Origin: Psychrobacter jeotgali
GTDB taxonomy: Bacteria; Pseudomonadota; Gammaproteobacteria; Pseudomonadales; Moraxellaceae
Length of the DNA stretch: 64,000 nt
Direction of reading: 5' to 3'
Assembly (NCBI RefSeq): GCF_904846315.1
Contig: NZ_CAJHAF010000001.1
Span: 682,001 to 746,000 of the forward strand
Of this stretch, positions 1-64,000 are shown in pieces (within the stretch, counting starts at the first letter, position 1; each line of letters opens with the position of its first letter). Below the pieces are notes generated by a model. That model had not been told where the DNA came from and did not search any database. It worked only from the letters and a program-made list of their open reading frames with translations. The position numbers were made by a program, and so were the translations under genes.

Positions 1-72
1 GAAAAATAAATGCTGATTTAGATACGTATTATTAATAAAACTTATTACGGTATCTGCATATAACCATTATAA

Positions 73-100
73 TTGAATTAGCACATTATAATTAGATAAT
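73..100 (+). promoter_or_regulatory. candidate hfq promoter
   Basis: A TTGAAT hexamer at 73-78 and a GATAAT hexamer at 95-100 are 16 bases apart and lie just ahead of hfq. A perfect TATAAT is also present at 87-92 with a poor -35. Either could drive hfq, and hfq may additionally be read from a gene beyond the left edge. Confidence 0.3.
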
Positions 101-116
101 AATTAGGAGAAATTCC

Positions 117-635
117 ATGTCAAAAGGACAAACCTTACAAGATCCGTTTTTGAACTCTTTGCGTAAAGATCGCATTCCTGTTTCTATATTTCTGGTAAAT
201 GGTATCAAGCTGCAAGGTCAGATTGAATCGTTCGACCAGTATGTGGTACTGCTCAAAAACACCGTCAGTCAAATGGTATATAAGCATGCTATTTCGACTG
301 TTGTACCTGCACGCAATCCTCGTACTGGTGGTACCACAACTACTGGCATGCAATCACAAGGTAGTGTTGGTGGTTATCAAGGCGGTGGTATCAGCGGTGG
401 CTTTGATCGTGGTGGCGCTACGAGTAGTGGCTTTGAAGAGCGTGGCTTTGCTTCTAACCGCAGCGGTTTTAATCGTAGTGGTTTTGGTCAAGAGCGGGGT
501 TTTGAGCGAGGAAGCTTCGGTCAAGATCGAGGCTTTGAGCGCGGTGGCTTAGGTCAAGATCGTGGTTTTGAAGAGCGGACCGAAAGCCCAGGCTTTGAGA
601 ACCAAACGACAGAAAATAATGACGATAACACCTAA
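117..635 (+). CDS. hfq: RNA chaperone Hfq with long Gly-rich C-terminal tail
   Basis: Hfq is a hexameric Sm-like RNA chaperone that pairs small RNAs with mRNAs in the cytoplasm. The first ~66 residues are a standard Hfq core: [19 protein letters not shown], the Sm1 stretch ending in [10 protein letters not shown], and the Sm2 signature YKHAIST. The remaining ~105 residues are a low-complexity tail of Gly, Phe, Arg, Ser, Gln and Asp with a repeated unit close to [11 protein letters not shown], ending in an acidic/Asn-rich tip. At 172 residues it is far longer than the ~102 of E. coli Hfq. Long glycine-rich tails are known in Moraxellaceae Hfq. A good ribosome-binding site (AGGAGA, 105-110) sits 6 bases before the ATG. 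A terminator follows at 720-746. Confidence 0.97.
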
Positions 636-719
636 CATTAAGGTGCCTGTGTTAACCACCAGAATATTAAGGCTTTAGCTTAGTTCTGGTGGTAATTAAT
701 AATTATGCTATTATTTGTT

Positions 720-746
720 AGACCTGCTATATAGTGGGTCTTTTTT
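720..746 (+). terminator. intrinsic terminator after hfq
   Basis: AGACC at 720-724 pairs with GGTCT at 737-741, with further pairing inside, followed by six T residues (741-746). A separate perfect 10-base stem (ACCACCAGAA 655-664 with TTCTGGTGGT 684-693) lies between hfq and this terminator and may protect the mRNA 3' end or be a small palindromic repeat. Confidence 0.75.
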
Positions 747-896
747 GTATCGGTGCTTTCTTTTCCATATTAAAATGTGTCACAAACTCGAATGAGTGAC
801 AAAAAGGGGTCGAGCAGAGATTGTGCTTGATGTTATTAATCTTGGGCGGAATATAGTAAAATAAGCCATCAATCAATAATCAACACCGAGTGAGCA

Positions 897-1898
897 ATGA
901 ATAATAATCCCAGCCACCTTACCCACGAGCAGTTTATTGCAACCGCTATCGAGGCTATCAATACTGAAAAATCTGCGCTAGCATTATTGACTGAGCAAAT
1001 AGACGATAGATTCGCTCAAGCTTGCGATATTATTCTGGCATGTAAAGGTCGGGTAGTGGTCACAGGCATGGGTAAGTCGGGCTTAATAGGGCGCAAAATT
1101 GCTGCTACTTTTGCTTCTACAGGGACACCTGCATTTTTTATGCATCCTGGCGAAGCGGGTCATGGCGACTTAGGGATGCTGGTGAAGGGCGATGTGTTAT
1201 TAGCTATTTCTAACTCGGGTGAGTCTGATGAGATTAAAATGCTATTGCCGGTGGTCAAACGCTTAGTTATTCCTTTGATCAGTATCAGTCGTGACAAACG
1301 CGGTATGTTGCCACGCGCAGCCGATATTGTATTGACCTTGGGCAAATCACAAGAAGCCTGTCCGCTGAATTTGGCACCCACTTCTAGCACTACTGCTACT
1401 TTAGCTTTAGGGGATGCTTTGGCAGTAGCGCTAGTGCATGCAAGAGGTTTTACTTCAGAGGATTTTGCTTTATCGCATCCTGCTGGGGCGCTTGGTCGTC
1501 AGCTATTGACTCAGGTTCAAGATTTGATGCATACCAGCTCGGAAAACCTTCCCTTAATTCACCAGCAAGCGCCTTTAAATGATGCTCTGTTTATCATGTC
1601 TAATGGGCGTTTGGGCATGACCGTGGTGACTGATAATGATAGTGATGATAAAAAGGTGGTGGGTATCTTTACTGATGGCGATTTGCGCCGAGTATTAGAA
1701 AAAGGCATTGATTTAGCTACGCCCATGTCTGAGGTGATGACCACCAATCCGCGTTCAGTTAGCAAAACCATGCGTGCCTCTGATGCTTTAAGTGTGATGA
1801 ATGAGCATAGCATTACTCAGCTTTTGGTCATGGACGATGATAAGCATTTAGAAGCGGTTATTACCCTGCATGATTTGCTACAAGCTGGGGTGAAGTAA
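897..1898 (+). CDS. kdsD: arabinose-5-phosphate isomerase KdsD
   Basis: KdsD interconverts ribulose 5-phosphate and arabinose 5-phosphate, the first step toward Kdo for lipopolysaccharide. The N-terminal half is a SIS sugar-isomerase domain (GMGKSGLIGRKIAATFASTG, followed by HPGEAGHGDLGM and ISNSGESDE). The C-terminal ~120 residues are two CBS domains, with VGIFTDGDLRR in the first. At 333 residues the length is normal for KdsD/KpsF. It opens a cluster with kdsC, lptC, lptA and lptB, the usual order for Kdo synthesis and LPS export, which makes KdsD rather than a capsule-specific KpsF the better name. Confidence 0.95.
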   Translation: MNNNPSHLTHEQFIATAIEAINTEKSALALLTEQIDDRFAQACDIILACKGRVVVTGMGKSGLIGRKIAATFASTGTPAFFMHPGEAGHGDLGMLVKGDVLLAISNSGESDEIKMLLPVVKRLVIPLISISRDKRGMLPRAADIVLTLGKSQEACPLNLAPTSSTTATLALGDALAVALVHARGFTSEDFALSHPAGALGRQLLTQVQDLMHTSSENLPLIHQQAPLNDALFIMSNGRLGMTVVTDNDSDDKKVVGIFTDGDLRRVLEKGIDLATPMSEVMTTNPRSVSKTMRASDALSVMNEHSITQLLVMDDDKHLEAVITLHDLLQAGVK

Positions 1899-1941
1899 TA
1901 GTTTTTTTTGATAAAAAATAGTGTTTTATAAGAGATAGATT

Positions 1942-2526
1942 ATGCAAGATTTAATCGAAAAAGCAGGAAAAGTTAAGATGCTGGTTATGGATGTTGATGG
2001 TATCTTATCCAATGGTCAGATTATTTATGATAGTAACGGTATTGAAACCAAAGCTTTTTCGGTACAAGATGGGGTTGGGGTCAAGTCGCTCAAGCGTTAT
2101 GGTATTTTAACCGCTATTATTACCGGTCGTAGTAGCCCGATGGTCGACAAGCGTGCTTCTGAGATTGGGGTCGATTATGTGGTGCAAGGGCGTGATGATA
2201 AGCTGATTGCCTTGAACGAGCTATTGTTAGTGCTTGAGACCGAGTATGATATCCAAGCGGGCGACTGCGCTTATATGGGTGATGATTTGCCAGATATTAA
2301 AGCGATGCAGACGGTAGGGTTTGCGGCAACTGTGCCCAACGCGCATGCTGAAGTCATTAATCGCAGTCATATGGTAACCACTCGTGCGGGCGGTTATGGC
2401 GCGGTTCGTGAAGTCTGTGATCTTATTCTAAAAGGTCATGGTCATTATGACGACTTTATCGCTCACTATGTGCTGGATGAAACCTTAACTTCTGAAACCC
2501 CAGCTGATCAGGATGACTTATCGTGA
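1942..2526 (+). CDS. kdsC: 3-deoxy-D-manno-octulosonate 8-phosphate phosphatase KdsC
   Basis: KdsC removes the phosphate from Kdo 8-phosphate to give Kdo. It is a small HAD-family hydrolase without a cap domain. The nucleophile motif MDVDGILSNG places the catalytic aspartates at residues 17 and 19, followed by the ITGRSS Ser/Thr motif and the GDDLPDI metal-binding motif. Its 194 residues are close to the family norm. The stop codon overlaps the GTG start of lptC by four bases (GTGA at 2523-2526), indicating translational coupling within the operon. Confidence 0.95.
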   Translation: MQDLIEKAGKVKMLVMDVDGILSNGQIIYDSNGIETKAFSVQDGVGVKSLKRYGILTAIITGRSSPMVDKRASEIGVDYVVQGRDDKLIALNELLLVLETEYDIQAGDCAYMGDDLPDIKAMQTVGFAATVPNAHAEVINRSHMVTTRAGGYGAVREVCDLILKGHGHYDDFIAHYVLDETLTSETPADQDDLS

Positions 2527-3104
2527 ATACTCGCGTATTGATAATATTAGCGTTGATCATTGCAGCTCTTGCAGGTTGGTTCTTTACTAAGCAAGGGGAC
2601 ATCGAGCCTCCAGTCAGTATTGCCCCCACTGATGTAGATTATGAAGCGACAGATATTCAGGCGGTACAAACTAATGAGCAGGGCGAGACTGAGTATGAGC
2701 TTAATGCAGAGTCATTAACCCATAATCCAGTGACCAATCAAGATGAGATGTCTGGGGTTACTATGAACTGGGAGCCCTCGGATGAGCAGCGTTACCGTAT
2801 TCAAGCGGGTACAGCTACTATCAATCAGCAAACCGGTGAGTTGCAACTATCTGGTGGCTTTACTTTAATCAGCGAAGACAAGGCCGATAGTAATATTGCA
2901 CCCATTCAAGTCAGTGGTCAGATTTTAAAAGGCAATACTAAATCACGGCAAGTATACAGTGACAAGCCGGTAAAAGTCGTTCAGGGTATGAATAGTTTTG
3001 ATGCTTCTAGTATGAAAGCCAATCTTGAAACCGGCGAGTATGAATTTGGACAAGTTGCGGTTAGCTTTATGCCTCCTGAGCGACAGGATCAGGCTCTATT
3101 TTAA
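2523..3104 (+). CDS. lptC: LPS export protein LptC
   Basis: LptC is the bitopic inner-membrane component of the Lpt bridge that passes lipopolysaccharide from LptBFG to LptA. An N-terminal membrane anchor (about residues 5-21, rich in Leu, Ile and Ala) is followed by a periplasmic beta-jellyroll domain with the family-like pattern of YELNAESLTHNP and QTGELQLSGGF. It has 193 residues. It starts with GTG inside the kdsC stop codon. The family is poorly conserved in sequence, so the name rests on both the fold-like pattern and its position between kdsC and lptA. Confidence 0.9.
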   Translation: MNTRVLIILALIIAALAGWFFTKQGDIEPPVSIAPTDVDYEATDIQAVQTNEQGETEYELNAESLTHNPVTNQDEMSGVTMNWEPSDEQRYRIQAGTATINQQTGELQLSGGFTLISEDKADSNIAPIQVSGQILKGNTKSRQVYSDKPVKVVQGMNSFDASSMKANLETGEYEFGQVAVSFMPPERQDQALF

Positions 3105-3230
3105 CTTAAGCTTTGTTTTAATTTAAATGAAAGCTGTCGTTTTAAATAATTTCTATATTATTGACTATAAAGTTAACGTTAAATTTAGTGTTCGTCGACC
3201 CTATTACCTATTATTAAAAGAGTAACTGTT

Positions 3231-3794
3231 ATGAAATTAAGCTTTTTATCTGTCAGGCGATCTATGCAGCAATCGCAAATGCAGGGTTGTCTACAGGTGC
3301 TACCCGTAGCGCTGTTAATGGCCTTTCCATTATATAGCCACGCCTTACCATCAGACGCCAACCAAGAGATTAAACTCTTAGCAGATAGAGCGACCTATAG
3401 TGAGCGCACAGGAGTTACCAGCTATTCTGGCAATGTAATCATTACTCAAGGCACCCTAAAACTCACTGCTGACAATATTACGGTTAATCTATCGCCGCAG
3501 CGCAGTATCAATTCAGCGGTTGCAACCGGTCGTCCGGCAACTATGCAGCAAGTGGTCACCCAAGAGAAAGGTCTGGCAAAAGGACAGGCTAATAAGATTG
3601 ATTACAACGCAATGAATGGCATTATTACTTTGACCGGTAACGCCAGATTAGATCAGAATGGTGCAAAATTCTCTGGTAATGTCATACGTTATAGCCTTAA
3701 AGCTGGCGATGTCGAAGCAACCGCTGGTGGTAGTCAGCGTGTTGAGCTAATATTGCCGCCTAATAGCAATGCCAATCAAAGTAGCATACGCTAG
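3231..3794 (+). CDS. lptA: LPS transport periplasmic protein LptA
   Basis: LptA forms the periplasmic bridge for lipopolysaccharide between LptC and the outer-membrane LptDE. It has an N-terminal export signal (hydrophobic run VLPVALLMAFPLYSHA, likely cut after SHA, about residue 36) and then an OstA-like domain: IKLLADRATYSERTGVTSYS, the GNVIITQGTLKLTAD stretch and ITLTGNARLDQNG. Its 187 residues fit the family. The signal peptide has a longer n-region than usual, so a later start is possible, but no better in-frame ATG with a ribosome-binding site is seen. Confidence 0.93.
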   Translation: MKLSFLSVRRSMQQSQMQGCLQVLPVALLMAFPLYSHALPSDANQEIKLLADRATYSERTGVTSYSGNVIITQGTLKLTADNITVNLSPQRSINSAVATGRPATMQQVVTQEKGLAKGQANKIDYNAMNGIITLTGNARLDQNGAKFSGNVIRYSLKAGDVEATAGGSQRVELILPPNSNANQSSIR

Positions 3795-3873
3795 TTTGTA
3801 CGTCTGATTTATCTATACTTTTAATGCGTTTGACTAAACGTGTCTCCAAATTTTGTAATAGCCTGAGTTAATT

Positions 3874-4653
3874 ATGAGTGAGCATAAGAATACTGATCAT
3901 CAGTTATCGAGCAACATTACTGAACCTTCCACACGCTTAGTCATGCAAAACTTAGGTAAACGTTATGGTAAACGCTGGGTGGTTCAAGACGTCTCTTTTT
4001 CTGTAGAACAAGGGCAGGTCGTTGGCTTATTAGGTCCCAATGGTGCGGGTAAAACCACTAGTTTTTATATGGTGGTAGGTTTAGTGAATATGGATAAAGG
4101 CCGAGTCACCTTAGGTAAGATGGATCTATCAAAATATGCTATGCATGAGCGTGCGCGTGCAGGTATAGGTTATCTGCCTCAAGAAGCCTCTATTTTTCGC
4201 AAGCTCTCTATTGAAGATAATATCTTAGCTATTTTACAGACTCGGGGAGAGTTATCGGCCGCTGAGCAGCGCCAAGAGCTTGAAAAACTCATCGGCGAGT
4301 TCCATTTAGGACATGTCCGTAAATCCTTGGGAATGAGCGTTTCAGGTGGTGAGCGTCGTCGCTGTGAGATTGCTCGCGCTCTAGCCGCTGACCCCAAGTT
4401 TATCTTGTTAGATGAGCCCTTTGCAGGGGTTGATCCTATCTCTGTGGGTGACATTAAAGAGGTTATTTTAACCCTAAAAAAACGCGGTATTGGGGTGCTT
4501 ATCACTGATCATAACGTTCGTGATACTTTAGCCATTTGCGAAAAAGCATTTATCGTCTCAGAAGGCTCAATTATTGCCGAAGGTACGCCTGAAGAGATTC
4601 TGAGCAATGATCTGGTTAGAACCGTATATCTAGGCGAGGATTTTAAAGTATAA
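3874..4653 (+). CDS. lptB: LPS export ABC transporter ATP-binding protein LptB
   Basis: LptB is the cytoplasmic ATPase that powers LPS extraction with LptF and LptG, which are not in this window. It has a complete ABC domain: Walker [10 protein letters not shown] (about residues 54-62), Q-loop [13 protein letters not shown], signature [14 protein letters not shown], Walker [14 protein letters not shown] and the switch histidine in ITDHNVRDT. At 259 residues it has a ~20-residue hydrophilic N-terminal extension relative to E. coli LptB. It is the last gene of the Kdo/Lpt cluster. Confidence 0.97.
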
Positions 4654-4800
4654 ACATTTTATAACTTTTAATACTAAATAAATCCTCTTAAAAATAGCAC
4701 AATAAAGCATAGCCTAAATTTTTTATCCTTTATTTCTCTTTATAAAATAACTATATCTATCTGCATTATTCTACACTATCTTCATACTTATGGCCTTTAT

Positions 4801-4876
4801 TAGGATGCTATAAGTTGATGATAGTGCCTTATCTTATATTTATTCATTCTATCGTTTGTACAAGGCACTTATCCTA
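4801..4876 (+). promoter_or_regulatory. hairpin over the radA ribosome-binding site
   Basis: Two pairs of complementary segments bracket each other in the radA leader: AGTGCCTT (4823-4830) with AAGGCACT (4862-4869), and TAGGAT (4801-4806) with ATCCTA (4871-4876). The only Shine-Dalgarno-like sequence (AAGG, 4862-4865) and the first base of the ATG lie in the right arm. The structure is seen in the sequence; any regulatory role is inferred. Confidence 0.4.
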
Positions 4877-6318
4877 TGGCAAAAAATAAAAGCAGCTATG
4901 TCTGTCAGAACTGCGGTGCTCATTTTGGTAAGTGGGCAGGGCAGTGTTCTGACTGCGGAGAATGGAACAGTCTCGTTGAGGCTCCCAATGTTAGCATGCC
5001 TCATCATAATAAAACTTCGTCAAAATCAGTAACTAATCGTACGCCATCACGTAATGTTGGCGGTGGTGCGCCAGCAGGGAACTACTCAGGAACTCACAGT
5101 GCGGTTATGCCGCTTAATGCGGTCAGCGTAACTTTGGATACGCGTCTGCCAACTGGGATTAGCGAGTTTGATCGAGTCTTAGGTGGCGGCTTAGTGGCAG
5201 GTTCAGTGGTGCTTATCGGTGGCGACCCGGGTATCGGAAAATCAACGATTTTATTGCAAACCGCGACCAATATGGCACGTAGCGACTCACTAGCAGGCAG
5301 TGCGCTGTATGTCACTGGTGAGGAGTCACTCGCGCAGGTTGCCATGCGGGCGAAGCGCTTGGATTTGCCAGCGGACCGACTGCGGGTACTTGCCGAGACC
5401 AACGTTGAGACCATTTGCGCCGCTTTGACCCAAGAGCAGCCAGCTATCGCTATTATTGACTCCATTCAGACCATCTATACCGATGCGATTAATTCAGCGC
5501 CGGGCGGGGTCAGTCAAATTCGGGAGTCGGCAGCTATTTTGACGCGCTATGCCAAGCAGACTGGCACCGCGCTATTTTTGGTTGGTCATGTCACCAAAGA
5601 GGGTACACTGGCAGGGCCACGGGTACTTGAGCATATGGTCGATACCGTTCTATACTTTGAGGGTCAGTCTGATTCGCGGTTTCGCATGATTCGCGCGGTC
5701 AAAAACCGTTTTGGCGCGGTCAATGAGCTGGGCATCTTTGGCATGACTGATATGGGACTCAAAGAAGTCGCCAATCCCTCGGCTATATTTTTGAGTCGTT
5801 ATGATAAGCCGGTTGCAGGCTCAGTAGTTATGGTTAGCCGTGAAGGTACGCGCCCCTTGTTGGTGGAAGTGCAAGCACTGGTTGACGACTCACAAGGGCA
5901 GCCGAGGCGTATGGCTTTAGGTCTAGATTACCAACGTTTATCTATGCTATTGGCAGTTATGCATCGTCATGGCGGCATTCATACTAGCGGGCAAGATGTC
6001 TATGTCAACGTGGTTGGCGGAGTAAAGGTTATAGAGACAGGTTCTGACTTAGCGGTACTCTTAGCTTGTGCTTCTAGTATCAAAGAAAGAGCGCTGCCCT
6101 CATCACTAGCGGTTTTTGGTGAAGTAGGGCTGTCAGGTGAGATCAGACCCGTTCCTAATGGACAAGAGCGTTTAAAGGAAGCTATGAAGCATGGGTTTAC
6201 CCACGCCATTATTCCCAAAGCTAATGCGCCTGCTAAAAACTCTGCTCAGTTTAAAGGTATCAATGTGATTGCGGTGGAGCGCTTAGATGAAGCTCTCGAA
6301 AGTGCGTTTGAGTTATAG
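4876..6318 (+). CDS. radA: DNA repair protein RadA (Sms)
   Basis: RadA is a RecA-like ATPase and helicase that processes branched recombination intermediates. A four-Cys zinc finger (C10, C13, C24, C27) opens the protein and is followed by a RecA-type core with Walker A GGDPGIGKST near residues 115-124, the RadA-specific KNRFG motif near 275, and a C-terminal Lon-protease-like domain lacking a protease active site. The 480 residues are slightly longer than E. coli RadA (460), the extra lying in a Ser/Thr/Asn-rich linker after the zinc finger. It stands as a single gene between lptB and a shared terminator. Confidence 0.96.
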   Translation: MAKNKSSYVCQNCGAHFGKWAGQCSDCGEWNSLVEAPNVSMPHHNKTSSKSVTNRTPSRNVGGGAPAGNYSGTHSAVMPLNAVSVTLDTRLPTGISEFDRVLGGGLVAGSVVLIGGDPGIGKSTILLQTATNMARSDSLAGSALYVTGEESLAQVAMRAKRLDLPADRLRVLAETNVETICAALTQEQPAIAIIDSIQTIYTDAINSAPGGVSQIRESAAILTRYAKQTGTALFLVGHVTKEGTLAGPRVLEHMVDTVLYFEGQSDSRFRMIRAVKNRFGAVNELGIFGMTDMGLKEVANPSAIFLSRYDKPVAGSVVMVSREGTRPLLVEVQALVDDSQGQPRRMALGLDYQRLSMLLAVMHRHGGIHTSGQDVYVNVVGGVKVIETGSDLAVLLACASSIKERALPSSLAVFGEVGLSGEIRPVPNGQERLKEAMKHGFTHAIIPKANAPAKNSAQFKGINVIAVERLDEALESAFEL

Positions 6319-6408
6319 TTTTAACTTATAGTCGTAGTATAGATGCTGACATCGTTAATTAATGACTTAAAATAGCCTAAGCTTTACATTTTCTACAAAA
6401 AATTATCC

Positions 6409-6447
6409 AAAAAAGCGCCTAGCTTACGAGTAGCTAGGCGCTTTTTT
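6409..6447. terminator. bidirectional terminator between radA and the rlpA-like gene
   Basis: A 16-base perfect inverted repeat (6409-6424 with 6432-6447; core AGCGCCTAGCT/AGCTAGGCGCT) has A residues on the left and T residues on the right. It can terminate the convergent radA and rlpA-like transcripts. Confidence 0.88.
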
Positions 6448-6480
6448 TGGTTTATATATTATATGGAATCAATCAGCAGT

Positions 6481-7095
6481 TTATGGGCCTGAAACTCGCT
6501 CAATCGCTACGTTACCTACGCCCTTGCTAGTGATACCCAATTGCTTGGCAGCGCCATACGATAAGTCTAATACTCGGTTGCCATGGAATGGACCGCGATC
6601 ATTTACTTTGACCACCACACTTTTGCCATTATTGTTGTTGGTCACTTTGACATAGCAGTTCAGTGGTAAGGAGCGGTGGGCTGCGGTTAAACCGTTCATA
6701 TCGAAAGTTTCGCCACTGGCAGTTTTGCGACCATGAAACTTACGACCGTACCAAGAGGCAAGCCCTGTTTGCTTGAACTTGCTGACAGAGTTAGAAGCCA
6801 CTGCTGTTAAGCGCTCTAAGACATCTTCATCATTTGATACTTGGCTGGTGTCATTAGCTAATAAAGAGCTATTAAGAGCAAGTGATGTCGGTTGACGTGC
6901 TGATTTAACTAAGCTTGATGCGCTATCGTGTTGACGAGTAAGCTCACCTAGGACACGATCGATATGGGAGGCGTTATCTTTTGACAACGTCTTCGCTGAT
7001 AAAGTGGATTCTACTGCATTGGCATTAGAAGCTACCGCAGAACCAGCAAATAAACATACTGACATTGTGAGTAAACCAGATAGACGCTTATTCAT
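6481..7095 (-). CDS. rlpA: RlpA-like double-psi beta-barrel septal/cell-wall protein
   Basis: RlpA proteins bind denuded peptidoglycan and, in Pseudomonas aeruginosa, act as lytic transglycosylases at the septum. An N-terminal hydrophobic signal (LLTMSVCLFAGSAVASNA) precedes a ~70-residue linker and then the double-psi beta-barrel (about residues 110-200): GLASWYGRKFHGRKTASGE, YVKVTNN and VKVNDRGPF with the catalytic-type Glu and Asp. The protein is 204 residues and lacks the SPOR domain of full-length RlpA. A lipobox is not convincing, so it is probably a soluble periplasmic form. Its position near rodA fits the rodA-mltB-rlpA neighbourhood of other gammaproteobacteria. Confidence 0.85.
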   Translation of the reverse strand: MNKRLSGLLTMSVCLFAGSAVASNANAVESTLSAKTLSKDNASHIDRVLGELTRQHDSASSLVKSARQPTSLALNSSLLANDTSQVSNDEDVLERLTAVASNSVSKFKQTGLASWYGRKFHGRKTASGETFDMNGLTAAHRSLPLNCYVKVTNNNNGKSVVVKVNDRGPFHGNRVLDLSYGAAKQLGITSKGVGNVAIERVSGP

Positions 7096-8021
7096 AAATA
7101 CCTCTGTAACTTATACTATAAAACCTAAGGTGTAACTATTGTTTGAGCTAAATAATCCTAGACCAATCCAGGGTTTTTTCACGCTCTAAAGTGAGAGTTT
7201 AAGTGTCGAACTTACATAATGGTAAGGGAGTACTTAAATCAGCTTTATTGGTTTTACAATATGGTTAATTTTATTTCATTATTGTTTATATAACTATTTT
7301 AGATAGGCGAACTACAATTAATGTAGAAGGCTTCACTGAATAGATTTAAACGACAAAAGGTTAATGCAAAATGCTTAATGACGGCTCAATTTAAAAAATA
7401 TTAGAGTTATGATCGCAAGACCACGATTGTTAAAGTTTTCTAAGTTTATTAAGTAATCATTATATTTTGCTATGTTCTATAAAATCAGTGCTTTAGTAAG
7501 TCAAGTACTTTATCGAATAATAATAGTATCCACTAAAAATTCAATTTACAACTTTACTATCAAGCTGTGACCTAAATATAATCAATTGCTACTTTTGTTA
7601 GTGGCAATGTATAGGTTATGTATTAAAAGCAGTAAGAATGAGAGTAACGTAAAATTTTATAAAAAACAAGTATTAATATTTAAAAAAACTAGGGAGTAAT
7701 AAGTAGGTTTACAAAGAGGTTTTTAGATGGTTTTAGGTATATTATACTAACAATATCAATTACTTATGATTTTTTATCTTTCCGGATTCTTATTAAATTC
7801 ATTAACTTATATTTAATAATAAAATAAGCTATAGATAGCTAAATAGACTAAAAACAACCTAGCTACAGGCCGTACGTAATGCTAATAATCTATAATTGCT
7901 GCTGGCTATGTGCATCCATCGTAGAGCTATTTCAACCCTTATTATACTGTCCATTAATAAAAATTTTAAAAGCTTAATATGGCCGTCGTCTTTAAATCTT
8001 CTGTTTTATCTGAGCCTCTTA
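7096..8021. other. 925-base gap without a recognisable gene
   Basis: This strongly AT-rich stretch between the rlpA-like gene and rodA has stops in all frames. The longest open stretch noticed is about 32 codons starting near 7470, with no ribosome-binding site. In relatives a lytic transglycosylase gene (mltB) often sits between rodA and rlpA, but I can read no remnant of it here. It contains at least the promoter of the rlpA-like gene at its left end. Confidence 0.6.
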
Positions 8022-9164
8022 TTAAACGGCTTTATGCGTGTGGATTGACATCAATAGACCAAAACCTGCCATCAAGGTTACGATAGCGGTGCCGCCATAA
8101 CTGACAAATGGCAGAGGCACCCCTACTACGGGCAAAATGCCACCTACCATACCAATATTAACGAACACATAGACAAAAAATGACATAGCAATAGCGCCTG
8201 CTAAGAGACGGCTATAAGTATCGGGGTGGGTGATGGTAATATATAGAGCCCGTATTAATAAACAAGCATAGGCAAACATCAATAGCATTACGCCAAATAA
8301 TCCAAACTCCTCAGCGAAGGCGGCGATAATAAAGTCAGTATGACCTTCAGGCAAAAAGTGTAAGTGCGATTGAGTGCCATCAAGATAACCCTTGCCACTA
8401 AGACCGCCTGAGCCAATGGCGGTTTTAGATTGAATAATATTCCAGCCCGCTCCTTGAACATCAGCTTCCGGATTGAGTAAGGTCAAGACTCGGGTTCGCT
8501 GATAGTCGTGCAATAAAAAATGCCAAGCAAAAGCGATTAATGGAATAGATAAAGCGATTGCGCCTGAGATCATCCACCAAGATAATCCTGCTAAAAACAG
8601 CACGAAAATACCGCTAGCAGCTACCAATAAAGAAGTGCCAAGATCAGGCTCTTTAGCGATAAGTAACACCGGCACTATAATAATAGCTAAGGTTACGACG
8701 ATACTAGAGAGAGAAGGGGGGAGGTCACGCTTGGATAAATACCAGGCGCACATCATAGGCATGCCCAGCTTCATAAATTCGGACGGCTGTACACTCCCAA
8801 ATCCAGGTAGATTAATCCAGCGCTGAGCACCCATTCTGACTTCACCAATAATATCGACTAGCACCAACAATATTAATCCTAATACGTAAAATATAGGTGT
8901 AAAAGAGCGATAAAAATTGGGGGGGATTTGTGCCATGATAAACATAACCACAAAAGCCACCCCATAACTAATTACTTGGCGCATAACCATATCTACGTTT
9001 TGAGTAGAGGCACTGTATAAAATGGTTAAACCAATACAGCAAATGGCTAATAGTAGTAGAGTTAGCCAAGGGTCAATATGGATTTGTTGCCACAACGTCG
9101 ATTGATGGCGCTGGCCAAAATGATGACTTTGACGTGAAAAGCGATACTGCGGGTTCAAGGACAT
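8022..9164 (-). CDS. rodA: rod-shape SEDS peptidoglycan glycosyltransferase RodA
   Basis: RodA polymerises lipid II during cell elongation together with PBP2 in the inner membrane. The protein has about ten membrane segments and typical SEDS signatures: GSVQPSEFMKLGMPMMCAWY, the LGTSLLVAASGIFVLFLAGL helix, TAIGSGGLSGKGYLDGTQS, FLPEGHTDFIIAAFAEEFG and a C-terminal LPFVSYGGTAIVTLM. At 380 residues it matches the family. The first ~20 residues are polar and rich in Gln, His and Ser. No penicillin-binding protein gene is adjacent in this window; the upstream side is a divergent gap. Confidence 0.96.
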   Translation of the reverse strand: MSLNPQYRFSRQSHHFGQRHQSTLWQQIHIDPWLTLLLLAICCIGLTILYSASTQNVDMVMRQVISYGVAFVVMFIMAQIPPNFYRSFTPIFYVLGLILLVLVDIIGEVRMGAQRWINLPGFGSVQPSEFMKLGMPMMCAWYLSKRDLPPSLSSIVVTLAIIIVPVLLIAKEPDLGTSLLVAASGIFVLFLAGLSWWMISGAIALSIPLIAFAWHFLLHDYQRTRVLTLLNPEADVQGAGWNIIQSKTAIGSGGLSGKGYLDGTQSHLHFLPEGHTDFIIAAFAEEFGLFGVMLLMFAYACLLIRALYITITHPDTYSRLLAGAIAMSFFVYVFVNIGMVGGILPVVGVPLPFVSYGGTAIVTLMAGFGLLMSIHTHKAV

Positions 9165-9614
9165 AAGCGTAACGGGCTATCAGGTAGCGAGAAAGGATAA
9201 GGACGACTAATAAAAAACTATAAGTAAAGTATAATATTTAGATAAGTGCCAATACTTAAGGCACACGACCTAAGTTAAATAACTAAGTAATTAAATGATT
9301 AAGTAAAAGTGATGAAACTGAATGAAAACAATCCATTTGGGCTGCTATTATCAGACACTAAAGCGTAATAAAGTCACCTAATTATAAAGAGTTATCATGA
9401 AAAATGTTAATAAAAATATTATTAGCTATTATAGGTGGCAATAGTTTAGCTTGGCTATCTGAAATTTGATAGTATCAGTAATAGGTTTCAATGAGAACTT
9501 ATTCAGCACGCTTTTAACGACTCCCAGATAAACATTACTGATCGCTGATAACTATTATTAATTAAAAAAATAATCCTTTCAACTTTCAATACCCACTCTT
9601 CGACACCAATTAAT
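9165..9614. other. divergent intergenic region, no gene seen
   Basis: These 450 AT-rich bases lie between the starts of rodA (left, minus) and the M15-like peptidase (right, plus). They must hold the promoters of both, but I see no confident -35/-10 pair, no RNA gene and no open frame with a ribosome-binding site. Confidence 0.5.
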
Positions 9615-10547
9615 ATGACTATTCTTAAAACCAGCACTGTTCTTACCCTGTCCTTATTTATAGGGATGGCTAGTACGCAGGCGGCGATATTGAGTTCCGA
9701 TAATGAGCGCCGTATTCAGGTGCGTCATGGAAACAGTAACAATGCTTATATTGCTCCTGACAATCGTAATAGACCCAGTGATGACTCATATCGTACCAAT
9801 TTAGGTGGTGATAGCTTGCAAGGTCTCATTAATCAAAAACAACGTGAATTTGAATTTGATGCCAAGCTATCTATTGAAGAAAACAAACGAGTTAGGATCA
9901 ACAGACCTGCAGTTAGTAATCGTTATGATACCCGTTATGGAACGGTGGATAATGGCTATGATTATGAGGACGACTATAGCTATCAAGCTCCTGGCAGGGC
10001 TATGGATTTTAATAGCTGGCTGAATAGTAGCCAGTACCGTGCTCAACAAGTGGCCAATTTTCAGCGTTATCTAGGCTCACAGGTAGGGGCTCATAATGTT
10101 CCGCCAATGAACCAGTTGTTAACGACTGCTCGCAGTTGGGACAAGTGCGGATATGAACCTTATCAGTTGCCACCGCAGGAGCTATGGTCGAATATTGTGC
10201 CTACTATAAAGCTTTATAATGCGCTCAAAGGACAAGGCATCTTACCGTCTACTACAGAGATTCGTTCGGTATACCGTAGTCCAGGACTTAATAGCTGCGC
10301 GGGCGGAGCTAATAGTAGTAAACATATGACCGCAGGGGCTTTGGATATTTGGGTGCCTGAATATGAGGGTAACTCGTGGCGTACTAGTGAAATGCAGGAT
10401 AATTTATGCCGTTTTTGGCAATATCAGGGTAGCCATTATGATTTTGGTTTGGGGATATATTCAACCGGCGCTGTCCATTTAGATACTCAAGGCTACCGCA
10501 AATGGGGCGCCCAGCATACCGCTAACTACTCTGCTTGTCGTTATTAG
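9615..10547 (+). CDS. exported M15-type D-Ala-D-Ala carboxypeptidase-like protein
   Basis: A signal peptide (TVLTLSLFIGMASTQAA, cut near residue 24) is followed by a ~90-residue low-complexity linker rich in Asn, Asp, Arg and Tyr, and then a C-terminal domain of the peptidase M15 superfamily. The zinc-ligand pattern is visible as SSKHMTAGALDIW (His and Asp) and AVHLDTQGYRKWG (second His), preceded by the RSVYRSPGLN segment. Such enzymes trim the terminal D-Ala of peptidoglycan or bind it. The role in this cell is inferred from the fold and from the neighbouring wall genes rodA and rlpA. Total length is 310 residues. Confidence 0.75.
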   Translation: MTILKTSTVLTLSLFIGMASTQAAILSSDNERRIQVRHGNSNNAYIAPDNRNRPSDDSYRTNLGGDSLQGLINQKQREFEFDAKLSIEENKRVRINRPAVSNRYDTRYGTVDNGYDYEDDYSYQAPGRAMDFNSWLNSSQYRAQQVANFQRYLGSQVGAHNVPPMNQLLTTARSWDKCGYEPYQLPPQELWSNIVPTIKLYNALKGQGILPSTTEIRSVYRSPGLNSCAGGANSSKHMTAGALDIWVPEYEGNSWRTSEMQDNLCRFWQYQGSHYDFGLGIYSTGAVHLDTQGYRKWGAQHTANYSACRY

Positions 10548-10750
10548 AGAGTTTTAAATTTATAAGTTTTTGGCTTTAATATACGTATCGGTCATCGAAA
10601 GGCAAATGCGATATAAAAAACTGTGCTTTAATAGGCACTGCTAATAATCATTGATAACAGTTTATTTTTGATGACAATTATCGAATATTAATGTTTTAGG
10701 CTTATTGTTAGCTTCATTGCCAAATTATAGAGATATGTAGAGCGATACTT

Positions 10751-11311
10751 ATGGAAAGCTTGCAATTAGCGTTAGAAAAATTATGGCTGCTATATATAAA
10801 AGGATCTAAAGTATTTCGAGCGCCAATGGCTTACATAGGGTTCGCTTTTACCATACTATTATTACTATTGCCCAGCGCTTGCAGTTCAGAGCAGATGAGT
10901 AATGAATCAGCTATTAATGAGATTCACTCAGAACACAAAGCTCTAGAAGCGCAAGAGGTCGAAGATAATATTGTCAACTCTTATGCACGTTTAGCGGCAA
11001 AACGTGCTGATATCTGCCCTAAATTACTACAAAAACAGGTTGATAACCATATTATTAAGCGTAGCTCTGAGGTGATGGTTAATAATCACTGTGATTACTT
11101 TTTATATCCTAGAGTCGGTGAGCGTATCGCTGTTAGTTTAGATAACAACCAACTCGAGGCCCTTCTTATCGTACCTACTATTCATGATTTTGCTAATGGT
11201 GATTATGAAGTGGCGGCTTATGACAAACACGTGATTCGCTTGTCGTATAATGGCGCCACTTATAAACCAAAGCGCCTCAGTTACGATGTCTCTATTAAGG
11301 TTGTAGACTAA
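10751..11311 (+). CDS. putative membrane-anchored or lipoprotein of unknown function
   Basis: I do not recognise this 186-residue protein. It has one hydrophobic segment (YIGFAFTILLLLLPSAC, about residues 28-44) ending in a Cys that could be a lipobox, although the Pro at -3 is unusual. The segment is preceded by a basic/amphipathic N-terminus; an alternative start at 10829 (MAYIGF) would give a more normal signal. The rest is a soluble domain with a VNNHCDYFLYPRVGERI segment and a C-terminal beta-like stretch. It stands between the M15-like gene and the convergent M16 gene. Confidence 0.6.
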   Translation: MESLQLALEKLWLLYIKGSKVFRAPMAYIGFAFTILLLLLPSACSSEQMSNESAINEIHSEHKALEAQEVEDNIVNSYARLAAKRADICPKLLQKQVDNHIIKRSSEVMVNNHCDYFLYPRVGERIAVSLDNNQLEALLIVPTIHDFANGDYEVAAYDKHVIRLSYNGATYKPKRLSYDVSIKVVD

Positions 11312-11330
11312 GTCTAAAATATTAGATAGT

Positions 11331-12914
11331 TTAAGGTTTAGCAGGAGTATTAGTAGGCATTGTGCTCCAAGGATCATCTTGACCTACGGTGACAATCAAA
11401 AATTTATCAGGACTGAGCGTCTCACGCATGGTTTTATTAACCTCTGATAGCTTCACGTTATCAATGCGAGTAGTGTAATCGGTCAAATAACTATCAGGTA
11501 AGTTATAAAAATTCATCATCCCCAATAAACCATTAATCCCAGCGTTACTGGCAAAACTCATCGGAAAGCTATTCTTTAAGTTGTCAGTAGTTAGGCGCAT
11601 CTCATTGGCGCTAATGCCATTCTCTAAAGTGTTATCAATGACCGCTAAGCTGGCATCAATAGCAGCGCGAGCTTTATCAGTGCGAGTAGAAAAGCCAATC
11701 TGATAAGGACCCCGTGCCAGCATTGGATTCATTGAGCCTGAAATACCATAAGTATAGCCAAGGTTTTGACGTATCTCAGTCATCAGTCTGGCATTAAAAT
11801 CCCCACCAGCCAAGACCTCATTACCAACCGCAAAGTTGGTTTGCTGCTGCTGGGCAACAGGATTGGTAGCGCGCTTATTACCCAATTGACCCATGAGTAC
11901 CGTAGTTTGCGTACTAGGAAAAGGAATATGAATATGCTGGGCTTTGGTCAACGGTTTAGGTTCAGGTAAAGTAGCCGCTGCCTTACCAACTGGTAGTTTG
12001 GCAGTGATAGCTTCAGCGAGCTCTTTAGCCTGCTCTAAAGTTAGGTTGCCGGTCATAGCAAGAGAAGCATTGGCTGCGACTAAATAACGCTTTTGAAAAT
12101 CAGTTAGATCATCTCGATCGATAGTTGGCACACTCTCAAGGGTACCGGACGTTGGCTGAGCATAAGGGTGCTCATCATACAAAGCTTTATGAAATGCCAA
12201 ACTGGCAAGACTACCCGGATCTTGCTTTTGTTGTTGCAGGCCGACCAATAATCGAGCTTTATTACGAGCTAAAATCTGCTGATCAAAGCTAGCTTCAGTC
12301 AACATTTGGGTCATCAAGTCAATAGCAGGCAGCAGATGCTCGTCATCAGATAAGCTGCGTAGAGAGACAATAAACATATCTTTATAGGCGCTACTACCCA
12401 GATTGATACCCAAGGTTTCAACCGCGCGGGTAAAGTCATCTTCGTTTAGTTTATCAGTGCCTTGCGACAGCATGGTAGCAGTCATATTGGCAATACCAAA
12501 GCCATCTGGACGTAAACTGCTATCGCGTGCGCTACCGGCATTGAAGCGTAAATCAATATCAACGATCGGCAAGGTGGTGGCACGTACAAAAGCCACTGGA
12601 ACGCCAGCCGTGGTTTTGAAATGCTGGATATCTGGCACGCTCATTTGTAGTGGTTTTACGTCATCCAAACTGCGCAGAGTAGCTAGGGCAGCAATCGGCG
12701 CATCGGGATTTAGCGTCGCACTGGATTGACTACGATCCTCTATATAATCATCAGCATAGACTGGAGTAATGAGTGCTGAGAGACTTAATAATAAAGCGGA
12801 TTTTAAGTAAAAACGGCGCTTAGTCTTAGAGATATGAAGTCTTTTGTTTACAGCAGATTGAGCGTTTGGTTTTGCGTCTGAATCTTTAGTAGACACTAGG
12901 GTTTTATAAGGCAT
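11331..12914 (-). CDS. M16 peptidase-like protein, non-catalytic partner
   Basis: This is the second of two adjacent M16 (pitrilysin/insulinase-like) genes. A signal-like hydrophobic stretch (LKSALLLSLSALITPVYA, about residues 38-55) precedes two M16 domains. The zinc motif HxxEH is absent: the corresponding place reads MTATMLSQGT. The C-terminal half keeps the RQNLGYTYGISG Arg/Tyr motif characteristic of the substrate-binding subunit of two-chain M16 peptidases. Inference: it forms a heterodimer with the product of 13025-14509, one chain giving zinc catalysis and the other Arg/Tyr. It is 527 residues long. The 3' end approaches the convergent 10751-11311 gene closely (19 bases). Confidence 0.88.
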   Translation of the reverse strand: MPYKTLVSTKDSDAKPNAQSAVNKRLHISKTKRRFYLKSALLLSLSALITPVYADDYIEDRSQSSATLNPDAPIAALATLRSLDDVKPLQMSVPDIQHFKTTAGVPVAFVRATTLPIVDIDLRFNAGSARDSSLRPDGFGIANMTATMLSQGTDKLNEDDFTRAVETLGINLGSSAYKDMFIVSLRSLSDDEHLLPAIDLMTQMLTEASFDQQILARNKARLLVGLQQQKQDPGSLASLAFHKALYDEHPYAQPTSGTLESVPTIDRDDLTDFQKRYLVAANASLAMTGNLTLEQAKELAEAITAKLPVGKAAATLPEPKPLTKAQHIHIPFPSTQTTVLMGQLGNKRATNPVAQQQQTNFAVGNEVLAGGDFNARLMTEIRQNLGYTYGISGSMNPMLARGPYQIGFSTRTDKARAAIDASLAVIDNTLENGISANEMRLTTDNLKNSFPMSFASNAGINGLLGMMNFYNLPDSYLTDYTTRIDNVKLSEVNKTMRETLSPDKFLIVTVGQDDPWSTMPTNTPAKP

Positions 12915-13024
12915 AATTTTCTTCTTATCAAAGCAGGGTTAATAGCTATTAATAGTTAGCAACTATTTTACTAACTATTAAGGGTTAGCGTATTTTGGAT
13001 GATTGGCTGCGTTATTCATAACCG

Positions 13025-14509
13025 TTATTTAGCCGCATTGCCTTCTTTATTAGGCGGTACGATATACATAACGGTTAAGTTATTGTTTACCAAATACTTT
13101 TTGCTGGCGGCTTTTATGTCTGCAACCGTAACTTTATCCAGCTTGTTTGGTAGCTCTGCCAGCAACCTATCATCAAGACCAATAGTTTGTAATGAGCCAA
13201 TCATTCGAGCCTGTCCTGCCATACTGTCTTGAGCATAAATCAGACCTGTCATGGTGTTGGTCTTAGCGCGGCTAATCTCCTCAGCCTTGATAGGGTCAGT
13301 AGCCAACTTGTCAATCTCAGCCATGATAGCTTTTTGCGCACGCTCCAAACTCACCCCTTCACGCGGCGTCGCTTGCACTAAGAATAATCCGTCGCCGCGA
13401 TCAAGCAAGTCATAAGAGGTGCCGACAGTAGTCAGCAAACCCTGTTCACGTATCAATCGACTCTCAAGCCTAGCGGATAGCCCGCCGTCTAACACATCTT
13501 GTGCTAAAGATAACGCATAAGCTTGGTTCTCGTTATCCGTAGTCAATAAGCTCGGTACGTTATAACCCATTAATAGTACCGGCACCTCAACGGCTTGCTC
13601 GGAGCTGACTTGCTGATAACCACGGAAACCTTGCTGACGGACAGCGGGACGCTTAGGTAAATTACTGGGTGTTAATTCTCCAAAATAGCTTTTAACTTGT
13701 GCTAGTGCTTGTTGCGGCTCCACATCGCCCACAATAACTAAGGTAGCATTGTTAGGCGCATACCAGGTCTTATACCACTGTTTCAAGTCTGCAAGGGTGA
13801 TAGATTCAAGCTCGTTCATAGGACCAATAACTGATTCGCCTTTGGGGCTATCAGGTAGCGCCAACAGACGAAACGACTCATACGCTTTGGCAAGTGGATT
13901 GTCATCGGTACGTTGACGGCGCTCTTCCATAACAACCTGATGCTCTTTAGCAAACGCTTGCTCATCAAAGATAACATTGGTCATGCGGTCCGCTTCTAGC
14001 TCTAACGCCAAGGGTAAGCGATTAGCTGGGAATAATTCGTAATAACCAGTATAGTCGTAACTGGTAAAAGCGTTATTGCTGCCACCAAATTTGGCAATCA
14101 GACGCTCAAAGTCAGCGCTTGAAACGTTGGTAGTACCTTTAAACATCATATGTTCAAGCAAATGAGAGATACCGCCTTTATCAACGGGCTCATCGGCTGA
14201 ACCCACTCGATACCATATCTGGGTCATCACCACAGGCGCACGGTGATCTTCTTTGATAATAACTTTTAAGCCATTATCTAACTGATATTCATGCCGACCG
14301 GACATATCCATAGCCAAGGTTTGCGATTTATCAGCTGCTAATTCACTCTTAGGCGTATTATCAGTTGATGTCGCTGTATCGTTAGCCGTTGTCTGGCAGC
14401 CAGTAAGAGTCGTGGCTATAGCAAGGGCGCAAGCAATACCTAGCTTTGACTTTTTAGAATATTTGGATAAAGGGGATGGCAATGATGGAGCGAATAAAGA
14501 CCAAGGCAT
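13025..14509 (-). CDS. M16 zinc peptidase, catalytic chain, probable lipoprotein
   Basis: The protein carries a lipoprotein signal with lipobox LTGC near residue 38 (ACALAIATTLTGC), placing it on a membrane of the envelope. The zinc-binding motif HLLEH within GISHLLEHMMFKGT is intact, with the downstream Glu in the ELEADRM region, and QVVMEERRQRTDDNP follows. It has 494 residues, two M16 domains. It lies 110 bases upstream of the non-catalytic partner in the same direction. In Pseudomonas and relatives a similar pair sits next to ftsY, as here. The natural substrate is unknown. Confidence 0.92.
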   Translation of the reverse strand: MPWSLFAPSLPSPLSKYSKKSKLGIACALAIATTLTGCQTTANDTATSTDNTPKSELAADKSQTLAMDMSGRHEYQLDNGLKVIIKEDHRAPVVMTQIWYRVGSADEPVDKGGISHLLEHMMFKGTTNVSSADFERLIAKFGGSNNAFTSYDYTGYYELFPANRLPLALELEADRMTNVIFDEQAFAKEHQVVMEERRQRTDDNPLAKAYESFRLLALPDSPKGESVIGPMNELESITLADLKQWYKTWYAPNNATLVIVGDVEPQQALAQVKSYFGELTPSNLPKRPAVRQQGFRGYQQVSSEQAVEVPVLLMGYNVPSLLTTDNENQAYALSLAQDVLDGGLSARLESRLIREQGLLTTVGTSYDLLDRGDGLFLVQATPREGVSLERAQKAIMAEIDKLATDPIKAEEISRAKTNTMTGLIYAQDSMAGQARMIGSLQTIGLDDRLLAELPNKLDKVTVADIKAASKKYLVNNNLTVMYIVPPNKEGNAAK

Positions 14510-14574
14510 AAGGTTTTCTACTTATAAGATTTATGAATAAAGAGAGCGAACAATCAACCGATAAATATGGGATA

Positions 14575-14760
14575 TTATATGGATTTATGTCCCCCAACCA
14601 TCACACTAGCGGTTGGTTTGAAGCCTTGCGTAGTATTACAGCCTACGGTTGATACTAGTAAAGTAGTCATAATCATAGCGACAATTATTTTGACAACCCT
14701 TTTAGAATGAGAAGCGGTGGGCGTTTTATTAGCATTATAAGTGCATATTATTGAGGACAT
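14575..14760 (-). CDS. very small putative lipoprotein
   Basis: A 61-residue protein with a basic n-region, a hydrophobic stretch (VVKIIVAMIMTTLLVSTVGC) and a lipobox STVGC at about residue 41, leaving a mature peptide of only ~20 residues with the sequence feature KPTASVMVGGHKSI. A clear ribosome-binding site (AGGAAAA) lies 6 bases before the ATG, which supports it as a real gene. Its short mature part resembles that of the next gene (14897-15148): both read GC-x-T followed by a PTA motif. Function unknown. Confidence 0.65.
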   Translation of the reverse strand: MSSIICTYNANKTPTASHSKRVVKIIVAMIMTTLLVSTVGCNTTQGFKPTASVMVGGHKSI

Positions 14761-14896
14761 AAATTTTCCTAAGTCTTAAAGTAAGATCAAAAGTAAGATC
14801 AGTTATCAAAAATAGATTTTCTTGCAAAGAGATTTTTATTAGCCGAATTTTCCCAACATGTTCATAAATAGCGCCATTCCTATAGCGATAAAATTA

Positions 14897-15148
14897 TCAT
14901 AAAATATCTTTCATATCGGAGATGAGCACAGCTGTGGGCTCAAGGGCATTCAGAGTGGCGCAGCCTACCGCTGAAAATGATAATCCCGCTATGGCTAGTA
15001 TTAGAGCCATTGCTTTAGCTTTTTTTAATATGAAACGTCTATCAGTATTCCTCTCTAAGCGCTTCTTAAAAACAGGCTTGCTATCAGCGTCAGTAACGCT
15101 TGATAGAGATTTAGGGCTTGATAGCTGCGCTGTGGTTAGGAGTAACAT
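14897..15148 (-). CDS. small putative lipoprotein, paralogue of the neighbour
   Basis: The open frame reaches 15202, but an ATG at 15148 is preceded by AGGAA at a 5-base spacing and is the better start, giving 83 residues. A long basic n-region rich in Lys, Arg and Ser (about 45 residues) precedes a hydrophobic run and lipobox FSAVGC, leaving a ~20-residue mature peptide with EPTAVLISDMKDI. The mature part is similar to that of 14575-14760, so the two look like a tandem duplication. The long n-region is unusual for a lipoprotein. Function unknown. Confidence 0.6.
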   Translation of the reverse strand: MLLLTTAQLSSPKSLSSVTDADSKPVFKKRLERNTDRRFILKKAKAMALILAIAGLSFSAVGCATLNALEPTAVLISDMKDIL

Positions 15149-15473
15149 ATTTGTTCCTATCGTAAATGAATAACTATTTGGACAGCTCTCTTTTGAACCC
15201 ATACTTAGAGCGGTTAACTATAAACCGACTGTAGCGGAGTTTGAGAGTACTAAAGTCAGTTTTTTGTGTCTAAACCTTAATCTAACTTTTCTTATCCCTT
15301 TTCTATAAGTTTATCATTCATTACTATAGCTCGGGTGTCGCTAAGTGGTTGTTGAATTATGCTAAACTAGCGTAAAACCAATACTCATTTTAATGATTTT
15401 TTATGCAAATAGAATTAGAGCTTATTTGATATTCAATTATGACTCTAACTTTGATAATTTTTAGGGCAAACTT

Positions 15474-16799
15474 ATGAATAACCCCAATAATGCTAATCGC
15501 GTGGTCATCAACCTTGACGGTAGTCTTGATGATTTGGATGACGATGATATTACCTTACCCAGTCTGCCAGCGCAATCTGTCGATATCATTGATGAACCGA
15601 TAGCCGATAAGCCTGAAACTGATGCTGCGTCAGAGACTAGCGATGATATTGCTTTAGGGACACCAATTGTGACGCCTGAGCCTCCAGAAGCTACTGAGGT
15701 CGCCATTAGTGATCACGATGTAAAAGCTAAGTCTGCTACGGTGCCGACTATGCCATTACAACCACAATTAGGTGAGAGTAGTAGCGCTAGTACGAGTAGT
15801 AATGTTAGTACAGAGATGCAGTCAGAGGTCGGTCAACAAGCGCAAGATCAAGATTCGCAAGGCCGCCAAAAAGGCAGTTGGTTCAATCGCATGAAGTCTG
15901 GGCTAAGTAAATCGCGTAAAAACTTAGCCGAAGGTATGGTTAATATTCTCATTGGTGGTAAAGAGATTGACGATGAGTTATTAGAAGAGGTTGAAGATCA
16001 GTTATTAGTAGCTGATATCGGTGTTGACGCTACCAATCGTATTATCAAGAGTTTGACTGAACAGACTGCCCGTGGCGACCTGATTTATGCGCATTCTTTG
16101 TATAAAGCGCTCCAAACAGAATTGGTTGATATTTTGACGCCAAAGGTAGCTCCTTTGGTTATCGATACCAGTAAAAAACCTTTCGTCATTTTAGTAGTTG
16201 GGGTGAATGGGGTGGGCAAAACCACCACTATTGGTAAGTTGGCTAAGCGTCTGCAAGGTGAAGGCAAGTCAGTCATGCTAGCCGCTGGCGATACTTTCCG
16301 TGCAGCGGCAACTGAACAGCTGCAGATTTGGGGTGAGCGTAATCATATACCGGTAATTGCTCAAGGTCATGGTTCCGATAGCGCATCCGTTATCTTTGAT
16401 GCCATGCAATCTGCTAAAGCCAAAAACATCGATGTTCTCATTGCTGATACCGCAGGCCGCTTGCAAAATAAGACTCATCTAATGGCAGAGCTCGAAAAAG
16501 TGGTGCGGGTTATGCGTAAAGCGGATCCTACGGCACCGCACGAGGGTATGATTGTTCTTGATGCGGGCACCGGTCAAAATGCTATCAATCAAGTGGAGCT
16601 GTTTAATAAAGTCGTTCCTTTGACCGGTATTACCATTACCAAACTCGATGGTACCGCTAAGGGCGGAGTAGTCTTTAACATCGCTGAAACTACCGATGTG
16701 CCCATTCGCTATATTGGAGTAGGTGAGTCGATTGATGATTTGCGCGCCTTTAGTCCTAAGCAGTTCGTTGCAGCGTTGTTTGAGACTGAGGAAAGCTAA
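15474..16799 (+). CDS. ftsY: signal recognition particle receptor FtsY
   Basis: FtsY is the SRP receptor GTPase that docks ribosome-nascent chains at the SecYEG translocon. The first ~135 residues are an acidic, Asp/Glu/Ser/Thr-rich A domain. The N domain follows (SRKNLAEGMVNILIGGKEID) and then the G domain with G1 GVNGVGKTTTIGKLAKR (from about residue 243), the DTFRAAATEQL motif, G3 DTAGRLQ near 323 and G4 TKLDGTAKGG near 388. Its 441 residues are normal. It is divergent from the small lipoproteins and M16 genes, a neighbourhood seen in related gammaproteobacteria. Confidence 0.97.
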   Translation: MNNPNNANRVVINLDGSLDDLDDDDITLPSLPAQSVDIIDEPIADKPETDAASETSDDIALGTPIVTPEPPEATEVAISDHDVKAKSATVPTMPLQPQLGESSSASTSSNVSTEMQSEVGQQAQDQDSQGRQKGSWFNRMKSGLSKSRKNLAEGMVNILIGGKEIDDELLEEVEDQLLVADIGVDATNRIIKSLTEQTARGDLIYAHSLYKALQTELVDILTPKVAPLVIDTSKKPFVILVVGVNGVGKTTTIGKLAKRLQGEGKSVMLAAGDTFRAAATEQLQIWGERNHIPVIAQGHGSDSASVIFDAMQSAKAKNIDVLIADTAGRLQNKTHLMAELEKVVRVMRKADPTAPHEGMIVLDAGTGQNAINQVELFNKVVPLTGITITKLDGTAKGGVVFNIAETTDVPIRYIGVGESIDDLRAFSPKQFVAALFETEES

Positions 16800-16837
16800 A
16801 ATCTTGAGAAGCTAGCCTTTGGGTTTACACCTTATTA

Positions 16838-17419
16838 ATGAAAAGAGCAGACGCTATGATAGTAACGACTACCGACTTAGAGCAATATAGCTTGATTTTA
16901 ATTGCTAGTACGAATGAGCATCCAAGCCCTAAGCTGGTGGAAGTAAATTGGCTGCCAAAGGATGATATTTCATGGCGTGCTTCCAAGTCGTTTGCTCAGC
17001 TCAAAAAGCATTACCGGCTAAGCGCTGATGATTTTAGCTTTATAGATAGTAATAGCCTAAGTAGAAAAGACCCTTCCCAAGCTTTATTATTAACAGCGAT
17101 TGATCAGCTGGACGAATATGCTGCTGGCAAGCGCAAGGTTTTTGATCTGCCACTGGATTTGTCATTGGGTACTGAATTTCAGCAAAAAGTATGGCGAGCA
17201 CTCCAAGATATCAATTATGGTGAAACTATCAGTTATGCCACCCTTGCCCAAAATGTCAATAATCCTAAGGGTTACCGCGCAGTTGCCAATGCTAACGGTA
17301 AAAATCCATTTAGCATTATTGTTCCTTGCCACCGTGTGATTGCTAGCGATGGCAAACTTGGCGGCTATACTGGCGGACTCGATAAAAAGGAGTATCTGCT
17401 AGCGCTGGAAGGAGTCTAG
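16838..17419 (+). CDS. ogt: methylated-DNA-protein-cysteine methyltransferase (Ogt/MGMT)
   Basis: This enzyme repairs O6-alkylguanine by suicidal transfer of the alkyl group to its own cysteine. The C-terminal domain carries the active-site motif IIVPCHRVIASDGKLGGYTG and the helix-turn-helix with GETISYATLAQ and NPKGYRAVANANGKNP. The N-terminal ~90 residues are the poorly conserved ribonuclease-H-like domain. It has 193 residues. An alternative ATG at 16856 would shorten it by six residues; neither start has a strong ribosome-binding site. No Ada-type AraC domain is present. Confidence 0.94.
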   Translation: MKRADAMIVTTTDLEQYSLILIASTNEHPSPKLVEVNWLPKDDISWRASKSFAQLKKHYRLSADDFSFIDSNSLSRKDPSQALLLTAIDQLDEYAAGKRKVFDLPLDLSLGTEFQQKVWRALQDINYGETISYATLAQNVNNPKGYRAVANANGKNPFSIIVPCHRVIASDGKLGGYTGGLDKKEYLLALEGV

Positions 17420-17459
17420 TGTAAAATTAGTGAGTATTAAAACTGACTCCTAAGAGCAT

Positions 17460-17499
17460 GTAAAAAGCCAAAAGCTATCTATAGTTTTTGGCTTTTTAC
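17460..17499. terminator. bidirectional terminator between ogt and the feo operon
   Basis: A 19-base inverted repeat with one mismatch (17460-17478 with 17481-17499; core AAAAAGCCAAAA/TTTTTGGCTTTTT) sits between the convergent ogt and feo transcripts. Its last base is part of the stop codon of the small Cys-rich gene. Confidence 0.8.
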
Positions 17500-17624
17500 T
17501 ATTTAGAACACTTGCCGCAGCCTGAACAGTCTTTTGACTTTTTGAAGATTACTCTGCTCCAAACATAATAAACAGAGATAGCCACTATTATAAACACAAG
17601 AAGATATTCTATTGGTGTACTCAT
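17499..17624 (-). CDS. FeoB-associated Cys-rich small membrane protein
   Basis: Reading the minus strand from the ATG at 17622-17624 gives a 41-residue protein: one membrane helix (EYLLVFIIVAISVYYVW) followed by a basic stretch and a Cys-rich tail CSGCGKCSK. This architecture, and the position 10 bases behind feoB, match the FeoB-associated Cys-rich membrane protein family. Members are thought to help FeoB or handle iron; the mechanism is not established. It is too short for usual gene-length cut-offs. FeoC is absent, so this may be the third Feo component here. Confidence 0.85.
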   Translation of the reverse strand: MSTPIEYLLVFIIVAISVYYVWSRVIFKKSKDCSGCGKCSK

Positions 17625-17634
17625 AACTCATTCC

Positions 17635-19542
17635 TTAAAAACCAAAAATTTGCCCTGTAACTCGATAAACTATCCACGCCATCAGGTAAGCCAATACAAA
17701 CAAATATCCTGCGATAGCTAGTGTTTGCTTTAACGATTTAGTTTCGCGGCGAATAACGGCAAGGGTAGCAAGACACATAGGCGCATAAACATAAAATGCT
17801 AAAAATGAAAAAGCAGTTGCCAGTCCCCATTCAGCATTGATAATGGGGATAAGTGTTTGGCTAATAGCATCGTCACTAACACTGCTTACAGCATATACCG
17901 TACCTAAAGCGGCAACTACTACTTCTCTCGCTGCCAGTCCGGGAATCAAGGCTATACACATCTGCCAAGTAAAACCAATGGGTGCAAAAATAGGCTCAAG
18001 CAAATGCCCAAGCATACCTGCAAAGCTATAATTAATAGCAGGGCCGGCAGCGTTAGCAGGCGCTGCTGGAAAGCTCACCAATACCCATAATAAGACCGAC
18101 AGAGCAAAAATAACCGTACCTGCTTTCATTAAAAAGGCACTTACCTTGTCCCAAAGCTCGCTAGCAATATGCTTGATATTAGGTAGGCGATAAGTAGGCA
18201 GCTCCATCAGGAGGGGAAAGGCAGACGTTTCTGATTTTGTATGATGAAAACGTTTAAATAGCCACGATACTAAGGCGGCCGAACCAATTCCAGCGATATA
18301 TAAGATAAATAAAGTCATGCCCTGCAAATTAAATATACCCAGCACCTTATGGTTCGGAATAACTGCCGCGATTATCAGCGCATAAATAGGCAGGCGTGCC
18401 GAACAGGTAAGCATGGGCAATACTGCGATTGCGATAAAGCGCTCTCTGTGATTAGGAATGGTACGGGTCGACATGACGGCTGGTATCGCACAAGCAAACC
18501 CCGACAGTAAAGGAATAAACGAGCGTCCCGATAGCCCAACTTTAGATAATACATTATCCAATAAGAACGCCGCGCGCGGCAAATACCCTGAATCCTCAAG
18601 GATTAATAAGAATAAAAAAAGTAGCGCAATTTGTGGCACAAACACGACTACGCTACCCACACCAGCTATAATGCCATTTACGATTAAGCTCTGTAGCATA
18701 CCATCTGGTAGCCATGTTGCTAATAATACGCCGAGGCTACCCACTAGCCATTCAAGCCCATCCATGAGCGGTGCTGCCCAAGCATAGACGGCTTGAAATA
18801 TAACAAAAAGAATCATCAAAAGGATGACCATGCCTATGACGGGATGAAGCACCAACTGATCTATACGCTCATGCCATTTTGGTAAGCTTTGTGGTCTCGT
18901 CACCGCCTGATTTAGAATGTTATCTGCCATCTGGTACATAGACTGCGTATCAGTGTCGGTATTATAAAAACGCATGGCTGGCGCTTTATTGCTTAAGTGT
19001 TCAATGAACTCATCGGCCAAATCTAATAACTGTTTGCAGCCTTTGCGTTTGATAGCAACGGTTTTGACCACAGGTACGCCAAGCTCTGCTGATAGCACGG
19101 ATTCATCGACTATCAACCCGCGGCTTGCTGCCACATCACTCAGATTGAGAGCTACTATAATAGGTAAGCCTAAATTCTTGAGCTCTAATAGCATACGCAG
19201 CGACATACGTAAGTTAGTAGCATCAGCCACGAAGATTATCCCATCAGGTACAGACTCGCCCGGCATTTGACCCATTAAAACCTTACGAGTGACTTCTTCA
19301 TCAAGGCTGGTAGTTTTCAAGCTATAAGTACCTGGCAGATCTATAATATTTACCCCAGAATGCCCCAGTAGGGTAGCAGTACGCTTATCGACGGTTACTC
19401 CCGAATAGTTGGCGACTTTGGCTTTAGATCCTGTCAGAACATTAAAAGTAGCGGTCTTTCCGCAGTTCGGTGCGCCTACTAAGGCAAGCGTGATGGGGGT
19501 AGTTATTGCGACGGATGGTGTGATTGGCATCGAGTAGGACAT
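17635..19542 (-). CDS. feoB: ferrous iron transporter FeoB
   Basis: FeoB imports Fe(II) across the inner membrane. The N-terminal G domain shows G1 GAPNCGKTATFN, G3 DLPGTYSL and a G4-like NLSD; then a helical spacer and a membrane domain with two Gate-type halves, including GFACAIPAVMSTRTI with the conserved Cys and the LPIYALIIAAV segment. At 635 residues it is the compact form, shorter than the ~770 of E. coli FeoB. It lies between feoA (upstream) and the small Cys-rich gene (downstream), and is presumably Fur-controlled from the site upstream of feoA. Confidence 0.96.
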   Translation of the reverse strand: MSYSMPITPSVAITTPITLALVGAPNCGKTATFNVLTGSKAKVANYSGVTVDKRTATLLGHSGVNIIDLPGTYSLKTTSLDEEVTRKVLMGQMPGESVPDGIIFVADATNLRMSLRMLLELKNLGLPIIVALNLSDVAASRGLIVDESVLSAELGVPVVKTVAIKRKGCKQLLDLADEFIEHLSNKAPAMRFYNTDTDTQSMYQMADNILNQAVTRPQSLPKWHERIDQLVLHPVIGMVILLMILFVIFQAVYAWAAPLMDGLEWLVGSLGVLLATWLPDGMLQSLIVNGIIAGVGSVVVFVPQIALLFLFLLILEDSGYLPRAAFLLDNVLSKVGLSGRSFIPLLSGFACAIPAVMSTRTIPNHRERFIAIAVLPMLTCSARLPIYALIIAAVIPNHKVLGIFNLQGMTLFILYIAGIGSAALVSWLFKRFHHTKSETSAFPLLMELPTYRLPNIKHIASELWDKVSAFLMKAGTVIFALSVLLWVLVSFPAAPANAAGPAINYSFAGMLGHLLEPIFAPIGFTWQMCIALIPGLAAREVVVAALGTVYAVSSVSDDAISQTLIPIINAEWGLATAFSFLAFYVYAPMCLATLAVIRRETKSLKQTLAIAGYLFVLAYLMAWIVYRVTGQIFGF

Positions 19543-19632
19543 GGCTTATTCATCGCTTCATGAGTGAATAGTATAGGAAAGCCCTTTTAGTGTGACTTTT
19601 GAGTAGTTTTCGAATGGTTATATTTATTACGA

Positions 19633-19956
19633 CTAAGTCGTTAAAGGGTGACACCTGATTTTCATAAGCTCATCAGTACGTAAGCTAAACTGTGCTCCAG
19701 TGCCCAGCTGTACTACGTAAGGCGGTTTGCCAAATAAGCTTTTGGCAATCACCCGGATGGTCGTATTGGGCAAAAACCCCAAATCTTTTAGTCTTTGACT
19801 GATTGTGCTATCGATATCACCAAATCGATCATTGGCTATGACCTCATCAATGATGGCAATTTGCTGCTTACCTAAATCTAATAATGAAGATAGATGCAAT
19901 GAGCTAGTTTCCAGATTAGTATTAGTATGATAAGACGAGAATAAAGTAGCCTTCAT
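19633..19956 (-). CDS. feoA: ferrous iron transport protein FeoA
   Basis: FeoA is a small SH3-like cytoplasmic partner of FeoB. The core domain (about residues 45-102) shows the family pattern: DSTISQRLKDLGFLPNTTIR, a hydrophobic VIAKSLFGKPPYVVQLGTG stretch and a final FSLRTDELMKI. The 107 residues exceed the ~75 of E. coli FeoA because of a ~30-residue N-terminal extension, so a later start cannot be excluded, though no better one is obvious. It is the first gene of feoA-feoB-Cys-rich protein, 90 bases before feoB. Confidence 0.92.
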   Translation of the reverse strand: MKATLFSSYHTNTNLETSSLHLSSLLDLGKQQIAIIDEVIANDRFGDIDSTISQRLKDLGFLPNTTIRVIAKSLFGKPPYVVQLGTGAQFSLRTDELMKIRCHPLTT

Positions 19957-19996
19957 AAACCAACTCCAGTTATTGTTATCAAAAGATAATGGTATT

Positions 19997-20015
19997 GCAA
20001 ATGATAATTATTACT
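19997..20015 (-). promoter_or_regulatory. Fur-box-like operator upstream of feoA
   Basis: GCAAATGATAATTATTACT matches the 19-base Fur consensus (GATAATGATAATCATTATC) at 14 of 19 positions by my alignment and lies about 40 bases upstream of the feoA ATG. Iron-dependent repression of the feo operon by Fur is well established in other bacteria; binding here is inferred. Confidence 0.65.
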
Positions 20016-20084
20016 ATCTAAGTTGATTATATTCCTCGATTAGAAAAAATACAATACTCATAAAGGGGAATTGAAAGTTTCAAT

Positions 20085-20117
20085 AAAAAAACCAAACAGC
20101 TTAATACTGTTTGGTTT
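20085..20117 (-). terminator. intrinsic terminator after yebC
   Basis: AAACCAAACAG (20089-20099) pairs with CTGTTTGGTTT (20107-20117); on the minus strand the hairpin is followed by a T-run (A-run at 20085-20091). It ends the yebC transcript. Confidence 0.82.
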
Positions 20118-20194
20118 CGGAAGTTAACTCTTTAGAAGAGTGAGAGGGTATAAAGTATTAAGCGAACTGGATAGTCCGATAGTATAACGATAGA

Positions 20195-20944
20195 CTACTC
20201 TTCAAGCTGCGCCATCACTTCATCGGTGAAGCTGACATTGGTATAGACCTCTTGTACGTCATCCAAGTCCTCAAGCATATCTATCATTTTCATTACCTTT
20301 TCTGCATCGTCAAGGTTGTCAATTTCAGCATTGGTTGATGGCGACATAGTGACCTCAGCGTTATCTGAGATTAAGCCTGCGGCATTTAAAGCATCCTTAA
20401 CTTGACCAAAAGTATCTACTTCAGTGATGACTAACAAGCTGTCACCGTCATTTTCGATATCTACTGCCCCTGCATCTAATGCCGTCAGCATGACATCCTC
20501 TTCTAAGCTAACGTCATTAAAGCTGATCTCACCGCGCTTATTAAATAGATAAGCAACCGAGCCTGAGGTTCCTAAATTACCATCATATTTAGTAAAGGCG
20601 TGACGTACTTCGCTGACGGTTCTATTGACATTATCCGTCATGGTTTCGACCAGTACCGCCACCCCGCCGACGCCGTAACCTTCATAACTGATTTCATCCA
20701 TATTGTCATTGTCACCACCCCCTGCACCGCGCTCAACCGCACGATTGATAGTGTCTTTGGTCATATTGACTGACAAACCTTTTTCGATAGCCGCACGCAA
20801 GCGTGGGTTTTTATCAGGGTCGGGATCACCTTGTTTGGCTGCTGATACAATCTCGCGGATGACTCTAGTAAATACCTTACCTCTAACCGCATCTTGACGG
20901 GCTTTACGATGCTTAATATTTGACCATTTAGAATGACCTGCCAT
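20195..20944 (-). CDS. yebC: YebC/PmpR/TACO1-family protein
   Basis: The family acts as DNA-binding regulators in some bacteria, and recent work links members to translation of difficult motifs. The signature start [18 protein letters not shown] is intact, followed by the [10 protein letters not shown] segment, [25 protein letters not shown] and [12 protein letters not shown]. The C-terminal third is strongly acidic, typical of the family. Length is 249 residues, and it is a single-gene unit with its own terminator. Which of the proposed functions applies here cannot be read from sequence. Confidence 0.95.
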
Positions 20945-21237
20945 GTTATATCCTTAAATTACGCTATATCGTATTATGAGAAATAGAAAAATTAATAAAG
21001 TGAGTTATATTAAATTTTACAGCGGCTTTTATAACTATAAGATTAAGTATTTATTAATTATATGTCGTTAAAAGCTGTTTTTTGTTACACTGTGGCAACT
21101 TATAAGTCGTTATGATTGCTATAATTGGTCGATATTATAAACCACTTATAGGTATTTTGACCAACCTGCGACTCTCTTTATCACTATAAATCACTGGGCG
21201 TTGCCAAGTCCTTGATTTTACGAAGCTACTGAACTAT

Positions 21238-22068
21238 ATGAAGCAACCATCCGTTGAAGCTATTACTCATCTACGTAACCGCATTCATATTATTATCGAA
21301 GGCACGGATACCCGCTGGGGTAAGCTTTTTGATATTGTTTTACTGATTGCGATTTTAGCTAGCGTAGCTGTGGTGATGCTAGATAGTGTGCTGTACATGC
21401 GCTTGCAGTTTGGCACCTTTTTTTATTATGCAGAATGGTTCTTTACCATTTTATTTACTATTGAATATGCCCTGAGGTTATTTTCTGCACCCAACAGACT
21501 ACGTTACGCTTTTAGCTTCTTTGGAGTAGTGGATTTATTGTCGGTTTTGCCAAGCTACTTAAGCTTATTCTTTGTCGGGGTACAATACCTGTTAGTGATA
21601 CGTATTCTGCGTATTTTGCGGGTGTTTAGGGTTCTCAAGCTCAAAGCTTATATGCAACAAGCTGGGTTTTTGGCTTCAGCGCTTAGAACCAGTCAGCAGA
21701 AAATTATCGTATTTTTCCTATCTTTAGTGCTGTTAGTAACAATTTTCGGCGCCATTATTTATGTGGTCGAAGGACCAGAGAATGGTTTTACCAGTATTCC
21801 TCTGTCCATTTATTGGGCAGTTGTAACGGTAACCACCACTGGCTACGGTGATATGTCACCAAAAACGCCAATTGGACAAGCTATTGCAACCATGGTTATG
21901 ATCGCCGGTTACGCCATTATTGCGGTACCAACGGGGATCTTTACTGCTGAGCTGGCGCGTAATATGCGTCCACAATTAAACCCAATCTCTTGTCCTAATT
22001 GTGGTAAATTTGGTCACGCCGTAAACGCTACCTTTTGCGATCGTTGTGGTCATGCGCTGCATGTGTAG
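21238..22068 (+). CDS. voltage-gated-type potassium channel with C-terminal zinc ribbon
   Basis: Six membrane segments are visible. The S4-like helix carries regularly spaced arginines (RILRILRVFRVLKLK), and the pore loop has the K+ selectivity filter TVTTTGYGDMSP (about residues 197-208). After the last helix a cytoplasmic tail contains two CxxC knuckles, CPNCGKFGHA and CDRCGHAL, which form a probable zinc ribbon. The 276 residues match the bacterial ion-transport family. The zinc ribbon may be a regulatory or assembly module; that is inference. It is a single gene, with no partner nearby. Confidence 0.9.
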   Translation: MKQPSVEAITHLRNRIHIIIEGTDTRWGKLFDIVLLIAILASVAVVMLDSVLYMRLQFGTFFYYAEWFFTILFTIEYALRLFSAPNRLRYAFSFFGVVDLLSVLPSYLSLFFVGVQYLLVIRILRILRVFRVLKLKAYMQQAGFLASALRTSQQKIIVFFLSLVLLVTIFGAIIYVVEGPENGFTSIPLSIYWAVVTVTTTGYGDMSPKTPIGQAIATMVMIAGYAIIAVPTGIFTAELARNMRPQLNPISCPNCGKFGHAVNATFCDRCGHALHV

Positions 22069-22091
22069 ATAGCAAACTCTTTTGACATGCT

Positions 22092-23399
22092 CTAATCAGG
22101 AATAGCAAAGTACTCTTCCACCAAGGGTGACAAATCGATTTTGACTCCTAAATTGACCAAATTCCAGTATTGCCCTGATATAGTACGATCGAGCATCATT
22201 GTGGTCGCTGAGGGCTGAAATTGATTGAAGTATTTTAAAGAAGTGCGCATTTTAGCAATAGCTTCATGATGAATTTGACTATTAGCAAAGTCGAACTCGC
22301 CTTCATGAAAGGGTGGAATTGATAAGGGCTTGAGTCCAATAGCCAACCATTCTTCATAGAAGGATCCCGGAATGTTGGTATCGTCATCCGAGCGTATGCC
22401 AAGCGCAACTAAATCTTGTTCAAGAGCGGTCACATCCCCGCGAATAGCATGCTGTGCAAATCTGCGAAATAGCTGTACTTCACTATCGCTATAACTACGA
22501 ATTCCGCCAAAATCGTAGGCGACAACACTCCCATCGGGACGAAAAGCAAAATTCCCTGGGTGAGGATCGCAATGCATGCGGTACAAACCAAAGAGCTGTC
22601 CGGCGCTAAAATGAAATAATCGGGTAGCGATTTTCTGCTTAATCTCGTTATCCCATGTCGAGGCGGTCGTTAGGGATTCGCCCATCTCTTCGCTCAAAGT
22701 CAAAATACGTTTGGATGAATGACTGCCAATAACTTTAGGTATAATTAAACCTTTGTCATCGGCATGAAAAGCACTAAATACTCGTAAGTTATTAGCCTCT
22801 TTGACATAGTCCAGCTCATCGTGCAGGCTTTGCCGAATCTCCGCAAACAGCTGCTCTTGAAGCTCACGACTCATGTTGAGCACGCCTGCAATTCTTAGCG
22901 CCATCCGTACTTGTTTAAGATCGCTATCACAGTTTTCGTCGACATCAGGATATTGAACTTTCACCACCACCTTTTGTCCAGACGGCAACGTGGCTTTATG
23001 AACCTGACCGATAGAAGCGGCTGCAAAAGGGGTTTCTTCAAAAGCGGAAAACACCTCGCCGATAGGGGTTTTCAGTTCACGTTCAACTTGCTTTTTTATT
23101 TGCGAGTAGGGCATGGGCGGCGCGTCTTTTTGTAGCTTTTCTAATGCAGTAGCTACCTCAGGAGGAAAGACGTCTTTATATTGTGAGGCGATTTGCCCAA
23201 CTTTCATTACCGCGCCTTTCATCTCCCCCAAGGTTTCAGCAATTTGAATACCCACATCTTGCATCATATCAGAACGTGCTTGTAGCCGCTTTTCTTCGTC
23301 ACTAGACAGATGCTTTAATGAATTTTTAGCGGCTTTACCAGCAATACTTGCAGTCATGCCAGCCAGTTTCATAAAGCGTTTTCCGGACGAGTTCGCCAT
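22092..23399 (-). CDS. ABC1/UbiB-like atypical kinase (AarF domain)
   Basis: A member of the protein-kinase-like ABC1/UbiB family linked to ubiquinone and lipid metabolism. Typical motifs are present: KxGQ as MKVGQIASQYKDVFP (near residue 66), the Ala-rich nucleotide loop AAASIGQVHKATL, the Lys of VVVKVQYPDV, HCDPHPGNF (catalytic loop) and YDFGGIR (metal-binding DFG). The 435 residues and the absence of C-terminal membrane helices distinguish it from canonical UbiB (~540 residues), so it is likely a soluble paralogue. Its substrate is unknown. The region upstream toward aroQ is ~210 bases without a gene. Confidence 0.9.
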   Translation of the reverse strand: MANSSGKRFMKLAGMTASIAGKAAKNSLKHLSSDEEKRLQARSDMMQDVGIQIAETLGEMKGAVMKVGQIASQYKDVFPPEVATALEKLQKDAPPMPYSQIKKQVERELKTPIGEVFSAFEETPFAAASIGQVHKATLPSGQKVVVKVQYPDVDENCDSDLKQVRMALRIAGVLNMSRELQEQLFAEIRQSLHDELDYVKEANNLRVFSAFHADDKGLIIPKVIGSHSSKRILTLSEEMGESLTTASTWDNEIKQKIATRLFHFSAGQLFGLYRMHCDPHPGNFAFRPDGSVVAYDFGGIRSYSDSEVQLFRRFAQHAIRGDVTALEQDLVALGIRSDDDTNIPGSFYEEWLAIGLKPLSIPPFHEGEFDFANSQIHHEAIAKMRTSLKYFNQFQPSATTMMLDRTISGQYWNLVNLGVKIDLSPLVEEYFAIPD

Positions 23400-23609
23400 T
23401 CATATCACCGTATATTTTGGATTGTTGAGAAAAAGTAGAGAGAGTCAGTTCAATATAAAAGCAATTAGGCAATAACTACTATTTATATTTAAAAGTATTG
23501 ATTTATTGAGCTATATTTTAATCAACTTCACTTTGTTTAACCAGTAGTCTTAGGTTAACTAAGGCAACTTGGCTATATAAACTAAGCTAGTAATAACTGG
23601 TTTTGATTT

Positions 23610-24143
23610 TTAATGACTATTTAATTGACAGTTATAAATATTTTTCAGCCAATAATCTAATGCCATCTGATAGCCCAAATGTCCTAGACCGCAAATGACC
23701 CCGACCGCTACATCACTAAAATAGGAGTGCTGGCGAAAGGGCTCGCGGGCATGAATGTTGGATAAATGAACTTCGATAAATGGTTTTTCGGTTGCTAGTA
23801 GAGCGTCACGTAAAGCCACCGAGGTATGGGTAAAAGCTGCTGGATTAATGATAATGGCATCGACTTGAGCTTTGGTGTCAGCTAGTAGGCCGTGATATTG
23901 GATATCGTCTATGAGCTTCCCTTCATGATTAGACTGAACGCATATCAGCTCTACACCATACGTTGCTGCATGCTGTTTTAGCTGAGTTTCTATATCAACT
24001 AGGGTAGTATGGCCGTAAATATCGGGTTCACGTTTACCTAGTAGATTCAAATTGGCGCCATTTATCAATAATAATTTATAGGTTTTATTTGGCAGAGTAT
24101 CATTGGAATCTGTTAAAAAGTTTGATGAAGAGGATGCGCTCAT
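23610..24143 (-). CDS. aroQ: type II 3-dehydroquinate dehydratase
   Basis: AroQ dehydrates 3-dehydroquinate in the shikimate pathway. The fold and active site are evident from [21 protein letters not shown], the catalytic Tyr in that segment, [44 protein letters not shown] and [12 protein letters not shown] ~20-residue Ser/Asn/Thr-rich N-terminal extension precedes the usual start, making 177 residues instead of ~150. In many proteobacteria aroQ is followed by accB and accC; that linkage is absent here. Confidence 0.95.
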
Positions 24144-24372
24144 AAAGGTCTCTATTACTGAATTTTAAAAAAGAATATATGGGTTTAAAAGCATAAACAA
24201 AATGATTAAACTCAAGCCTATTTTGCGGGTTTAGTAAGGGCTGATATCATTTATTAGTAAGTCAATTAAGCTTTATAATAGCAGCTTGTCTGCTTAGATA
24301 TAAAAAATAATAGTTAAAACCTCCCTAAACACGAAAAAATGTGTTAAAAGACTTTATGTTACTAAAAACCCG

Positions 24373-24381
24373 TGCTATGAT
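24373..24381 (+). promoter_or_regulatory. candidate extended -10 promoter of the cold-shock gene
   Basis: TGCTATGAT at 24373-24381 is an extended -10 element (TG-N-TATGAT); no good -35 is seen at the expected distance. It would start a transcript near 24388 and give a leader of about 190 bases. Confidence 0.4.
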
Positions 24382-24580
24382 ATTTTTTAAGCAATAATTA
24401 TTGCAAGATTGTTACTTGTTACACCTTTGTCAACATCCAAAAAATTAATAAGTCTTTTTTATTAATTAAGTAATTGATAGGGGTTAAGTAGCCAAATTTT
24501 AATTTTGTAATTTTAGTACCCGTTTATATGCAATATCGCAAAGGAATTAGGGGCTAAGCGTATTTTTAGGATGTAATACT
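24382..24580 (+). promoter_or_regulatory. long 5' leader of the cold-shock gene
   Basis: About 195 AT-rich bases separate the candidate promoter from the csp start. Long leaders that refold in the cold are known for cspA-type genes. An A/T-rich palindrome (AGCAATAATTATTGC near 24390) and repeated TTAATTAA-like segments are present, but I could not identify the E. coli cold-box sequence. Regulation by temperature is inferred from the family. Confidence 0.4.
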
Positions 24581-24796
24581 ATGTCAGATCGTGAGCAAGG
24601 TATCGTTAAGTGGTTCAATGACGCAAAAGGCTTTGGTTTCATTCAACGTGATAGTGGTGAAGATATCTTTGTCCATTTCCGTGCCATTCAAGGTGATGGT
24701 TATCGCTCTTTAAAAGATGGCGAAAAAGTTGAGTTTAGCGTGGTTGAAGGTGACAAAGGTCTTCAAGCTGAAGAAGTTAGAAAAGTAGAAGAATAA
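24581..24796 (+). CDS. CspA-family cold-shock protein
   Basis: A 71-residue single cold-shock domain that binds single-stranded RNA and DNA. Both ribonucleoprotein motifs are present: RNP1 as KGFGFIQRD and RNP2 as DIFVHF, preceded by the conserved [11 protein letters not shown] start. The family member (CspA, CspC, CspE-like) cannot be decided from sequence. The long leader suggests post-transcriptional control, and the DEAD-box helicase gene immediately downstream fits a role in RNA unwinding in the cold. Confidence 0.95.
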
Positions 24797-24996
24797 GTCA
24801 TAACGTCATTATAATAATAACTGTACTATAATGGCGACACAAACTGCTGATATACTACTGAGTCAAGCCGGTCAGATCTTGCCTATATTGTAAGCATTAC
24901 AGTATAGATGAGAGGCAGACAATGGGCTTGGCTTTTTTGCGTTTAGCGACCAGCGTTAGCCTGATTGGGCCTGCGTTAATATATAAGGATGATTTT

Positions 24997-26151
24997 TTGA
25001 GTAATTTTACTGCATTTACGGATTTGCCATTATCTGCGCCTACCTTACGCGGGATCAATGATTTAGGCTTTACCGAACTAACGGCCATTCAAGCGCAAAT
25101 ACTACCGCATACCTTAGCCCATCAAGACGCTATCGGACAAGCGCAAACAGGTACTGGCAAAACCGCTACGTTTTTGATTACTATTATGGAGGCGCTACTG
25201 AAGCGTCCGTTTAGCGCTGATGAAGAGCGTTATTTAGGCGAGCCCCGTGCGGTAGTGATGGCACCAACCCGTGAGCTTGCTCAGCAAATATTTGATGATT
25301 GTATTGAACTGACTAAATATACCGCCTTGCATAGCGTTTGTATCATGGGCGGTACTAATTACGAAACTCAGCAGCACGAGCTTGAGCGCCAGTATGTAGA
25401 TATTTTAATTGCTACGCCAGGACGCTTAATAGATCTGATGCAAAAAGGTATGGTTTATCTTGACCGAGTAGAGGTACTGGTATTAGATGAGGCCGATCGC
25501 ATGCTCGATATGGGTTTTATTCCTGATATCAAGCGTTTAGTAGGACGGATGCCACCTAATACCGATCGCCAGAGTTTACTATTTTCGGCTACTTTTAACC
25601 AAGATGTTATGAATTTAGCTTATCGCTGGTTACATGAACCTGAGTTTGTAGAGATTGAGCCTGAACACAAAACCAGCGAATTGGTTGATCAGCATTTTTA
25701 CTTATTAACCGAGGATCAAAAGCTAGAAGCGTTGCAGCGTATTATCAGCGATACGGATGTAGATAAGGTCATCGTTTTTGCTAATCGTAAAGACCAAGTT
25801 AAACGCCTTTATCATAAGCTGCGCCAAGCCCATAAGATTGTGATGTTGTCGGGTGATGTTATTCAGCAAAAGCGCGAGAAATACCTGCAACGTTTTAAAG
25901 ATGGTCACGCCTCAGTTCTAGTGGCTACTGATGTAGCGGGGCGTGGTATTCACGTTGATGATATTAGTCACGTAGTCAATTACACCCTGCCAGATCAACC
26001 TGATGATTATGTGCACCGTATTGGACGCACAGGACGCGCTGGGCAGACGGGTATAAGTATTAGCTTTGTCAGTGAAGATGACGCTTTTAATCTGCCCGCA
26101 CTTGAGAAGCACTTAGATACCAAGTTTACTCTTGAGCAGTGGCAACAATAG
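24997..26151 (+). CDS. DEAD-box ATP-dependent RNA helicase (RhlB-like)
   Basis: All helicase motifs are present: Q-motif GFTELTAIQAQILP, motif I AQTGTGKTATF, Ia PTRELAQQ, II DEAD within LVLDEADRMLDMGF, III FSATF, V ATDVAGRGI and VI HRIGRTGRAG. Length and sequence are RhlB-like, but no RNase E-binding evidence is available. An ATG at 24922 opens the same frame with an acceptable upstream AGAGG, but it adds a hydrophobic 25-residue extension foreign to the family. A TTG at 24997 preceded by AAGGA at a 7-base spacing gives a normal 384-residue protein and is preferred. It follows the cold-shock gene in the same direction. Confidence 0.93.
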   Translation: MSNFTAFTDLPLSAPTLRGINDLGFTELTAIQAQILPHTLAHQDAIGQAQTGTGKTATFLITIMEALLKRPFSADEERYLGEPRAVVMAPTRELAQQIFDDCIELTKYTALHSVCIMGGTNYETQQHELERQYVDILIATPGRLIDLMQKGMVYLDRVEVLVLDEADRMLDMGFIPDIKRLVGRMPPNTDRQSLLFSATFNQDVMNLAYRWLHEPEFVEIEPEHKTSELVDQHFYLLTEDQKLEALQRIISDTDVDKVIVFANRKDQVKRLYHKLRQAHKIVMLSGDVIQQKREKYLQRFKDGHASVLVATDVAGRGIHVDDISHVVNYTLPDQPDDYVHRIGRTGRAGQTGISISFVSEDDAFNLPALEKHLDTKFTLEQWQQ

Positions 26152-26173
26152 TTAGAGGCTGAAACTATAAAGC

Positions 26174-26209
26174 AAAAGCCCTCAATGATAATTATCATTG
26201 AGGGCTTTT
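26174..26209. terminator. 36-base perfect palindrome, bidirectional terminator
   Basis: The sequence from AAAAGCCCTCAATGATAA to its exact complement TTATCATTGAGGGCTTTT is a perfect 36-base palindrome between the convergent helicase and SafE-like genes, with terminal A and T runs typical of a two-way terminator. The centre AATGATAATTATCATT also resembles the hexamer repeats recognised by Fur. Confidence 0.8.
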
Positions 26210-26230
26210 TAGTTATTGAGTATATTCTAT

Positions 26231-27004
26231 CTATTCTGAGCTATGATTCATGTTTTGATGAGTGCTGTTATCTGTATCAGATATCATAGTAGAAGGACTG
26301 CCATGATCCATCTGTCCATGATCACCGCCATGCATGCTTTTCATCATTATCGGAACAAAAATGACGGCCAAGCCTGATAGTACCATTAAAGCACCATTTA
26401 TCTGACGCAAGCGCAAACGTCCAATCTTATCTCGCAGCCAGCCAACTGTCTCATGGGTAGCCACCAGCATCGGTACAGTGCCTAAGCCAAACACGAACAT
26501 CAAGGCTGCACCGCCTAGCGGGTTATGAGCCACAACAGCGATAAGTAGAGCACCATATACCAGACCGCAGGGCAAATATCCCCATAATAAACCTGCTGCT
26601 AATGCTCGCGGATAAGTATTGAGTGGAAAGACCTTTTGGCGAACCGGGCTAAGAAATTGCCAAAAGCGCATGCCAACACGCTCAAGCTTAGCTAAAAATG
26701 GTGCACCAAGCATAGTGATACCAACGAAGGCTAATACCAAACCCAATAGAATACGTGGCGTGCTGTTACCTTTCATCAAAGGCTCTAATACCGTGGTGCC
26801 CACTATTCCAGCGATTAAACCTAGCACTGAATAACTGGTTAGCCGTCCAAAATGATAGGTAGCAATTAGGCGACGACGTTTGGCAGGACTGACATCTTTC
26901 ATCGATAAACTAAAGGCAGCTACCAAGCCTCCACACATTCCTAAGCAATGCGGCGACCCTAAAAAACCCATCATAAATGCCGCAATTAATAATGCTGTGG
27001 TCAT
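26231..27004 (-). CDS. SafE/TauE-like membrane protein with His/Met-rich tail, next to ccoS
   Basis: The protein has about six membrane helices and begins with the motif FLGSPHCLGMCGGLVAAFSL, typical of the cytochrome-biogenesis-associated 'sulfite exporter TauE/SafE' (UreH-like) family. Further glycine-rich helices follow (LLWGYLPCGLVYGALL with another Cys). The last ~35 residues are rich in His, Met, Asp and Ser (HGGDHGQMDH, THQNMNHSSE), a composition suited to binding Cu or another soft metal. It is 257 residues long. It lies 68 bases downstream of ccoS, so a role in copper supply to cbb3 oxidase is plausible but inferred. Confidence 0.82.
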   Translation of the reverse strand: MTTALLIAAFMMGFLGSPHCLGMCGGLVAAFSLSMKDVSPAKRRRLIATYHFGRLTSYSVLGLIAGIVGTTVLEPLMKGNSTPRILLGLVLAFVGITMLGAPFLAKLERVGMRFWQFLSPVRQKVFPLNTYPRALAAGLLWGYLPCGLVYGALLIAVVAHNPLGGAALMFVFGLGTVPMLVATHETVGWLRDKIGRLRLRQINGALMVLSGLAVIFVPIMMKSMHGGDHGQMDHGSPSTMISDTDNSTHQNMNHSSE

Positions 27005-27072
27005 GGTAAAGCTCTCCTAAGATAAATAATGAGACAAAATCTCATGGTCATTTTTACTGTAGATGTTATTCT

Positions 27073-27402
27073 TTATTGATTGGTTTTGTTATCACTATCG
27101 AAAGTAGCTGCCTCTTGTTCTTGCTTTGTAGTCTCTGCCAACGAGTCATTATCACCGTCATTTAGAGATAATTCATCCGTTTGCAGGATTTGTTTTTGTA
27201 AAGTCTCTTTTTGTGAGGCTTCTTTAGCGGACTCATGCGCTTGGATGACTTGCCGGCGCTCTTGACGGTCATCCAAAATAATACGCTGCGAGGCGTTGTC
27301 TAAGTCCTCGAATTGATTAGATCTTACCGCATAACGTACCGCCCAAATAGCTACCACGAATAGCATTAAACTCAGTGGAATTAGCAAAAATATACTAAGC
27401 AT
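27073..27402 (-). CDS. ccoS: cbb3-type cytochrome oxidase assembly protein CcoS
   Basis: CcoS is a small membrane protein needed to insert cofactors into cbb3 oxidase. An N-terminal helix (FLLIPLSLMLFVVAIWAVRYAV) is followed by the family motif QFEDLDNASQRIILDD. The remaining ~60 residues are a Gln/Glu/Asp/Ser-rich tail that is longer than in most CcoS proteins (typically 50-70 residues total; here 109). CcoG, CcoI and the oxidase subunits, usually adjacent, are not in this window, so the gene is separated from its usual operon. Confidence 0.9.
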   Translation of the reverse strand: MLSIFLLIPLSLMLFVVAIWAVRYAVRSNQFEDLDNASQRIILDDRQERRQVIQAHESAKEASQKETLQKQILQTDELSLNDGDNDSLAETTKQEQEAATFDSDNKTNQ

Positions 27403-27472
27403 AATAAACCTCTCAAATAGCCGTTTCTCGTAATATTATACGCTTATTGTAAATGTAATAAACCTGCTGGGG

Positions 27473-28255
27473 TTAAAAGGTCTTAACCGCATCGCCCCGT
27501 GGGGTTAGCAACTGCTGAATAGTGACTTCTCCGGCATCACGGCAGTCGGTCTGCGGACGTATGATGTCACGGATATAAGCAGCAACCTCATAGACCGCTC
27601 GGCGCGAGTGACTTAGGTTTTGTGCTGGCTGCATCCAATTACGGTTAACAGGTAGAGGAGCAGCAATAGGAGTGGTATAAATGTTATTTAAAGCAAACTG
27701 CCGACGTGCACGTGCCATATGATAATCATCAGTGATGAGATAAACATGCTGTAGGGGGGTACGTTTTGCAGTGAAACGTGCATTTTCGCAAGTGTTCATA
27801 CTGGCGTTTTCACTTAACTTTTCATCGATACCGTGCTCGATAAGCCATTGATCCATCCACGGTGCTTCAGCGCCGCTTAGGATAATAGGTAGCGGCGCAT
27901 CATGATAGGCTATAGCCGCCGCACGAATACGGTTTAGACTATAACCATTAAGGATGATGTGGTTATTATTGTCATTAGTCAAACCGCCGCCCAGGACCAC
28001 ATAGGCCGTTGGTGATAAATCTGTGGCGGCCTCACTCATAGTGGGGAGGGGTAACTGGTTTAATCCATACACCACAGTACGTGAAAATAGAGGGGTAAAT
28101 AAACTTATTAAAACAATAATTATAAAAGTTGAGCCCAGTAAAAAAGTAATATTGATAATACGAAATACTTTGACCATACGTTCAGCTGAACGTAAGTAGT
28201 GTCGCCAAAAGCGTTTAGACCACATGTTGAGCGTGTCCAATCGTACTATCGGCAT
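27473..28255 (-). CDS. DUF218 (YdcF/ElyC-like) membrane protein
   Basis: An N-terminal membrane helix (about residues 31-52, INITFLLGSTFIIIVLISL) is followed by a DUF218 domain with TAYVVLGGGLTND, LPIILSGAEAPW, NTCENARFTAK and YLITDDYHMARARRQF. ElyC of this family supports cell-envelope precursor metabolism. The gene overlaps the 3' end of murB by 41 bases from this start, or by 11 if the ATG at 28225 is used; neither has a strong ribosome-binding site. Coupling with murB suggests an envelope role, but the substrate is unknown. Length is 260 residues. Confidence 0.85.
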   Translation of the reverse strand: MPIVRLDTLNMWSKRFWRHYLRSAERMVKVFRIINITFLLGSTFIIIVLISLFTPLFSRTVVYGLNQLPLPTMSEAATDLSPTAYVVLGGGLTNDNNNHIILNGYSLNRIRAAAIAYHDAPLPIILSGAEAPWMDQWLIEHGIDEKLSENASMNTCENARFTAKRTPLQHVYLITDDYHMARARRQFALNNIYTTPIAAPLPVNRNWMQPAQNLSHSRRAVYEVAAYIRDIIRPQTDCRDAGEVTIQQLLTPRGDAVKTF

Positions 28256-29357
28256 TTACCCAAACGGGTTCACGTGACAAAGTGATAGCAAACTTGTCAT
28301 AAACGCCGCTGGCAATATAATCTTGCGCGCGGGCAACATCATTTTGGGTGGCTTCATAAGGAGCGTGATTGGTCAATACCAGTGCTTGCTGCTGATGAGT
28401 GAAAATGGGCTTAATCCCATCGCCTTTCAGACCAGCTTGTTCAATAAGCCAACCTGCTGCTACTTTGACCATGGAATCCGGCATGGGGTAGCCCACAATA
28501 TCAGGGTAGCTGGACTGTAAGGCGGCAAATTGGCTGGCAGGAATAACTGGATTTTGAAAAAAACTACCGCAATTAGGCAGCTGCTTGGGATCAGGTAGTT
28601 TTTGCTGACGAATATCAATAATGGCTTGCATCACATCCATTGGCGTAGGCTGAGTGCGATTGTTTTTTATCGCATAATCCTGCGCAATATTTTGTACGTC
28701 GCCATAGCTGGCTAAAACCTTCGTCGCATCAGTATGCAGACGAAAGCCTACTCGCGTAATCAGCCAAGTATTAGGGGAGCGCTTAAAAATACTATCACGA
28801 TAGCCAAACTGGCAGTCAGCAGCGCTTAGATGGTGCCAAGAGCGTGTAGGCAGATGATAAGCGCGCACATATTGCAGATAGTCTTCAAGCTGGACGCCAT
28901 AAGCGCCGATATTTTGCACGGGAGCAGCACCAGTCAAGCCTGGGATCAAGGCTAGATTTTCAAGCCCATACCAGCCTTGATTGACCGTATAAGTGACTAA
29001 ATCGTGCCAGTTCTCGCCTGCCATAACCTCTATATCGACAGTTTCTAGTACAGTAGCTTCAGGATTATCATTATTTAACGGATCGGATGAGGAGCGGTTG
29101 GTAACCGTGATACCTTGCATTAGGGGTCGTAAGACCATAGCGTCCAAGCTCGTTGGCAAAAGTACATTACTGCCACCTGATAACACCAGTAATGGCTGAC
29201 TATCCTGATAACTGCCCATAAAAGCATCTAGCTGGCGCTCATCGGTCAAAGTAATAACGGTATCGGCGGTACACGCTAGTGCCATGGTATTAGCATGCGA
29301 TAAGTCATACTGGGATTCATATTGAGGACTAGGATAAAGGCGCAAATTTGCGGTCAT
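28215..29357 (-). CDS. murB: UDP-N-acetylenolpyruvoylglucosamine reductase MurB
   Basis: MurB makes UDP-N-acetylmuramate with FAD and NADPH. Seen: the FAD-binding VLSGGSNVLL segment, the LIPGLTGAAPVQNIGAYG active-site region, QFGYRDSIFK, SCG-type NCGSFFQNPV with the catalytic Ser, and the C-terminal ALVLTN segment. The open frame reaches 29423, but the first 22 residues are foreign to MurB; the ATG at 29357 with an AGG 8 bases upstream gives MTANLRL and 380 residues. That is still longer than E. coli MurB (342). It overlaps the DUF218 gene at its 3' end. Confidence 0.94.
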   Translation of the reverse strand: MTANLRLYPSPQYESQYDLSHANTMALACTADTVITLTDERQLDAFMGSYQDSQPLLVLSGGSNVLLPTSLDAMVLRPLMQGITVTNRSSSDPLNNDNPEATVLETVDIEVMAGENWHDLVTYTVNQGWYGLENLALIPGLTGAAPVQNIGAYGVQLEDYLQYVRAYHLPTRSWHHLSAADCQFGYRDSIFKRSPNTWLITRVGFRLHTDATKVLASYGDVQNIAQDYAIKNNRTQPTPMDVMQAIIDIRQQKLPDPKQLPNCGSFFQNPVIPASQFAALQSSYPDIVGYPMPDSMVKVAAGWLIEQAGLKGDGIKPIFTHQQQALVLTNHAPYEATQNDVARAQDYIASGVYDKFAITLSREPVWVNADSTIGHAQHVV

Positions 29358-29559
29358 ACAATGGCCTATAGAGTAAATAGATAAAATTGAGGCGTCAGTT
29401 ATTAGGGCGTGTTGCACATTCACAAGCAGACACTGCTGATAGCTAAAATCGGTCTAGTCATCGTTGCAATCGCAGGTAATGCAGATGCCTTAGCTAGCTG
29501 ATTTTAATTAAACAGTTACAACAAATAGATTGATTTTAGCATCAGCCCCTCTTTATAAA

Positions 29560-29679
29560 CGGCTGGGGACAGGACTATTTTTTGCCGCTTCGTCATTAAA
29601 AATATCCGCTTAGAATGACTAAACTAGATATTTTAATCTAGAATCGCCTAAAAAATAGTCTCTGTCAGTGCCACGGCCG
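29560..29679. repeat. imperfect long inverted repeat
   Basis: The segment GACAGGACTATTTTTTGCCG (29568-29587) is mirrored by 29645-29666 (reverse complement GACAGAGACTATTTTTTAGG), with matching outer bases CGGC/GCCG near 29560 and 29679 and an inner hairpin CTAGAT (624-629)/ATCTAG (636-641). It may be a small palindromic repeat element. No coding capacity. Confidence 0.5.
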
Positions 29680-29699
29680 AATGTGCTATACGCCCTATC

Positions 29700-29729
29700 A
29701 AGGATACCTCATATAAAATGGGTATCCTT
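29700..29729. terminator. hairpin downstream of the phosphatase gene
   Basis: AAGGATACC (29700-29708) pairs perfectly with GGTATCCTT (29721-29729). No clear T-run follows on either strand, so termination is uncertain. Confidence 0.35.
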
Positions 29730-29812
29730 TAACTGATTATCTTTTGATAATCTAGGTTTTGAGCTTTTTTAAGCTAACAGTGCTTTTAATTTTGGCCAGT
29801 AATTAGTCTATA

Positions 29813-30316
29813 TTAGACCTTTTTCCAGCTTTCAATCCATGCTTTTGCGCTAGATTCAATACGTTCAATCACTTCCTCAAAATCATCACCATCGCCTTGA
29901 TAAGGATCGGGTACATCATCACCGCCATAAGTAGGATCTTCAGCACTAAATAGGGCTAGTTTAGCCAGTGACTCATTATTTTCGGTATCTTCAATACTGT
30001 CTTTGAGGGTTTGTAGATCAGCTAGGTTCTGAGCATCCATTGCCAAGATTAAATCAAATTTACGAAAATCATCGGCGTTAACCTGCCGTGCTACCAATTT
30101 GCTGATGTTATAGCCATGAGATTTGGCATGGCGCTGTGCCCGTTTGTCAGGGTTATGACCAATATGCCAATCTCCGGTACCAGCAGAATCTACTTTCATC
30201 GTGATGCCTGCAATGGCTGCCTGCTGGCGAAATATCTCTTCAGCCGTTGGTGATCGGCAGATATTACCCAAGCAGACCAGCAGTATGGATGATGGTGTAG
30301 ATGCTTTAAGTTGCAT
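29813..30316 (-). CDS. low-molecular-weight protein-tyrosine-phosphatase
   Basis: The P-loop CLGNICRSPTAEEIFR has the CX5R catalytic signature (Cys15, Arg21), and the general-acid loop VPDPYQGDGDDFEEV is present near the C-terminus. The protein has 167 residues, slightly longer than the ~150 norm because of an acidic insertion near residues 110-125. Such enzymes often oppose tyrosine kinases that control exopolysaccharide export, but no kinase or polysaccharide genes are adjacent, so the partner is unknown. Confidence 0.93.
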   Translation of the reverse strand: MQLKASTPSSILLVCLGNICRSPTAEEIFRQQAAIAGITMKVDSAGTGDWHIGHNPDKRAQRHAKSHGYNISKLVARQVNADDFRKFDLILAMDAQNLADLQTLKDSIEDTENNESLAKLALFSAEDPTYGGDDVPDPYQGDGDDFEEVIERIESSAKAWIESWKKV

Positions 30317-30391
30317 AGTATGACCTTTTATTACATTCAGTTTTTACAGAAAAATGCTATAGAAATTTAGGAGGATGACCTTGGTTTTTTT

Positions 30392-30467
30392 GTAGGGTCG
30401 AATTATCAGCCAGCCTAACGCTTAACAGTCTCAAAGACAAGTGAAAGCTTTTTAGGATTTGACCTAC
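30392..30467. repeat. weak inverted repeat, possible palindromic element
   Basis: GTAGGGTCGAATT at 30392-30404 is partly mirrored by GATTTGACCTAC at 30456-30467. Size (76 bases) and the GTAGG terminus resemble the better element at 33518-33591. Confidence 0.3.
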
Positions 30468-30501
30468 AGTAGTGCTTACAAGTGCGTATACCACGCCCTA
30501 A

Positions 30502-30939
30502 TCAATTATGGTCATCTTTAAAACGTTGTAAATCACGGCGCTGTTTTTTATTAGGTTTATTATCAGGGCGAGCTAGGTTAGCAAGTTTACGCTGTTCAGC
30601 GTAATAAGCGCGGCGCTCAATACTCTCTTCAGTTTCAGAATATAAGGCTTGCGCCGCTGTCGCATTACCACGCTGAGCGCTTAACGCCTCCACAATGACT
30701 GTTTTTTCAGTCATGGCGGTAGCCGAGCCTTGGCGAATTTGTAACTCATCGCCAACCGAAACCTCTTTGCTGGTCTTAACCCGGCTACCAGCATAGTGTA
30801 CCCGTCCACTTTCGATAGCTTCTTTGGCTAGGGTGCGAGTCCGATAGAACCGTGCGGCCCATAACCATTTATCAATACGCATGCGTTCAGCGTTTTCAGT
30901 ATTGTTAGGCTGGCTATGGTTTTTATTGTGTTTCTTCAT
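30502..30939 (-). CDS. hslR: S4-domain ribosome-associated heat-shock protein, Hsp15-like
   Basis: Hsp15 binds the large ribosomal subunit carrying stalled nascent chains. The S4 RNA-binding domain is visible in MRIDKWLWAARFYRTRTLAK, SGRVHYAGSRVKTSKEVSVG and the following basic C-terminal tail (KPNKKQRRDLQRFK). The open frame reaches 30993, but the first 18 residues are hydrophobic and unlike the family. The ATG at 30939 with GAGG about 5 bases upstream gives MKKHNKNH and 145 residues, which is preferred. Confidence 0.9.
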   Translation of the reverse strand: MKKHNKNHSQPNNTENAERMRIDKWLWAARFYRTRTLAKEAIESGRVHYAGSRVKTSKEVSVGDELQIRQGSATAMTEKTVIVEALSAQRGNATAAQALYSETEESIERRAYYAEQRKLANLARPDNKPNKKQRRDLQRFKDDHN

Positions 30940-31013
30940 TAAAACCTCGTTTATATCAAAGAGATAAGATATAAATGGTGGTTTAATTGCCAATTAAAAG
31001 CCAATGACTCCAA

Positions 31014-32567
31014 TTACTTCAAGAATAGCTGATAACCTATATTGTCATTGACCGTAGTACAGTCATAACCGATATCGAGTAGGGCGTCTTGCAGCAATCT
31101 TGAATTGCTCTCAGAAGCTTGTAAACCTACGAGCACTCGGCCCTCAGCTGCGCCATGATTGCGATAGTGGAATAAGGTAATGTTGAAATCATCACCAAGC
31201 TTCTCTAAAAAGGTGAGTAGCGCGCCGGGACGTTCAGGAAAAGAAACCTTTAATAATTGCTCATTCTCGACATGGGCATGACCGCCAATCAAATGACGAA
31301 TATGCGACTTGGCAATATCATCATCGGTTAAGTCATGAGCCGAGTAACCATCTGCTGCTAACTGCTCAGTGATCGTTTGGCGTTCTTTATCCCCTTCTTT
31401 TAAACCAATACCTACAAAAATCGCCGCAGGCTCCATAGAATCAGGCGACTGCTGATTGTCAGCTCGATAGTTAAATTCGGTAATATTACGGCCTTGCAAA
31501 CTGCGGCAGAAGCTTAAGAAGGCGCCTGTTTGCTCAGGAATAGTTACGGCAAAGATGGCCTCTTTTTTCTCACCAATCTCGGTACGCTCAGCGATATAAC
31601 GCAAGCGATCAAAGTTCATATTGGCACCACAAATAATTGCCGCACAGTTTTTACCTTGCAAATTATGGCTTTCAATATATTTTTTCATGCCAGCAACTGC
31701 CAATGCTCCTGCGGGCTCAACGATACTACGGTTTTCTTCAAACACGTCTTTGACGGCGGCGCAGACTTCATCATTGCTACAAGTAATGACTTCAGGCTCT
31801 ACTACCGGGCCTGAACCATCACTTTTTTGGGTACGGATGACCTCAAACGGGAGCTCGCCTATTTGTGCCACTGCTACGCCATCGACAAACAGTCCGACTT
31901 GCTCTAATTTAACGCGCTCACCAGTTGCAAGTGCCGCTTTTAGGCATGCTGAATCTACCGGCTCTACGGCGATCACTTTGATATGCGGTGCCACTTCTCC
32001 TAAAAAGGCGGCTACTCCTGAAATGAGACCGCCGCCACCAACGGCTACAAAAACATAATCCATGTTGCGCCACTGCTGAGTCAGCTCAAGAGCAATGGTG
32101 CCTTGTCCGGCGATAACCAGCTCGTCATCATAAGGTGGAATAAAGGTTAAGCCTTCACGCTCAGCGCGCTCGATGGCATAGCGATTCGCTTCGTCAAAGC
32201 TATCACCATATAAGTCGACATTACCGCCCAGCACTTTGACGGCATTGACTTTGATATCGGGGGTGGTAGTAGGCATGACGATAATGTTGTTTAGTGCCAG
32301 CTCACGCGCCGAATAAGCCACACCTTGAGCATGATTACCGGCAGAGGCGCAGATGACGCCGCGTGCCTTTTGTTCAGCGCTCAATTGACTGATACGGTTG
32401 TAAGCGCCACGCAGCTTAAAAGAGAATACCGGCTGCAAGTCTTCGCGCTTTAGGCGAATATCATTATTGAAACGCTGGGTTAACTTGGGTGCAGGCTCAA
32501 GTGGGGTTTGAATAGCAACATCATAAACAGTGGCTTGCAAAATAGCTCGTACCCAGTGCGACAGCAT
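31014..32567 (-). CDS. ilvA: threonine ammonia-lyase, biosynthetic
   Basis: IlvA deaminates threonine to 2-oxobutanoate, the first step of isoleucine synthesis. The PLP domain shows the Schiff-base lysine K51 in FSFKLRGAYNR, ASAGNHAQGVAYSA, VGGGGLISGVA and the C-terminal end of the catalytic core with CGANMNFDRLRYI. Two regulatory ACT-like domains follow, as in the allosteric isoleucine-inhibited enzyme (517 residues; E. coli IlvA 514). AGGAG sits 6 bases before the ATG. It is divergent from rpiA, the same arrangement seen in several gammaproteobacteria. Confidence 0.97.
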   Translation of the reverse strand: MLSHWVRAILQATVYDVAIQTPLEPAPKLTQRFNNDIRLKREDLQPVFSFKLRGAYNRISQLSAEQKARGVICASAGNHAQGVAYSARELALNNIIVMPTTTPDIKVNAVKVLGGNVDLYGDSFDEANRYAIERAEREGLTFIPPYDDELVIAGQGTIALELTQQWRNMDYVFVAVGGGGLISGVAAFLGEVAPHIKVIAVEPVDSACLKAALATGERVKLEQVGLFVDGVAVAQIGELPFEVIRTQKSDGSGPVVEPEVITCSNDEVCAAVKDVFEENRSIVEPAGALAVAGMKKYIESHNLQGKNCAAIICGANMNFDRLRYIAERTEIGEKKEAIFAVTIPEQTGAFLSFCRSLQGRNITEFNYRADNQQSPDSMEPAAIFVGIGLKEGDKERQTITEQLAADGYSAHDLTDDDIAKSHIRHLIGGHAHVENEQLLKVSFPERPGALLTFLEKLGDDFNITLFHYRNHGAAEGRVLVGLQASESNSRLLQDALLDIGYDCTTVNDNIGYQLFLK

Positions 32568-32808
32568 AATAACTCCTAACAGGCGATAAGATAAAAATGA
32601 AATAGATTAGACTATGCTGATTTTTGTCATCTTGCAAGACGCAATTGCAAATTTTGTGTCGTGATAAGCTTAATCAGCCTATTTTAGCCGAGAGAAAAGC
32701 ACATTTTATCCTAGTTTTTATCCTAAATATCATAACGCTGACATCAGTTGCCGCTATCGTTTATAATGGGCGCGCATTTTTACCATTTTATATTGTCAAG
32801 GATTTATC

Positions 32809-33468
32809 ATGAGTGATCAGCAAGCACAAAAGCAAGCCGCTGCCAAAGCTGCCTTAAATTATATCGAAGAAGGTATGATATTGGGTGTCGGGACTGGTAG
32901 TACTGTCAATTGTCTCATTGAGCTGTTACCTGAAATTAAAATAGCCGGAGCGGTTGCCAGCTCGCAAGTGACCGAAGAGAAGCTTAGAGCGCTTAATATT
33001 GATATTGTTGATCTGAATTTTGCTGGAACTTTAGATATTTATATCGATGGCGCTGACGAAGTCAATGCGCAGTTGCAGCTTATTAAAGGCGGCGGCGGTG
33101 CCCTCACTCGTGAAAAAATCGTTGCTGCCGCTTCCAACAAATTTATCTGTATGGTTGACGCTAGCAAAAGTGTCGATATCTTAGGGCGTGAGTTTCCGGT
33201 ACCGATTGAGGTATTGCCGCAAGCACGTTCTTATGTGGCAAGGCAGTTGGTGCAAATGGGCGCAGAGCCGGTATATCGAGAGGGCTTTGTAACCGATTAT
33301 GGTAACGTGATTCTTGATACCTATGATTTAGATGTTAGCAATCCTATTGCTGTTGAGCAGGTGCTCAATAACATCGTTGGGGTAGTGTGTAATGGTGTTT
33401 TTGCGGCGAATCAAGCCGATGTGCTATTGAAGGCGGGTAATAATGGGGTTGAGACTTTAATGCGCTAA
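32809..33468 (+). CDS. rpiA: ribose-5-phosphate isomerase A
   Basis: RpiA interconverts ribose 5-phosphate and ribulose 5-phosphate in the pentose phosphate pathway, and so supplies the KdsD substrate. The phosphate-binding [15 protein letters not shown] motif, the DGADEVN catalytic Asp/Glu and the [11 protein letters not shown] motif with the catalytic Lys are present. It has 219 residues, the E. coli length. It is a single gene divergent from ilvA; an inverted-repeat element follows it. Confidence 0.97.
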
Positions 33469-33508
33469 AGTAGGGTCTGTTGAATATTCAGATATTAAAA
33501 CTATTCGC

Positions 33509-33599
33509 AGTTTTTTAGTAGGGTGTGCCCAGCGCACCATTCATGAGATTATGCTTCACAACTCACAATAGGTGCGTAGAACGCACCCTACGAAAACTG
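33509..33599. repeat. REP-like inverted-repeat element after rpiA
   Basis: The arms 33518-33538 and 33571-33591 read GTAGGGTGTGCCCAGCGCAC and, in reverse complement, GTAGGGTGCGTTCTACGCAC, and the homology continues outward to CAGTTTT on both sides. Sequences of the form GTAGGGTGCG...CGCACCCTAC are common as dispersed intergenic repeats in proteobacteria. It may also act as a transcription barrier between the convergent rpiA and argF. Confidence 0.7.
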
Positions 33600-33611
33600 A
33601 TTATATAAATT

Positions 33612-34535
33612 TTATACAGCCAATTTGATCTTATCTTTTAACAAAAACTCCATCAATGCCTTTTGTGCATGCAAGCGGTTTTCGGCTTCATCCCAAACTA
33701 CCGAGCGTGGATCATCGAGCATATCGTGCGAAATCTCTTCCCCCCGATGCGCCGGCAGACAGTGCATAAACACCACATCAGGATCTGCTTTGTCTAATAG
33801 GGAAGGCGTTACTTGGTAAGGCGCAAACCGGCGGGCACGGGTATTTTGTTCAGATTCTTGTCCCATACTAGCCCAAACATCGGTGACAATGAGATTGGAG
33901 TCTTTGGCGGCATCTTGAACATTTTCAACCAAGCTAACGCAGTGCGAGAAGCGCTCCATCAGCTTTGGATCAGGTTCAAACCCATAGGGCGCCGCTACGC
34001 GCAGCTCAAAGCCAAATTGGTTGGCCGCTTGCATAAAGGAGGCACACATATTATTGCCATCGCCGACCCAAGTGACGATTTTATTCTCAATACTGCCGCG
34101 GTGCTCATAATAGGTTTGCATGTCGGCAAGCAGCTGGCAGGGATGAAAGTCATCGGTCAGCGCATTGATAATAGGCACGCTTGAATATTCAGCAAAAGTT
34201 TCTACTTTTTCGTGCCCAAAAGTGCGAATCATGATGATATCGACCATGCTGGAGATAACGCGTGCAGAGTCCTCTAGCGGCTCACCGCGACCTAGCTGAG
34301 TGTCATTAGGCGATAAAAATATCGCACTGCCGCCAAATTGTCCCATACCAGTCTCAAATGAGATACGGGTACGGGTAGAGGACTTCTCAAAAATCATACC
34401 AAGCGTACGGCCTACAAAAGGCTGATAAATCTCGCCGGCATGCTGCATTTTACGCAGTTCACTAGCACGTTTGATAAGGTCTTGTAGCTCTTGTCGGGTT
34501 AAATCAGATAGGGTCAAAAAGTGGCGCAAACTCAT
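33612..34535 (-). CDS. argF: ornithine carbamoyltransferase
   Basis: ArgF makes citrulline from ornithine and carbamoyl phosphate. The carbamoyl-phosphate loop [10 protein letters not shown], the ATCase/OTCase motif [20 protein letters not shown] and the ornithine-binding [12 protein letters not shown] are all present. It has 307 residues, normal for the anabolic enzyme. No other arginine gene is adjacent, which fits the scattered arg genes of this group; the single-gene context argues against a catabolic arcB. Confidence 0.96.
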
Positions 34536-34713
34536 AGCAGTCCTAGCAGTCGATCACAGTCAATGGAACGTTATCAGCCATTATCTTATTGCATAAACTG
34601 GTATGCGGCGGTGACAACAAACTTTTAGTATAGCGGAATTACTTTCAATGTAAACGGACAATTTTATGGCAATTTATTAATAAAAGGTATTGATAACCTC
34701 AACATAATGACCG

Positions 34714-35826
34714 TTACGCTTGTAGACGCTCGGGGCGAGCACTTAGGCGGCATAATAGCTCATAGCCAATGGTGCCGGCATGACTAGCCACTTCATCAAC
34801 ATGCGGGGTAGCGCCCCATAATATGACTTGGCTATCAAGGGCGATATCAACGGGTGCACTGCTCAAATCAATGACGAGCATATCCATGGCTACACGGCCA
34901 ATAATAGGGCATTTATAATTATTCTGACGGTTATGATCGATAACGCAGACATAAGCCTTGTCATTAATGACCCGAGGATAACCATCACCATAACCGATAC
35001 TGACTAGCGCCGTTCTGGTAGGCTCACCAGCTATCCAGCGACTACCGTAACCTATAGCCTCTCCTGTATTAACAGTTTGTAGCGCCATAATATGAGCGCT
35101 AAACTCCATGGCAGGCTGCAAATTTAATTCATAAGCTTGTTTATCACTAACAGGTGAGCTGCCATAAAGCATAATCCCTGGGCGTACCCAATCATAGGCA
35201 TATTCAGGAAAGTTAATCACTGCCGCTGAATTACATAAAGAGCCTTTAATATCGGGATCGATATGCTCACGCAAATGACTGAGCATGTTAGAAAAACGCT
35301 GAATTTGAATGTCGTTTAGTGGATGGTCGCGCTGATCAGCGTTAGCAAAATGAGTGGTCAAAACCAGCTGGTAACCGGCATCATGTAAAAGCTGAGCCGC
35401 TTTAATAACACCCTCGGCATCAAAACCCAAACGATTCATGCCTGTATTGTATTTCAGCCATACCATTCGGGTTGGACTATCGCTTGGTGGCAGCATTGCT
35501 AACGCCCAATCCAGCTGCGGGCGATGATGAATCACGCAGCTGCAATGGTTGTCGATAGCCTGTTGCCACTCGCCGGCGCTAAAAACCCCTTCTACTAGAC
35601 CAATAGTTTTATCCCAGCCTAATTGCCGCGCCTCCAAAGCTTCGGTAAAACTGGCGACCCCAATACCATCGGCATCTTGTAGGGCAGGCAGGACAGCTGC
35701 TACGCCATGACCATAAGCATTGGCTTTTACCATAGCTAAAACTTTGGCACTTTTTACACGGTGTTTGACTTGCAGGAGGTTATGGCTAATGGCAGCTGGA
35801 TGAATGGTAATAGTGGCTTTGCGCAT
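34714..35826 (-). CDS. alr: alanine racemase
   Basis: Alr provides D-alanine for peptidoglycan. The PLP lysine is K34 within MVKANAYGHG; the second catalytic residue and C-terminal beta domain show EAIGYGSRW, SIGYGDGYPR and GRVAMDMLVIDLS. The 370 residues are typical. It lies 93 bases downstream of dnaB in the same direction, the common dnaB-alr order of gammaproteobacteria, and may be co-transcribed. Confidence 0.97.
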   Translation of the reverse strand: MRKATITIHPAAISHNLLQVKHRVKSAKVLAMVKANAYGHGVAAVLPALQDADGIGVASFTEALEARQLGWDKTIGLVEGVFSAGEWQQAIDNHCSCVIHHRPQLDWALAMLPPSDSPTRMVWLKYNTGMNRLGFDAEGVIKAAQLLHDAGYQLVLTTHFANADQRDHPLNDIQIQRFSNMLSHLREHIDPDIKGSLCNSAAVINFPEYAYDWVRPGIMLYGSSPVSDKQAYELNLQPAMEFSAHIMALQTVNTGEAIGYGSRWIAGEPTRTALVSIGYGDGYPRVINDKAYVCVIDHNRQNNYKCPIIGRVAMDMLVIDLSSAPVDIALDSQVILWGATPHVDEVASHAGTIGYELLCRLSARPERLQA

Positions 35827-35919
35827 AAGAAGCTTCTTAACTATAACTGGGAGCTGTCAGCAATTATTTTCATACTTAAATTGCTGACACCATCTCATTG
35901 AAAATAAAAATAGATACAT

Positions 35920-37320
35920 TTATTCATCATCAAAACTAGCGCCTTGATAATATTCGGGCGTTAGATTGATAAAGCGGGTAAATTGACCTTCAAAACCTAG
36001 ACGTATGGTACCGATAGGGCCGTTACGCTGTTTACCGATGATGATCTCAGCCACGCCTTTATGATCGGAATTTTCATTATAAACTTCATCGCGATAGATA
36101 AACATAATCAAATCGGCGTCCTGCTCAATAGCGCCGGACTCGCGTAGATCCGACATAATAGGGCGTTTGTTCGGGCGATTCTCAAGGCTACGGTTCAGCT
36201 GGGATAGGGCAATTACCGGACATTCAAGTTCACGTGCCAAAGCTTTCAGACTACGTGAAATCTCTGAGATCTCCCCAACCCGGTTACCATCGAGATTGGG
36301 TACTTTCATCAATTGCAGATAATCGACAATGATAGCGCCTAAGCGTCCATCGTGGTTTTTGGCGATGCGTCGGCAACGTGAACGCAGCTCGGAGGGCGGT
36401 AGAGCGGTACTATCATCGATATATAGATGCTTGGATTGTAGATGCTGAATGGCGTTCATCATTTTCGCCCATTCATCTTCATTCATCTGCCCTGAGCGTA
36501 AATGCGTTTGATTAATGGCTCCCCATGAGGACAGCAAACGCATGACGATAGACTCAGCGGGCATCTCCATCGAAAACACCACTACTGGGAGGTCTTCATT
36601 AAATAAAACCCCTTCTGCCAAGTTCATGGCAAAGGTGGTCTTACCCATTGAGGGGCGGGCAGCCACAATAATTAAATCGCCAGCTTGCAGACCTTGCGTT
36701 TTATTATTGAGCTCAACAAAGGGGGTTTGCAGACCAATCATGCCGTCAGGATTGGATTTAAGTTCTTGGATTTTATCAATTACGTTGGTTAATACTGAGG
36801 TGATACCGACAGGACCCCGCTGCTCGGCACGCTTATTATGTTGCTCATTAATACTAAATATTTTAGCTTCAACATTATCTAAGATATCGCTGACGGTTTG
36901 ATCTTTAGGGTTATAAGCCAGCGTCAACATCTCATTGCCCGTGGTAATCAATTGGCGCAAAGTTGATAACTCGCGGACGCGCTGCGCATAGGCCGTTAAG
37001 TTAAATAAAGTTGCCGGACTTTGACTCAAAATATCGGCTAAATAACTATCGCCACCCGCAGCTTTTAGTAGTTTTTGAGCTTCCAGCCAATCGTGTACCA
37101 TGACGGTATCATAAGGCTCACCCACAGCTGCCAAATGAGCAATAGCGGCAAAAATATGTTGATGACGTCCCGCATAAAAGTCGTCTTTGGTGACAATATC
37201 TGCAATCTTGTCGTAAGCTTCTTCGATACTCATCAAAGAAGCCAACAACGCCTTTTCAATATCAATATTGTGTGGCGGCGTTTGATTGAGTAAGTCGTCG
37301 GTTTTGTCAGTATCTGCCAT
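35920..37320 (-). CDS. dnaB: replicative DNA helicase DnaB
   Basis: DnaB is the hexameric 5'-3' helicase of the replication fork. The N-terminal helical domain (PPHNIDIEKALLASLM) is followed by a RecA-type C-terminal domain with Walker A VAARPSMGKTTFAMN, Walker B IIVDYLQLM, and VIALSQLNRSLE and MSDLRESGAIEQDADLIMF. No intein interrupts it. The length of 466 residues is close to E. coli DnaB (471). Confidence 0.97.
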   Translation of the reverse strand: MADTDKTDDLLNQTPPHNIDIEKALLASLMSIEEAYDKIADIVTKDDFYAGRHQHIFAAIAHLAAVGEPYDTVMVHDWLEAQKLLKAAGGDSYLADILSQSPATLFNLTAYAQRVRELSTLRQLITTGNEMLTLAYNPKDQTVSDILDNVEAKIFSINEQHNKRAEQRGPVGITSVLTNVIDKIQELKSNPDGMIGLQTPFVELNNKTQGLQAGDLIIVAARPSMGKTTFAMNLAEGVLFNEDLPVVVFSMEMPAESIVMRLLSSWGAINQTHLRSGQMNEDEWAKMMNAIQHLQSKHLYIDDSTALPPSELRSRCRRIAKNHDGRLGAIIVDYLQLMKVPNLDGNRVGEISEISRSLKALARELECPVIALSQLNRSLENRPNKRPIMSDLRESGAIEQDADLIMFIYRDEVYNENSDHKGVAEIIIGKQRNGPIGTIRLGFEGQFTRFINLTPEYYQGASFDDE

Positions 37321-37650
37321 GAGTGCCTAGTTGGTTATTTAACCGCTAAAATGTCAAAGGTAATGCTTTTTGAAGCAATATTATATATAAAAGGTAGTAT
37401 CTATAATAAGAAAGGCTAAAAGGTAGTAAGAGTAGTAAGTCGTCCCTTAATCGCTAGCCAATTGATGCTACAATTAAAAGCGAAAGTTTAACACATTATG
37501 ACCTTTTTTCGGCTGTTATCGTTAACTATCTCTGCATCCCTTAGTATTTCTCTAAAAACCAGCGTTAAGTTGAATAAGGTCCTAAAAATAACAATATAAA
37601 TAATAAGTTTAATGTAATCAGATACTTAAAATAATAAGGATGAATTCAAA
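37321..37650. other. divergent gap between dnaB and pdxA
   Basis: About 330 AT-rich bases with no open frame supported by a ribosome-binding site other than the AAGGA ahead of pdxA. It should contain the dnaB and pdxA promoters; I could not place either with confidence and saw no structured RNA. Confidence 0.5.
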
Positions 37651-38781
37651 ATGCAAAACAAACCCCTGCTCATAACTACCGGCGAACCAGTAGGTATTGG
37701 AATGGACGTGGTATTGCTGTTAGCAGAAGCCGGTAAGCTCCAAGACTTTGAGCGTCCTATTTGGATAACCGCTGATGCAAAAGCGATGCAAGCACGGGCA
37801 GATGATTTGATAGCGGCTGGTATACTCACTAGCTGTCCAAGCTGGCAAACTATTGATTTGCAACAAGACGCTGTACAAGAAAACCCTGAACAAAAAAACC
37901 CTGAGCAACAAGGTATGGAGCAACAAGGTATGGAGATGCTAGAAACGCTATCTTCTTTAGCGCCTATGGAAGATCAAGCTTTTATGGTGCTCAATACAAG
38001 CTGCGGCGCTCCAGTAGTAGCGGGTCAAATCGATATTAATAATGCACCAATGGTAGCTGAACAATTACAGATTGCTCATAACTTAGCGGCAAATAACACC
38101 GTGGCTGCTATCGTCACCGGACCCCTACAAAAATCGGCCCTGATTGATGCTGATATCAAATTGTTAGATGGCACCATGTTTAGCGGGCATACGGAGTTTT
38201 TTATGCAGCAAAGTGGCTGCGATAAAGTGGTCATGATGCTTGCCAATCAAAAAATGAAAGTTGCTTTGGTGACCACCCATTTAGCCCTTAAAGACGTACC
38301 CGCTGCTATTACCCGTGAAAATGTACGTCAAACCGTACAAATTGTCCTTGATGATATGCGCGCCAAGTTTGGTCTAGAACAGCCGCGCATTTTGGTTTGT
38401 GGACTCAATCCGCATGCCGGCGAGGGTGGACATTTAGGCTTAGAGGAGCGAGAGATTATCAACCCGGTATTACAAGAGTTTATCGCCAAAGGGGTCGATA
38501 TATCGGAGGCCATGCCTGCTGATACGCTATTTACTACTCGGCATCTGAGTACTTGTGATGCGGTGATTGCCATGTATCACGATCAAGGGTTGCCGGTTCT
38601 AAAATCGCACGGCTTTGGTGATACGGTGAACTTAACTTTAGGTTTGCCTTATATTCGAACCTCTGTCGATCACGGCACGGCGCTGGACTTAGCAGGCCGC
38701 GGCGGCGCTAGCACTACAAGCTTATACCAAGCATTACTAATGGCTAATGAGATGGCAAACAAGGTAACTGCTCCATCTTGA
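37651..38781 (+). CDS. pdxA: 4-hydroxythreonine-4-phosphate dehydrogenase PdxA
   Basis: PdxA oxidises 4-phosphohydroxythreonine in pyridoxal phosphate synthesis and needs a divalent metal. Seen: TTGEPVGIGMDVVL at the start (a family-like Gly/Pro motif), TGPLQKSAL, FSGHTEFF, the GLNPHAGEGGHLG metal-site motif, MYHDQGLPVLK and TSVDHGTALDLAGRG. It is 376 residues against 329 in E. coli; part of the excess is a low-complexity insertion near residues 72-95 built from pentapeptides (ENPEQ, KNPEQ, QGMEQ, QGMEM). It precedes rsmA and apaH, the classic pdxA-rsmA-apaH order. Confidence 0.94.
   Translation: MQNKPLLITTGEPVGIGMDVVLLLAEAGKLQDFERPIWITADAKAMQARADDLIAAGILTSCPSWQTIDLQQDAVQENPEQKNPEQQGMEQQGMEMLETLSSLAPMEDQAFMVLNTSCGAPVVAGQIDINNAPMVAEQLQIAHNLAANNTVAAIVTGPLQKSALIDADIKLLDGTMFSGHTEFFMQQSGCDKVVMMLANQKMKVALVTTHLALKDVPAAITRENVRQTVQIVLDDMRAKFGLEQPRILVCGLNPHAGEGGHLGLEEREIINPVLQEFIAKGVDISEAMPADTLFTTRHLSTCDAVIAMYHDQGLPVLKSHGFGDTVNLTLGLPYIRTSVDHGTALDLAGRGGASTTSLYQALLMANEMANKVTAPS
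37882..37938 (+). repeat. 15-base tandem repeat inside pdxA
   Basis: Period-15 copies are seen: AACCCTGAACAAAAA, AACCCTGAGCAACAA, GGTATGGAGCAACAA and a partial fourth GGTATGGAGATG. The last two full units GAGCAACAAGGTATG (37903-37917 and 37918-37932) are identical. The period is a multiple of three, so copy-number change would keep the pdxA frame. Confidence 0.8.
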
Positions 38782-38890
38782 AGCGCATATTATCTGCTCT
38801 GTAAGCTATGATATAATTGTTCCATCAAAAATATACTGCTGCCGCTGAACGAGCGGCATTTATTTTTATTATCCTATTGAAGAATCATTT

Positions 38891-39757
38891 ATGTCTAAAA
38901 ACTCGTTTGATACTCAGACGCTTAGTGCCAATCTGCGACGTACTAAACACCAACCTCGTAAACGCTTTGGTCAAAACTTTTTGCATGACGAGAGTGTTAT
39001 TCGTCAAATTGTCGATAGTATTCATCTTGATCGCGATGATAATTTGATTGAGATTGGTCCTGGTATGGGGGCGCTAACCGAGCCGCTACTGGCAGAAGTG
39101 GATGCTATGACCGTGGTGGAGCTCGATCGTGATTTGGCAGATAGCTTACGCATCCGTATTGGCGCTAATAGCCATCCTAACTTCACTATCATTAAAGCCA
39201 GTGCGATGGATGTCGATTATCGAGAGCTATACAGCCCCGAGCGCGGTAAACTGCGTGTAGTTGGTAATTTGCCTTATAACATCTCGACGCCGATATTGTT
39301 TCATTTGCTCAATTACGCTGATGTTATTAAAGATATGCACTTTATGCTACAAAAAGAGGTGGTCGAGCGTATTACTGCTGAAGTGGGTAGCAAGACTTAT
39401 GGGCGTCTATCGGTCATCATGCAGTATCATTGTGATACCGACTATTTATTGACCGTACCTAAAGAAGCTTTCAATCCAGCACCTAAAGTTACCAGTGCGG
39501 TATTTAGACTGTCGCCGCATAAAACCAAGCCGGTAGTTGCAGAAGATGAGCCGTATTTTGCCATTGTGGTGCGCGAAACTTTTAATCATCGCCGCAAAAC
39601 TCTGCGTGCAATCTTCAAAAAATCTACGCTACTGCCAACCTTGAGTGAAGATGACTTTGCAGCTTGTGGCATTGATCCACAAGCCCGCCCAGAAACCTTA
39701 AGCGTCAGCGACTTTGTAGCGCTTAGTAATCAAGCTAAAGCTAGGCTGGACAGCTAG
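38891..39757 (+). CDS. rsmA: 16S rRNA dimethyladenosine transferase RsmA (KsgA)
   Basis: RsmA dimethylates two adjacent adenosines at the 3' end of 16S rRNA during 30S assembly. The Rossmann methyltransferase motifs are [25 protein letters not shown] and the catalytic [14 protein letters not shown], with the C-terminal helical domain containing [14 protein letters not shown] and FNHRRKTLR. The 288 residues are typical. It lies between pdxA and apaH in the usual order. Confidence 0.97.
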
Positions 39758-39800
39758 TAATAAGAACTAATCTTTTATTGATACTAATTATTGAGGATTT

Positions 39801-40637
39801 ATGAGTTTTCGTCACCAATATGTTATCGGCGACCTGCAAGGTTGCTATGCTGCCTTTCAGCAATTGCTTAAAACCCTAGATTTTGATCCTGCTCAAGATA
39901 AGCTCTGGTTTGCTGGGGACTTAGTCGCACGTGGTGAGGATTCGCTAAACACTTTACGAGAGGTAAAGGCGCTGTGTGAACAAGGGGCGGCCGCCACCGT
40001 ACTTGGTAATCATGATTTGAACTTGTTAGCAGTCTGGCGCGGGGCTACTGAGATTAAGAAAAAGGATCAGACTGCGCCGATCTTTGCCGCCGATGATTGC
40101 GATGAGCTGCTGCAATGGCTACGTCATCAGCCGTTATTAACTTATCCTGATCAACATACGGTACTGGTACATGCCGGCATTCCGCCGCATTGGCGTATTG
40201 CAGAAGCTGAGCAGTATGCTAGGCAATTAGAGGCGCAGCTGAAGGGCAGCTTAAAGCAGCTGGATCGATTGCTGCCGCATTTATATAGCAAAACCGCTGA
40301 CGAGTGGCATACTGGTATTAACGGTTTCACCAAGATGCGGGCGATAACCAATTACTTTACTCGGATGCGGTTATGCAAGCAAGATGGTACATTAGAATTT
40401 AGCTTTACTGCCAGTCTAGATAGCAAAATGCCCGCTGACTTCTTGCCTTGGTTTGAATGGCAAATGCCACGTGAGCGCAAGATACTATTTGGCCATTGGG
40501 CGGCACTGAAGGGTAAGGTTGATTTGCCGCATGCTCGTGCGCTCGATGGCGGCTGTGTTTGGGGCAATTATTTATTAGCCTATCGATTAGGCGATGGCAA
40601 AGTCATCACTTCAAGCGCACATTGTCCTAAGCCGTAA
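39801..40637 (+). CDS. apaH: symmetrical bis(5'-nucleosyl)-tetraphosphatase ApaH
   Basis: ApaH hydrolyses Ap4A to two ADP and also decaps Np4-capped RNAs. The calcineurin-like metallophosphatase motifs are GDLQGCYAAF, GDLVARGEDSL, LGNHDLNLLAV, VHAGIPPHW and FGHWAALKG. The 278 residues match the family. It follows rsmA by 43 bases and completes the pdxA-rsmA-apaH group. No folA is seen downstream; the next gene is convergent. Confidence 0.96.
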   Translation: MSFRHQYVIGDLQGCYAAFQQLLKTLDFDPAQDKLWFAGDLVARGEDSLNTLREVKALCEQGAAATVLGNHDLNLLAVWRGATEIKKKDQTAPIFAADDCDELLQWLRHQPLLTYPDQHTVLVHAGIPPHWRIAEAEQYARQLEAQLKGSLKQLDRLLPHLYSKTADEWHTGINGFTKMRAITNYFTRMRLCKQDGTLEFSFTASLDSKMPADFLPWFEWQMPRERKILFGHWAALKGKVDLPHARALDGGCVWGNYLLAYRLGDGKVITSSAHCPKP

Positions 40638-40693
40638 GCGTGCGCAAGTTAAGTTATCATAAAGCCCTTTGTTTCTATCATAATCAGACAGCC

Positions 40694-43177
40694 TTAATTA
40701 GGAAGCTTAGGCGGCTTCTTAGGTTTGGGTAAAGGGTTTTTTGCCTCTCCAGTAGTTTTACTGTCAGCTTCTTTGTTGCCAGCTGTACTATCAGAGATAT
40801 TGTCGCTGCTAGTAGCTGGCGTTTTACTGGTTTTATCGTACTGAATATTATCGCTATAAGGCTGGCTATTAAGCTCCTCATCGTTTAAACCATCATCTAG
40901 ATCTATAACTCTTTTGGGGACGCTTGTATGGGTGGCTCGTCCTTCATAGTTAACGCCACTAGCATCGAAGCTGGTTTCACTACTTTTGGGCTGATTGTCA
41001 TAATGGATGTCAAGATTGGCCTTTTCACTCTTAGCATGAGCTTGGATGGACTCAGGTGATATTTTGACATCGGACAACCGCCGTACTACATAGTTATTCG
41101 GTAGCGGTGCCGCTCCTTGATGAATCGAGCTATCGTCAAAAATCATATGCCCTCGACTGTCAATACGAGCATACTTCATAGGTTTTTGCCGTGGCCAAAA
41201 AAAGTCAGAAGGGTGGCTGATAGCATGGCCAAAGATCAGCCTAGTCAGGCGTCCCCATTCAAAGAAGCGTACCTCTTTTGAGCGTAGTGCGACAAACAGT
41301 GCGAGCGAGAAGCTTACCATCAAGTTGACTATACCAATGAGTGCCACACCAAGTATCGATACTAAAATAAGACTCCAGCTCAGCTCTGATGTTGATAAAT
41401 TGAATAATCCATGTGCTAAGTTGGCTGAAGCAAAGGCAATATGGCGAATATCAATTGGCAAGCCAAATAAGTAGCCGATAGTAGCGGTACTACCCAAGAA
41501 TACCCCGAATAAAAAATTACCCATTATTGCCCCAAGGTTAGCCTCTACAAAGACACCTAAACGTTGTAGCCATGATTTTGGTAATAAGCGCTGGAGTAGC
41601 CAATGACGATGAATGCGTGCGCCAATACGATTATAGACTGCCAAATTATCATAATAACCCGCAATCAAACCCGCCAAAAACAAATAGACGCCAGCGATAG
41701 CAGCGTGGGGTAGAGCAAGTGAGCGAAAAGGGTCAAGATCATGTAGTAAGCTTGCAGCCTTAGTATCATCAACCATAGGTACGCCGTTATACTGCAGCCA
41801 TGCGAACGAGATCATAAGGGCTACTGGGATAGCGACCATAACGTTACCCATAATCGCAATAAATTGGGTACGCAAAATATCAACGACCAATTCTGAAAGC
41901 TTAGTCAGTTGATGGGACTTTTTGCCTGAGCCATCCGATATTGTTGAGGCAATAGCGGCGGCAGTCATAGCAGGCTGCTTGGTTGCGACAGTACCATGAA
42001 TGATATGAATAAAGACAAAGCCTAATCCGTAGATCATACTGTTTATAAAGGCTTTACCCATCGGTGCTAGCGCTAAGTGATAAGCCAGTATTTTAATAGT
42101 GGCCATAAAAGCAATAACCAAGCCGCCGATAGAGGCTTTTTTGAACATTTTGCGATAACCGGCTTCATCAGTACTGATATAGTGCTCGCCAACCCGGCTG
42201 GCGTTATCGGTAACCTTACGTGATAATAGTTTGGTATTGTTATCAATGAGATAACCAATACTATAGCGGCGCTGGGCTGTCGTTATGAGGGTCTGCACCA
42301 GCTCAATAATAGCGCAGTCACGCTTATGATCATCATCTGTCACCAGCTCAGTCAAAATGCGCATACGTTGTAGACTTTGATCCAGGCGCAGCATCATGTT
42401 AGTCAGACGAATAGAGATACCAGTTTTGTAAATGCGTTTGCGTACCGTAGCTACAATATCTTCACATTGCTCAAGCATAACCAGTAGCGGTGCTGCATCA
42501 ACCTCATGATCAGGCGTGACATCTGTTAAGGTGTCAAGCTCGTGCGCTTGCCGGTATTGATTAACGAACAAGACCGCTTCTTGGTTTTGCGCCACAAAGG
42601 AGGCTGAATAGTTGAGTATTTGCGGATAGGACTCCATCAGATCAGGGTGTAGTCCGATGCCGCTAATACGATAAGATAAGATGATGATGGCATTTAAAAT
42701 ACTGTTCTTGGCAGTAGCTACTAGATGTAAGTGATTGTCCTCAACTTTGAGCAGTTCGACAAGTTTATTCCACTTGTCTTTTTCAATATTGGCAAGCCAA
42801 CGTTCATCGGAAGCATGGTCAAATAAATAGCCAACCAAGTCAACTACGGAATCATCTTGTGGCAGCAATGGTAAGAAGCGATGACCAATCAAACGGCGTA
42901 AGCTACTAAAAAAGCTCTCGTCTGACATGATGCCGGTATCAGTATATAGCGCAATCTGACGATATTGAATAATAAGTTTGAGCACAAAGCTGGTTAAGCC
43001 GTCGGCATACTCAGGATGTTGATGTAAGGTATCAATGAGCGCTTGTACTTTCTCATTAGCCAGTACAGGTGCCTTTTCAGTTACCCGTAATTCATCGATC
43101 AAGCGCTTGAGTACCGAAGGATCTGGTATGTCGCTGAGCGCAGTAATCTGCTGTAAAATATGTTTTATATCTGGCAC
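40694..43177 (-). CDS. large membrane protein of the Gcr/'site-specific recombinase' family
   Basis: An 827-residue protein. The first ~350 residues are soluble and helical (PDPSVLKRLIDELRV start). Then several membrane helices can be seen between about residues 355 and 630 (for example IGGLVIAFMATIKILAYHL and AIAGVYLFLAGLIAGYYDN), followed by a ~170-residue hydrophilic, Ser/Asp/Lys-rich tail ending in a Pro/Lys tract. The overall pattern recalls proteins annotated as 'site-specific recombinase' after gonococcal Gcr. The membrane topology and the absence of a recombinase active site visible to me argue against that function. Its role is unknown. It stands alone, convergent with apaH. Confidence 0.75.
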   Translation of the reverse strand: MPDIKHILQQITALSDIPDPSVLKRLIDELRVTEKAPVLANEKVQALIDTLHQHPEYADGLTSFVLKLIIQYRQIALYTDTGIMSDESFFSSLRRLIGHRFLPLLPQDDSVVDLVGYLFDHASDERWLANIEKDKWNKLVELLKVEDNHLHLVATAKNSILNAIIILSYRISGIGLHPDLMESYPQILNYSASFVAQNQEAVLFVNQYRQAHELDTLTDVTPDHEVDAAPLLVMLEQCEDIVATVRKRIYKTGISIRLTNMMLRLDQSLQRMRILTELVTDDDHKRDCAIIELVQTLITTAQRRYSIGYLIDNNTKLLSRKVTDNASRVGEHYISTDEAGYRKMFKKASIGGLVIAFMATIKILAYHLALAPMGKAFINSMIYGLGFVFIHIIHGTVATKQPAMTAAAIASTISDGSGKKSHQLTKLSELVVDILRTQFIAIMGNVMVAIPVALMISFAWLQYNGVPMVDDTKAASLLHDLDPFRSLALPHAAIAGVYLFLAGLIAGYYDNLAVYNRIGARIHRHWLLQRLLPKSWLQRLGVFVEANLGAIMGNFLFGVFLGSTATIGYLFGLPIDIRHIAFASANLAHGLFNLSTSELSWSLILVSILGVALIGIVNLMVSFSLALFVALRSKEVRFFEWGRLTRLIFGHAISHPSDFFWPRQKPMKYARIDSRGHMIFDDSSIHQGAAPLPNNYVVRRLSDVKISPESIQAHAKSEKANLDIHYDNQPKSSETSFDASGVNYEGRATHTSVPKRVIDLDDGLNDEELNSQPYSDNIQYDKTSKTPATSSDNISDSTAGNKEADSKTTGEAKNPLPKPKKPPKLPN

Positions 43178-43326
43178 AGTGTAGCCTTCATCTGAGTGAT
43201 AGCGCTGATCTAGTTATTATTGTTTATGACTGCTCAAAAACAATACTTGAGTTATTTTAGTCGGAACTTGGGGATGATAGTTGATTATTTTGTTAGCAGT
43301 TATTTTTAATAGGCTCTTTGAGACAA

Positions 43327-43355
43327 AAAAAGGACAGATATTATCTGTCCTTTTT
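43327..43355 (-). terminator. intrinsic terminator after the acyl-CoA dehydrogenase gene
   Basis: AAAAAGGACAGATA (43327-43340) is complementary to TATCTGTCCTTTTT (43342-43355); the A-run on the left becomes the T-run on the minus strand. Confidence 0.82.
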
Positions 43356-43394
43356 ATTACTTTTTAAAGATTTTGCCAATCAGCAACTATATAG

Positions 43395-45179
43395 TTAGCT
43401 GGCTGGTACATCAAAGTAATCAAGATCAAAGTCCATCATTGGGCCACTACCTGCCTGTACCATCTGCACATGAGCGTCGATACGTGGTAGTACTCGGCCT
43501 ACGAAGTAATCTGCAAGCTTGGCTTTATTGGTATAAAACTCGCCTTGCTTACCATTAGCTGCTTCGACCATCAATGCAAACATATAGGAGTAGCATAAAT
43601 AACCAAAGGCATGCATATAATCGACAGCACAGCCATTAATTTCGCTCTTACGCACACCGATGTTAGTTAGTACCGTTTCAGTGAGCGCTTCGATTTTATC
43701 AGCAGCGTCTAAAGTCGCCTGTTTGATACTATGATCTGCTTGCATAGCGCCGACAAAGTCACGAATTTCAGCTAAGAAATGGGTGATATATTTACCATTA
43801 TTACGAGCAACTTTACGGCCTAATAAGTCAAGCGCTTGAATACCGTTAGTACCTTCATAAATTTGCGCAATGCGCGTATCACGAACGATTTGCTCCATAC
43901 CCCATTCGCGTACATAACCGTGACCACCAAAGACTTGTTGACAATCAATAGTGGCTTCAAGCGCTTTATCAGTCAAAAATGCTTTGGCAACAGGAGTTAG
44001 TAGAGCTACACGAGCTGCGGCCGCTTTTGCCGCTTCAGGGTCGGTACTAAACTTTTCTTCATCAAGGTTTTTGGCCACATACATTGCAAAGCAGCGTGAA
44101 GCCTCGCTATTGGTTTTAGCGTTCAATAGCATACGGCGTACATCAGCGTGATGAATAATAGCATCCGCAGGCTTCTCAGGGCTTTGCAGCTGAGTATCAC
44201 TACGGCCTTGAGCACGATCATTGGCATAAAGCGCTGCATTTTGATAAGCCAGCTCAGTACCGCCTAGGCCTTGCAGACCCATGGTGACACGCTCATAGTT
44301 CATCATAATGAACATGGAGGCAAGACCGGTGTTCTCTGCACCAACCATCCAGCCTTTAGCGTCATCAAAGTTCATCACACAAGTGGCTGAAGCTTTGATA
44401 CCCATTTTATGTTCAATAGAACCAACGGCTAAGGTGTTGCGCTCACCCAAACTACCGTCTTCATTGACTAAGAATTTAGGTACTACGAATAAAGAAATAC
44501 CCTTTGAGCCCTCAGGAGCATTAGGTGTTTTTGCCAATACTAAATGAATGATATTTTCAGTTAAGTCGTGCTCGCCGCCAGTGATAAAAATCTTGGTACC
44601 GGAGATCTGATAGCTTCCATCATCATTAGGGACGGCTTTGGTTTTGATAATACCTAGATCCGTACCTGCATGCGGTTCAGTTAGACACATAGTGCCCGAC
44701 CATTCCCCATTATACATTTTTTCTAAATAAGTCTGTTTTTGCTCTTCACTGGCGGCAGCATTTAGACAAAGGGTAGCGCCAACAGTAAGGTTAGGGTAGA
44801 GGGCAAATGATTGGTTCGCGGTAAAGACCATCTCCTCAGTCAGCATGGTAACCATTTTAGGGAAGCCTTGACCGCCATACTCAGAATTACCGCTCAAGCC
44901 CACCCAGCCTGACTCTGCATACTGCTGGTAAGCTTCTTTGAAGCCGGTAGGGGTCGTTACTACGCCGTCGCCTTCAAAGGTGGCGCCTTCTTCATCGCCA
45001 CTGCGATTAATAGGCAATAGAACATTTTTGGATAGCTTGGCCATCTCTTCTAGAATCATATCGACAGTTTCCATGTCAACATGGGATAAATTATCGTTAT
45101 TTTGCCAGAATTCATGGGCTTTAAAGACATCCGTTAAAATAAAACGCATATCATTAAGGGGAGCATTGTAGACAGCCAT
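43395..45179 (-). CDS. acyl-CoA dehydrogenase, long form (C-terminal extended)
   Basis: A flavin enzyme that introduces a 2,3-double bond in acyl-CoA thioesters. Typical motifs are MCLTEPHAGTDLGIIKT, the FITGGEHDL strand, HKMGIKASATCVM, the GGHGYVREWGMEQIVRD motif and YEGTNGIQALDLLGRK. The 594 residues and the C-terminal ~120-residue extra domain place it in the large ACAD group often labelled DmdC-like (3-methylthiopropionyl-CoA dehydrogenase); substrate choice cannot be decided here. It is paralogous to the gene at 47486-49279. No electron-transfer flavoprotein genes are adjacent. Confidence 0.92.
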   Translation of the reverse strand: MAVYNAPLNDMRFILTDVFKAHEFWQNNDNLSHVDMETVDMILEEMAKLSKNVLLPINRSGDEEGATFEGDGVVTTPTGFKEAYQQYAESGWVGLSGNSEYGGQGFPKMVTMLTEEMVFTANQSFALYPNLTVGATLCLNAAASEEQKQTYLEKMYNGEWSGTMCLTEPHAGTDLGIIKTKAVPNDDGSYQISGTKIFITGGEHDLTENIIHLVLAKTPNAPEGSKGISLFVVPKFLVNEDGSLGERNTLAVGSIEHKMGIKASATCVMNFDDAKGWMVGAENTGLASMFIMMNYERVTMGLQGLGGTELAYQNAALYANDRAQGRSDTQLQSPEKPADAIIHHADVRRMLLNAKTNSEASRCFAMYVAKNLDEEKFSTDPEAAKAAAARVALLTPVAKAFLTDKALEATIDCQQVFGGHGYVREWGMEQIVRDTRIAQIYEGTNGIQALDLLGRKVARNNGKYITHFLAEIRDFVGAMQADHSIKQATLDAADKIEALTETVLTNIGVRKSEINGCAVDYMHAFGYLCYSYMFALMVEAANGKQGEFYTNKAKLADYFVGRVLPRIDAHVQMVQAGSGPMMDFDLDYFDVPAS

Positions 45180-45413
45180 AGTTGGTCCTTTGATTGGAAT
45201 AAAAAAAAGTTTAGAAAAATAAAAATCTTTGTTTTTCTTGTTGATGTATGAGCATCTAGTAGCTAAAGTTTAGCAAATTAGGGTTCAAGCTTGTGTATCT
45301 CTTCGTGAATAGTGCGTGCAATAAAAGTTGGTGATTGCTCTTGTATTGCTTAAAATAGTTTAGGTATAGCACAACTTTAACGTAATTTGGTGTTATAAAC
45401 CTGATATTATAAA

Positions 45414-46694
45414 TTAATGACTTAAGAAAAACCGCAGCATCTCCTTCGAAGCATCGGGGCCGTTTGGATCAGTATAAGATCCGGCGCTACTGCCACCTGA
45501 CCAACTATGTCCAGCACCATGAATCTTCCAATACTTCAACTGACTATTGCCTTTATTATCACGAATTTCTAGCTGCGTACTACGACGATTTTGTTTGGAA
45601 CCGCACTGATGCTGCTGAGTGTTCAAATCAGACTTTTGCGCTTGTAGACGCTGTTTTGCTTGCTCAAAGATTTGCTCACCATTGCGGATACTGACGGTAT
45701 GATCTTGATCACCATGAAGTATAATCGTCGGTACAAACTTACCATTTTTCGTAGGACTTGAACTAGCAGAGCTGCCTTTACGCATTGCCATCATTGCCGA
45801 CGGCAGGTCAGTAGCACTACGATAAGCCAAGCCTGAATGCACGCCAACCGCCGCATAAAGATCAGGATAAGCCTCTGCCATGATAATCGCCATAGCAGCG
45901 CCCGCCGATAGCCCGGCAACATATACCCGTGATGAGTCCACTGCGTAGTCTTTAATAATAGATCTGGTCAAGGCTGCCAGCCATGCAGGCTCGCCTTGGC
46001 CTTGATGTTGGTCGCTAGGTTGAAACCAATTCCAACAGCGATTCGGATTGGCAGAAGTGGGCTGAGAAGGATAAACGATCAGGCATTGGTTTTCTTCTGC
46101 CAGCTCGTTCATGCGTGTACCTGTAGCAAAATCTTCTGGCGACTGCGTACAACCATGTAGCATAACTATTAAAGGTAATGATAAATCTTTTTGTAGCGCT
46201 TGCTCATAACTTGCTGGAATATATAGTCGATAGCTATGATTGCCTTGCGCAGATTTAAGCGTGCCTTTAAGGAACTGTGCATTAGCAGGAATATCAGGTT
46301 CGCTATGTGTAGTAGCGCCGCTACCCAGAGCGCTGAGATCCATTGCTGCGGGCAAATCCAGCTTAAAATCCTTCATTTTATCGGCAATATCTTGCAACGT
46401 ATCAGATAGCTTATTAAATGGTTCGCTAGAGGGTTTATCTGTGCTTACTGGCTTCTCTTTATTGGTAGATTTAGCTGTTTTGGCCGCACTGTCTTCTAGC
46501 TTTGGCTTATCAGGCGTGACGTCTTTCATCGTGTTTGTATTAGCATCAGTATTGGTATCGGTATTATTGTCTGCTGCGACTCCATTCAAGTTGCTTTGAA
46601 TCAAGGTAGTAGCTTCTTTTAGTCGGCCTGCCTTCATCAGCTCCATCGCTTCTTTGAGATGCGGCGGGGTTTTGCTAAATTTTGAAAAATCCAT
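45414..46694 (-). CDS. PHB-depolymerase-family esterase
   Basis: An alpha/beta hydrolase of the esterase_phd family. The C-terminal ~270 residues have the lipase box GLSAGAAMA (catalytic Ser near 258), LHGCTQSPEDF (oxyanion side), ILHGDQDHTVS (Asp) and GAGHSWSGGS (His). The N-terminal segment PPHLKEAMELMKAGRLKEA is typical of this subfamily, and a Thr/Asn/Lys-rich linker separates the two. No signal peptide is evident, so it is probably intracellular and might act on short polyesters or other esters. It is 426 residues long. The ribbon-helix-helix gene is just upstream on the same strand. Confidence 0.88.
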   Translation of the reverse strand: MDFSKFSKTPPHLKEAMELMKAGRLKEATTLIQSNLNGVAADNNTDTNTDANTNTMKDVTPDKPKLEDSAAKTAKSTNKEKPVSTDKPSSEPFNKLSDTLQDIADKMKDFKLDLPAAMDLSALGSGATTHSEPDIPANAQFLKGTLKSAQGNHSYRLYIPASYEQALQKDLSLPLIVMLHGCTQSPEDFATGTRMNELAEENQCLIVYPSQPTSANPNRCWNWFQPSDQHQGQGEPAWLAALTRSIIKDYAVDSSRVYVAGLSAGAAMAIIMAEAYPDLYAAVGVHSGLAYRSATDLPSAMMAMRKGSSASSSPTKNGKFVPTIILHGDQDHTVSIRNGEQIFEQAKQRLQAQKSDLNTQQHQCGSKQNRRSTQLEIRDNKGNSQLKYWKIHGAGHSWSGGSSAGSYTDPNGPDASKEMLRFFLSH

Positions 46695-46787
46695 GGGTCG
46701 TTTTCCATTGTTTAATTGTTTGTTTAGCTATTTATTTATAAATAATCGCTTGGTATGAGGTTTAAATAGAGTAGTAAGTGCAAATGT

Positions 46788-47210
46788 TTAACCCATTTTG
46801 TCAATCAATACCGCTTTAATCTCAGGACTTGCTTGCAGCACGCCTAACACCGTAATGCTGGCAATAGTAGCCTCTACCAGCTCTGGAGTGACGTCGGCGG
46901 CGATGGTCGCTAGACCTAATACTTGAATATGCAGTTTTTCATTGCGCTCTTGCACCGCTTCAAGATCAGCGCGGCTATAATGACGTAGTCCTAATTCTAA
47001 GGTTTTACGAGCGACGGTTTGACTTACTACATCTGCATGAGTGGAGAGCTGATTGCGTATGGCCGTGCGAATAAAGTCAGTACGATTAGAATAAAAACCT
47101 TCTTGCACCATCAAATCAACTTGTCCAAGATCGACATAGCCTAAATTAATAGTGACCTTTTCGGTGTCGCCTGCTCTGGTGCGAATAGGCGTTATATTGT
47201 TGTTAGCCAT
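46788..47210 (-). CDS. ribbon-helix-helix (CopG-like) regulator
   Basis: A 140-residue protein with a ribbon-helix-helix core: the beta strand KVTINLGYVDLGQVDLMV and helix EGFYSNRTDFIRTAIRNQL. The second half is helical with a hydrophobic C-terminal stretch (VEATIASITVLGVLQASPEI) that may dimerise or sense a ligand. It lies 93 bases upstream of the esterase gene and is probably co-transcribed, so it may regulate esterase/acyl-CoA metabolism; that is inference. No toxin partner is present, which argues against a toxin-antitoxin antitoxin. Confidence 0.8.
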   Translation of the reverse strand: MANNNITPIRTRAGDTEKVTINLGYVDLGQVDLMVQEGFYSNRTDFIRTAIRNQLSTHADVVSQTVARKTLELGLRHYSRADLEAVQERNEKLHIQVLGLATIAADVTPELVEATIASITVLGVLQASPEIKAVLIDKMG

Positions 47211-47413
47211 TATGGGCTCCTTACTTAAAACAGCTTAATTGATTAATTATACTCCAATTAGAATCCATGTGGAGTATATTTTGAGTTATTAATAATAAAT
47301 TATTTAAATTCCACACTGAAATTTTTAAATTATCCTATTGGAAACTCTATAAATCTGCACCTTAATGTCAAATATTAACTAGCCGTAGCATCGAAAATCG
47401 GTCAGACCATACC

Positions 47414-47449
47414 AAAAAAATCGGCGACACACCTAAGTATGTCGCCGAT
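47414..47449 (-). terminator. intrinsic terminator after the second acyl-CoA dehydrogenase gene
   Basis: ATCGGCGACA (47420-47429) pairs with TGTCGCCGAT (47440-47449); the A-run at 47414-47420 supplies the T-run on the minus strand. Confidence 0.85.
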
Positions 47450-47485
47450 AATAAAATCAGGGTAACGCTTGATTTATGCTAGTAA

Positions 47486-49279
47486 TTAAAAAGCAAATTG
47501 ATCTACATCCATACTCATGTACGGCTCAACACCGGTGCTGATGCGCTGTACGTGAGTAGTGGTACGTGGCAGTAATTTGGCAAAGTAGAACTGAGCGGTC
47601 TTGATTTTGGCATCATAGAATGCTTGCTCGCTAGTGCTTTCGGAGATTGCTGTTTGGGCAACCAGTGCCATACGTGCCCATAAGTAGGCTAGAGTGACAT
47701 AACCACTGAAGTACATATAATCGACTGCAGCGCCGCCGACAGCTTCTGGATTCTCGGTCGCTTGCATGCCGATGCGTGAGGTCAAATCACCCCATTCTTT
47801 TACATGCTTCGCTAATGGACGAATAAATTGTCCCATCTCGTCGTTGTCTTTGTGCTCTGCGCAGAACGTTTGAATGATTTTTACAAAGTTAGCGAGCAGT
47901 TTACCTTGAGAGCCTAGTACTTTACGGCCTAATAAATCAAGGGCTTGAATCTCAGTAGTGCCTTCATATAGGCAAGCGATGCGAGTATCACGAACATTTT
48001 GCTCCATACCCCATTCGCTGATAAAGCCATGACCACCGTAAACTTGCACACCGTGGTTGGCCGCTTCAAGACCGGTTTCGGTTAAGAATGCTTTGGCAAT
48101 TGGCGTTAATAATGACAGCATTTGATCGGCGAATTTTAACTCATCACCTTCACCTTTGGCGACAGTATCAGCAAAGTGTGAAAGGTAGTACACCAGTGCA
48201 CGACCACCTTCTGCAAAAGCCTTTTCGGTCAATAGCATGTTACGGACTGCAGGATGAACGATAATAGGATCCGCTACTTTATCTGGAGCTTTGGCGCCTG
48301 ACAATGAACGCATAGCTAAACGATCTTTAGCATAAGTTAAAGAACCTTGGAACGCATACTCTGCCGCAGTCAGGCCTTGAACTGCTGTACCAATACGAGC
48401 GACGTTCATAAAGGTAAACATGCACTGTAGGCCACGGTTTTCAGGGCCAATCAGATAGCCAGTGGCACCATCAAAGTTCATCACACAAGTGGCTGACGCT
48501 TTAATACCCATTTTGTGTTCAATAGAACCACAAACAACGTTATTATTCTCGCCTAAGCTATTGTCTTCATTGACCATTACTTTAGGGACGATAAATAATG
48601 AAATGCCTTTAGTTCCAGCAGGCGCGCCCGGTAGGCGAGCTAAAACGATATGAATAATGTTATCGGCTAAATCATGCTCGCCTGCTGAGATAAAGATTTT
48701 TTGACCAGTGATACTGTAGGTGCCATCATCATTAGGCTCAGCCTTGGTACGGATAATACCCAAATCGGAACCGGCATGTGCTTCAGTTAGACACATAGTA
48801 CCAGACCATTCGCCAGTGACCATTTTCTCTAAATAAGTTTGCTTTTGCTCGTCAGTACCATGATGTTCGATGGTTTGAATAGCACCATGTGACAATCCTG
48901 GATACATAGAAAATGACCAGTTTGCCGTACCGACCATCTCATTAATAACGGTAGATAATGAAAAAGGCATATTTTGACCGCCAAACTCTTCTTCAGCAGA
49001 CAAAGCAGGGAAGCCAAGCTCGCAGTATTCTTTATAAGCTTCTTTGAAGCCTTTAGGCGTAGTGACTTTACCATTGTCAAAATGACAACCTTCAGCATCC
49101 CCACTTTGATTGAGTGGCGACAGCTCGTTTTCTGCAAAGCTCGCTGCCATCTCGAATAAACTGTCCATTAGTTCACGATCTGCTTCTTGAAACGCGGGAA
49201 GACTTTTATAATGATTTTCACTATCGAGCAGTTCATGCATAACAAATTTGATATCGCGTAAGGGTGCTTTGTATTGCAT
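47486..49279 (-). CDS. acyl-CoA dehydrogenase, long form, paralogue
   Basis: A 597-residue member of the same extended acyl-CoA dehydrogenase group as 43395-45179. Matching motifs are MCLTEAHAGSDLGIIRT, the FISAGEHDLADN strand, HKMGIKASATCVMNF, GGHGFISEWGMEQNVRD and YEGTTEIQALDLLGRKV. The two copies share the N-terminal pattern MxxYxAPLxDxxF and are separated by the regulator and esterase genes, suggesting tandem duplication followed by divergence and different chain-length or branched substrates. The promoter lies in the 445-base gap upstream. Confidence 0.92.
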   Translation of the reverse strand: MQYKAPLRDIKFVMHELLDSENHYKSLPAFQEADRELMDSLFEMAASFAENELSPLNQSGDAEGCHFDNGKVTTPKGFKEAYKEYCELGFPALSAEEEFGGQNMPFSLSTVINEMVGTANWSFSMYPGLSHGAIQTIEHHGTDEQKQTYLEKMVTGEWSGTMCLTEAHAGSDLGIIRTKAEPNDDGTYSITGQKIFISAGEHDLADNIIHIVLARLPGAPAGTKGISLFIVPKVMVNEDNSLGENNNVVCGSIEHKMGIKASATCVMNFDGATGYLIGPENRGLQCMFTFMNVARIGTAVQGLTAAEYAFQGSLTYAKDRLAMRSLSGAKAPDKVADPIIVHPAVRNMLLTEKAFAEGGRALVYYLSHFADTVAKGEGDELKFADQMLSLLTPIAKAFLTETGLEAANHGVQVYGGHGFISEWGMEQNVRDTRIACLYEGTTEIQALDLLGRKVLGSQGKLLANFVKIIQTFCAEHKDNDEMGQFIRPLAKHVKEWGDLTSRIGMQATENPEAVGGAAVDYMYFSGYVTLAYLWARMALVAQTAISESTSEQAFYDAKIKTAQFYFAKLLPRTTTHVQRISTGVEPYMSMDVDQFAF

Positions 49280-49724
49280 AGATTCTTGTCCTTTTTTGGT
49301 AGGTGACCAACAGCCCTTCGATGACCATAGTCATAACTAAGGCAGTGCTAGCGCTGTATAGGTAGTAACTATGTCCATATCAGTTTTATCTATAATAATA
49401 GACACTACTACAGGTCAGATAAAATAATAAGGTTAAAAAATTGAAGGAGTAATAATAGTCTTTATAAACTCGCCTTAGAAAGATAGGCGTTCATTGGAGA
49501 TTATACAAGTTTGGTCATAATACTGATAAGTCATGAACCTGCCTTGCATCAATAGTAGCAGCAACATTAATGAGTAAAATATTATGAAATAAATATAGAG
49601 ATGCAGAGCTTAAGGTAAGCTTGCTGTTTTTGTGATTAAAACTTAGAGCAGAGATTAAAGAGGATACAAAGCAGGTATAAACGTTTGGAGGTAGAAGAGG
49701 TAATTATTAATGGATAAAAAAGAA
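49280..49724. other. intergenic gap, nothing definite
   Basis: 445 AT-rich bases between the acyl-CoA dehydrogenase start (left) and the end of the GGDEF-EAL gene (right). A small hairpin (CGCCT...AGGCG near 49473-49489) is the only structure noticed. No open frame with a ribosome-binding site was found. Confidence 0.5.
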
Positions 49725-51404
49725 TTAAGCCAACATAGCAGTAGCGACATCAGCGGCAACAGGTCGACTAAACCAATAGCCTTGACCGTATTTACAGCCC
49801 ATTTTTAGTAGTAAGTCACGTTGTGACTCAGTTTCTATCCCTTCGACAATAATAGTCATATTAAGCGCCGCTGCCATATCTATAATAGCTTTGACAATAG
49901 TCTGCTGGGTAGGGTTGCTTGTGATATCTGTGATAAAGCTTTTATCAATTTTGAGACAATCAAAAGGAAATTCTTGCAAGTAACTGAGGGAGGCATATCC
50001 GGTGCCAAAGTCATCAAGTGCCAAAGTCGCTCCTAGCTGTTTAAGCGCTATTAATTGCTGTTGAACACTGTCATGGCGTAACATTAGTGAAGTCTCGGTC
50101 ACTTCGATGTGCAGCCGATCGGGAGCAATATGGTAGCGCTCGAACAGCCTAGTAACGAAGCCTAAAAAATCAGGATGACTAAATTCAGCAGCATCAATAT
50201 TGATACTGATGGATTGATCAAAACCTCGGGCTCGCCAATGTGAGAGTTGCTGGGTGACCTCAGTAGCCATTTGACAAAATAGTTCAAAGGATAACTTATA
50301 CTTTACAATAGCGTCGATAAAAGATTTAGAGGTCAATAAGCCGCGAGTAGGGTGGCGCCAGCGCACCAATGCTTCAAAACCAACGATTTTACCACTTTCT
50401 AATGAAAATTTAGGCTGATAATAAGGTTCAAACTGATTGGCTGCTATCGCTTGGCGCAGCTCAGATTCTAACTGGATATTGTCTAACGTGATATTGTTTA
50501 GCTCATCACTATACCAGCAAATATCATCACCGCCTTGCTGTTTAACATAGTGCAATGCTTTTTCAGCTTTATTCAATAGGCTATTTAGTTGAGTACCGTT
50601 TTTGGGATAGTAGCTTACCCCAACGGATATATGCAAAAAGACACTATTGCTGTCTATAATAAAAGGGCGTTCACACATTTGCATCAAGCTATCAAGCTGA
50701 TGACGAACCAAGTTGGCATCTTTAGACTCAAATAATAAGCCAAAATCATCCCCACCAAAATGTGAAAAACATAACAGATTCTCAAGCTCAAGACTGTCAA
50801 GACGGTTGACAAACTTAGTGATTAGAATATCGACCTTATCTTGCCCAAAATTATTGATAAGGGTGCGATAGCGATCGATATTTAGGCGAATAATGATCAC
50901 TTCTTGGTAGCTGTCCAGAAGTACATCATTACTTTGACTCAAAAATACTTTACGATTAGGTAAGCCTGTCAGCTGATTGTAGTTCAGTAAATGAAGGACT
51001 TGTTGCTTGTCTTTAGCAGCTGAGGATATATCGCGCATAGTACCAATATAAAAAATGTTATTTTCGATATTAGTTTTTTTCAAAGTAACCTGACAATTAA
51101 GGGTATTGCTAAAATGATTGGTCATAGTAAAGCTGTTTTTATAAATCCCCTTATCGTTTAGATTGTTAGAGACATCCTCTAGCAGCATACGTTCGTGCTC
51201 TGATAAAAACTCTGCAGCATAAACACTAAGGGGGCGACCAACTAGGAAGTCGTTTTCATACCCAACCATCTTTTCATAAGCAGGATTGACTGCGATATAT
51301 TTTAGCTGAGCATCTAAGATAAATACTGCTTCTTCAAGCTGCTCATAGAGCTCAATGAATAACTGGTGTTGAATGCAATCTGAAAGTGGCGAGAAAATAG
51401 TCAT
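49725..51404 (-). CDS. PAS-GGDEF-EAL protein, likely c-di-GMP phosphodiesterase
   Basis: Domain order: an N-terminal PAS domain (ILDAQLKYIAVNPAYEKMVGYE, about residues 30-140), a GGDEF domain whose signature is degenerate (FGGDDFGLLF) and a C-terminal EAL domain with GFEALVRWRHP, HIEVTETSLM, LDDFGTGYASLSYL and KIDKSFI, all typical of an active phosphodiesterase. The cyclase half is likely inactive or regulatory. No signal or membrane segment is seen, so it is cytoplasmic. A GTG at 51413 is the alternative start; the ATG at 51404 is preferred. About 559 residues. Confidence 0.9.
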   Translation of the reverse strand: MTIFSPLSDCIQHQLFIELYEQLEEAVFILDAQLKYIAVNPAYEKMVGYENDFLVGRPLSVYAAEFLSEHERMLLEDVSNNLNDKGIYKNSFTMTNHFSNTLNCQVTLKKTNIENNIFYIGTMRDISSAAKDKQQVLHLLNYNQLTGLPNRKVFLSQSNDVLLDSYQEVIIIRLNIDRYRTLINNFGQDKVDILITKFVNRLDSLELENLLCFSHFGGDDFGLLFESKDANLVRHQLDSLMQMCERPFIIDSNSVFLHISVGVSYYPKNGTQLNSLLNKAEKALHYVKQQGGDDICWYSDELNNITLDNIQLESELRQAIAANQFEPYYQPKFSLESGKIVGFEALVRWRHPTRGLLTSKSFIDAIVKYKLSFELFCQMATEVTQQLSHWRARGFDQSISINIDAAEFSHPDFLGFVTRLFERYHIAPDRLHIEVTETSLMLRHDSVQQQLIALKQLGATLALDDFGTGYASLSYLQEFPFDCLKIDKSFITDITSNPTQQTIVKAIIDMAAALNMTIIVEGIETESQRDLLLKMGCKYGQGYWFSRPVAADVATAMLA

Positions 51405-51608
51405 AGTACGCACTCACAAGCTCATAAATAATTTATAAAAGTATCAAAGAGAGAAACAAGCTAGTACTTGCAATAAAGTGAATATAATTTAAATTTATAT
51501 GTTAAAAATATTTAAATAAAAATAATATATATTGTTTCTACTAATAGCAAGTAATGCTTCTATATTATTAATAAGCCCTTTTTTATTCTGCTAACGTTTT
51601 AAATAAGT

Positions 51609-52505
51609 TCAGCTAAGGGCGTGTAAGGTTGCTAGAGCGACAACAGGGGCCGTCTCTGTTCGTAGAACCCGAGACCCAATTTGCCACGCTGCAAAACCAG
51701 CGGCGTCAGCTTGTTGGCGCTCCTCATCACTAAGCCCTCCTTCAGGTCCGATTAACAACTCGATATAAGGCTGCCTTTGAGATAGAACAGCTGATAGGCT
51801 CTCAGGTATAGTAGGTTGGCCGCTGGCAGGAACGCTCAGCTGTAGACGCAAGTTTGCCTGAGTATTTAAGATATGATAGTAGGGATCAGCGCTGAGCGAT
51901 TGAATGGTAGGACTAACTGGCAAAGCCTTATTTATAGCATCGTTTATAGTTTCAGAGCACAACTGCTGTAACCAAATACTGATAGGCAAAGGAGATAGAA
52001 TGAGCGGCGGTCTATTTAGGCCGCACTGCTCACAAGCGGCAATGGCGACTTGCTGCCAATGAGTGAGCTTTTTGTCTACTTGCGTAGGTTTTAGATTAAC
52101 TTCGCCATGATGACTGCTTAACAGCTGAATCGCGGTTACCCCAAGCTCAGTGGCCTTTTGAATAGCATAGTCCATTCGATCGCCACGACTCATAACCAGC
52201 CCAATTTTGCTTATGATAGGTGCGGTACGATCATCATCATGGTGCGCTAATAAAGTAACGGTGGCTTGTTTTTTACTAATGGCATTCAGCTGCACTTGAT
52301 ATTCACCGCCAAAACCATCAAACAAAATCCCTTGCTCACCAATATTGGCACGCAGGACGCGGCACCAGTGATGCACAATGCTTTCTGTAAGCTCAAAGCT
52401 GCTACCGATAGCCAAACTACTCAGCTTTGGGCGTTCAATCGCCTTATTGTTTAGGTTATCCTTGCCGTTACCTTGGCTATCTACCGCATAAAAAAAACGT
52501 CGCAC
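51609..52505 (-). CDS. rsmE: 16S rRNA (uracil1498-N3)-methyltransferase RsmE
   Basis: RsmE is a SPOUT-class methyltransferase acting on U1498 of 16S rRNA. Diagnostic parts are MRRFF at the start, a PUA-like N-terminal domain with HHWCRVLRANIGEQ, QKATELGVTAIQLL, AIAACEQCGLNRPP and the knot LIGPEGGLSDEERQQA plus LGSRVLRTETAPV-like GSRVLRTETAPVVAL. The 298 residues exceed the usual ~245 because of two insertions (an N-terminal Asn/Lys segment and one near residues 175-235). Confidence 0.95.
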   Translation of the reverse strand: MRRFFYAVDSQGNGKDNLNNKAIERPKLSSLAIGSSFELTESIVHHWCRVLRANIGEQGILFDGFGGEYQVQLNAISKKQATVTLLAHHDDDRTAPIISKIGLVMSRGDRMDYAIQKATELGVTAIQLLSSHHGEVNLKPTQVDKKLTHWQQVAIAACEQCGLNRPPLILSPLPISIWLQQLCSETINDAINKALPVSPTIQSLSADPYYHILNTQANLRLQLSVPASGQPTIPESLSAVLSQRQPYIELLIGPEGGLSDEERQQADAAGFAAWQIGSRVLRTETAPVVALATLHALS

Positions 52506-52662
52506 TTTTTATTATTCCTATTTTATACTCAATAATTCTGGTTAATATCATAACAGAATATGAGCTTATGTTTACTAGTCTCATCCTTACTGCGCTACCT
52601 TTATTAAAACAAAGTCATTAAAGCAAAATCATTTTTAAGTGAAAAGTCTAAATAAAACCCAT

Positions 52663-52687
52663 AAAAAATGGCGCTCCTAGGAACGCC
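52663..52687 (-). terminator. intrinsic terminator after metF
   Basis: On the minus strand GGCGTTCCTAGGAGCGCC folds into a hairpin (52670-52687) and is followed by a T-run (A-run at 52663-52668). It ends the ahcY-metF transcript. Confidence 0.82.
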
Positions 52688-52736
52688 AACAGATTAGAAC
52701 AAAAGGATGTTTTTATATAAGCGATGCATTAAATTA

Positions 52737-53594
52737 CTAAGACAACTCAGTAACCAAACCTAAAGCTTCTACTAGGCTCTTATTAGGCTCAACCTTATTC
52801 ATGCTATAAAAATGCATGGCTGGCACACCCTCGCTGATTAAGCGATCACATAAGCGATAAACCACGTCAAAGCCGAACTCGCGAATAGCTTTACGATCAT
52901 CGCCAAAGTCCGTCAGTTGTTTGCGTACATAACGAGGAATATCAGCGCCGCAACTATCGGCAAAACGCAGCAGATTGCTAGAGTTGGTAATCGGCATAAT
53001 ACCAGCGACTAAGGGCTGAGCCCCTGTATCGATACCTCGGGACTCCAGTGTGTCACGCAGATAAAGGTAGCTATCGGCGTTATAAAAAAACTGAGTAATC
53101 GCTGAATCTGCCCCAGCTTGGAACTTATTAACCAAGTTGTCGATATCAAACTCAAAGCTACGCGCTTGCGGATGCATTTCAGGATAAGCGGCGACTTCGA
53201 TACGGAAATGATCACCTGAGTGCTCACGAATGAACTTCACCAAATCAAGCGCAAAGGGCAGCTCGCCCATTCCCACTTGACCTGAGGGTAGATCACCCCG
53301 TAGCGCGACCAAACGCTTGATGCCTAAGCTTTTATAAAGCTCAAGCAATTCAGCAATCTCATCTTTATCATCGCCAATACAGGACATATGAGGCGCCACT
53401 TCAGTATCGCTGCGCTCGATCAATGCTTTTACGATACCTAAGGTACGCTCACGAGTTGAGCCACCGGCACCATAAGTGACCGAAAAATACGCTGGCGACA
53501 ATTTATTAAGCTCATCAAAGGTATTGAGTAGCTTCTCACCGCCTTGTTCAGTTTTGGCAGGGAAGAACTCAAAGGAGAAAGCCGGCTTACTCAT
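52737..53594 (-). CDS. metF: 5,10-methylenetetrahydrofolate reductase MetF
   Basis: MetF reduces methylene-THF to methyl-THF, the methyl donor for methionine synthase. The FAD-linked TIM-barrel motifs are FSFEFFPAKTEQG, FSVTYGAGGSTRERT, MSCIGDDKDEI, ALRGDLPSG, EVAAYPEMHPQA and ITQFFYNADSYLYL. The 285 residues are normal. It follows ahcY by only 17 bases, forming an operon that couples SAH removal with methyl-group supply and lies downstream of the candidate SAH riboswitch. Confidence 0.96.
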   Translation of the reverse strand: MSKPAFSFEFFPAKTEQGGEKLLNTFDELNKLSPAYFSVTYGAGGSTRERTLGIVKALIERSDTEVAPHMSCIGDDKDEIAELLELYKSLGIKRLVALRGDLPSGQVGMGELPFALDLVKFIREHSGDHFRIEVAAYPEMHPQARSFEFDIDNLVNKFQAGADSAITQFFYNADSYLYLRDTLESRGIDTGAQPLVAGIMPITNSSNLLRFADSCGADIPRYVRKQLTDFGDDRKAIREFGFDVVYRLCDRLISEGVPAMHFYSMNKVEPNKSLVEALGLVTELS

Positions 53595-53611
53595 AGTCGC
53601 AGTCCTTGGTA

Positions 53612-55036
53612 TTAGTATTTGTATTCATCAGGCTTGAATGGTCCTTCGACAGGCACGCCTAAATAGTTGGCTTGCTCTTCGGTAAGCTTGGTGAGCGTAC
53701 CGTTGAAGCCTGCAACCATAGCCGCAGCCACTTCTTCATCCAGCTTTTTCGGTAATACTTTGACGTATAAGTTATCAAAGCGATCATCAATAGGCAATTC
53801 AGCGAACTTCTCTTCAAACAAATACATTTGGGCCAGTACTTGGTTGGCAAATGAGCCGTCCATTACCCGTGATGGGTGACCAGTAGCATTGCCCAAGTTT
53901 ACTAGGCGACCTTCAGCGAGTAGAATCAGGTAATCGTTCTCATCGTCTGAGCGGAAGATTTGATGCACTTGCGGTTTAATCTCAACCCAGCGCCAGTTGT
54001 CACGCATAAACTGAGTGTCAATCTCGGTATCGAAGTGACCGATGTTACAAACGACAGCGCCCGGTTTTAATGCCGCTAGCATGTGTTTGTCACAGACGTG
54101 ATAGTTACCGGTAGTGGTGACTATCATGTCAGTATCTTGGAGCAAACGGGTATTGATGCTGTCTGCACCGCCAGTATTGTCACCATCGATATAAGGGGAA
54201 AGCACTTCATAGCCGTCCATACACGCCTGCATCGCACAGATGGGATCAACTTCTGATACCCGCACAATCATACCTTCTTGACGTAAGCTTTGCGCTGAGC
54301 CTTTACCCACATCACCATAGCCGATGACTAGCGCACGGCGACCAGCGAGGAACATATCGGTAGCACGTTTGATAGCGTCATTTAAGCTATGACGGCAACC
54401 GTATTTATTGTCATTTTTAGATTTGGTGACCGCATCATTAACGTTGATAGCTGGTACTTTTAGGGTACCTTGTTTGAGCATATCGACTAAGCGATGCACG
54501 CCAGTGGTGGTCTCTTCAGAGATACCATGGATGTTATCGAGCATTTGCGGATAGTCATCATGAATGAGCGCGGTTAAGTCGCCGCCATCATCTAGGATTA
54601 GGTTGGCATCCCACAGCTGGCCAGATTCTTCGCCGCCGACATGCACTTGTTGACGTAGGCACCACTCGTACTCTTCTTCGGTCTCGCCTTTCCAAGCATA
54701 GACAGAAATGCCAGCCGCAGCAATAGCCGCCGCAGCATGATCTTGAGTTGAAAAGATATTACATGAGGTCCAGCGCACTTCAGCACCGAGCGCAATTAAG
54801 GTCTCGATAAGGACAGCGGTTTGAATGGTCATGTGGATACAGCCAGCGATCTTAGCGCCTTTAAGGGGCTGCTGGTCCTGGTAACGACGACGCAAGCCCA
54901 TCAAGGCAGGCATTTCGGCTTCAGCAAGGGTGATTTCACGGCGACCGTAATCAGCAAGGCTAATATCGGCGACTTTGTAGTCAGTGAAAGAGGGGTCGAT
55001 CGTATGGGCAGATTGGCTAGTAGACACTGCGTCCAT
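53612..55036 (-). CDS. ahcY: S-adenosylhomocysteine hydrolase
   Basis: AhcY cleaves SAH to homocysteine and adenosine using bound NAD. Typical motifs are [34 protein letters not shown], the NAD-binding [25 protein letters not shown], the [20 protein letters not shown] segment and the C-terminal PFKPDEYKY. The 474 residues include the ~40-residue insertion typical of many bacterial AhcY. AGGAG lies 7 bases before the ATG. A structured leader resembling the SAH riboswitch precedes it. Confidence 0.98.
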
Positions 55037-55066
55037 AATATGCTCCTATCAGTTAATAGATAAAAA

Positions 55067-55102
55067 GAATAAAAACGCAGGTGCCGTTATTTGCACTGTC
55101 GC
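55067..55102 (-). terminator. terminator-like hairpin in the ahcY leader
   Basis: On the minus strand GCGACAGTGC (ending at 55093) can pair, with two bulges, to GCACCTGCGT and is followed by TTTTTATTCTTTTT. It shares the segment GACAGT with an alternative hairpin (ACTGTC at 55124-55129 on the minus strand with GACAGT at 55095-55100), so the two are mutually exclusive and could form a termination switch. Confidence 0.35.
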
Positions 55103-55130
55103 TGTTCACTAATGTGAGTATTTGACAGTT

Positions 55131-55218
55131 AACCGAGCCTAACATAAGAAGGTATTAGCGTGATAATAGCGCTTAAATACAAAAATAACTTCTGATGGTG
55201 CAACACCTCTCGGAGGGT
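55131..55218 (-). promoter_or_regulatory. candidate S-adenosylhomocysteine (SAH) riboswitch
   Basis: On the minus strand the leader reads CCTCCGAGAGGTGTTGCACC and, after a variable AT-rich insert, TTAGGCTCGG. The helix CCGAG (55209-55213) with CTCGG (55133-55137) forms P1; GAGAGGTGTTGC matches the family's GAGGAGCGYUGC core and AGGCTCGG matches its 3' half exactly. SAH riboswitches are known upstream of ahcY in proteobacteria and switch expression on when SAH accumulates. The aptamer ends about 94 bases before the ahcY ATG. Identification is by eye without a covariance model. Confidence 0.85.
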
Positions 55219-55348
55219 CATTATTGTAATATATAGAGCTGCATTTGTCACCTGCGTATTGTCATTTAACGGTATGATAAAATTGCGCTAGTGTGAATAT
55301 TCAATACCTACTGGTGAAAGCAAGACCCTATTAAAATACCACCATATA

Positions 55349-55379
55349 AAAAAGGTCATTGATAATCAATGACCTTTTT
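55349..55379. terminator. bidirectional terminator after the BtuB-like gene
   Basis: AAAAAGGTCATTGA (55349-55362) is the exact complement of TCAATGACCTTTTT (55366-55379), with a three-base loop and flanking A and T runs. It ends the receptor transcript on the minus strand. Confidence 0.85.
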
Positions 55380-55413
55380 GGCTGAGTAGGTAAGTTTGAT
55401 ATTCAGATTAAAT

Positions 55414-57378
55414 CTAATACCAGTTATAAGTTAAAGACGTGAAAAAGTTAGTGCCGTCGGTGTTATAACCGGGGGCTGTTACGTATTTCTCATTAAACAC
55501 GTTATTTAAACGCGCTGACATAGATAAATTTGGGGTTAATTGGTAGTTGCCACTGATATTCACCAAATTATAGCTATCGACTTTTGTAGTATTAGTAGTG
55601 TTGTAGTAATAATCATCGACATACTGATATTCAGCACGGATATCTATATCTGATAGCTTATAACCCATATAAATTAAACCTTTATGCTCGGGACGAATGG
55701 GTAAATAGTTGCCATCAGTCGCTTTGCCGCTATCATCTTTCGCTTTTTGATAGTCATAACTTAAACCAAATAGATAGTTATCGATATTCCAATCAGAGGT
55801 TAGCGTAACTCCTTCAATCTTGGATTTATCAATATTGATGTTTTTACCATAAGGGTATTCGGGGGTATTAATACCATCGCTAGCAATAAGGTCTTCAACT
55901 TTATTGTTGTATCCCGTCAAGCGCGTAGATTGCAGTAAAGTGTCATATTCAATGAAGGCTTCGTAGTTATCACTGGTTTCAGGTTTTAGATTTGGATTAC
56001 CTCCCCAACTGGTAGGGCCAAATAGTTGAGTAAAAGAAGGGGCGCGGTACCCTTTAGCATAGTTTGCCCCGACGCGTAACTCAGGAGTGAGGCGATAAGT
56101 GGCGCCTAAGTTATAAGTGGTTTCATTGTCAAAATCAGAATAATCATCATATCTAACATTGGCTTGAGCATCTATATTGTCTTTAGATAAGATATACCCG
56201 AGATAACCACCCGTAACTTTACGGTCATCGGCTGCATAAACACTTGAGTCTAACTCTTGCTTTAGGTGCTCAATGCCATAAATAGCAGTACCAACCGGTA
56301 ACTTATAATCACCCGTTAAGTTGATCTGCTGTTGCGTGGTATCATATTTATCTGGATTGCCTATCTTAGATTCATATTCATAGGTAGAAGAGTCGGCAAC
56401 ACTATATCCATAAGCTAGCTTAGCTGTTTTTTCAGCATCTTGGTACTGGATATATGCGCTAGCAACCCCGTTTTTTTGATCAACATAAGCGTCAGGTAAG
56501 GCTGTTTCTAGCTTTTCATAGGGCGGCTCCCAGTTATACTGATCCGCTGAATCAATATCGGTGGTAGAGTCAGCATATAAGCCACTAACACCTACCGTGA
56601 CCGCTTCATTCACCTTTTGGTTGAGATTCAAACTATAGTTATTGCTCTTAAAGCCATCATCGTCTTTATTATAACCATAGCCATCGGGAGCAACGGCGCT
56701 AAAACCCTTGGTTTCGTTACGGCTTGCCGATAGACTCAAGCTTGTACCTTGATCGTTTCTGAACTGTGCAGTGGCGCCATATACATAATGGTCGTGAGAG
56801 CCAGCTCCTACGGTTACAGAAAATTTATTTTGTTCAATGTTAGCACCTTTAGTAAATATCTGAATAACGCCGCCCATAGCATCTGCCCCATAAATACTTG
56901 AGCCTGATGCGCCATATAACACTTCAATACGTTCCACTTGATCAGCAGGTAATAAACTTAATGCTGCACCGCCATCATCGATAGAGCTATAACGTATGCC
57001 GTCAACTAACACCAAAACTTGTCTTTTGTCGTAACCACGAACATAGAAATTACTAGTAGTTCCCATACCGCCGTTAGAAAAATGGCTAAATCCTGGTTGA
57101 CGAGAAATCACATCGACCACCGTTTGACCTTGATAACGCTGTAACTCTTCACTATCAATAACGCGAGTTTGAGCAATAACGTTGCTGGTTTTAGTCGGTG
57201 TACGGGTAGCGGTTACTACTATCTCATCAAGCTGAACTTGTGGTAGCCTATTTGCTTCAAAGCTATCAATATTATTGACAGGGGTTGCTGCTATCGCAGT
57301 ATGAACGGCGCATAACCCAAGGATACTGACAACAGATGATCTAAGATAAAAGCTTGCGGACGAGCGTGATGACACCAT
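55414..57378 (-). CDS. BtuB-like TonB-dependent outer-membrane receptor
   Basis: A 22-strand-type outer-membrane receptor that imports a ligand using TonB energy. A signal peptide (SSVVSILGLCAVHTAIAA) is followed by a TonB box-like DEIVVTATR, the plug (TVVDVISRQPGFS, FYVRGYDKRQVLVLVDGIR, GSSIYGADAMGGVIQIFTKG) and a barrel ending in the aromatic FFTSLTYNWY. The plug and a DDDGFKSNNYSLN segment resemble vitamin B12 receptor BtuB, but the ligand is not proven. The frame reaches 57495, but the ATG at 57378 with GGA 7 bases upstream gives a normal signal peptide (654 residues). No cobalamin box is visible upstream. Confidence 0.85.
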   Translation of the reverse strand: MVSSRSSASFYLRSSVVSILGLCAVHTAIAATPVNNIDSFEANRLPQVQLDEIVVTATRTPTKTSNVIAQTRVIDSEELQRYQGQTVVDVISRQPGFSHFSNGGMGTTSNFYVRGYDKRQVLVLVDGIRYSSIDDGGAALSLLPADQVERIEVLYGASGSSIYGADAMGGVIQIFTKGANIEQNKFSVTVGAGSHDHYVYGATAQFRNDQGTSLSLSASRNETKGFSAVAPDGYGYNKDDDGFKSNNYSLNLNQKVNEAVTVGVSGLYADSTTDIDSADQYNWEPPYEKLETALPDAYVDQKNGVASAYIQYQDAEKTAKLAYGYSVADSSTYEYESKIGNPDKYDTTQQQINLTGDYKLPVGTAIYGIEHLKQELDSSVYAADDRKVTGGYLGYILSKDNIDAQANVRYDDYSDFDNETTYNLGATYRLTPELRVGANYAKGYRAPSFTQLFGPTSWGGNPNLKPETSDNYEAFIEYDTLLQSTRLTGYNNKVEDLIASDGINTPEYPYGKNINIDKSKIEGVTLTSDWNIDNYLFGLSYDYQKAKDDSGKATDGNYLPIRPEHKGLIYMGYKLSDIDIRAEYQYVDDYYYNTTNTTKVDSYNLVNISGNYQLTPNLSMSARLNNVFNEKYVTAPGYNTDGTNFFTSLTYNWY

Positions 57379-57762
57379 AATTGATTCCAAATTTACCAAG
57401 TTAAAAAACACAAAACAGCAGGTTATTATTACAAAAAACAATAGATCATTTAAACTGCGCTTATTATCTACAAAACTGCATCTTTTATAAACCACTTTGA
57501 GCTAATGTTTATTCAGCTTATGTTGAATGGTTTTCATCAAAGCTCAATGAGGATTCGTTTTTTCACTAATGAGGCTTATCAACATCAAGCTTGTCAATGA
57601 AAGGTAGTTAAGAAGCAAAAACATAATTCGCTATAAATAAGTGCAATCAAAAGCAATACAGTCATAAATAATTGTTATCATAGTGACAGCTTTTATAAGT
57701 TCACTATTATGGTTGAATGCCGTTTTAAATGCTAATACCTAAATCATATTAAGAGGTTTGTT
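57379..57762. other. divergent promoter region of the receptor and the MscS-like gene
   Basis: About 384 bases between the two divergent starts. A weak Fur-box-like stretch is present at 57667-57683 (reverse complement CTATGATAACAATTATT, matching about 12 of 17 positions of the Fur pattern). No B12 riboswitch, no RNA gene and no further supported open frame were seen. Confidence 0.4.
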
Positions 57763-59691
57763 TTGTCTACTGAGCGTTATATAAAATATGCTACGCCGTC
57801 ATCTTTATTTGTCAAAAAAATATCCGTTATAGTGGCGTTATTATTAGCGTTACTGATCAGCCTGGTAATGCCTGTCCAAGTTATGGCAGCAGAAGTTGGG
57901 GCGCTCGACTTAAATGGTAATGACAATAAGGAAGAAAGCAGCCGCACTGCGATTCCTGACTCTTTTGGGCGAGATACGCCACGGCAAACGGTGCAAGGCT
58001 TTATTAGTGCTCTTAGTGAGAACGACTATTTATTGGCTAGTAACTATCTTAATCTATCCAAATCAGACAACCCGACTACGATTGTCCGTCAGTTTAAGCA
58101 AGCGCTAGATGCTGGTGGGCGTTTTCAACCTGACTTGCAGATTAATAACACCCCTGAAGGTAATTTGACCGATCAGTTGGCCGCTAACCAAGAAAAAGTG
58201 GGCAACATCAGCATCAATGATAAAAATGTGCCGCTAATACTAGAACGGGTAGTGTCTGAGAAAGGTGAGCAGTACTGGCAGTTTTCCACTGAAACCCTAA
58301 GCTTAGTACCTGAGGTTATAGAGAACACCAGGCCCACCTTGATATCGCAGTATACTTTAGAGTCTTTGGAAGACGAGCAGTTATTTGGTTACCAGCTGGC
58401 AGATTTGCTGGCTGCAATTATATTGACCATAAGCTGCTTTATCCTGACTTATATCGTGGTTTGGATATCTTATCATCTGTTAAGAATCGTTTATCCACGA
58501 GTACGCGGGATACCATTACCTTTTCCCAATAAAGTTATACTACCGTTATCAGTGGTAGTAATGGCGCTGATATTATCTGAGGTTATGGTCTATGCTGGGG
58601 TATCAGTGACCTTGCGTGAACCTATCAACCGCTTTACTGAAATAGCTTCTTGGCTGGCAGTAACTTGGTTGCTGCTACGAATAATTGACGCTATATTTAC
58701 TAGAGCGATTAATTTAAGTTATAGAAAAAACTTTACAGAACGAGTCTCTATTCTGGGACTGTTAAGTAAAGTAGTTAAAGCTTTATTATTGATATTTGCC
58801 GTTATTGTCATTTTTGGTAATTTGGGCTTTGATCTAACCACCGGTATTGCCGCACTAGGGGTTGGTGGTTTAGCTTTGGCACTTGGTGCACAAAAGACCA
58901 TCGAGAACTTGGTCGGTAGTGTGGTGGTAGTAGCAGATTCGCCGGTACGGATCGGCGATTATTGTAAATTTGGCGATCAAGAAGGAACAGTTATTGATAT
59001 CGGTATTCGCTCATCACGAGTACGCACCTTGAACCGTACCGTGGTTACCGTTCCCAACGGCGACTTTTCATCTATGCAGATTGAGAATTTTACTTCACGT
59101 GATATGTTCCACTTTTTGCACAACTTATATATAAAACGCAGCGCTGATATCGATGAAGTATTCAGAATGGTCAGTGATTTGGATAAGCTGTTGAATGAAC
59201 ATGAGTTGACCAACCAAGAATGGAATCAAGCCAATATTTTAGAGCTACGTCAAGACTGCTATATTATTCAACTGAGGGCTTATATCAATTCTTTTGATAT
59301 TATAGAGTTCTATGGCAAACAAGACATATTGTTGGTCGACATATTGACGAGAGTGAAAAAATATAAGGTCGAGCATGCGCTACCAACACAGCAATTAATT
59401 GTTAACCAAGGAGATCTTGAGCAGGAAAATCACAGTGAGGACGAAGAGGCGCAAGCGGCTGATGAATCTTCAAATGATAATGAGACTGATGCGGTAGGTA
59501 GCGATGGTGTAGACGAGATACAGAACGAAGCAAAGGCGGCAGATGATAGAGTAGACAATAAAGTAGATAGCAAAGCGGATAATAAGACCAGCTTAAAAAA
59601 GGCTCGTAAACATAGTGGGCGCGCGCTAGCAAGACGCAAGTTTAAACGGGCCAAAAAAGGCTTTAGTCTATCAATCTGGAATCAGCCTTAG
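57763..59691 (+). CDS. MscS-family mechanosensitive channel with long charged tail
   Basis: A signal-like N-terminal helix (VIVALLLALLISLVMPVQVMA) leads into a ~170-residue periplasmic domain, then membrane helices and the MscS pore region GIAALGVGGLALALGAQKT with NLVGSVVVVADSPVRIGDYC, followed by the beta domain (GTVIDIGIRSSRVRTLNRT, TVPNGDFSSMQIENF). After about residue 545 an acidic Asp/Glu/Asn-rich stretch passes into a basic Lys/Arg-rich end (KKARKHSG...RRKFKRAKKG). Start is a TTG with AAGAGG 6 bases upstream. It probably relieves osmotic stress. The role of the tail is unknown. Confidence 0.88.
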   Translation: MSTERYIKYATPSSLFVKKISVIVALLLALLISLVMPVQVMAAEVGALDLNGNDNKEESSRTAIPDSFGRDTPRQTVQGFISALSENDYLLASNYLNLSKSDNPTTIVRQFKQALDAGGRFQPDLQINNTPEGNLTDQLAANQEKVGNISINDKNVPLILERVVSEKGEQYWQFSTETLSLVPEVIENTRPTLISQYTLESLEDEQLFGYQLADLLAAIILTISCFILTYIVVWISYHLLRIVYPRVRGIPLPFPNKVILPLSVVVMALILSEVMVYAGVSVTLREPINRFTEIASWLAVTWLLLRIIDAIFTRAINLSYRKNFTERVSILGLLSKVVKALLLIFAVIVIFGNLGFDLTTGIAALGVGGLALALGAQKTIENLVGSVVVVADSPVRIGDYCKFGDQEGTVIDIGIRSSRVRTLNRTVVTVPNGDFSSMQIENFTSRDMFHFLHNLYIKRSADIDEVFRMVSDLDKLLNEHELTNQEWNQANILELRQDCYIIQLRAYINSFDIIEFYGKQDILLVDILTRVKKYKVEHALPTQQLIVNQGDLEQENHSEDEEAQAADESSNDNETDAVGSDGVDEIQNEAKAADDRVDNKVDSKADNKTSLKKARKHSGRALARRKFKRAKKGFSLSIWNQP

Positions 59692-59730
59692 TTCTATTTT
59701 GAATAGAGAAGCTGTCACGTAAATAGTGAT

Positions 59731-60363
59731 TTATACAGGTATCGCTGTTTTATTACGTACCAGACCATAATGCGACCACAGTAACAAACTGGCTGCGCTA
59801 CGGTGCGGTGACCATTGCTGCGTCCTAGTTTGGAGCTGCTTTGGGGTTGGGCGTTCTTCAAGGTCTAATAGGTTCATAGCGGCAACTTTTATCGCTAGGT
59901 CGTCAACAGCCAATATATCTGCTCGGCCTAACGAGAATAGCAGATACATCTCAGCCGTCCAGCGCCCAACGCCAACCACGGCGGTAAGGGTTGTAAGCAC
60001 CTGATTATCTGATAGCTGCTCTAAAGCAGAAAAATCTATGTCATGCTCAACCAGTGAGCGCGTATAACGGATTTTTTGTCGAGATAAACCTTGGGCTCGC
60101 AGCATATCGTCGTTTGCTTGAGTAATAGCGTGGGGGGTAGTCAATCGAGCATCGACTAAGCGTTGCCAGATGCTAGCTGCTGCAGCAACGGATAGTTGTT
60201 GTCCTACTATGGCTCGTAGCAATTGCTCAAAGCCTCCAGCATTACGCCTTAAACTTGGTAAGCCGACTTGCTTGTAAACAGGGGCGAACCTTGGCTCAAG
60301 ATCAATAAGTGACTTAATATGTTTTTCTAAATCCGCTTGATCTTTAATGATTCTAATAGTCAT
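59731..60363 (-). CDS. DNA-3-methyladenine glycosylase II-like (AlkA family)
   Basis: A base-excision repair glycosylase of the HhH-GPD superfamily. The helix-hairpin-helix and Gly/Pro-Asp region is visible as AVVGVGRWTAEMYLLFSLG followed by the catalytic aspartate in ILAVDDLAIK; the first helices show LLRAIVGQQLSVAAAASIW. At 210 residues it lacks the N-terminal TBP-like domain of E. coli AlkA (282 residues) and resembles the short form in many bacteria. It is the last gene of the group after smr, from which it is separated by a terminator. Confidence 0.92.
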   Translation of the reverse strand: MTIRIIKDQADLEKHIKSLIDLEPRFAPVYKQVGLPSLRRNAGGFEQLLRAIVGQQLSVAAAASIWQRLVDARLTTPHAITQANDDMLRAQGLSRQKIRYTRSLVEHDIDFSALEQLSDNQVLTTLTAVVGVGRWTAEMYLLFSLGRADILAVDDLAIKVAAMNLLDLEERPTPKQLQTRTQQWSPHRSAASLLLWSHYGLVRNKTAIPV

Positions 60364-60384
60364 GGCAACCTTTGGGTTAGCGAT

Positions 60385-60412
60385 AAAAAAAGACTGCGCT
60401 CAGCAGTCTTTT
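60385..60412 (-). terminator. intrinsic terminator after the Smr gene
   Basis: AGACTGC (60391-60397) pairs with GCAGTCT (60403-60409) around a GCTCA loop, with A residues at 60385-60391 forming the T-run on the minus strand. Confidence 0.85.
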
Positions 60413-60428
60413 GTATTTAATGAAAAGC

Positions 60429-61166
60429 TTACTCGTCGTCCATTTTTGGTCTCTTTAATAAAACTAGTACGGCACCATTACCACCATCTTTTGGCGGGGC
60501 TGAACAAAACCCCAATACCTCTGGTAGTTGACGAAGCCAGCCATTGACACAAGTTTTCAAGATAGCTTCACTGCCTTTACCATGTACAATTTTGACCACG
60601 GTCTCATTATTTTGTTTGGCTTGGCTCAAGAGTTGAGTAACCGCTTCGCGAGCTTCTTCAATAGTACTGCCATGAATATCGACCGCATCATACCAGCGTA
60701 GTTTGCCTTGTTTTAACTGATTAAAGATTTTGTTTTGCAGGGTGGGCTGCTTATGAGATAAGTAAGCCTCGCTAGCGACAGGATTCAGCAAGGCTTTCAT
60801 ATCTGACAATCCAGCACCCAAATCTACACTGTCACCGCCTTGAGCCGCCGCACGTTTGGAGAGGGTAGCTGCATCAGGTTTGGTCGCTTTTGAGCTTTGA
60901 TTCTCGACAGGCGAGCGTACGTTTTTATCTTCTAATGGGTCAACGCCGCGCATTGCTTGCATAAATAGCACTTTGTCATCGTCGATATATTCGCTATCTA
61001 GCTGTTTAACGGTTTTTTTGACTTGTTTTTGAGAGAGCAGGGATACCGGTTCGGTAGGTTTTTGATCTTCGCCATCAGTAGCACTAGTATCGCGGCCTTT
61101 ACTCAGCTGACCTTTGAGCTCTTTGAGCTGATCTTGCATTTCTTTTGAAAATAGAGAATTTGACAT
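60429..61166 (-). CDS. Smr-domain protein (SmrA-like)
   Basis: The C-terminal ~90 residues are an Smr domain with DIHGSTIEEAREAV (the DxHG motif) and KIVHGKGSEAILKT (the GxG motif); such domains are nucleases or bind nucleic acid. The N-terminal part is charged and likely disordered, with a conserved FMQAMRGVDPLED segment typical of SmrA-type proteins. The open frame extends to 61235, but the first 23 residues are hydrophobic and unlike the family, so the ATG at 61166 (MSNSLFSKEM) is preferred; neither start has a clear ribosome-binding site. 245 residues. Confidence 0.88.
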   Translation of the reverse strand: MSNSLFSKEMQDQLKELKGQLSKGRDTSATDGEDQKPTEPVSLLSQKQVKKTVKQLDSEYIDDDKVLFMQAMRGVDPLEDKNVRSPVENQSSKATKPDAATLSKRAAAQGGDSVDLGAGLSDMKALLNPVASEAYLSHKQPTLQNKIFNQLKQGKLRWYDAVDIHGSTIEEAREAVTQLLSQAKQNNETVVKIVHGKGSEAILKTCVNGWLRQLPEVLGFCSAPPKDGGNGAVLVLLKRPKMDDE

Positions 61167-61265
61167 AAGTAAGTAATAAATCTGTTTGGTTAATAAAGAA
61201 TGGATTAGTAAATAATGTAGCCTTTTAAGCTTCAATAAAGGGCTATTAGCCTTATGAGCTATACT

Positions 61266-62147
61266 TTACGCTTGTGTGTCGATGCTCGCAAGTAAGGATT
61301 GTAACGCCTGACCGGGATGATCGGTTTTCATAAACTGCTCACCTATTAAAAAGTGCTGGATATCATTATCCAGCATCAAGCGAATATCGTCGCTGCTATG
61401 GATGCCGCTTTCGGTAACGATGAGAGGCTTGTCATTATTATCAGTGCTGTCAGAAGTTAGAGCTTTTACTAAAGTATCTTTTAGGTTGAGAGTATTCTGC
61501 AAATCTACCTTAAAAGTATTAAGATCACGGTTATTGATGCCATAAATATTATGCTTTGAGTGCGGTAGTTGCAGGGCGCGTTCAAGCTCGTCTTTGGTAT
61601 GAATCTCAATCAATACATCCATGCCAAGCTCGAGACTAAGGGCATGTAGCTCTTGTACTTGGTTGTCATTGAGACACGCCATAATTAATAAGATACAGTC
61701 TGCTCCCAGCAGATAAGACTGATAGATCTGATAGACATCGACCATAAAGTCTTTACGTAATACTGGCAGGCTAGAGACATTGTAGGCTTGTAACAGGTAC
61801 TCATCATCGCCTTGAAAATAATTACGATCGGTCAAGACTGATAAGCAGCTGGCGCCGGCTTGCTCATATTGTTGAGCAAATAACGCGGGCGAGAAGTTAT
61901 GATTGATGATGCCTTTGGAAGGCGATGCTTTTTTAATCTCAGCGATGATGCCGATATCAGCATTTCGCAGAGCATTGGCAAAGCCACGGCGCGGCTGTTT
62001 ATCGACAGCTACTTGTGCTTGCAGACTCTCAAGCGACTGCTGTTTTTGGGCCGCCGCTACTTCCTGATATTTGGTCTCGACGATACGCTGCAATACTGAA
62101 GGAATATCAGCATTGTTTTTATTATCTGTATTTAAGCTTGTAGTCAT
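61266..62147 (-). CDS. trpC: indole-3-glycerol phosphate synthase
   Basis: TrpC closes the indole ring in tryptophan synthesis. The TIM-barrel motifs are present: VLQRIVETKYQEV, GIIAEIKKASPSKGII, SCLSVLTDRNYFQG, LRKDFMVDVYQIYQS, LIEIHTKDELERAL, YGINNRDLNTFKVDL and TESGIHSSDDIRLML. It is the monofunctional form without a TrpF domain. The frame opens at 62171 but the ATG at 62147, preceded by GGA 7-8 bases upstream, is the better start, giving 293 residues. It lies just downstream of trpD. Confidence 0.96.
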   Translation of the reverse strand: MTTSLNTDNKNNADIPSVLQRIVETKYQEVAAAQKQQSLESLQAQVAVDKQPRRGFANALRNADIGIIAEIKKASPSKGIINHNFSPALFAQQYEQAGASCLSVLTDRNYFQGDDEYLLQAYNVSSLPVLRKDFMVDVYQIYQSYLLGADCILLIMACLNDNQVQELHALSLELGMDVLIEIHTKDELERALQLPHSKHNIYGINNRDLNTFKVDLQNTLNLKDTLVKALTSDSTDNNDKPLIVTESGIHSSDDIRLMLDNDIQHFLIGEQFMKTDHPGQALQSLLASIDTQA

Positions 62148-62204
62148 AAGGGGGTCCGGATTGCAGTTCATTCAAATAGGTTATTGGTTTGATATCTGTA
62201 AGTC

Positions 62205-63329
62205 TTAAGCATTCGCCGCCAGCCTTTGAGTATAAGCTGCTAATGATTCAAGCTTTTTCAAAGCATCGCCATTTTGGATAGCTTTTTGAGCACGGCTAAC
62301 TCCATTAGGGTAATTACTAGCCAGTCCGGCGGTATATATGGCGGCGCCCGCATTGAGGGCGATCATATCGCGGGCTTTTAGAACTGCGCGGTCATAGGTG
62401 TCTTCACCAGATAAGGCTGCTCGAATAAGCGCTAAGCTTTGCTCTGGCGAATCTACATCAAGGCCAATTAGGGTTTGTGATTCAATACCCGCATCTTCTG
62501 GCATCAGCTCATAAACTGAGATCTCACCATTCTTTAATTCAGCTATAGTGGTTGAAGTGGCAAGACTGATCTCATCTAAACCATCTTTAGCACCAACCAC
62601 CATGACGTGATTGGCGCCTAAGTTTTTCATAACCTTTGCTAATGGCTCACAGAGCTGGGCGGTAAATACCCCAATAACTAGGTTAGGTACGCTGGCAGGG
62701 TTAGTTAACGGGCCTAAAATATTAAAAATGGTGCGAGATTTTAATTCACGGCGTACCGGATTGGCATAACGCATAGCGCTGTGATGATTTGGCGCAAATA
62801 AAAAGCCCACACCTTCATTTTCAATACATTGTTTTGCTTGCTCCGGTGTCAGCGCCAAGCTAATACCGGCCTGCTCAAGTAAATCTGAGCTGCCAGATTT
62901 GGTAGAGACGCCGCGGTTACCATGTTTGGCAACTTGGGCACCAACTGCCGCCGCTACCAAAGCAGAGGCGGTAGAAACGTTGAATAAATTGGCACCATCA
63001 CCGCCGGTACCGACAATATCAACCAAATAATCACAGCCCTTGGGCTCGATATTAGCGGCCAAGGCGCGCATAGCACTAGCAGAAGCGGTAATCTCGTCTA
63101 TGGATTCACCTTTCATGCGCAGACCCGTTAATATAGCACCCATCATAGCGTCGCTACACTTGCCTTGCATAATGATAAGCATGACTTGGTACATCTCATC
63201 AAAGGTTAGATCAATATGCTGAAAGATTCTACCTAAAGAGGTGGTCAGTATTTGATGAATATTCTCGTCTGATAGCTGAGCGATATCTTGCGGGTTTTTT
63301 ATACTTTTTATTTTATTATCTACATCCAT
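62205..63329 (-). CDS. trpD: anthranilate phosphoribosyltransferase
   Basis: TrpD transfers phosphoribose to anthranilate. Diagnostic motifs are VDIVGTGGDGANLFNVST (PRPP-binding), AKHGNRGVSTKSGSSDLLE, FLFAPNHHSAMRYANPVRRE, FNILGPLTNPASVPN and VGAKDGLDEISLAT. The 374 residues include a ~25-residue N-terminal extension. It lies between trpG and trpC, and the order trpG-trpD-trpC is typical of gammaproteobacteria where trpE is separate. Confidence 0.97.
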   Translation of the reverse strand: MDVDNKIKSIKNPQDIAQLSDENIHQILTTSLGRIFQHIDLTFDEMYQVMLIIMQGKCSDAMMGAILTGLRMKGESIDEITASASAMRALAANIEPKGCDYLVDIVGTGGDGANLFNVSTASALVAAAVGAQVAKHGNRGVSTKSGSSDLLEQAGISLALTPEQAKQCIENEGVGFLFAPNHHSAMRYANPVRRELKSRTIFNILGPLTNPASVPNLVIGVFTAQLCEPLAKVMKNLGANHVMVVGAKDGLDEISLATSTTIAELKNGEISVYELMPEDAGIESQTLIGLDVDSPEQSLALIRAALSGEDTYDRAVLKARDMIALNAGAAIYTAGLASNYPNGVSRAQKAIQNGDALKKLESLAAYTQRLAANA

Positions 63330-63461
63330 AATAATCTCACTGGTTATTGTCTTTTTTATAAGTCGCTTCTTACAAGTTGCCTTTTATAAGTTGCTTTTGT
63401 AAATTACATTGCAGGCTGTTCTGCTAGATATTCTTAGAAGCTATTCCTTTAAGTATCGTCA

Positions 63462-64000
63462 CTAGCCTACTTTTGGTAGTTCATCCGAGCTCAGTACTGC
63501 CAGATTATGAATCTGCAAAAAGTTATTAAGCAGCTGATATCCAGCTTCACTTAAAATAGATTCAGGGTGGAACTGTACGCCTTCAATAGCGAAGTCCTTA
63601 TGCCGAAAGCCCATAATCTCTTCCATACTACCGTCTGCGTTCTGTGTCCAAGCAGTCACCTCAAGGCAGTCAGGTAAGCGCTCTTTATCGACGACTAATG
63701 AGTGATAACGCGTAAACTGTGAGGGATTAGCAAGCTCAGCAAATACCCCTTTATTATTGTGATAAACCGCCGATAAACGACCATGCATAACTGCGCCTGC
63801 TTTGATAACGTGACCACCAAAGGCTTGCCCAATAGCTTGATGTCCAAGGCAAATACCTAGGATCGGAATGACTCCTTTAAAAGTATCAATGACTTCCAAG
63901 GAGATACCAGCACGATCTGGGTCACAAGGCCCAGGGCCAATAACTATCACCTCGGGCGCCAAAGTTTTAATTTGTTCAATAGTGACCTGATCATTACGCC
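63462..64000 (-). CDS. trpG: anthranilate synthase glutamine amidotransferase, partial at the window edge
   Basis: TrpG supplies ammonia from glutamine to TrpE. The visible ~179 residues include [15 protein letters not shown], the nucleophile-elbow [16 protein letters not shown] and the C-terminal [15 protein letters not shown] with the His-x-Glu of the triad. The frame is open to the right edge: codons before the first TTG encode [12 protein letters not shown], so the true N-terminus lies beyond 64000. It may equally serve para-aminobenzoate synthesis as a shared PabA. It precedes trpD by about 130 bases. Confidence 0.95.

Follow-up and report, generated by a model that had tools for sequence, protein, structure and literature searches.

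A Putative Diverged SAH Riboswitch Ahead of ahcY–metF–rsmE in Psychrobacter jeotgali, with ahcY Codons 2–5 as a Predicted Arm of the Switch

SAH Elements in the Moraxellaceae and the ahcY Locus of P. jeotgali

SAH riboswitches are said to activate their genes, as reportedly described by Wang et al. in 2008, and Pavlova and Penchovsky reportedly carried out genome-wide work on SAH riboswitches in pathogens in 2019. Among the closest described systems is the SAH regulon that Leyn et al. (2014, PMC4239095) predicted in the Moraxellaceae, in the excerpted text of which an Rfam scan places an SAH element in two of four Moraxellaceae genomes and gives ahcY, metF and COG1385 (rsmE) as its targets, rsmE being specific to the Moraxellaceae, with no SahR listed for this family in Table 1. 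SAH elements in the Moraxellaceae were thus already predicted in 2014, and since the operon of that report matches the one studied here, the presence of the aptamer in this family is not new; the excerpted text names no genus and no expression platform. We found nothing on an SAH riboswitch in Psychrobacter in the open-access literature, no such element described in the excerpted open-access literature on Acinetobacter, and no description of the leader–ORF clamp presented below in the open-access literature on SAH riboswitches, most of it surveyed by listing. What is new here is the expression platform, in a diverged variant of a known sensor class.

We analyzed a 64,000-nucleotide stretch of the P. 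jeotgali genome at positions 682001–746000 of contig C1 (hereafter, the window), in which ahcY (adenosylhomocysteinase, 53612–55036, minus strand, start at 55036; TIGR00936 above its curated cut-off) is followed on the same strand by metF (methylenetetrahydrofolate reductase, 52737–53594; TIGR00676 just above its cut-off) and rsmE (16S rRNA (uracil(1498)-N(3))-methyltransferase, 51609–52505; NF008692 above its cut-off), the last of which is probably in the same operon. This gene order is that of the regulon of Leyn et al. (PMC4239095), and the leader position before an SAH-recycling gene (ahcY, TIGR00936) is a feature of the class. Upstream on the minus strand lies a TonB-dependent receptor-like ORF (55414–57495, BtuB-like by eye), and between it and the ahcY leader is a hairpin, AAAAAGGTCATTG...CAATGACCTTTTTT (55388–55356), with T runs on both strands, which is probably a bidirectional terminator.

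The leader is preceded by a putative sigma-70-type promoter (55223–55251, minus strand), with GTGACA (55251–55246) and TACAAT (55228–55223) separated by 17 nt and 10 of 12 consensus positions matched. Promoter-like sites in the window scan are no rarer in shuffled sequence (2 found, compared with a mean of 2.0), but this promoter is made credible by its conservation: in all 99 Psychrobacter leaders compared, TGAC[AT]-N17-TACAAT ends 8–10 nt upstream of the [CT]GAG core, so that transcription probably starts only a few bases from P1, near 55219–55216.

Architecture, Conservation and Covariation of the Aptamer

The initial annotation had proposed an SAH riboswitch at 55131–55218 on the strength of motifs in the minus-strand leader of ahcY, and all of these motifs are found where it had described them: CCGAG at 55213–55209, GAGAGGTGTTGC at 55211–55200 and AGGCTCGG at 55140–55133. 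The P1 5′ strand, CCGAG (55209–55213), pairs with CUCGG (55137–55133), which together with UUAGG makes up the 3′ core (55133–55142) as identified by motif and pair counts. Between the two strands lies P2 (55143–55197), with a basal CAU (55197–55195)/AUG (55145–55143) stem, a second stem AGAAG (55193–55189)/CUUCU (55151–55147) and a long loop that varies in sequence and length among relatives. The interval proposed earlier does hold P1 and P2, but it omits P3, a hairpin in the MFE folds (55095–55129; ACUGUC at 55129–55124, GACAGU at 55100–55095), and the 3′ strand of the P4 pseudoknot, in which AGGUGUU (55202–55208) pairs with GGCACCU (55085–55079), placed by leader comparison and pair counts and preceded by a conserved AAC. 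The element thus extends as far as the start of ahcY, and the initial annotation had missed P3, the P4 pseudoknot and the expression platform.

By Rfam's own rule, the window lies outside RF01057. The whole-window scan gave no family at its cut-off, and the covariance check put forward in the initial annotation went against it, since RF01057 did not match the locus even with the threshold relaxed to E ≤ 10, whether in a scan of 54900–55500 or in a genome search, and the element is therefore below the 37-bit gathering cut-off. Five weak matches elsewhere in the genome (13.5–18.8 bits) were set aside, as 10 of 14 control genomes give matches at that level. We then note the behavior of the relatives: among 20 other Psychrobacter ahcY leaders, picked for short inserts or divergence, 12 are matched by RF01057 at E ≤ 10, the best at 34.5 bits and none at 37, and those with short P2/P3 inserts score 30–34.5 bits at the same place. 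In 40 other genomes of the family Moraxellaceae, there are 18 with a match at E ≤ 0.05 and 15 with a score above the cut-off, which is also exceeded in 13 of 145 genomes of the order-level sample. Fourteen further named loci (Acinetobacter, Moraxella and one labelled Streptomyces) gave a match before ahcY in nine cases (24.9–34.9 bits, with Acinetobacter scoring up to 34.9) and none in five, and of 20 named loci scanned at the gathering cut-off, the sole pass was from Alkanindiges (L206, 39 bits). Given the 30–34.5 bits of the short-insert Psychrobacter leaders and the scores above 37 in other Moraxellaceae, we judge the absent match to be a limit of the model, probably caused by the long inserts, rather than a refutation, and we treat the cut-off as a detection line and not as biology.

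The missing Rfam match could also mean that there is no real element here and that the likeness to the SAH aptamer is due to chance, a reading to which the folding energy lends something: for the initially annotated interval extended by 10 bases on each side, the MFE has a z-score of only −0.50, with 57 of 200 shuffles equally stable. A weak z-score is expected, however, if a pseudoknot, invisible to the folding program, makes up much of the fold, and comparison across genomes leaves the chance reading with almost no probability, such that we count it as already refuted. Of 348 family genomes, 82 carry the pattern CTCCGAG-N60-90-AGGCTCGG, including 78 of 105 Psychrobacter genomes, compared with 5 of 348 for the backward control; one match within the genus (G062) and the four in other genomes have differing interiors and look like chance. 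The gene ahcY was found in 104 of the 105 Psychrobacter genomes, and the aptamer core [CT]GAG[AG]GGTGTTGC is kept in 99 of 99 of their ahcY leaders (98 loci from 97 genomes, with G081 represented twice, plus the window; 98 of the 104 genus genomes with ahcY match), as are UGC, AGGCTC and the AAC before the P4 strand. A second copy of the core was also sought in the genome, giving only a one-mismatch match to CGAGAGGTGCTGC at 2582247–2582259 on the plus strand (G000, contig C1).

The pairing itself is retained among relatives, and the loss of P1 that would have counted against the initial annotation is not seen. Across 126 sequences (99 from Psychrobacter and 27 others), four P1 pairs are standard in 126 and the fifth in 125, with C–G/U–A exchange at two positions. 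In P4, all 126 sequences have standard pairs at positions 1–6, and 120 have one at position 7. Lineages differ on both sides of the helix at positions 1, 2, 3, 4 and 6 (at position 6, U–A compared with C–G, with U–G the commonest), and these compensatory changes span the Moraxellaceae and the Pseudomonadales. The 12 distinct P4 strand combinations are 96.4% paired, compared with a shuffle mean of 85.3% and with none of 2000 shuffles as good, where the 3′ strand of the 27 non-Psychrobacter sequences is the best complement within a stretch and the shuffle ignores relatedness. Two loci at 26.6–27.6 bits stand outside this comparison, one without a downstream P4 motif (L080) and one resembling an unrelated repeat (L081). 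P4 thus lies between the strand that follows the P1 5′ strand and a strand 3′ of P1, as in the class, subject to the same choice of 3′ strand in the 27 sequences. The first three P2 pairs are standard in 98, 99 and 99 of the 99 Psychrobacter leaders and pairs 4–6 in 83, 84 and 79, with several pair types.

The unusually long variable insert reported in the initial annotation is confirmed, together with its AGCG...CGCT hairpin (55173–55170/55160–55157, minus strand), which lies inside the P2 loop. The interval from the P4 5′ strand to the P1 3′ strand is 71 nt in the window and 34–123 nt in Psychrobacter, compared with a median of 30 in the 27 other sequences, and the P1–P4 linker is 48 nt in the window and 25–245 nt in Psychrobacter, compared with a median of 22. 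The region of the binding pocket has also changed, with UUAGG in 87 of 99 Psychrobacter leaders where the 27 others have CCAGG, UCAGG or CGAGG, and UGC[AG]C/U where they have UGC[AG][AG]. Such changes would be expected if this conserved RNA regulator had kept the architecture but responded to a different ligand, for example SAM, or to no small molecule at all, but we consider this decidedly improbable in view of the continuous descent from elements above the SAH cut-off, the unchanged target gene, and the retention in the alignments of the RF01057 consensus pieces CCGAG, UGC, AGGCUCGG and CAACGGC.

Beyond Psychrobacter, 31 of the 73 other named ahcY leaders show an SAH-like core by a loose pattern, among them all 23 Acinetobacter loci (L204, L209–L218, L220–L227, L229–L231 and L233), where the core is upstream of ahcY and none of the loci scanned scores as high as the Rfam cut-off. 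Two Moraxella loci (L202 and L203) carry an SAH-like element with P1 CCAAG/CUUGG and P4 AGAUGUU/GACAUCU and give no RF01057 match at E ≤ 5. A record labelled Streptomyces cinereus (L201) has an AhcY 82% identical to that of the window and a Psychrobacter-like leader, and its label is probably wrong.

Taking descent, covariation and gene context together, an SAH-type aptamer ahead of ahcY–metF, as first suggested in the initial annotation, is well supported, with SAH binding predicted, and we regard its membership of the SAH riboswitch class as nearly certain on these comparative grounds.

Pairing between the Leader and ahcY Codons 2–5

Folding transcripts from the inferred start brought out a second partner for the P4 3′ strand. 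A switch strand, GGCAC-C-UGCGU (55075–55085, minus strand), forms the helix 5′-G[AG]CAC(C)UGCGU-3′ with 5′-ACGCAGUGUC-3′, codons 2–5 of ahcY (55023–55032, minus strand), leaving one C bulged. As this helix and P4 share 55085–55079, they are mutually exclusive, and as the bulged C pairs in P4, a single strand serves both. The helix encloses a Shine–Dalgarno hairpin seen in the MFE folds (55043–55066, minus strand), formed by UUUUUAUC (55066–55059) and GAUAGGAG (55050–55043). All 10 pairs of the leader–ORF helix are present in 95 of the 99 Psychrobacter leaders and nine of the 10 in the other four (two of deep Psychrobacter type and two others).

Two other pairings were considered and rejected. 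In a fold of 55030–55260, an upstream ACGCAGGTG pairs with CACCTGCGT, but the upstream strand falls within the −35 region, ahead of the inferred start, and GCAGGTG is found there in only one of the 99 leaders, that of the window. An AACG/CGUU hairpin and a GCGC/GCGU terminator-like stem, noticed by eye near the P4 strand, are not kept in relatives, and no terminator-like site was found there.

The coding half of the helix is constrained at its synonymous sites. Among 67 distinct ahcY genes (84 of 86 tried being usable; 66 cover codons 2–4, with L286 lacking a start in the fetched reading), the third base is invariant in only three of 352 conserved degenerate codons, defined as those with the amino acid conserved above 95%, and these are codons 2, 3 and 4, for which random placement has a chance of about 1.4 × 10⁻⁷. 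The third base of codon 5 varies (TCT in 91, TCG in 5 and TCA in 3 of 99), later codons are more variable, and two genomes in which codon 2 has changed from GAC to AAC retain ACGCAGTGTC. When the 192 synonymous sets for codons 2–5 are ranked by stability, the native set falls within the top 6–13 in all 99 Psychrobacter leaders, and at six other loci the native codons rank 13/128, 4/64, 4/64, 8/192, 11/64 and 2/192.

The leader half changes together with the coding half, as given here in match counts rather than in independent events on a tree. Leader CCGCG occurs with ORF CGCGG in Acinetobacter, Alkanindiges and others, and leader CUGCG with ORF CGCAG in Psychrobacter, the two Moraxella loci (L202 and L203), A. 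qingfengensis and the record labelled Streptomyces cinereus. A pattern allowing either base gave 58 matches in 57 of 80 family genomes (57 C–G, one U–A and none discordant; 23 genomes have no exact match), the named loci carry the motif in 32 of 34 cases (27 C–G, five U–A and none discordant), and leader C/U agrees with ORF G/A in 99 of 99 Psychrobacter leaders. The difference between A. qingfengensis and other Acinetobacter points to at least one such change within that genus.

Inverted complementarity of this kind could instead be the DNA operator of a repressor, operators often being marked by inverted repeats, or could arise by chance from the N-terminal peptide and codon bias, as codons 2–5 encode the conserved MDAVS. 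We give this very little credence: a dyad operator would not show the range of 38–63 nt seen in the spacing of the arms, the GCA and GTG codons used here are in the minority elsewhere in ahcY genes (0.18 and 0.16), and the arms covary by compensatory change and sit exactly on the P4 strand. Synonymous-site selection and covariation, as read from these comparisons, show that a second pairing with codons 2–5 is maintained.

We modelled the two states of the leader in 96 distinct Psychrobacter sequences. In the ligand-free state, the predicted probability of the leader–ORF helix has a mean of 0.96 and exceeds 0.5 in 95 of the 96. In the modelled bound state (P1 forced, P4 strands blocked), the mean falls to 0.18, a loss that is partly by construction because the bound state is imposed as a constraint, and the unpaired probability of the start region rises from 0.24 to 0.39 (up by more than 0.1 in 91 leaders and down in none). 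The Shine–Dalgarno region hardly opens, moving from 0.10 to 0.13 unpaired, and it is here that the model is at its weakest.

The relatives' platforms were compared by single-sequence MFE folds of 27 segments from the P4 3′ strand onward. In five Moraxellaceae-family leaders (L071, L180 and L182–L184), CGUUC[AG] pairs with UGAACG at the start codon; in the leaders L192 and L193, CCGCG pairs with ORF CGCGG around a hairpin; and in eight Moraxellaceae-family leaders (L072, L181, L185 and L187–L191), a strong hairpin that resembles a terminator overlaps the P4 strand. These predicted folds suggest that several expression platforms may be used within the family Moraxellaceae, and that the P4 3′ strand may often double as part of a repressive structure.

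The eight terminator-like leaders, together with the presence of the UUUUUAUC/GAUAGGAG hairpin in both modelled states of the window, lend some weight to a variant in which the same SAH aptamer acts mainly through the Shine–Dalgarno hairpin or through transcription termination, with the leader–ORF complementarity secondary. We consider this unlikely: no terminator-like site was found in 54950–55450, the Shine–Dalgarno hairpin hardly changes between the modelled states, and it would not explain why invariant third bases are limited to codons 2–4 or why leader and ORF covary. The leader–ORF clamp is, in our assessment, very probably the expression platform.

Proposed Mechanism and Comparison with Known Systems

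We propose that the ahcY–metF–rsmE leader is a diverged SAH riboswitch that switches translation on. At low SAH, the strand GGCACCUGCGU would clamp codons 2–5, closing over the Shine–Dalgarno hairpin and the start codon, so that little AhcY is made; when SAH binds, P1 and P4 would be stabilized, the strand reclaimed and the start region freed. Accumulation of SAH would then raise SAH hydrolase and probably MetF as well. According to the excerpted text of Leyn et al. (2014, PMC4239095), SAH inhibits methyltransferases and AhcY removes it, so that switching the gene on in response to SAH would be metabolically sensible, and we hold this translational unclamping of the ahcY start to be highly likely as a whole.

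It is also quite likely, if to be read with somewhat more caution, that across the Moraxellaceae (Psychrobacter, Acinetobacter, Alkanindiges and Moraxella) the first ahcY codons serve as a riboswitch arm, an RNA code laid over the coding sequence by which synonymous sites are held fixed and which coevolves with the leader, and that much of the family's SAH switches lie below the Rfam threshold. If so, the N-terminal coding sequence of AhcY and the pseudoknot strand of the aptamer evolve as one switch. The element extends a known riboswitch class to a diverged form that the Rfam model, at its cut-off, misses here and in every Psychrobacter and Acinetobacter leader scanned, and the locus offers a testable case of an enzyme gene whose codons 2–4 are fixed by RNA regulation and not by the needs of the protein, with the leader/ORF covariation predicting which synonymous changes break control and which rescue it.

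Compared with RF01057, the element shares P1 CCGAG/CUCGG, the UGC and AGGCUCGG core, CAAC-G[AG]C before and in the P4 3′ strand, a P2 in between and the site before ahcY–metF. It differs in P4 (AGGUGUU/GGCACCU, compared with GRGCGCU/GGCGCYC in Rfam), in UUAGG in place of CCAGG, in its longer P2 interval and P1–P4 linker (71 and 48 nt, compared with medians of 30 and 22), and in scoring below the cut-off or not matching at all. In Pseudomonas-type SAH leaders (L066–L070, L073, L075 and L076), a repressive hairpin likewise has its 5′ arm next to the P4 3′ strand or overlapping it, but the predicted hairpin there, CAUUCG/CGAAUGG, occupies the ribosome-binding site and not codons 2–5. Finally, the add adenine riboswitch of Vibrio vulnificus is, in the excerpted text of its description (PMC5847336), likewise a translational on switch, with another aptamer and ligand, and its partner strand comes from P1, whereas here the pseudoknot strand would provide it and the clamp would fall on codons 2–5.
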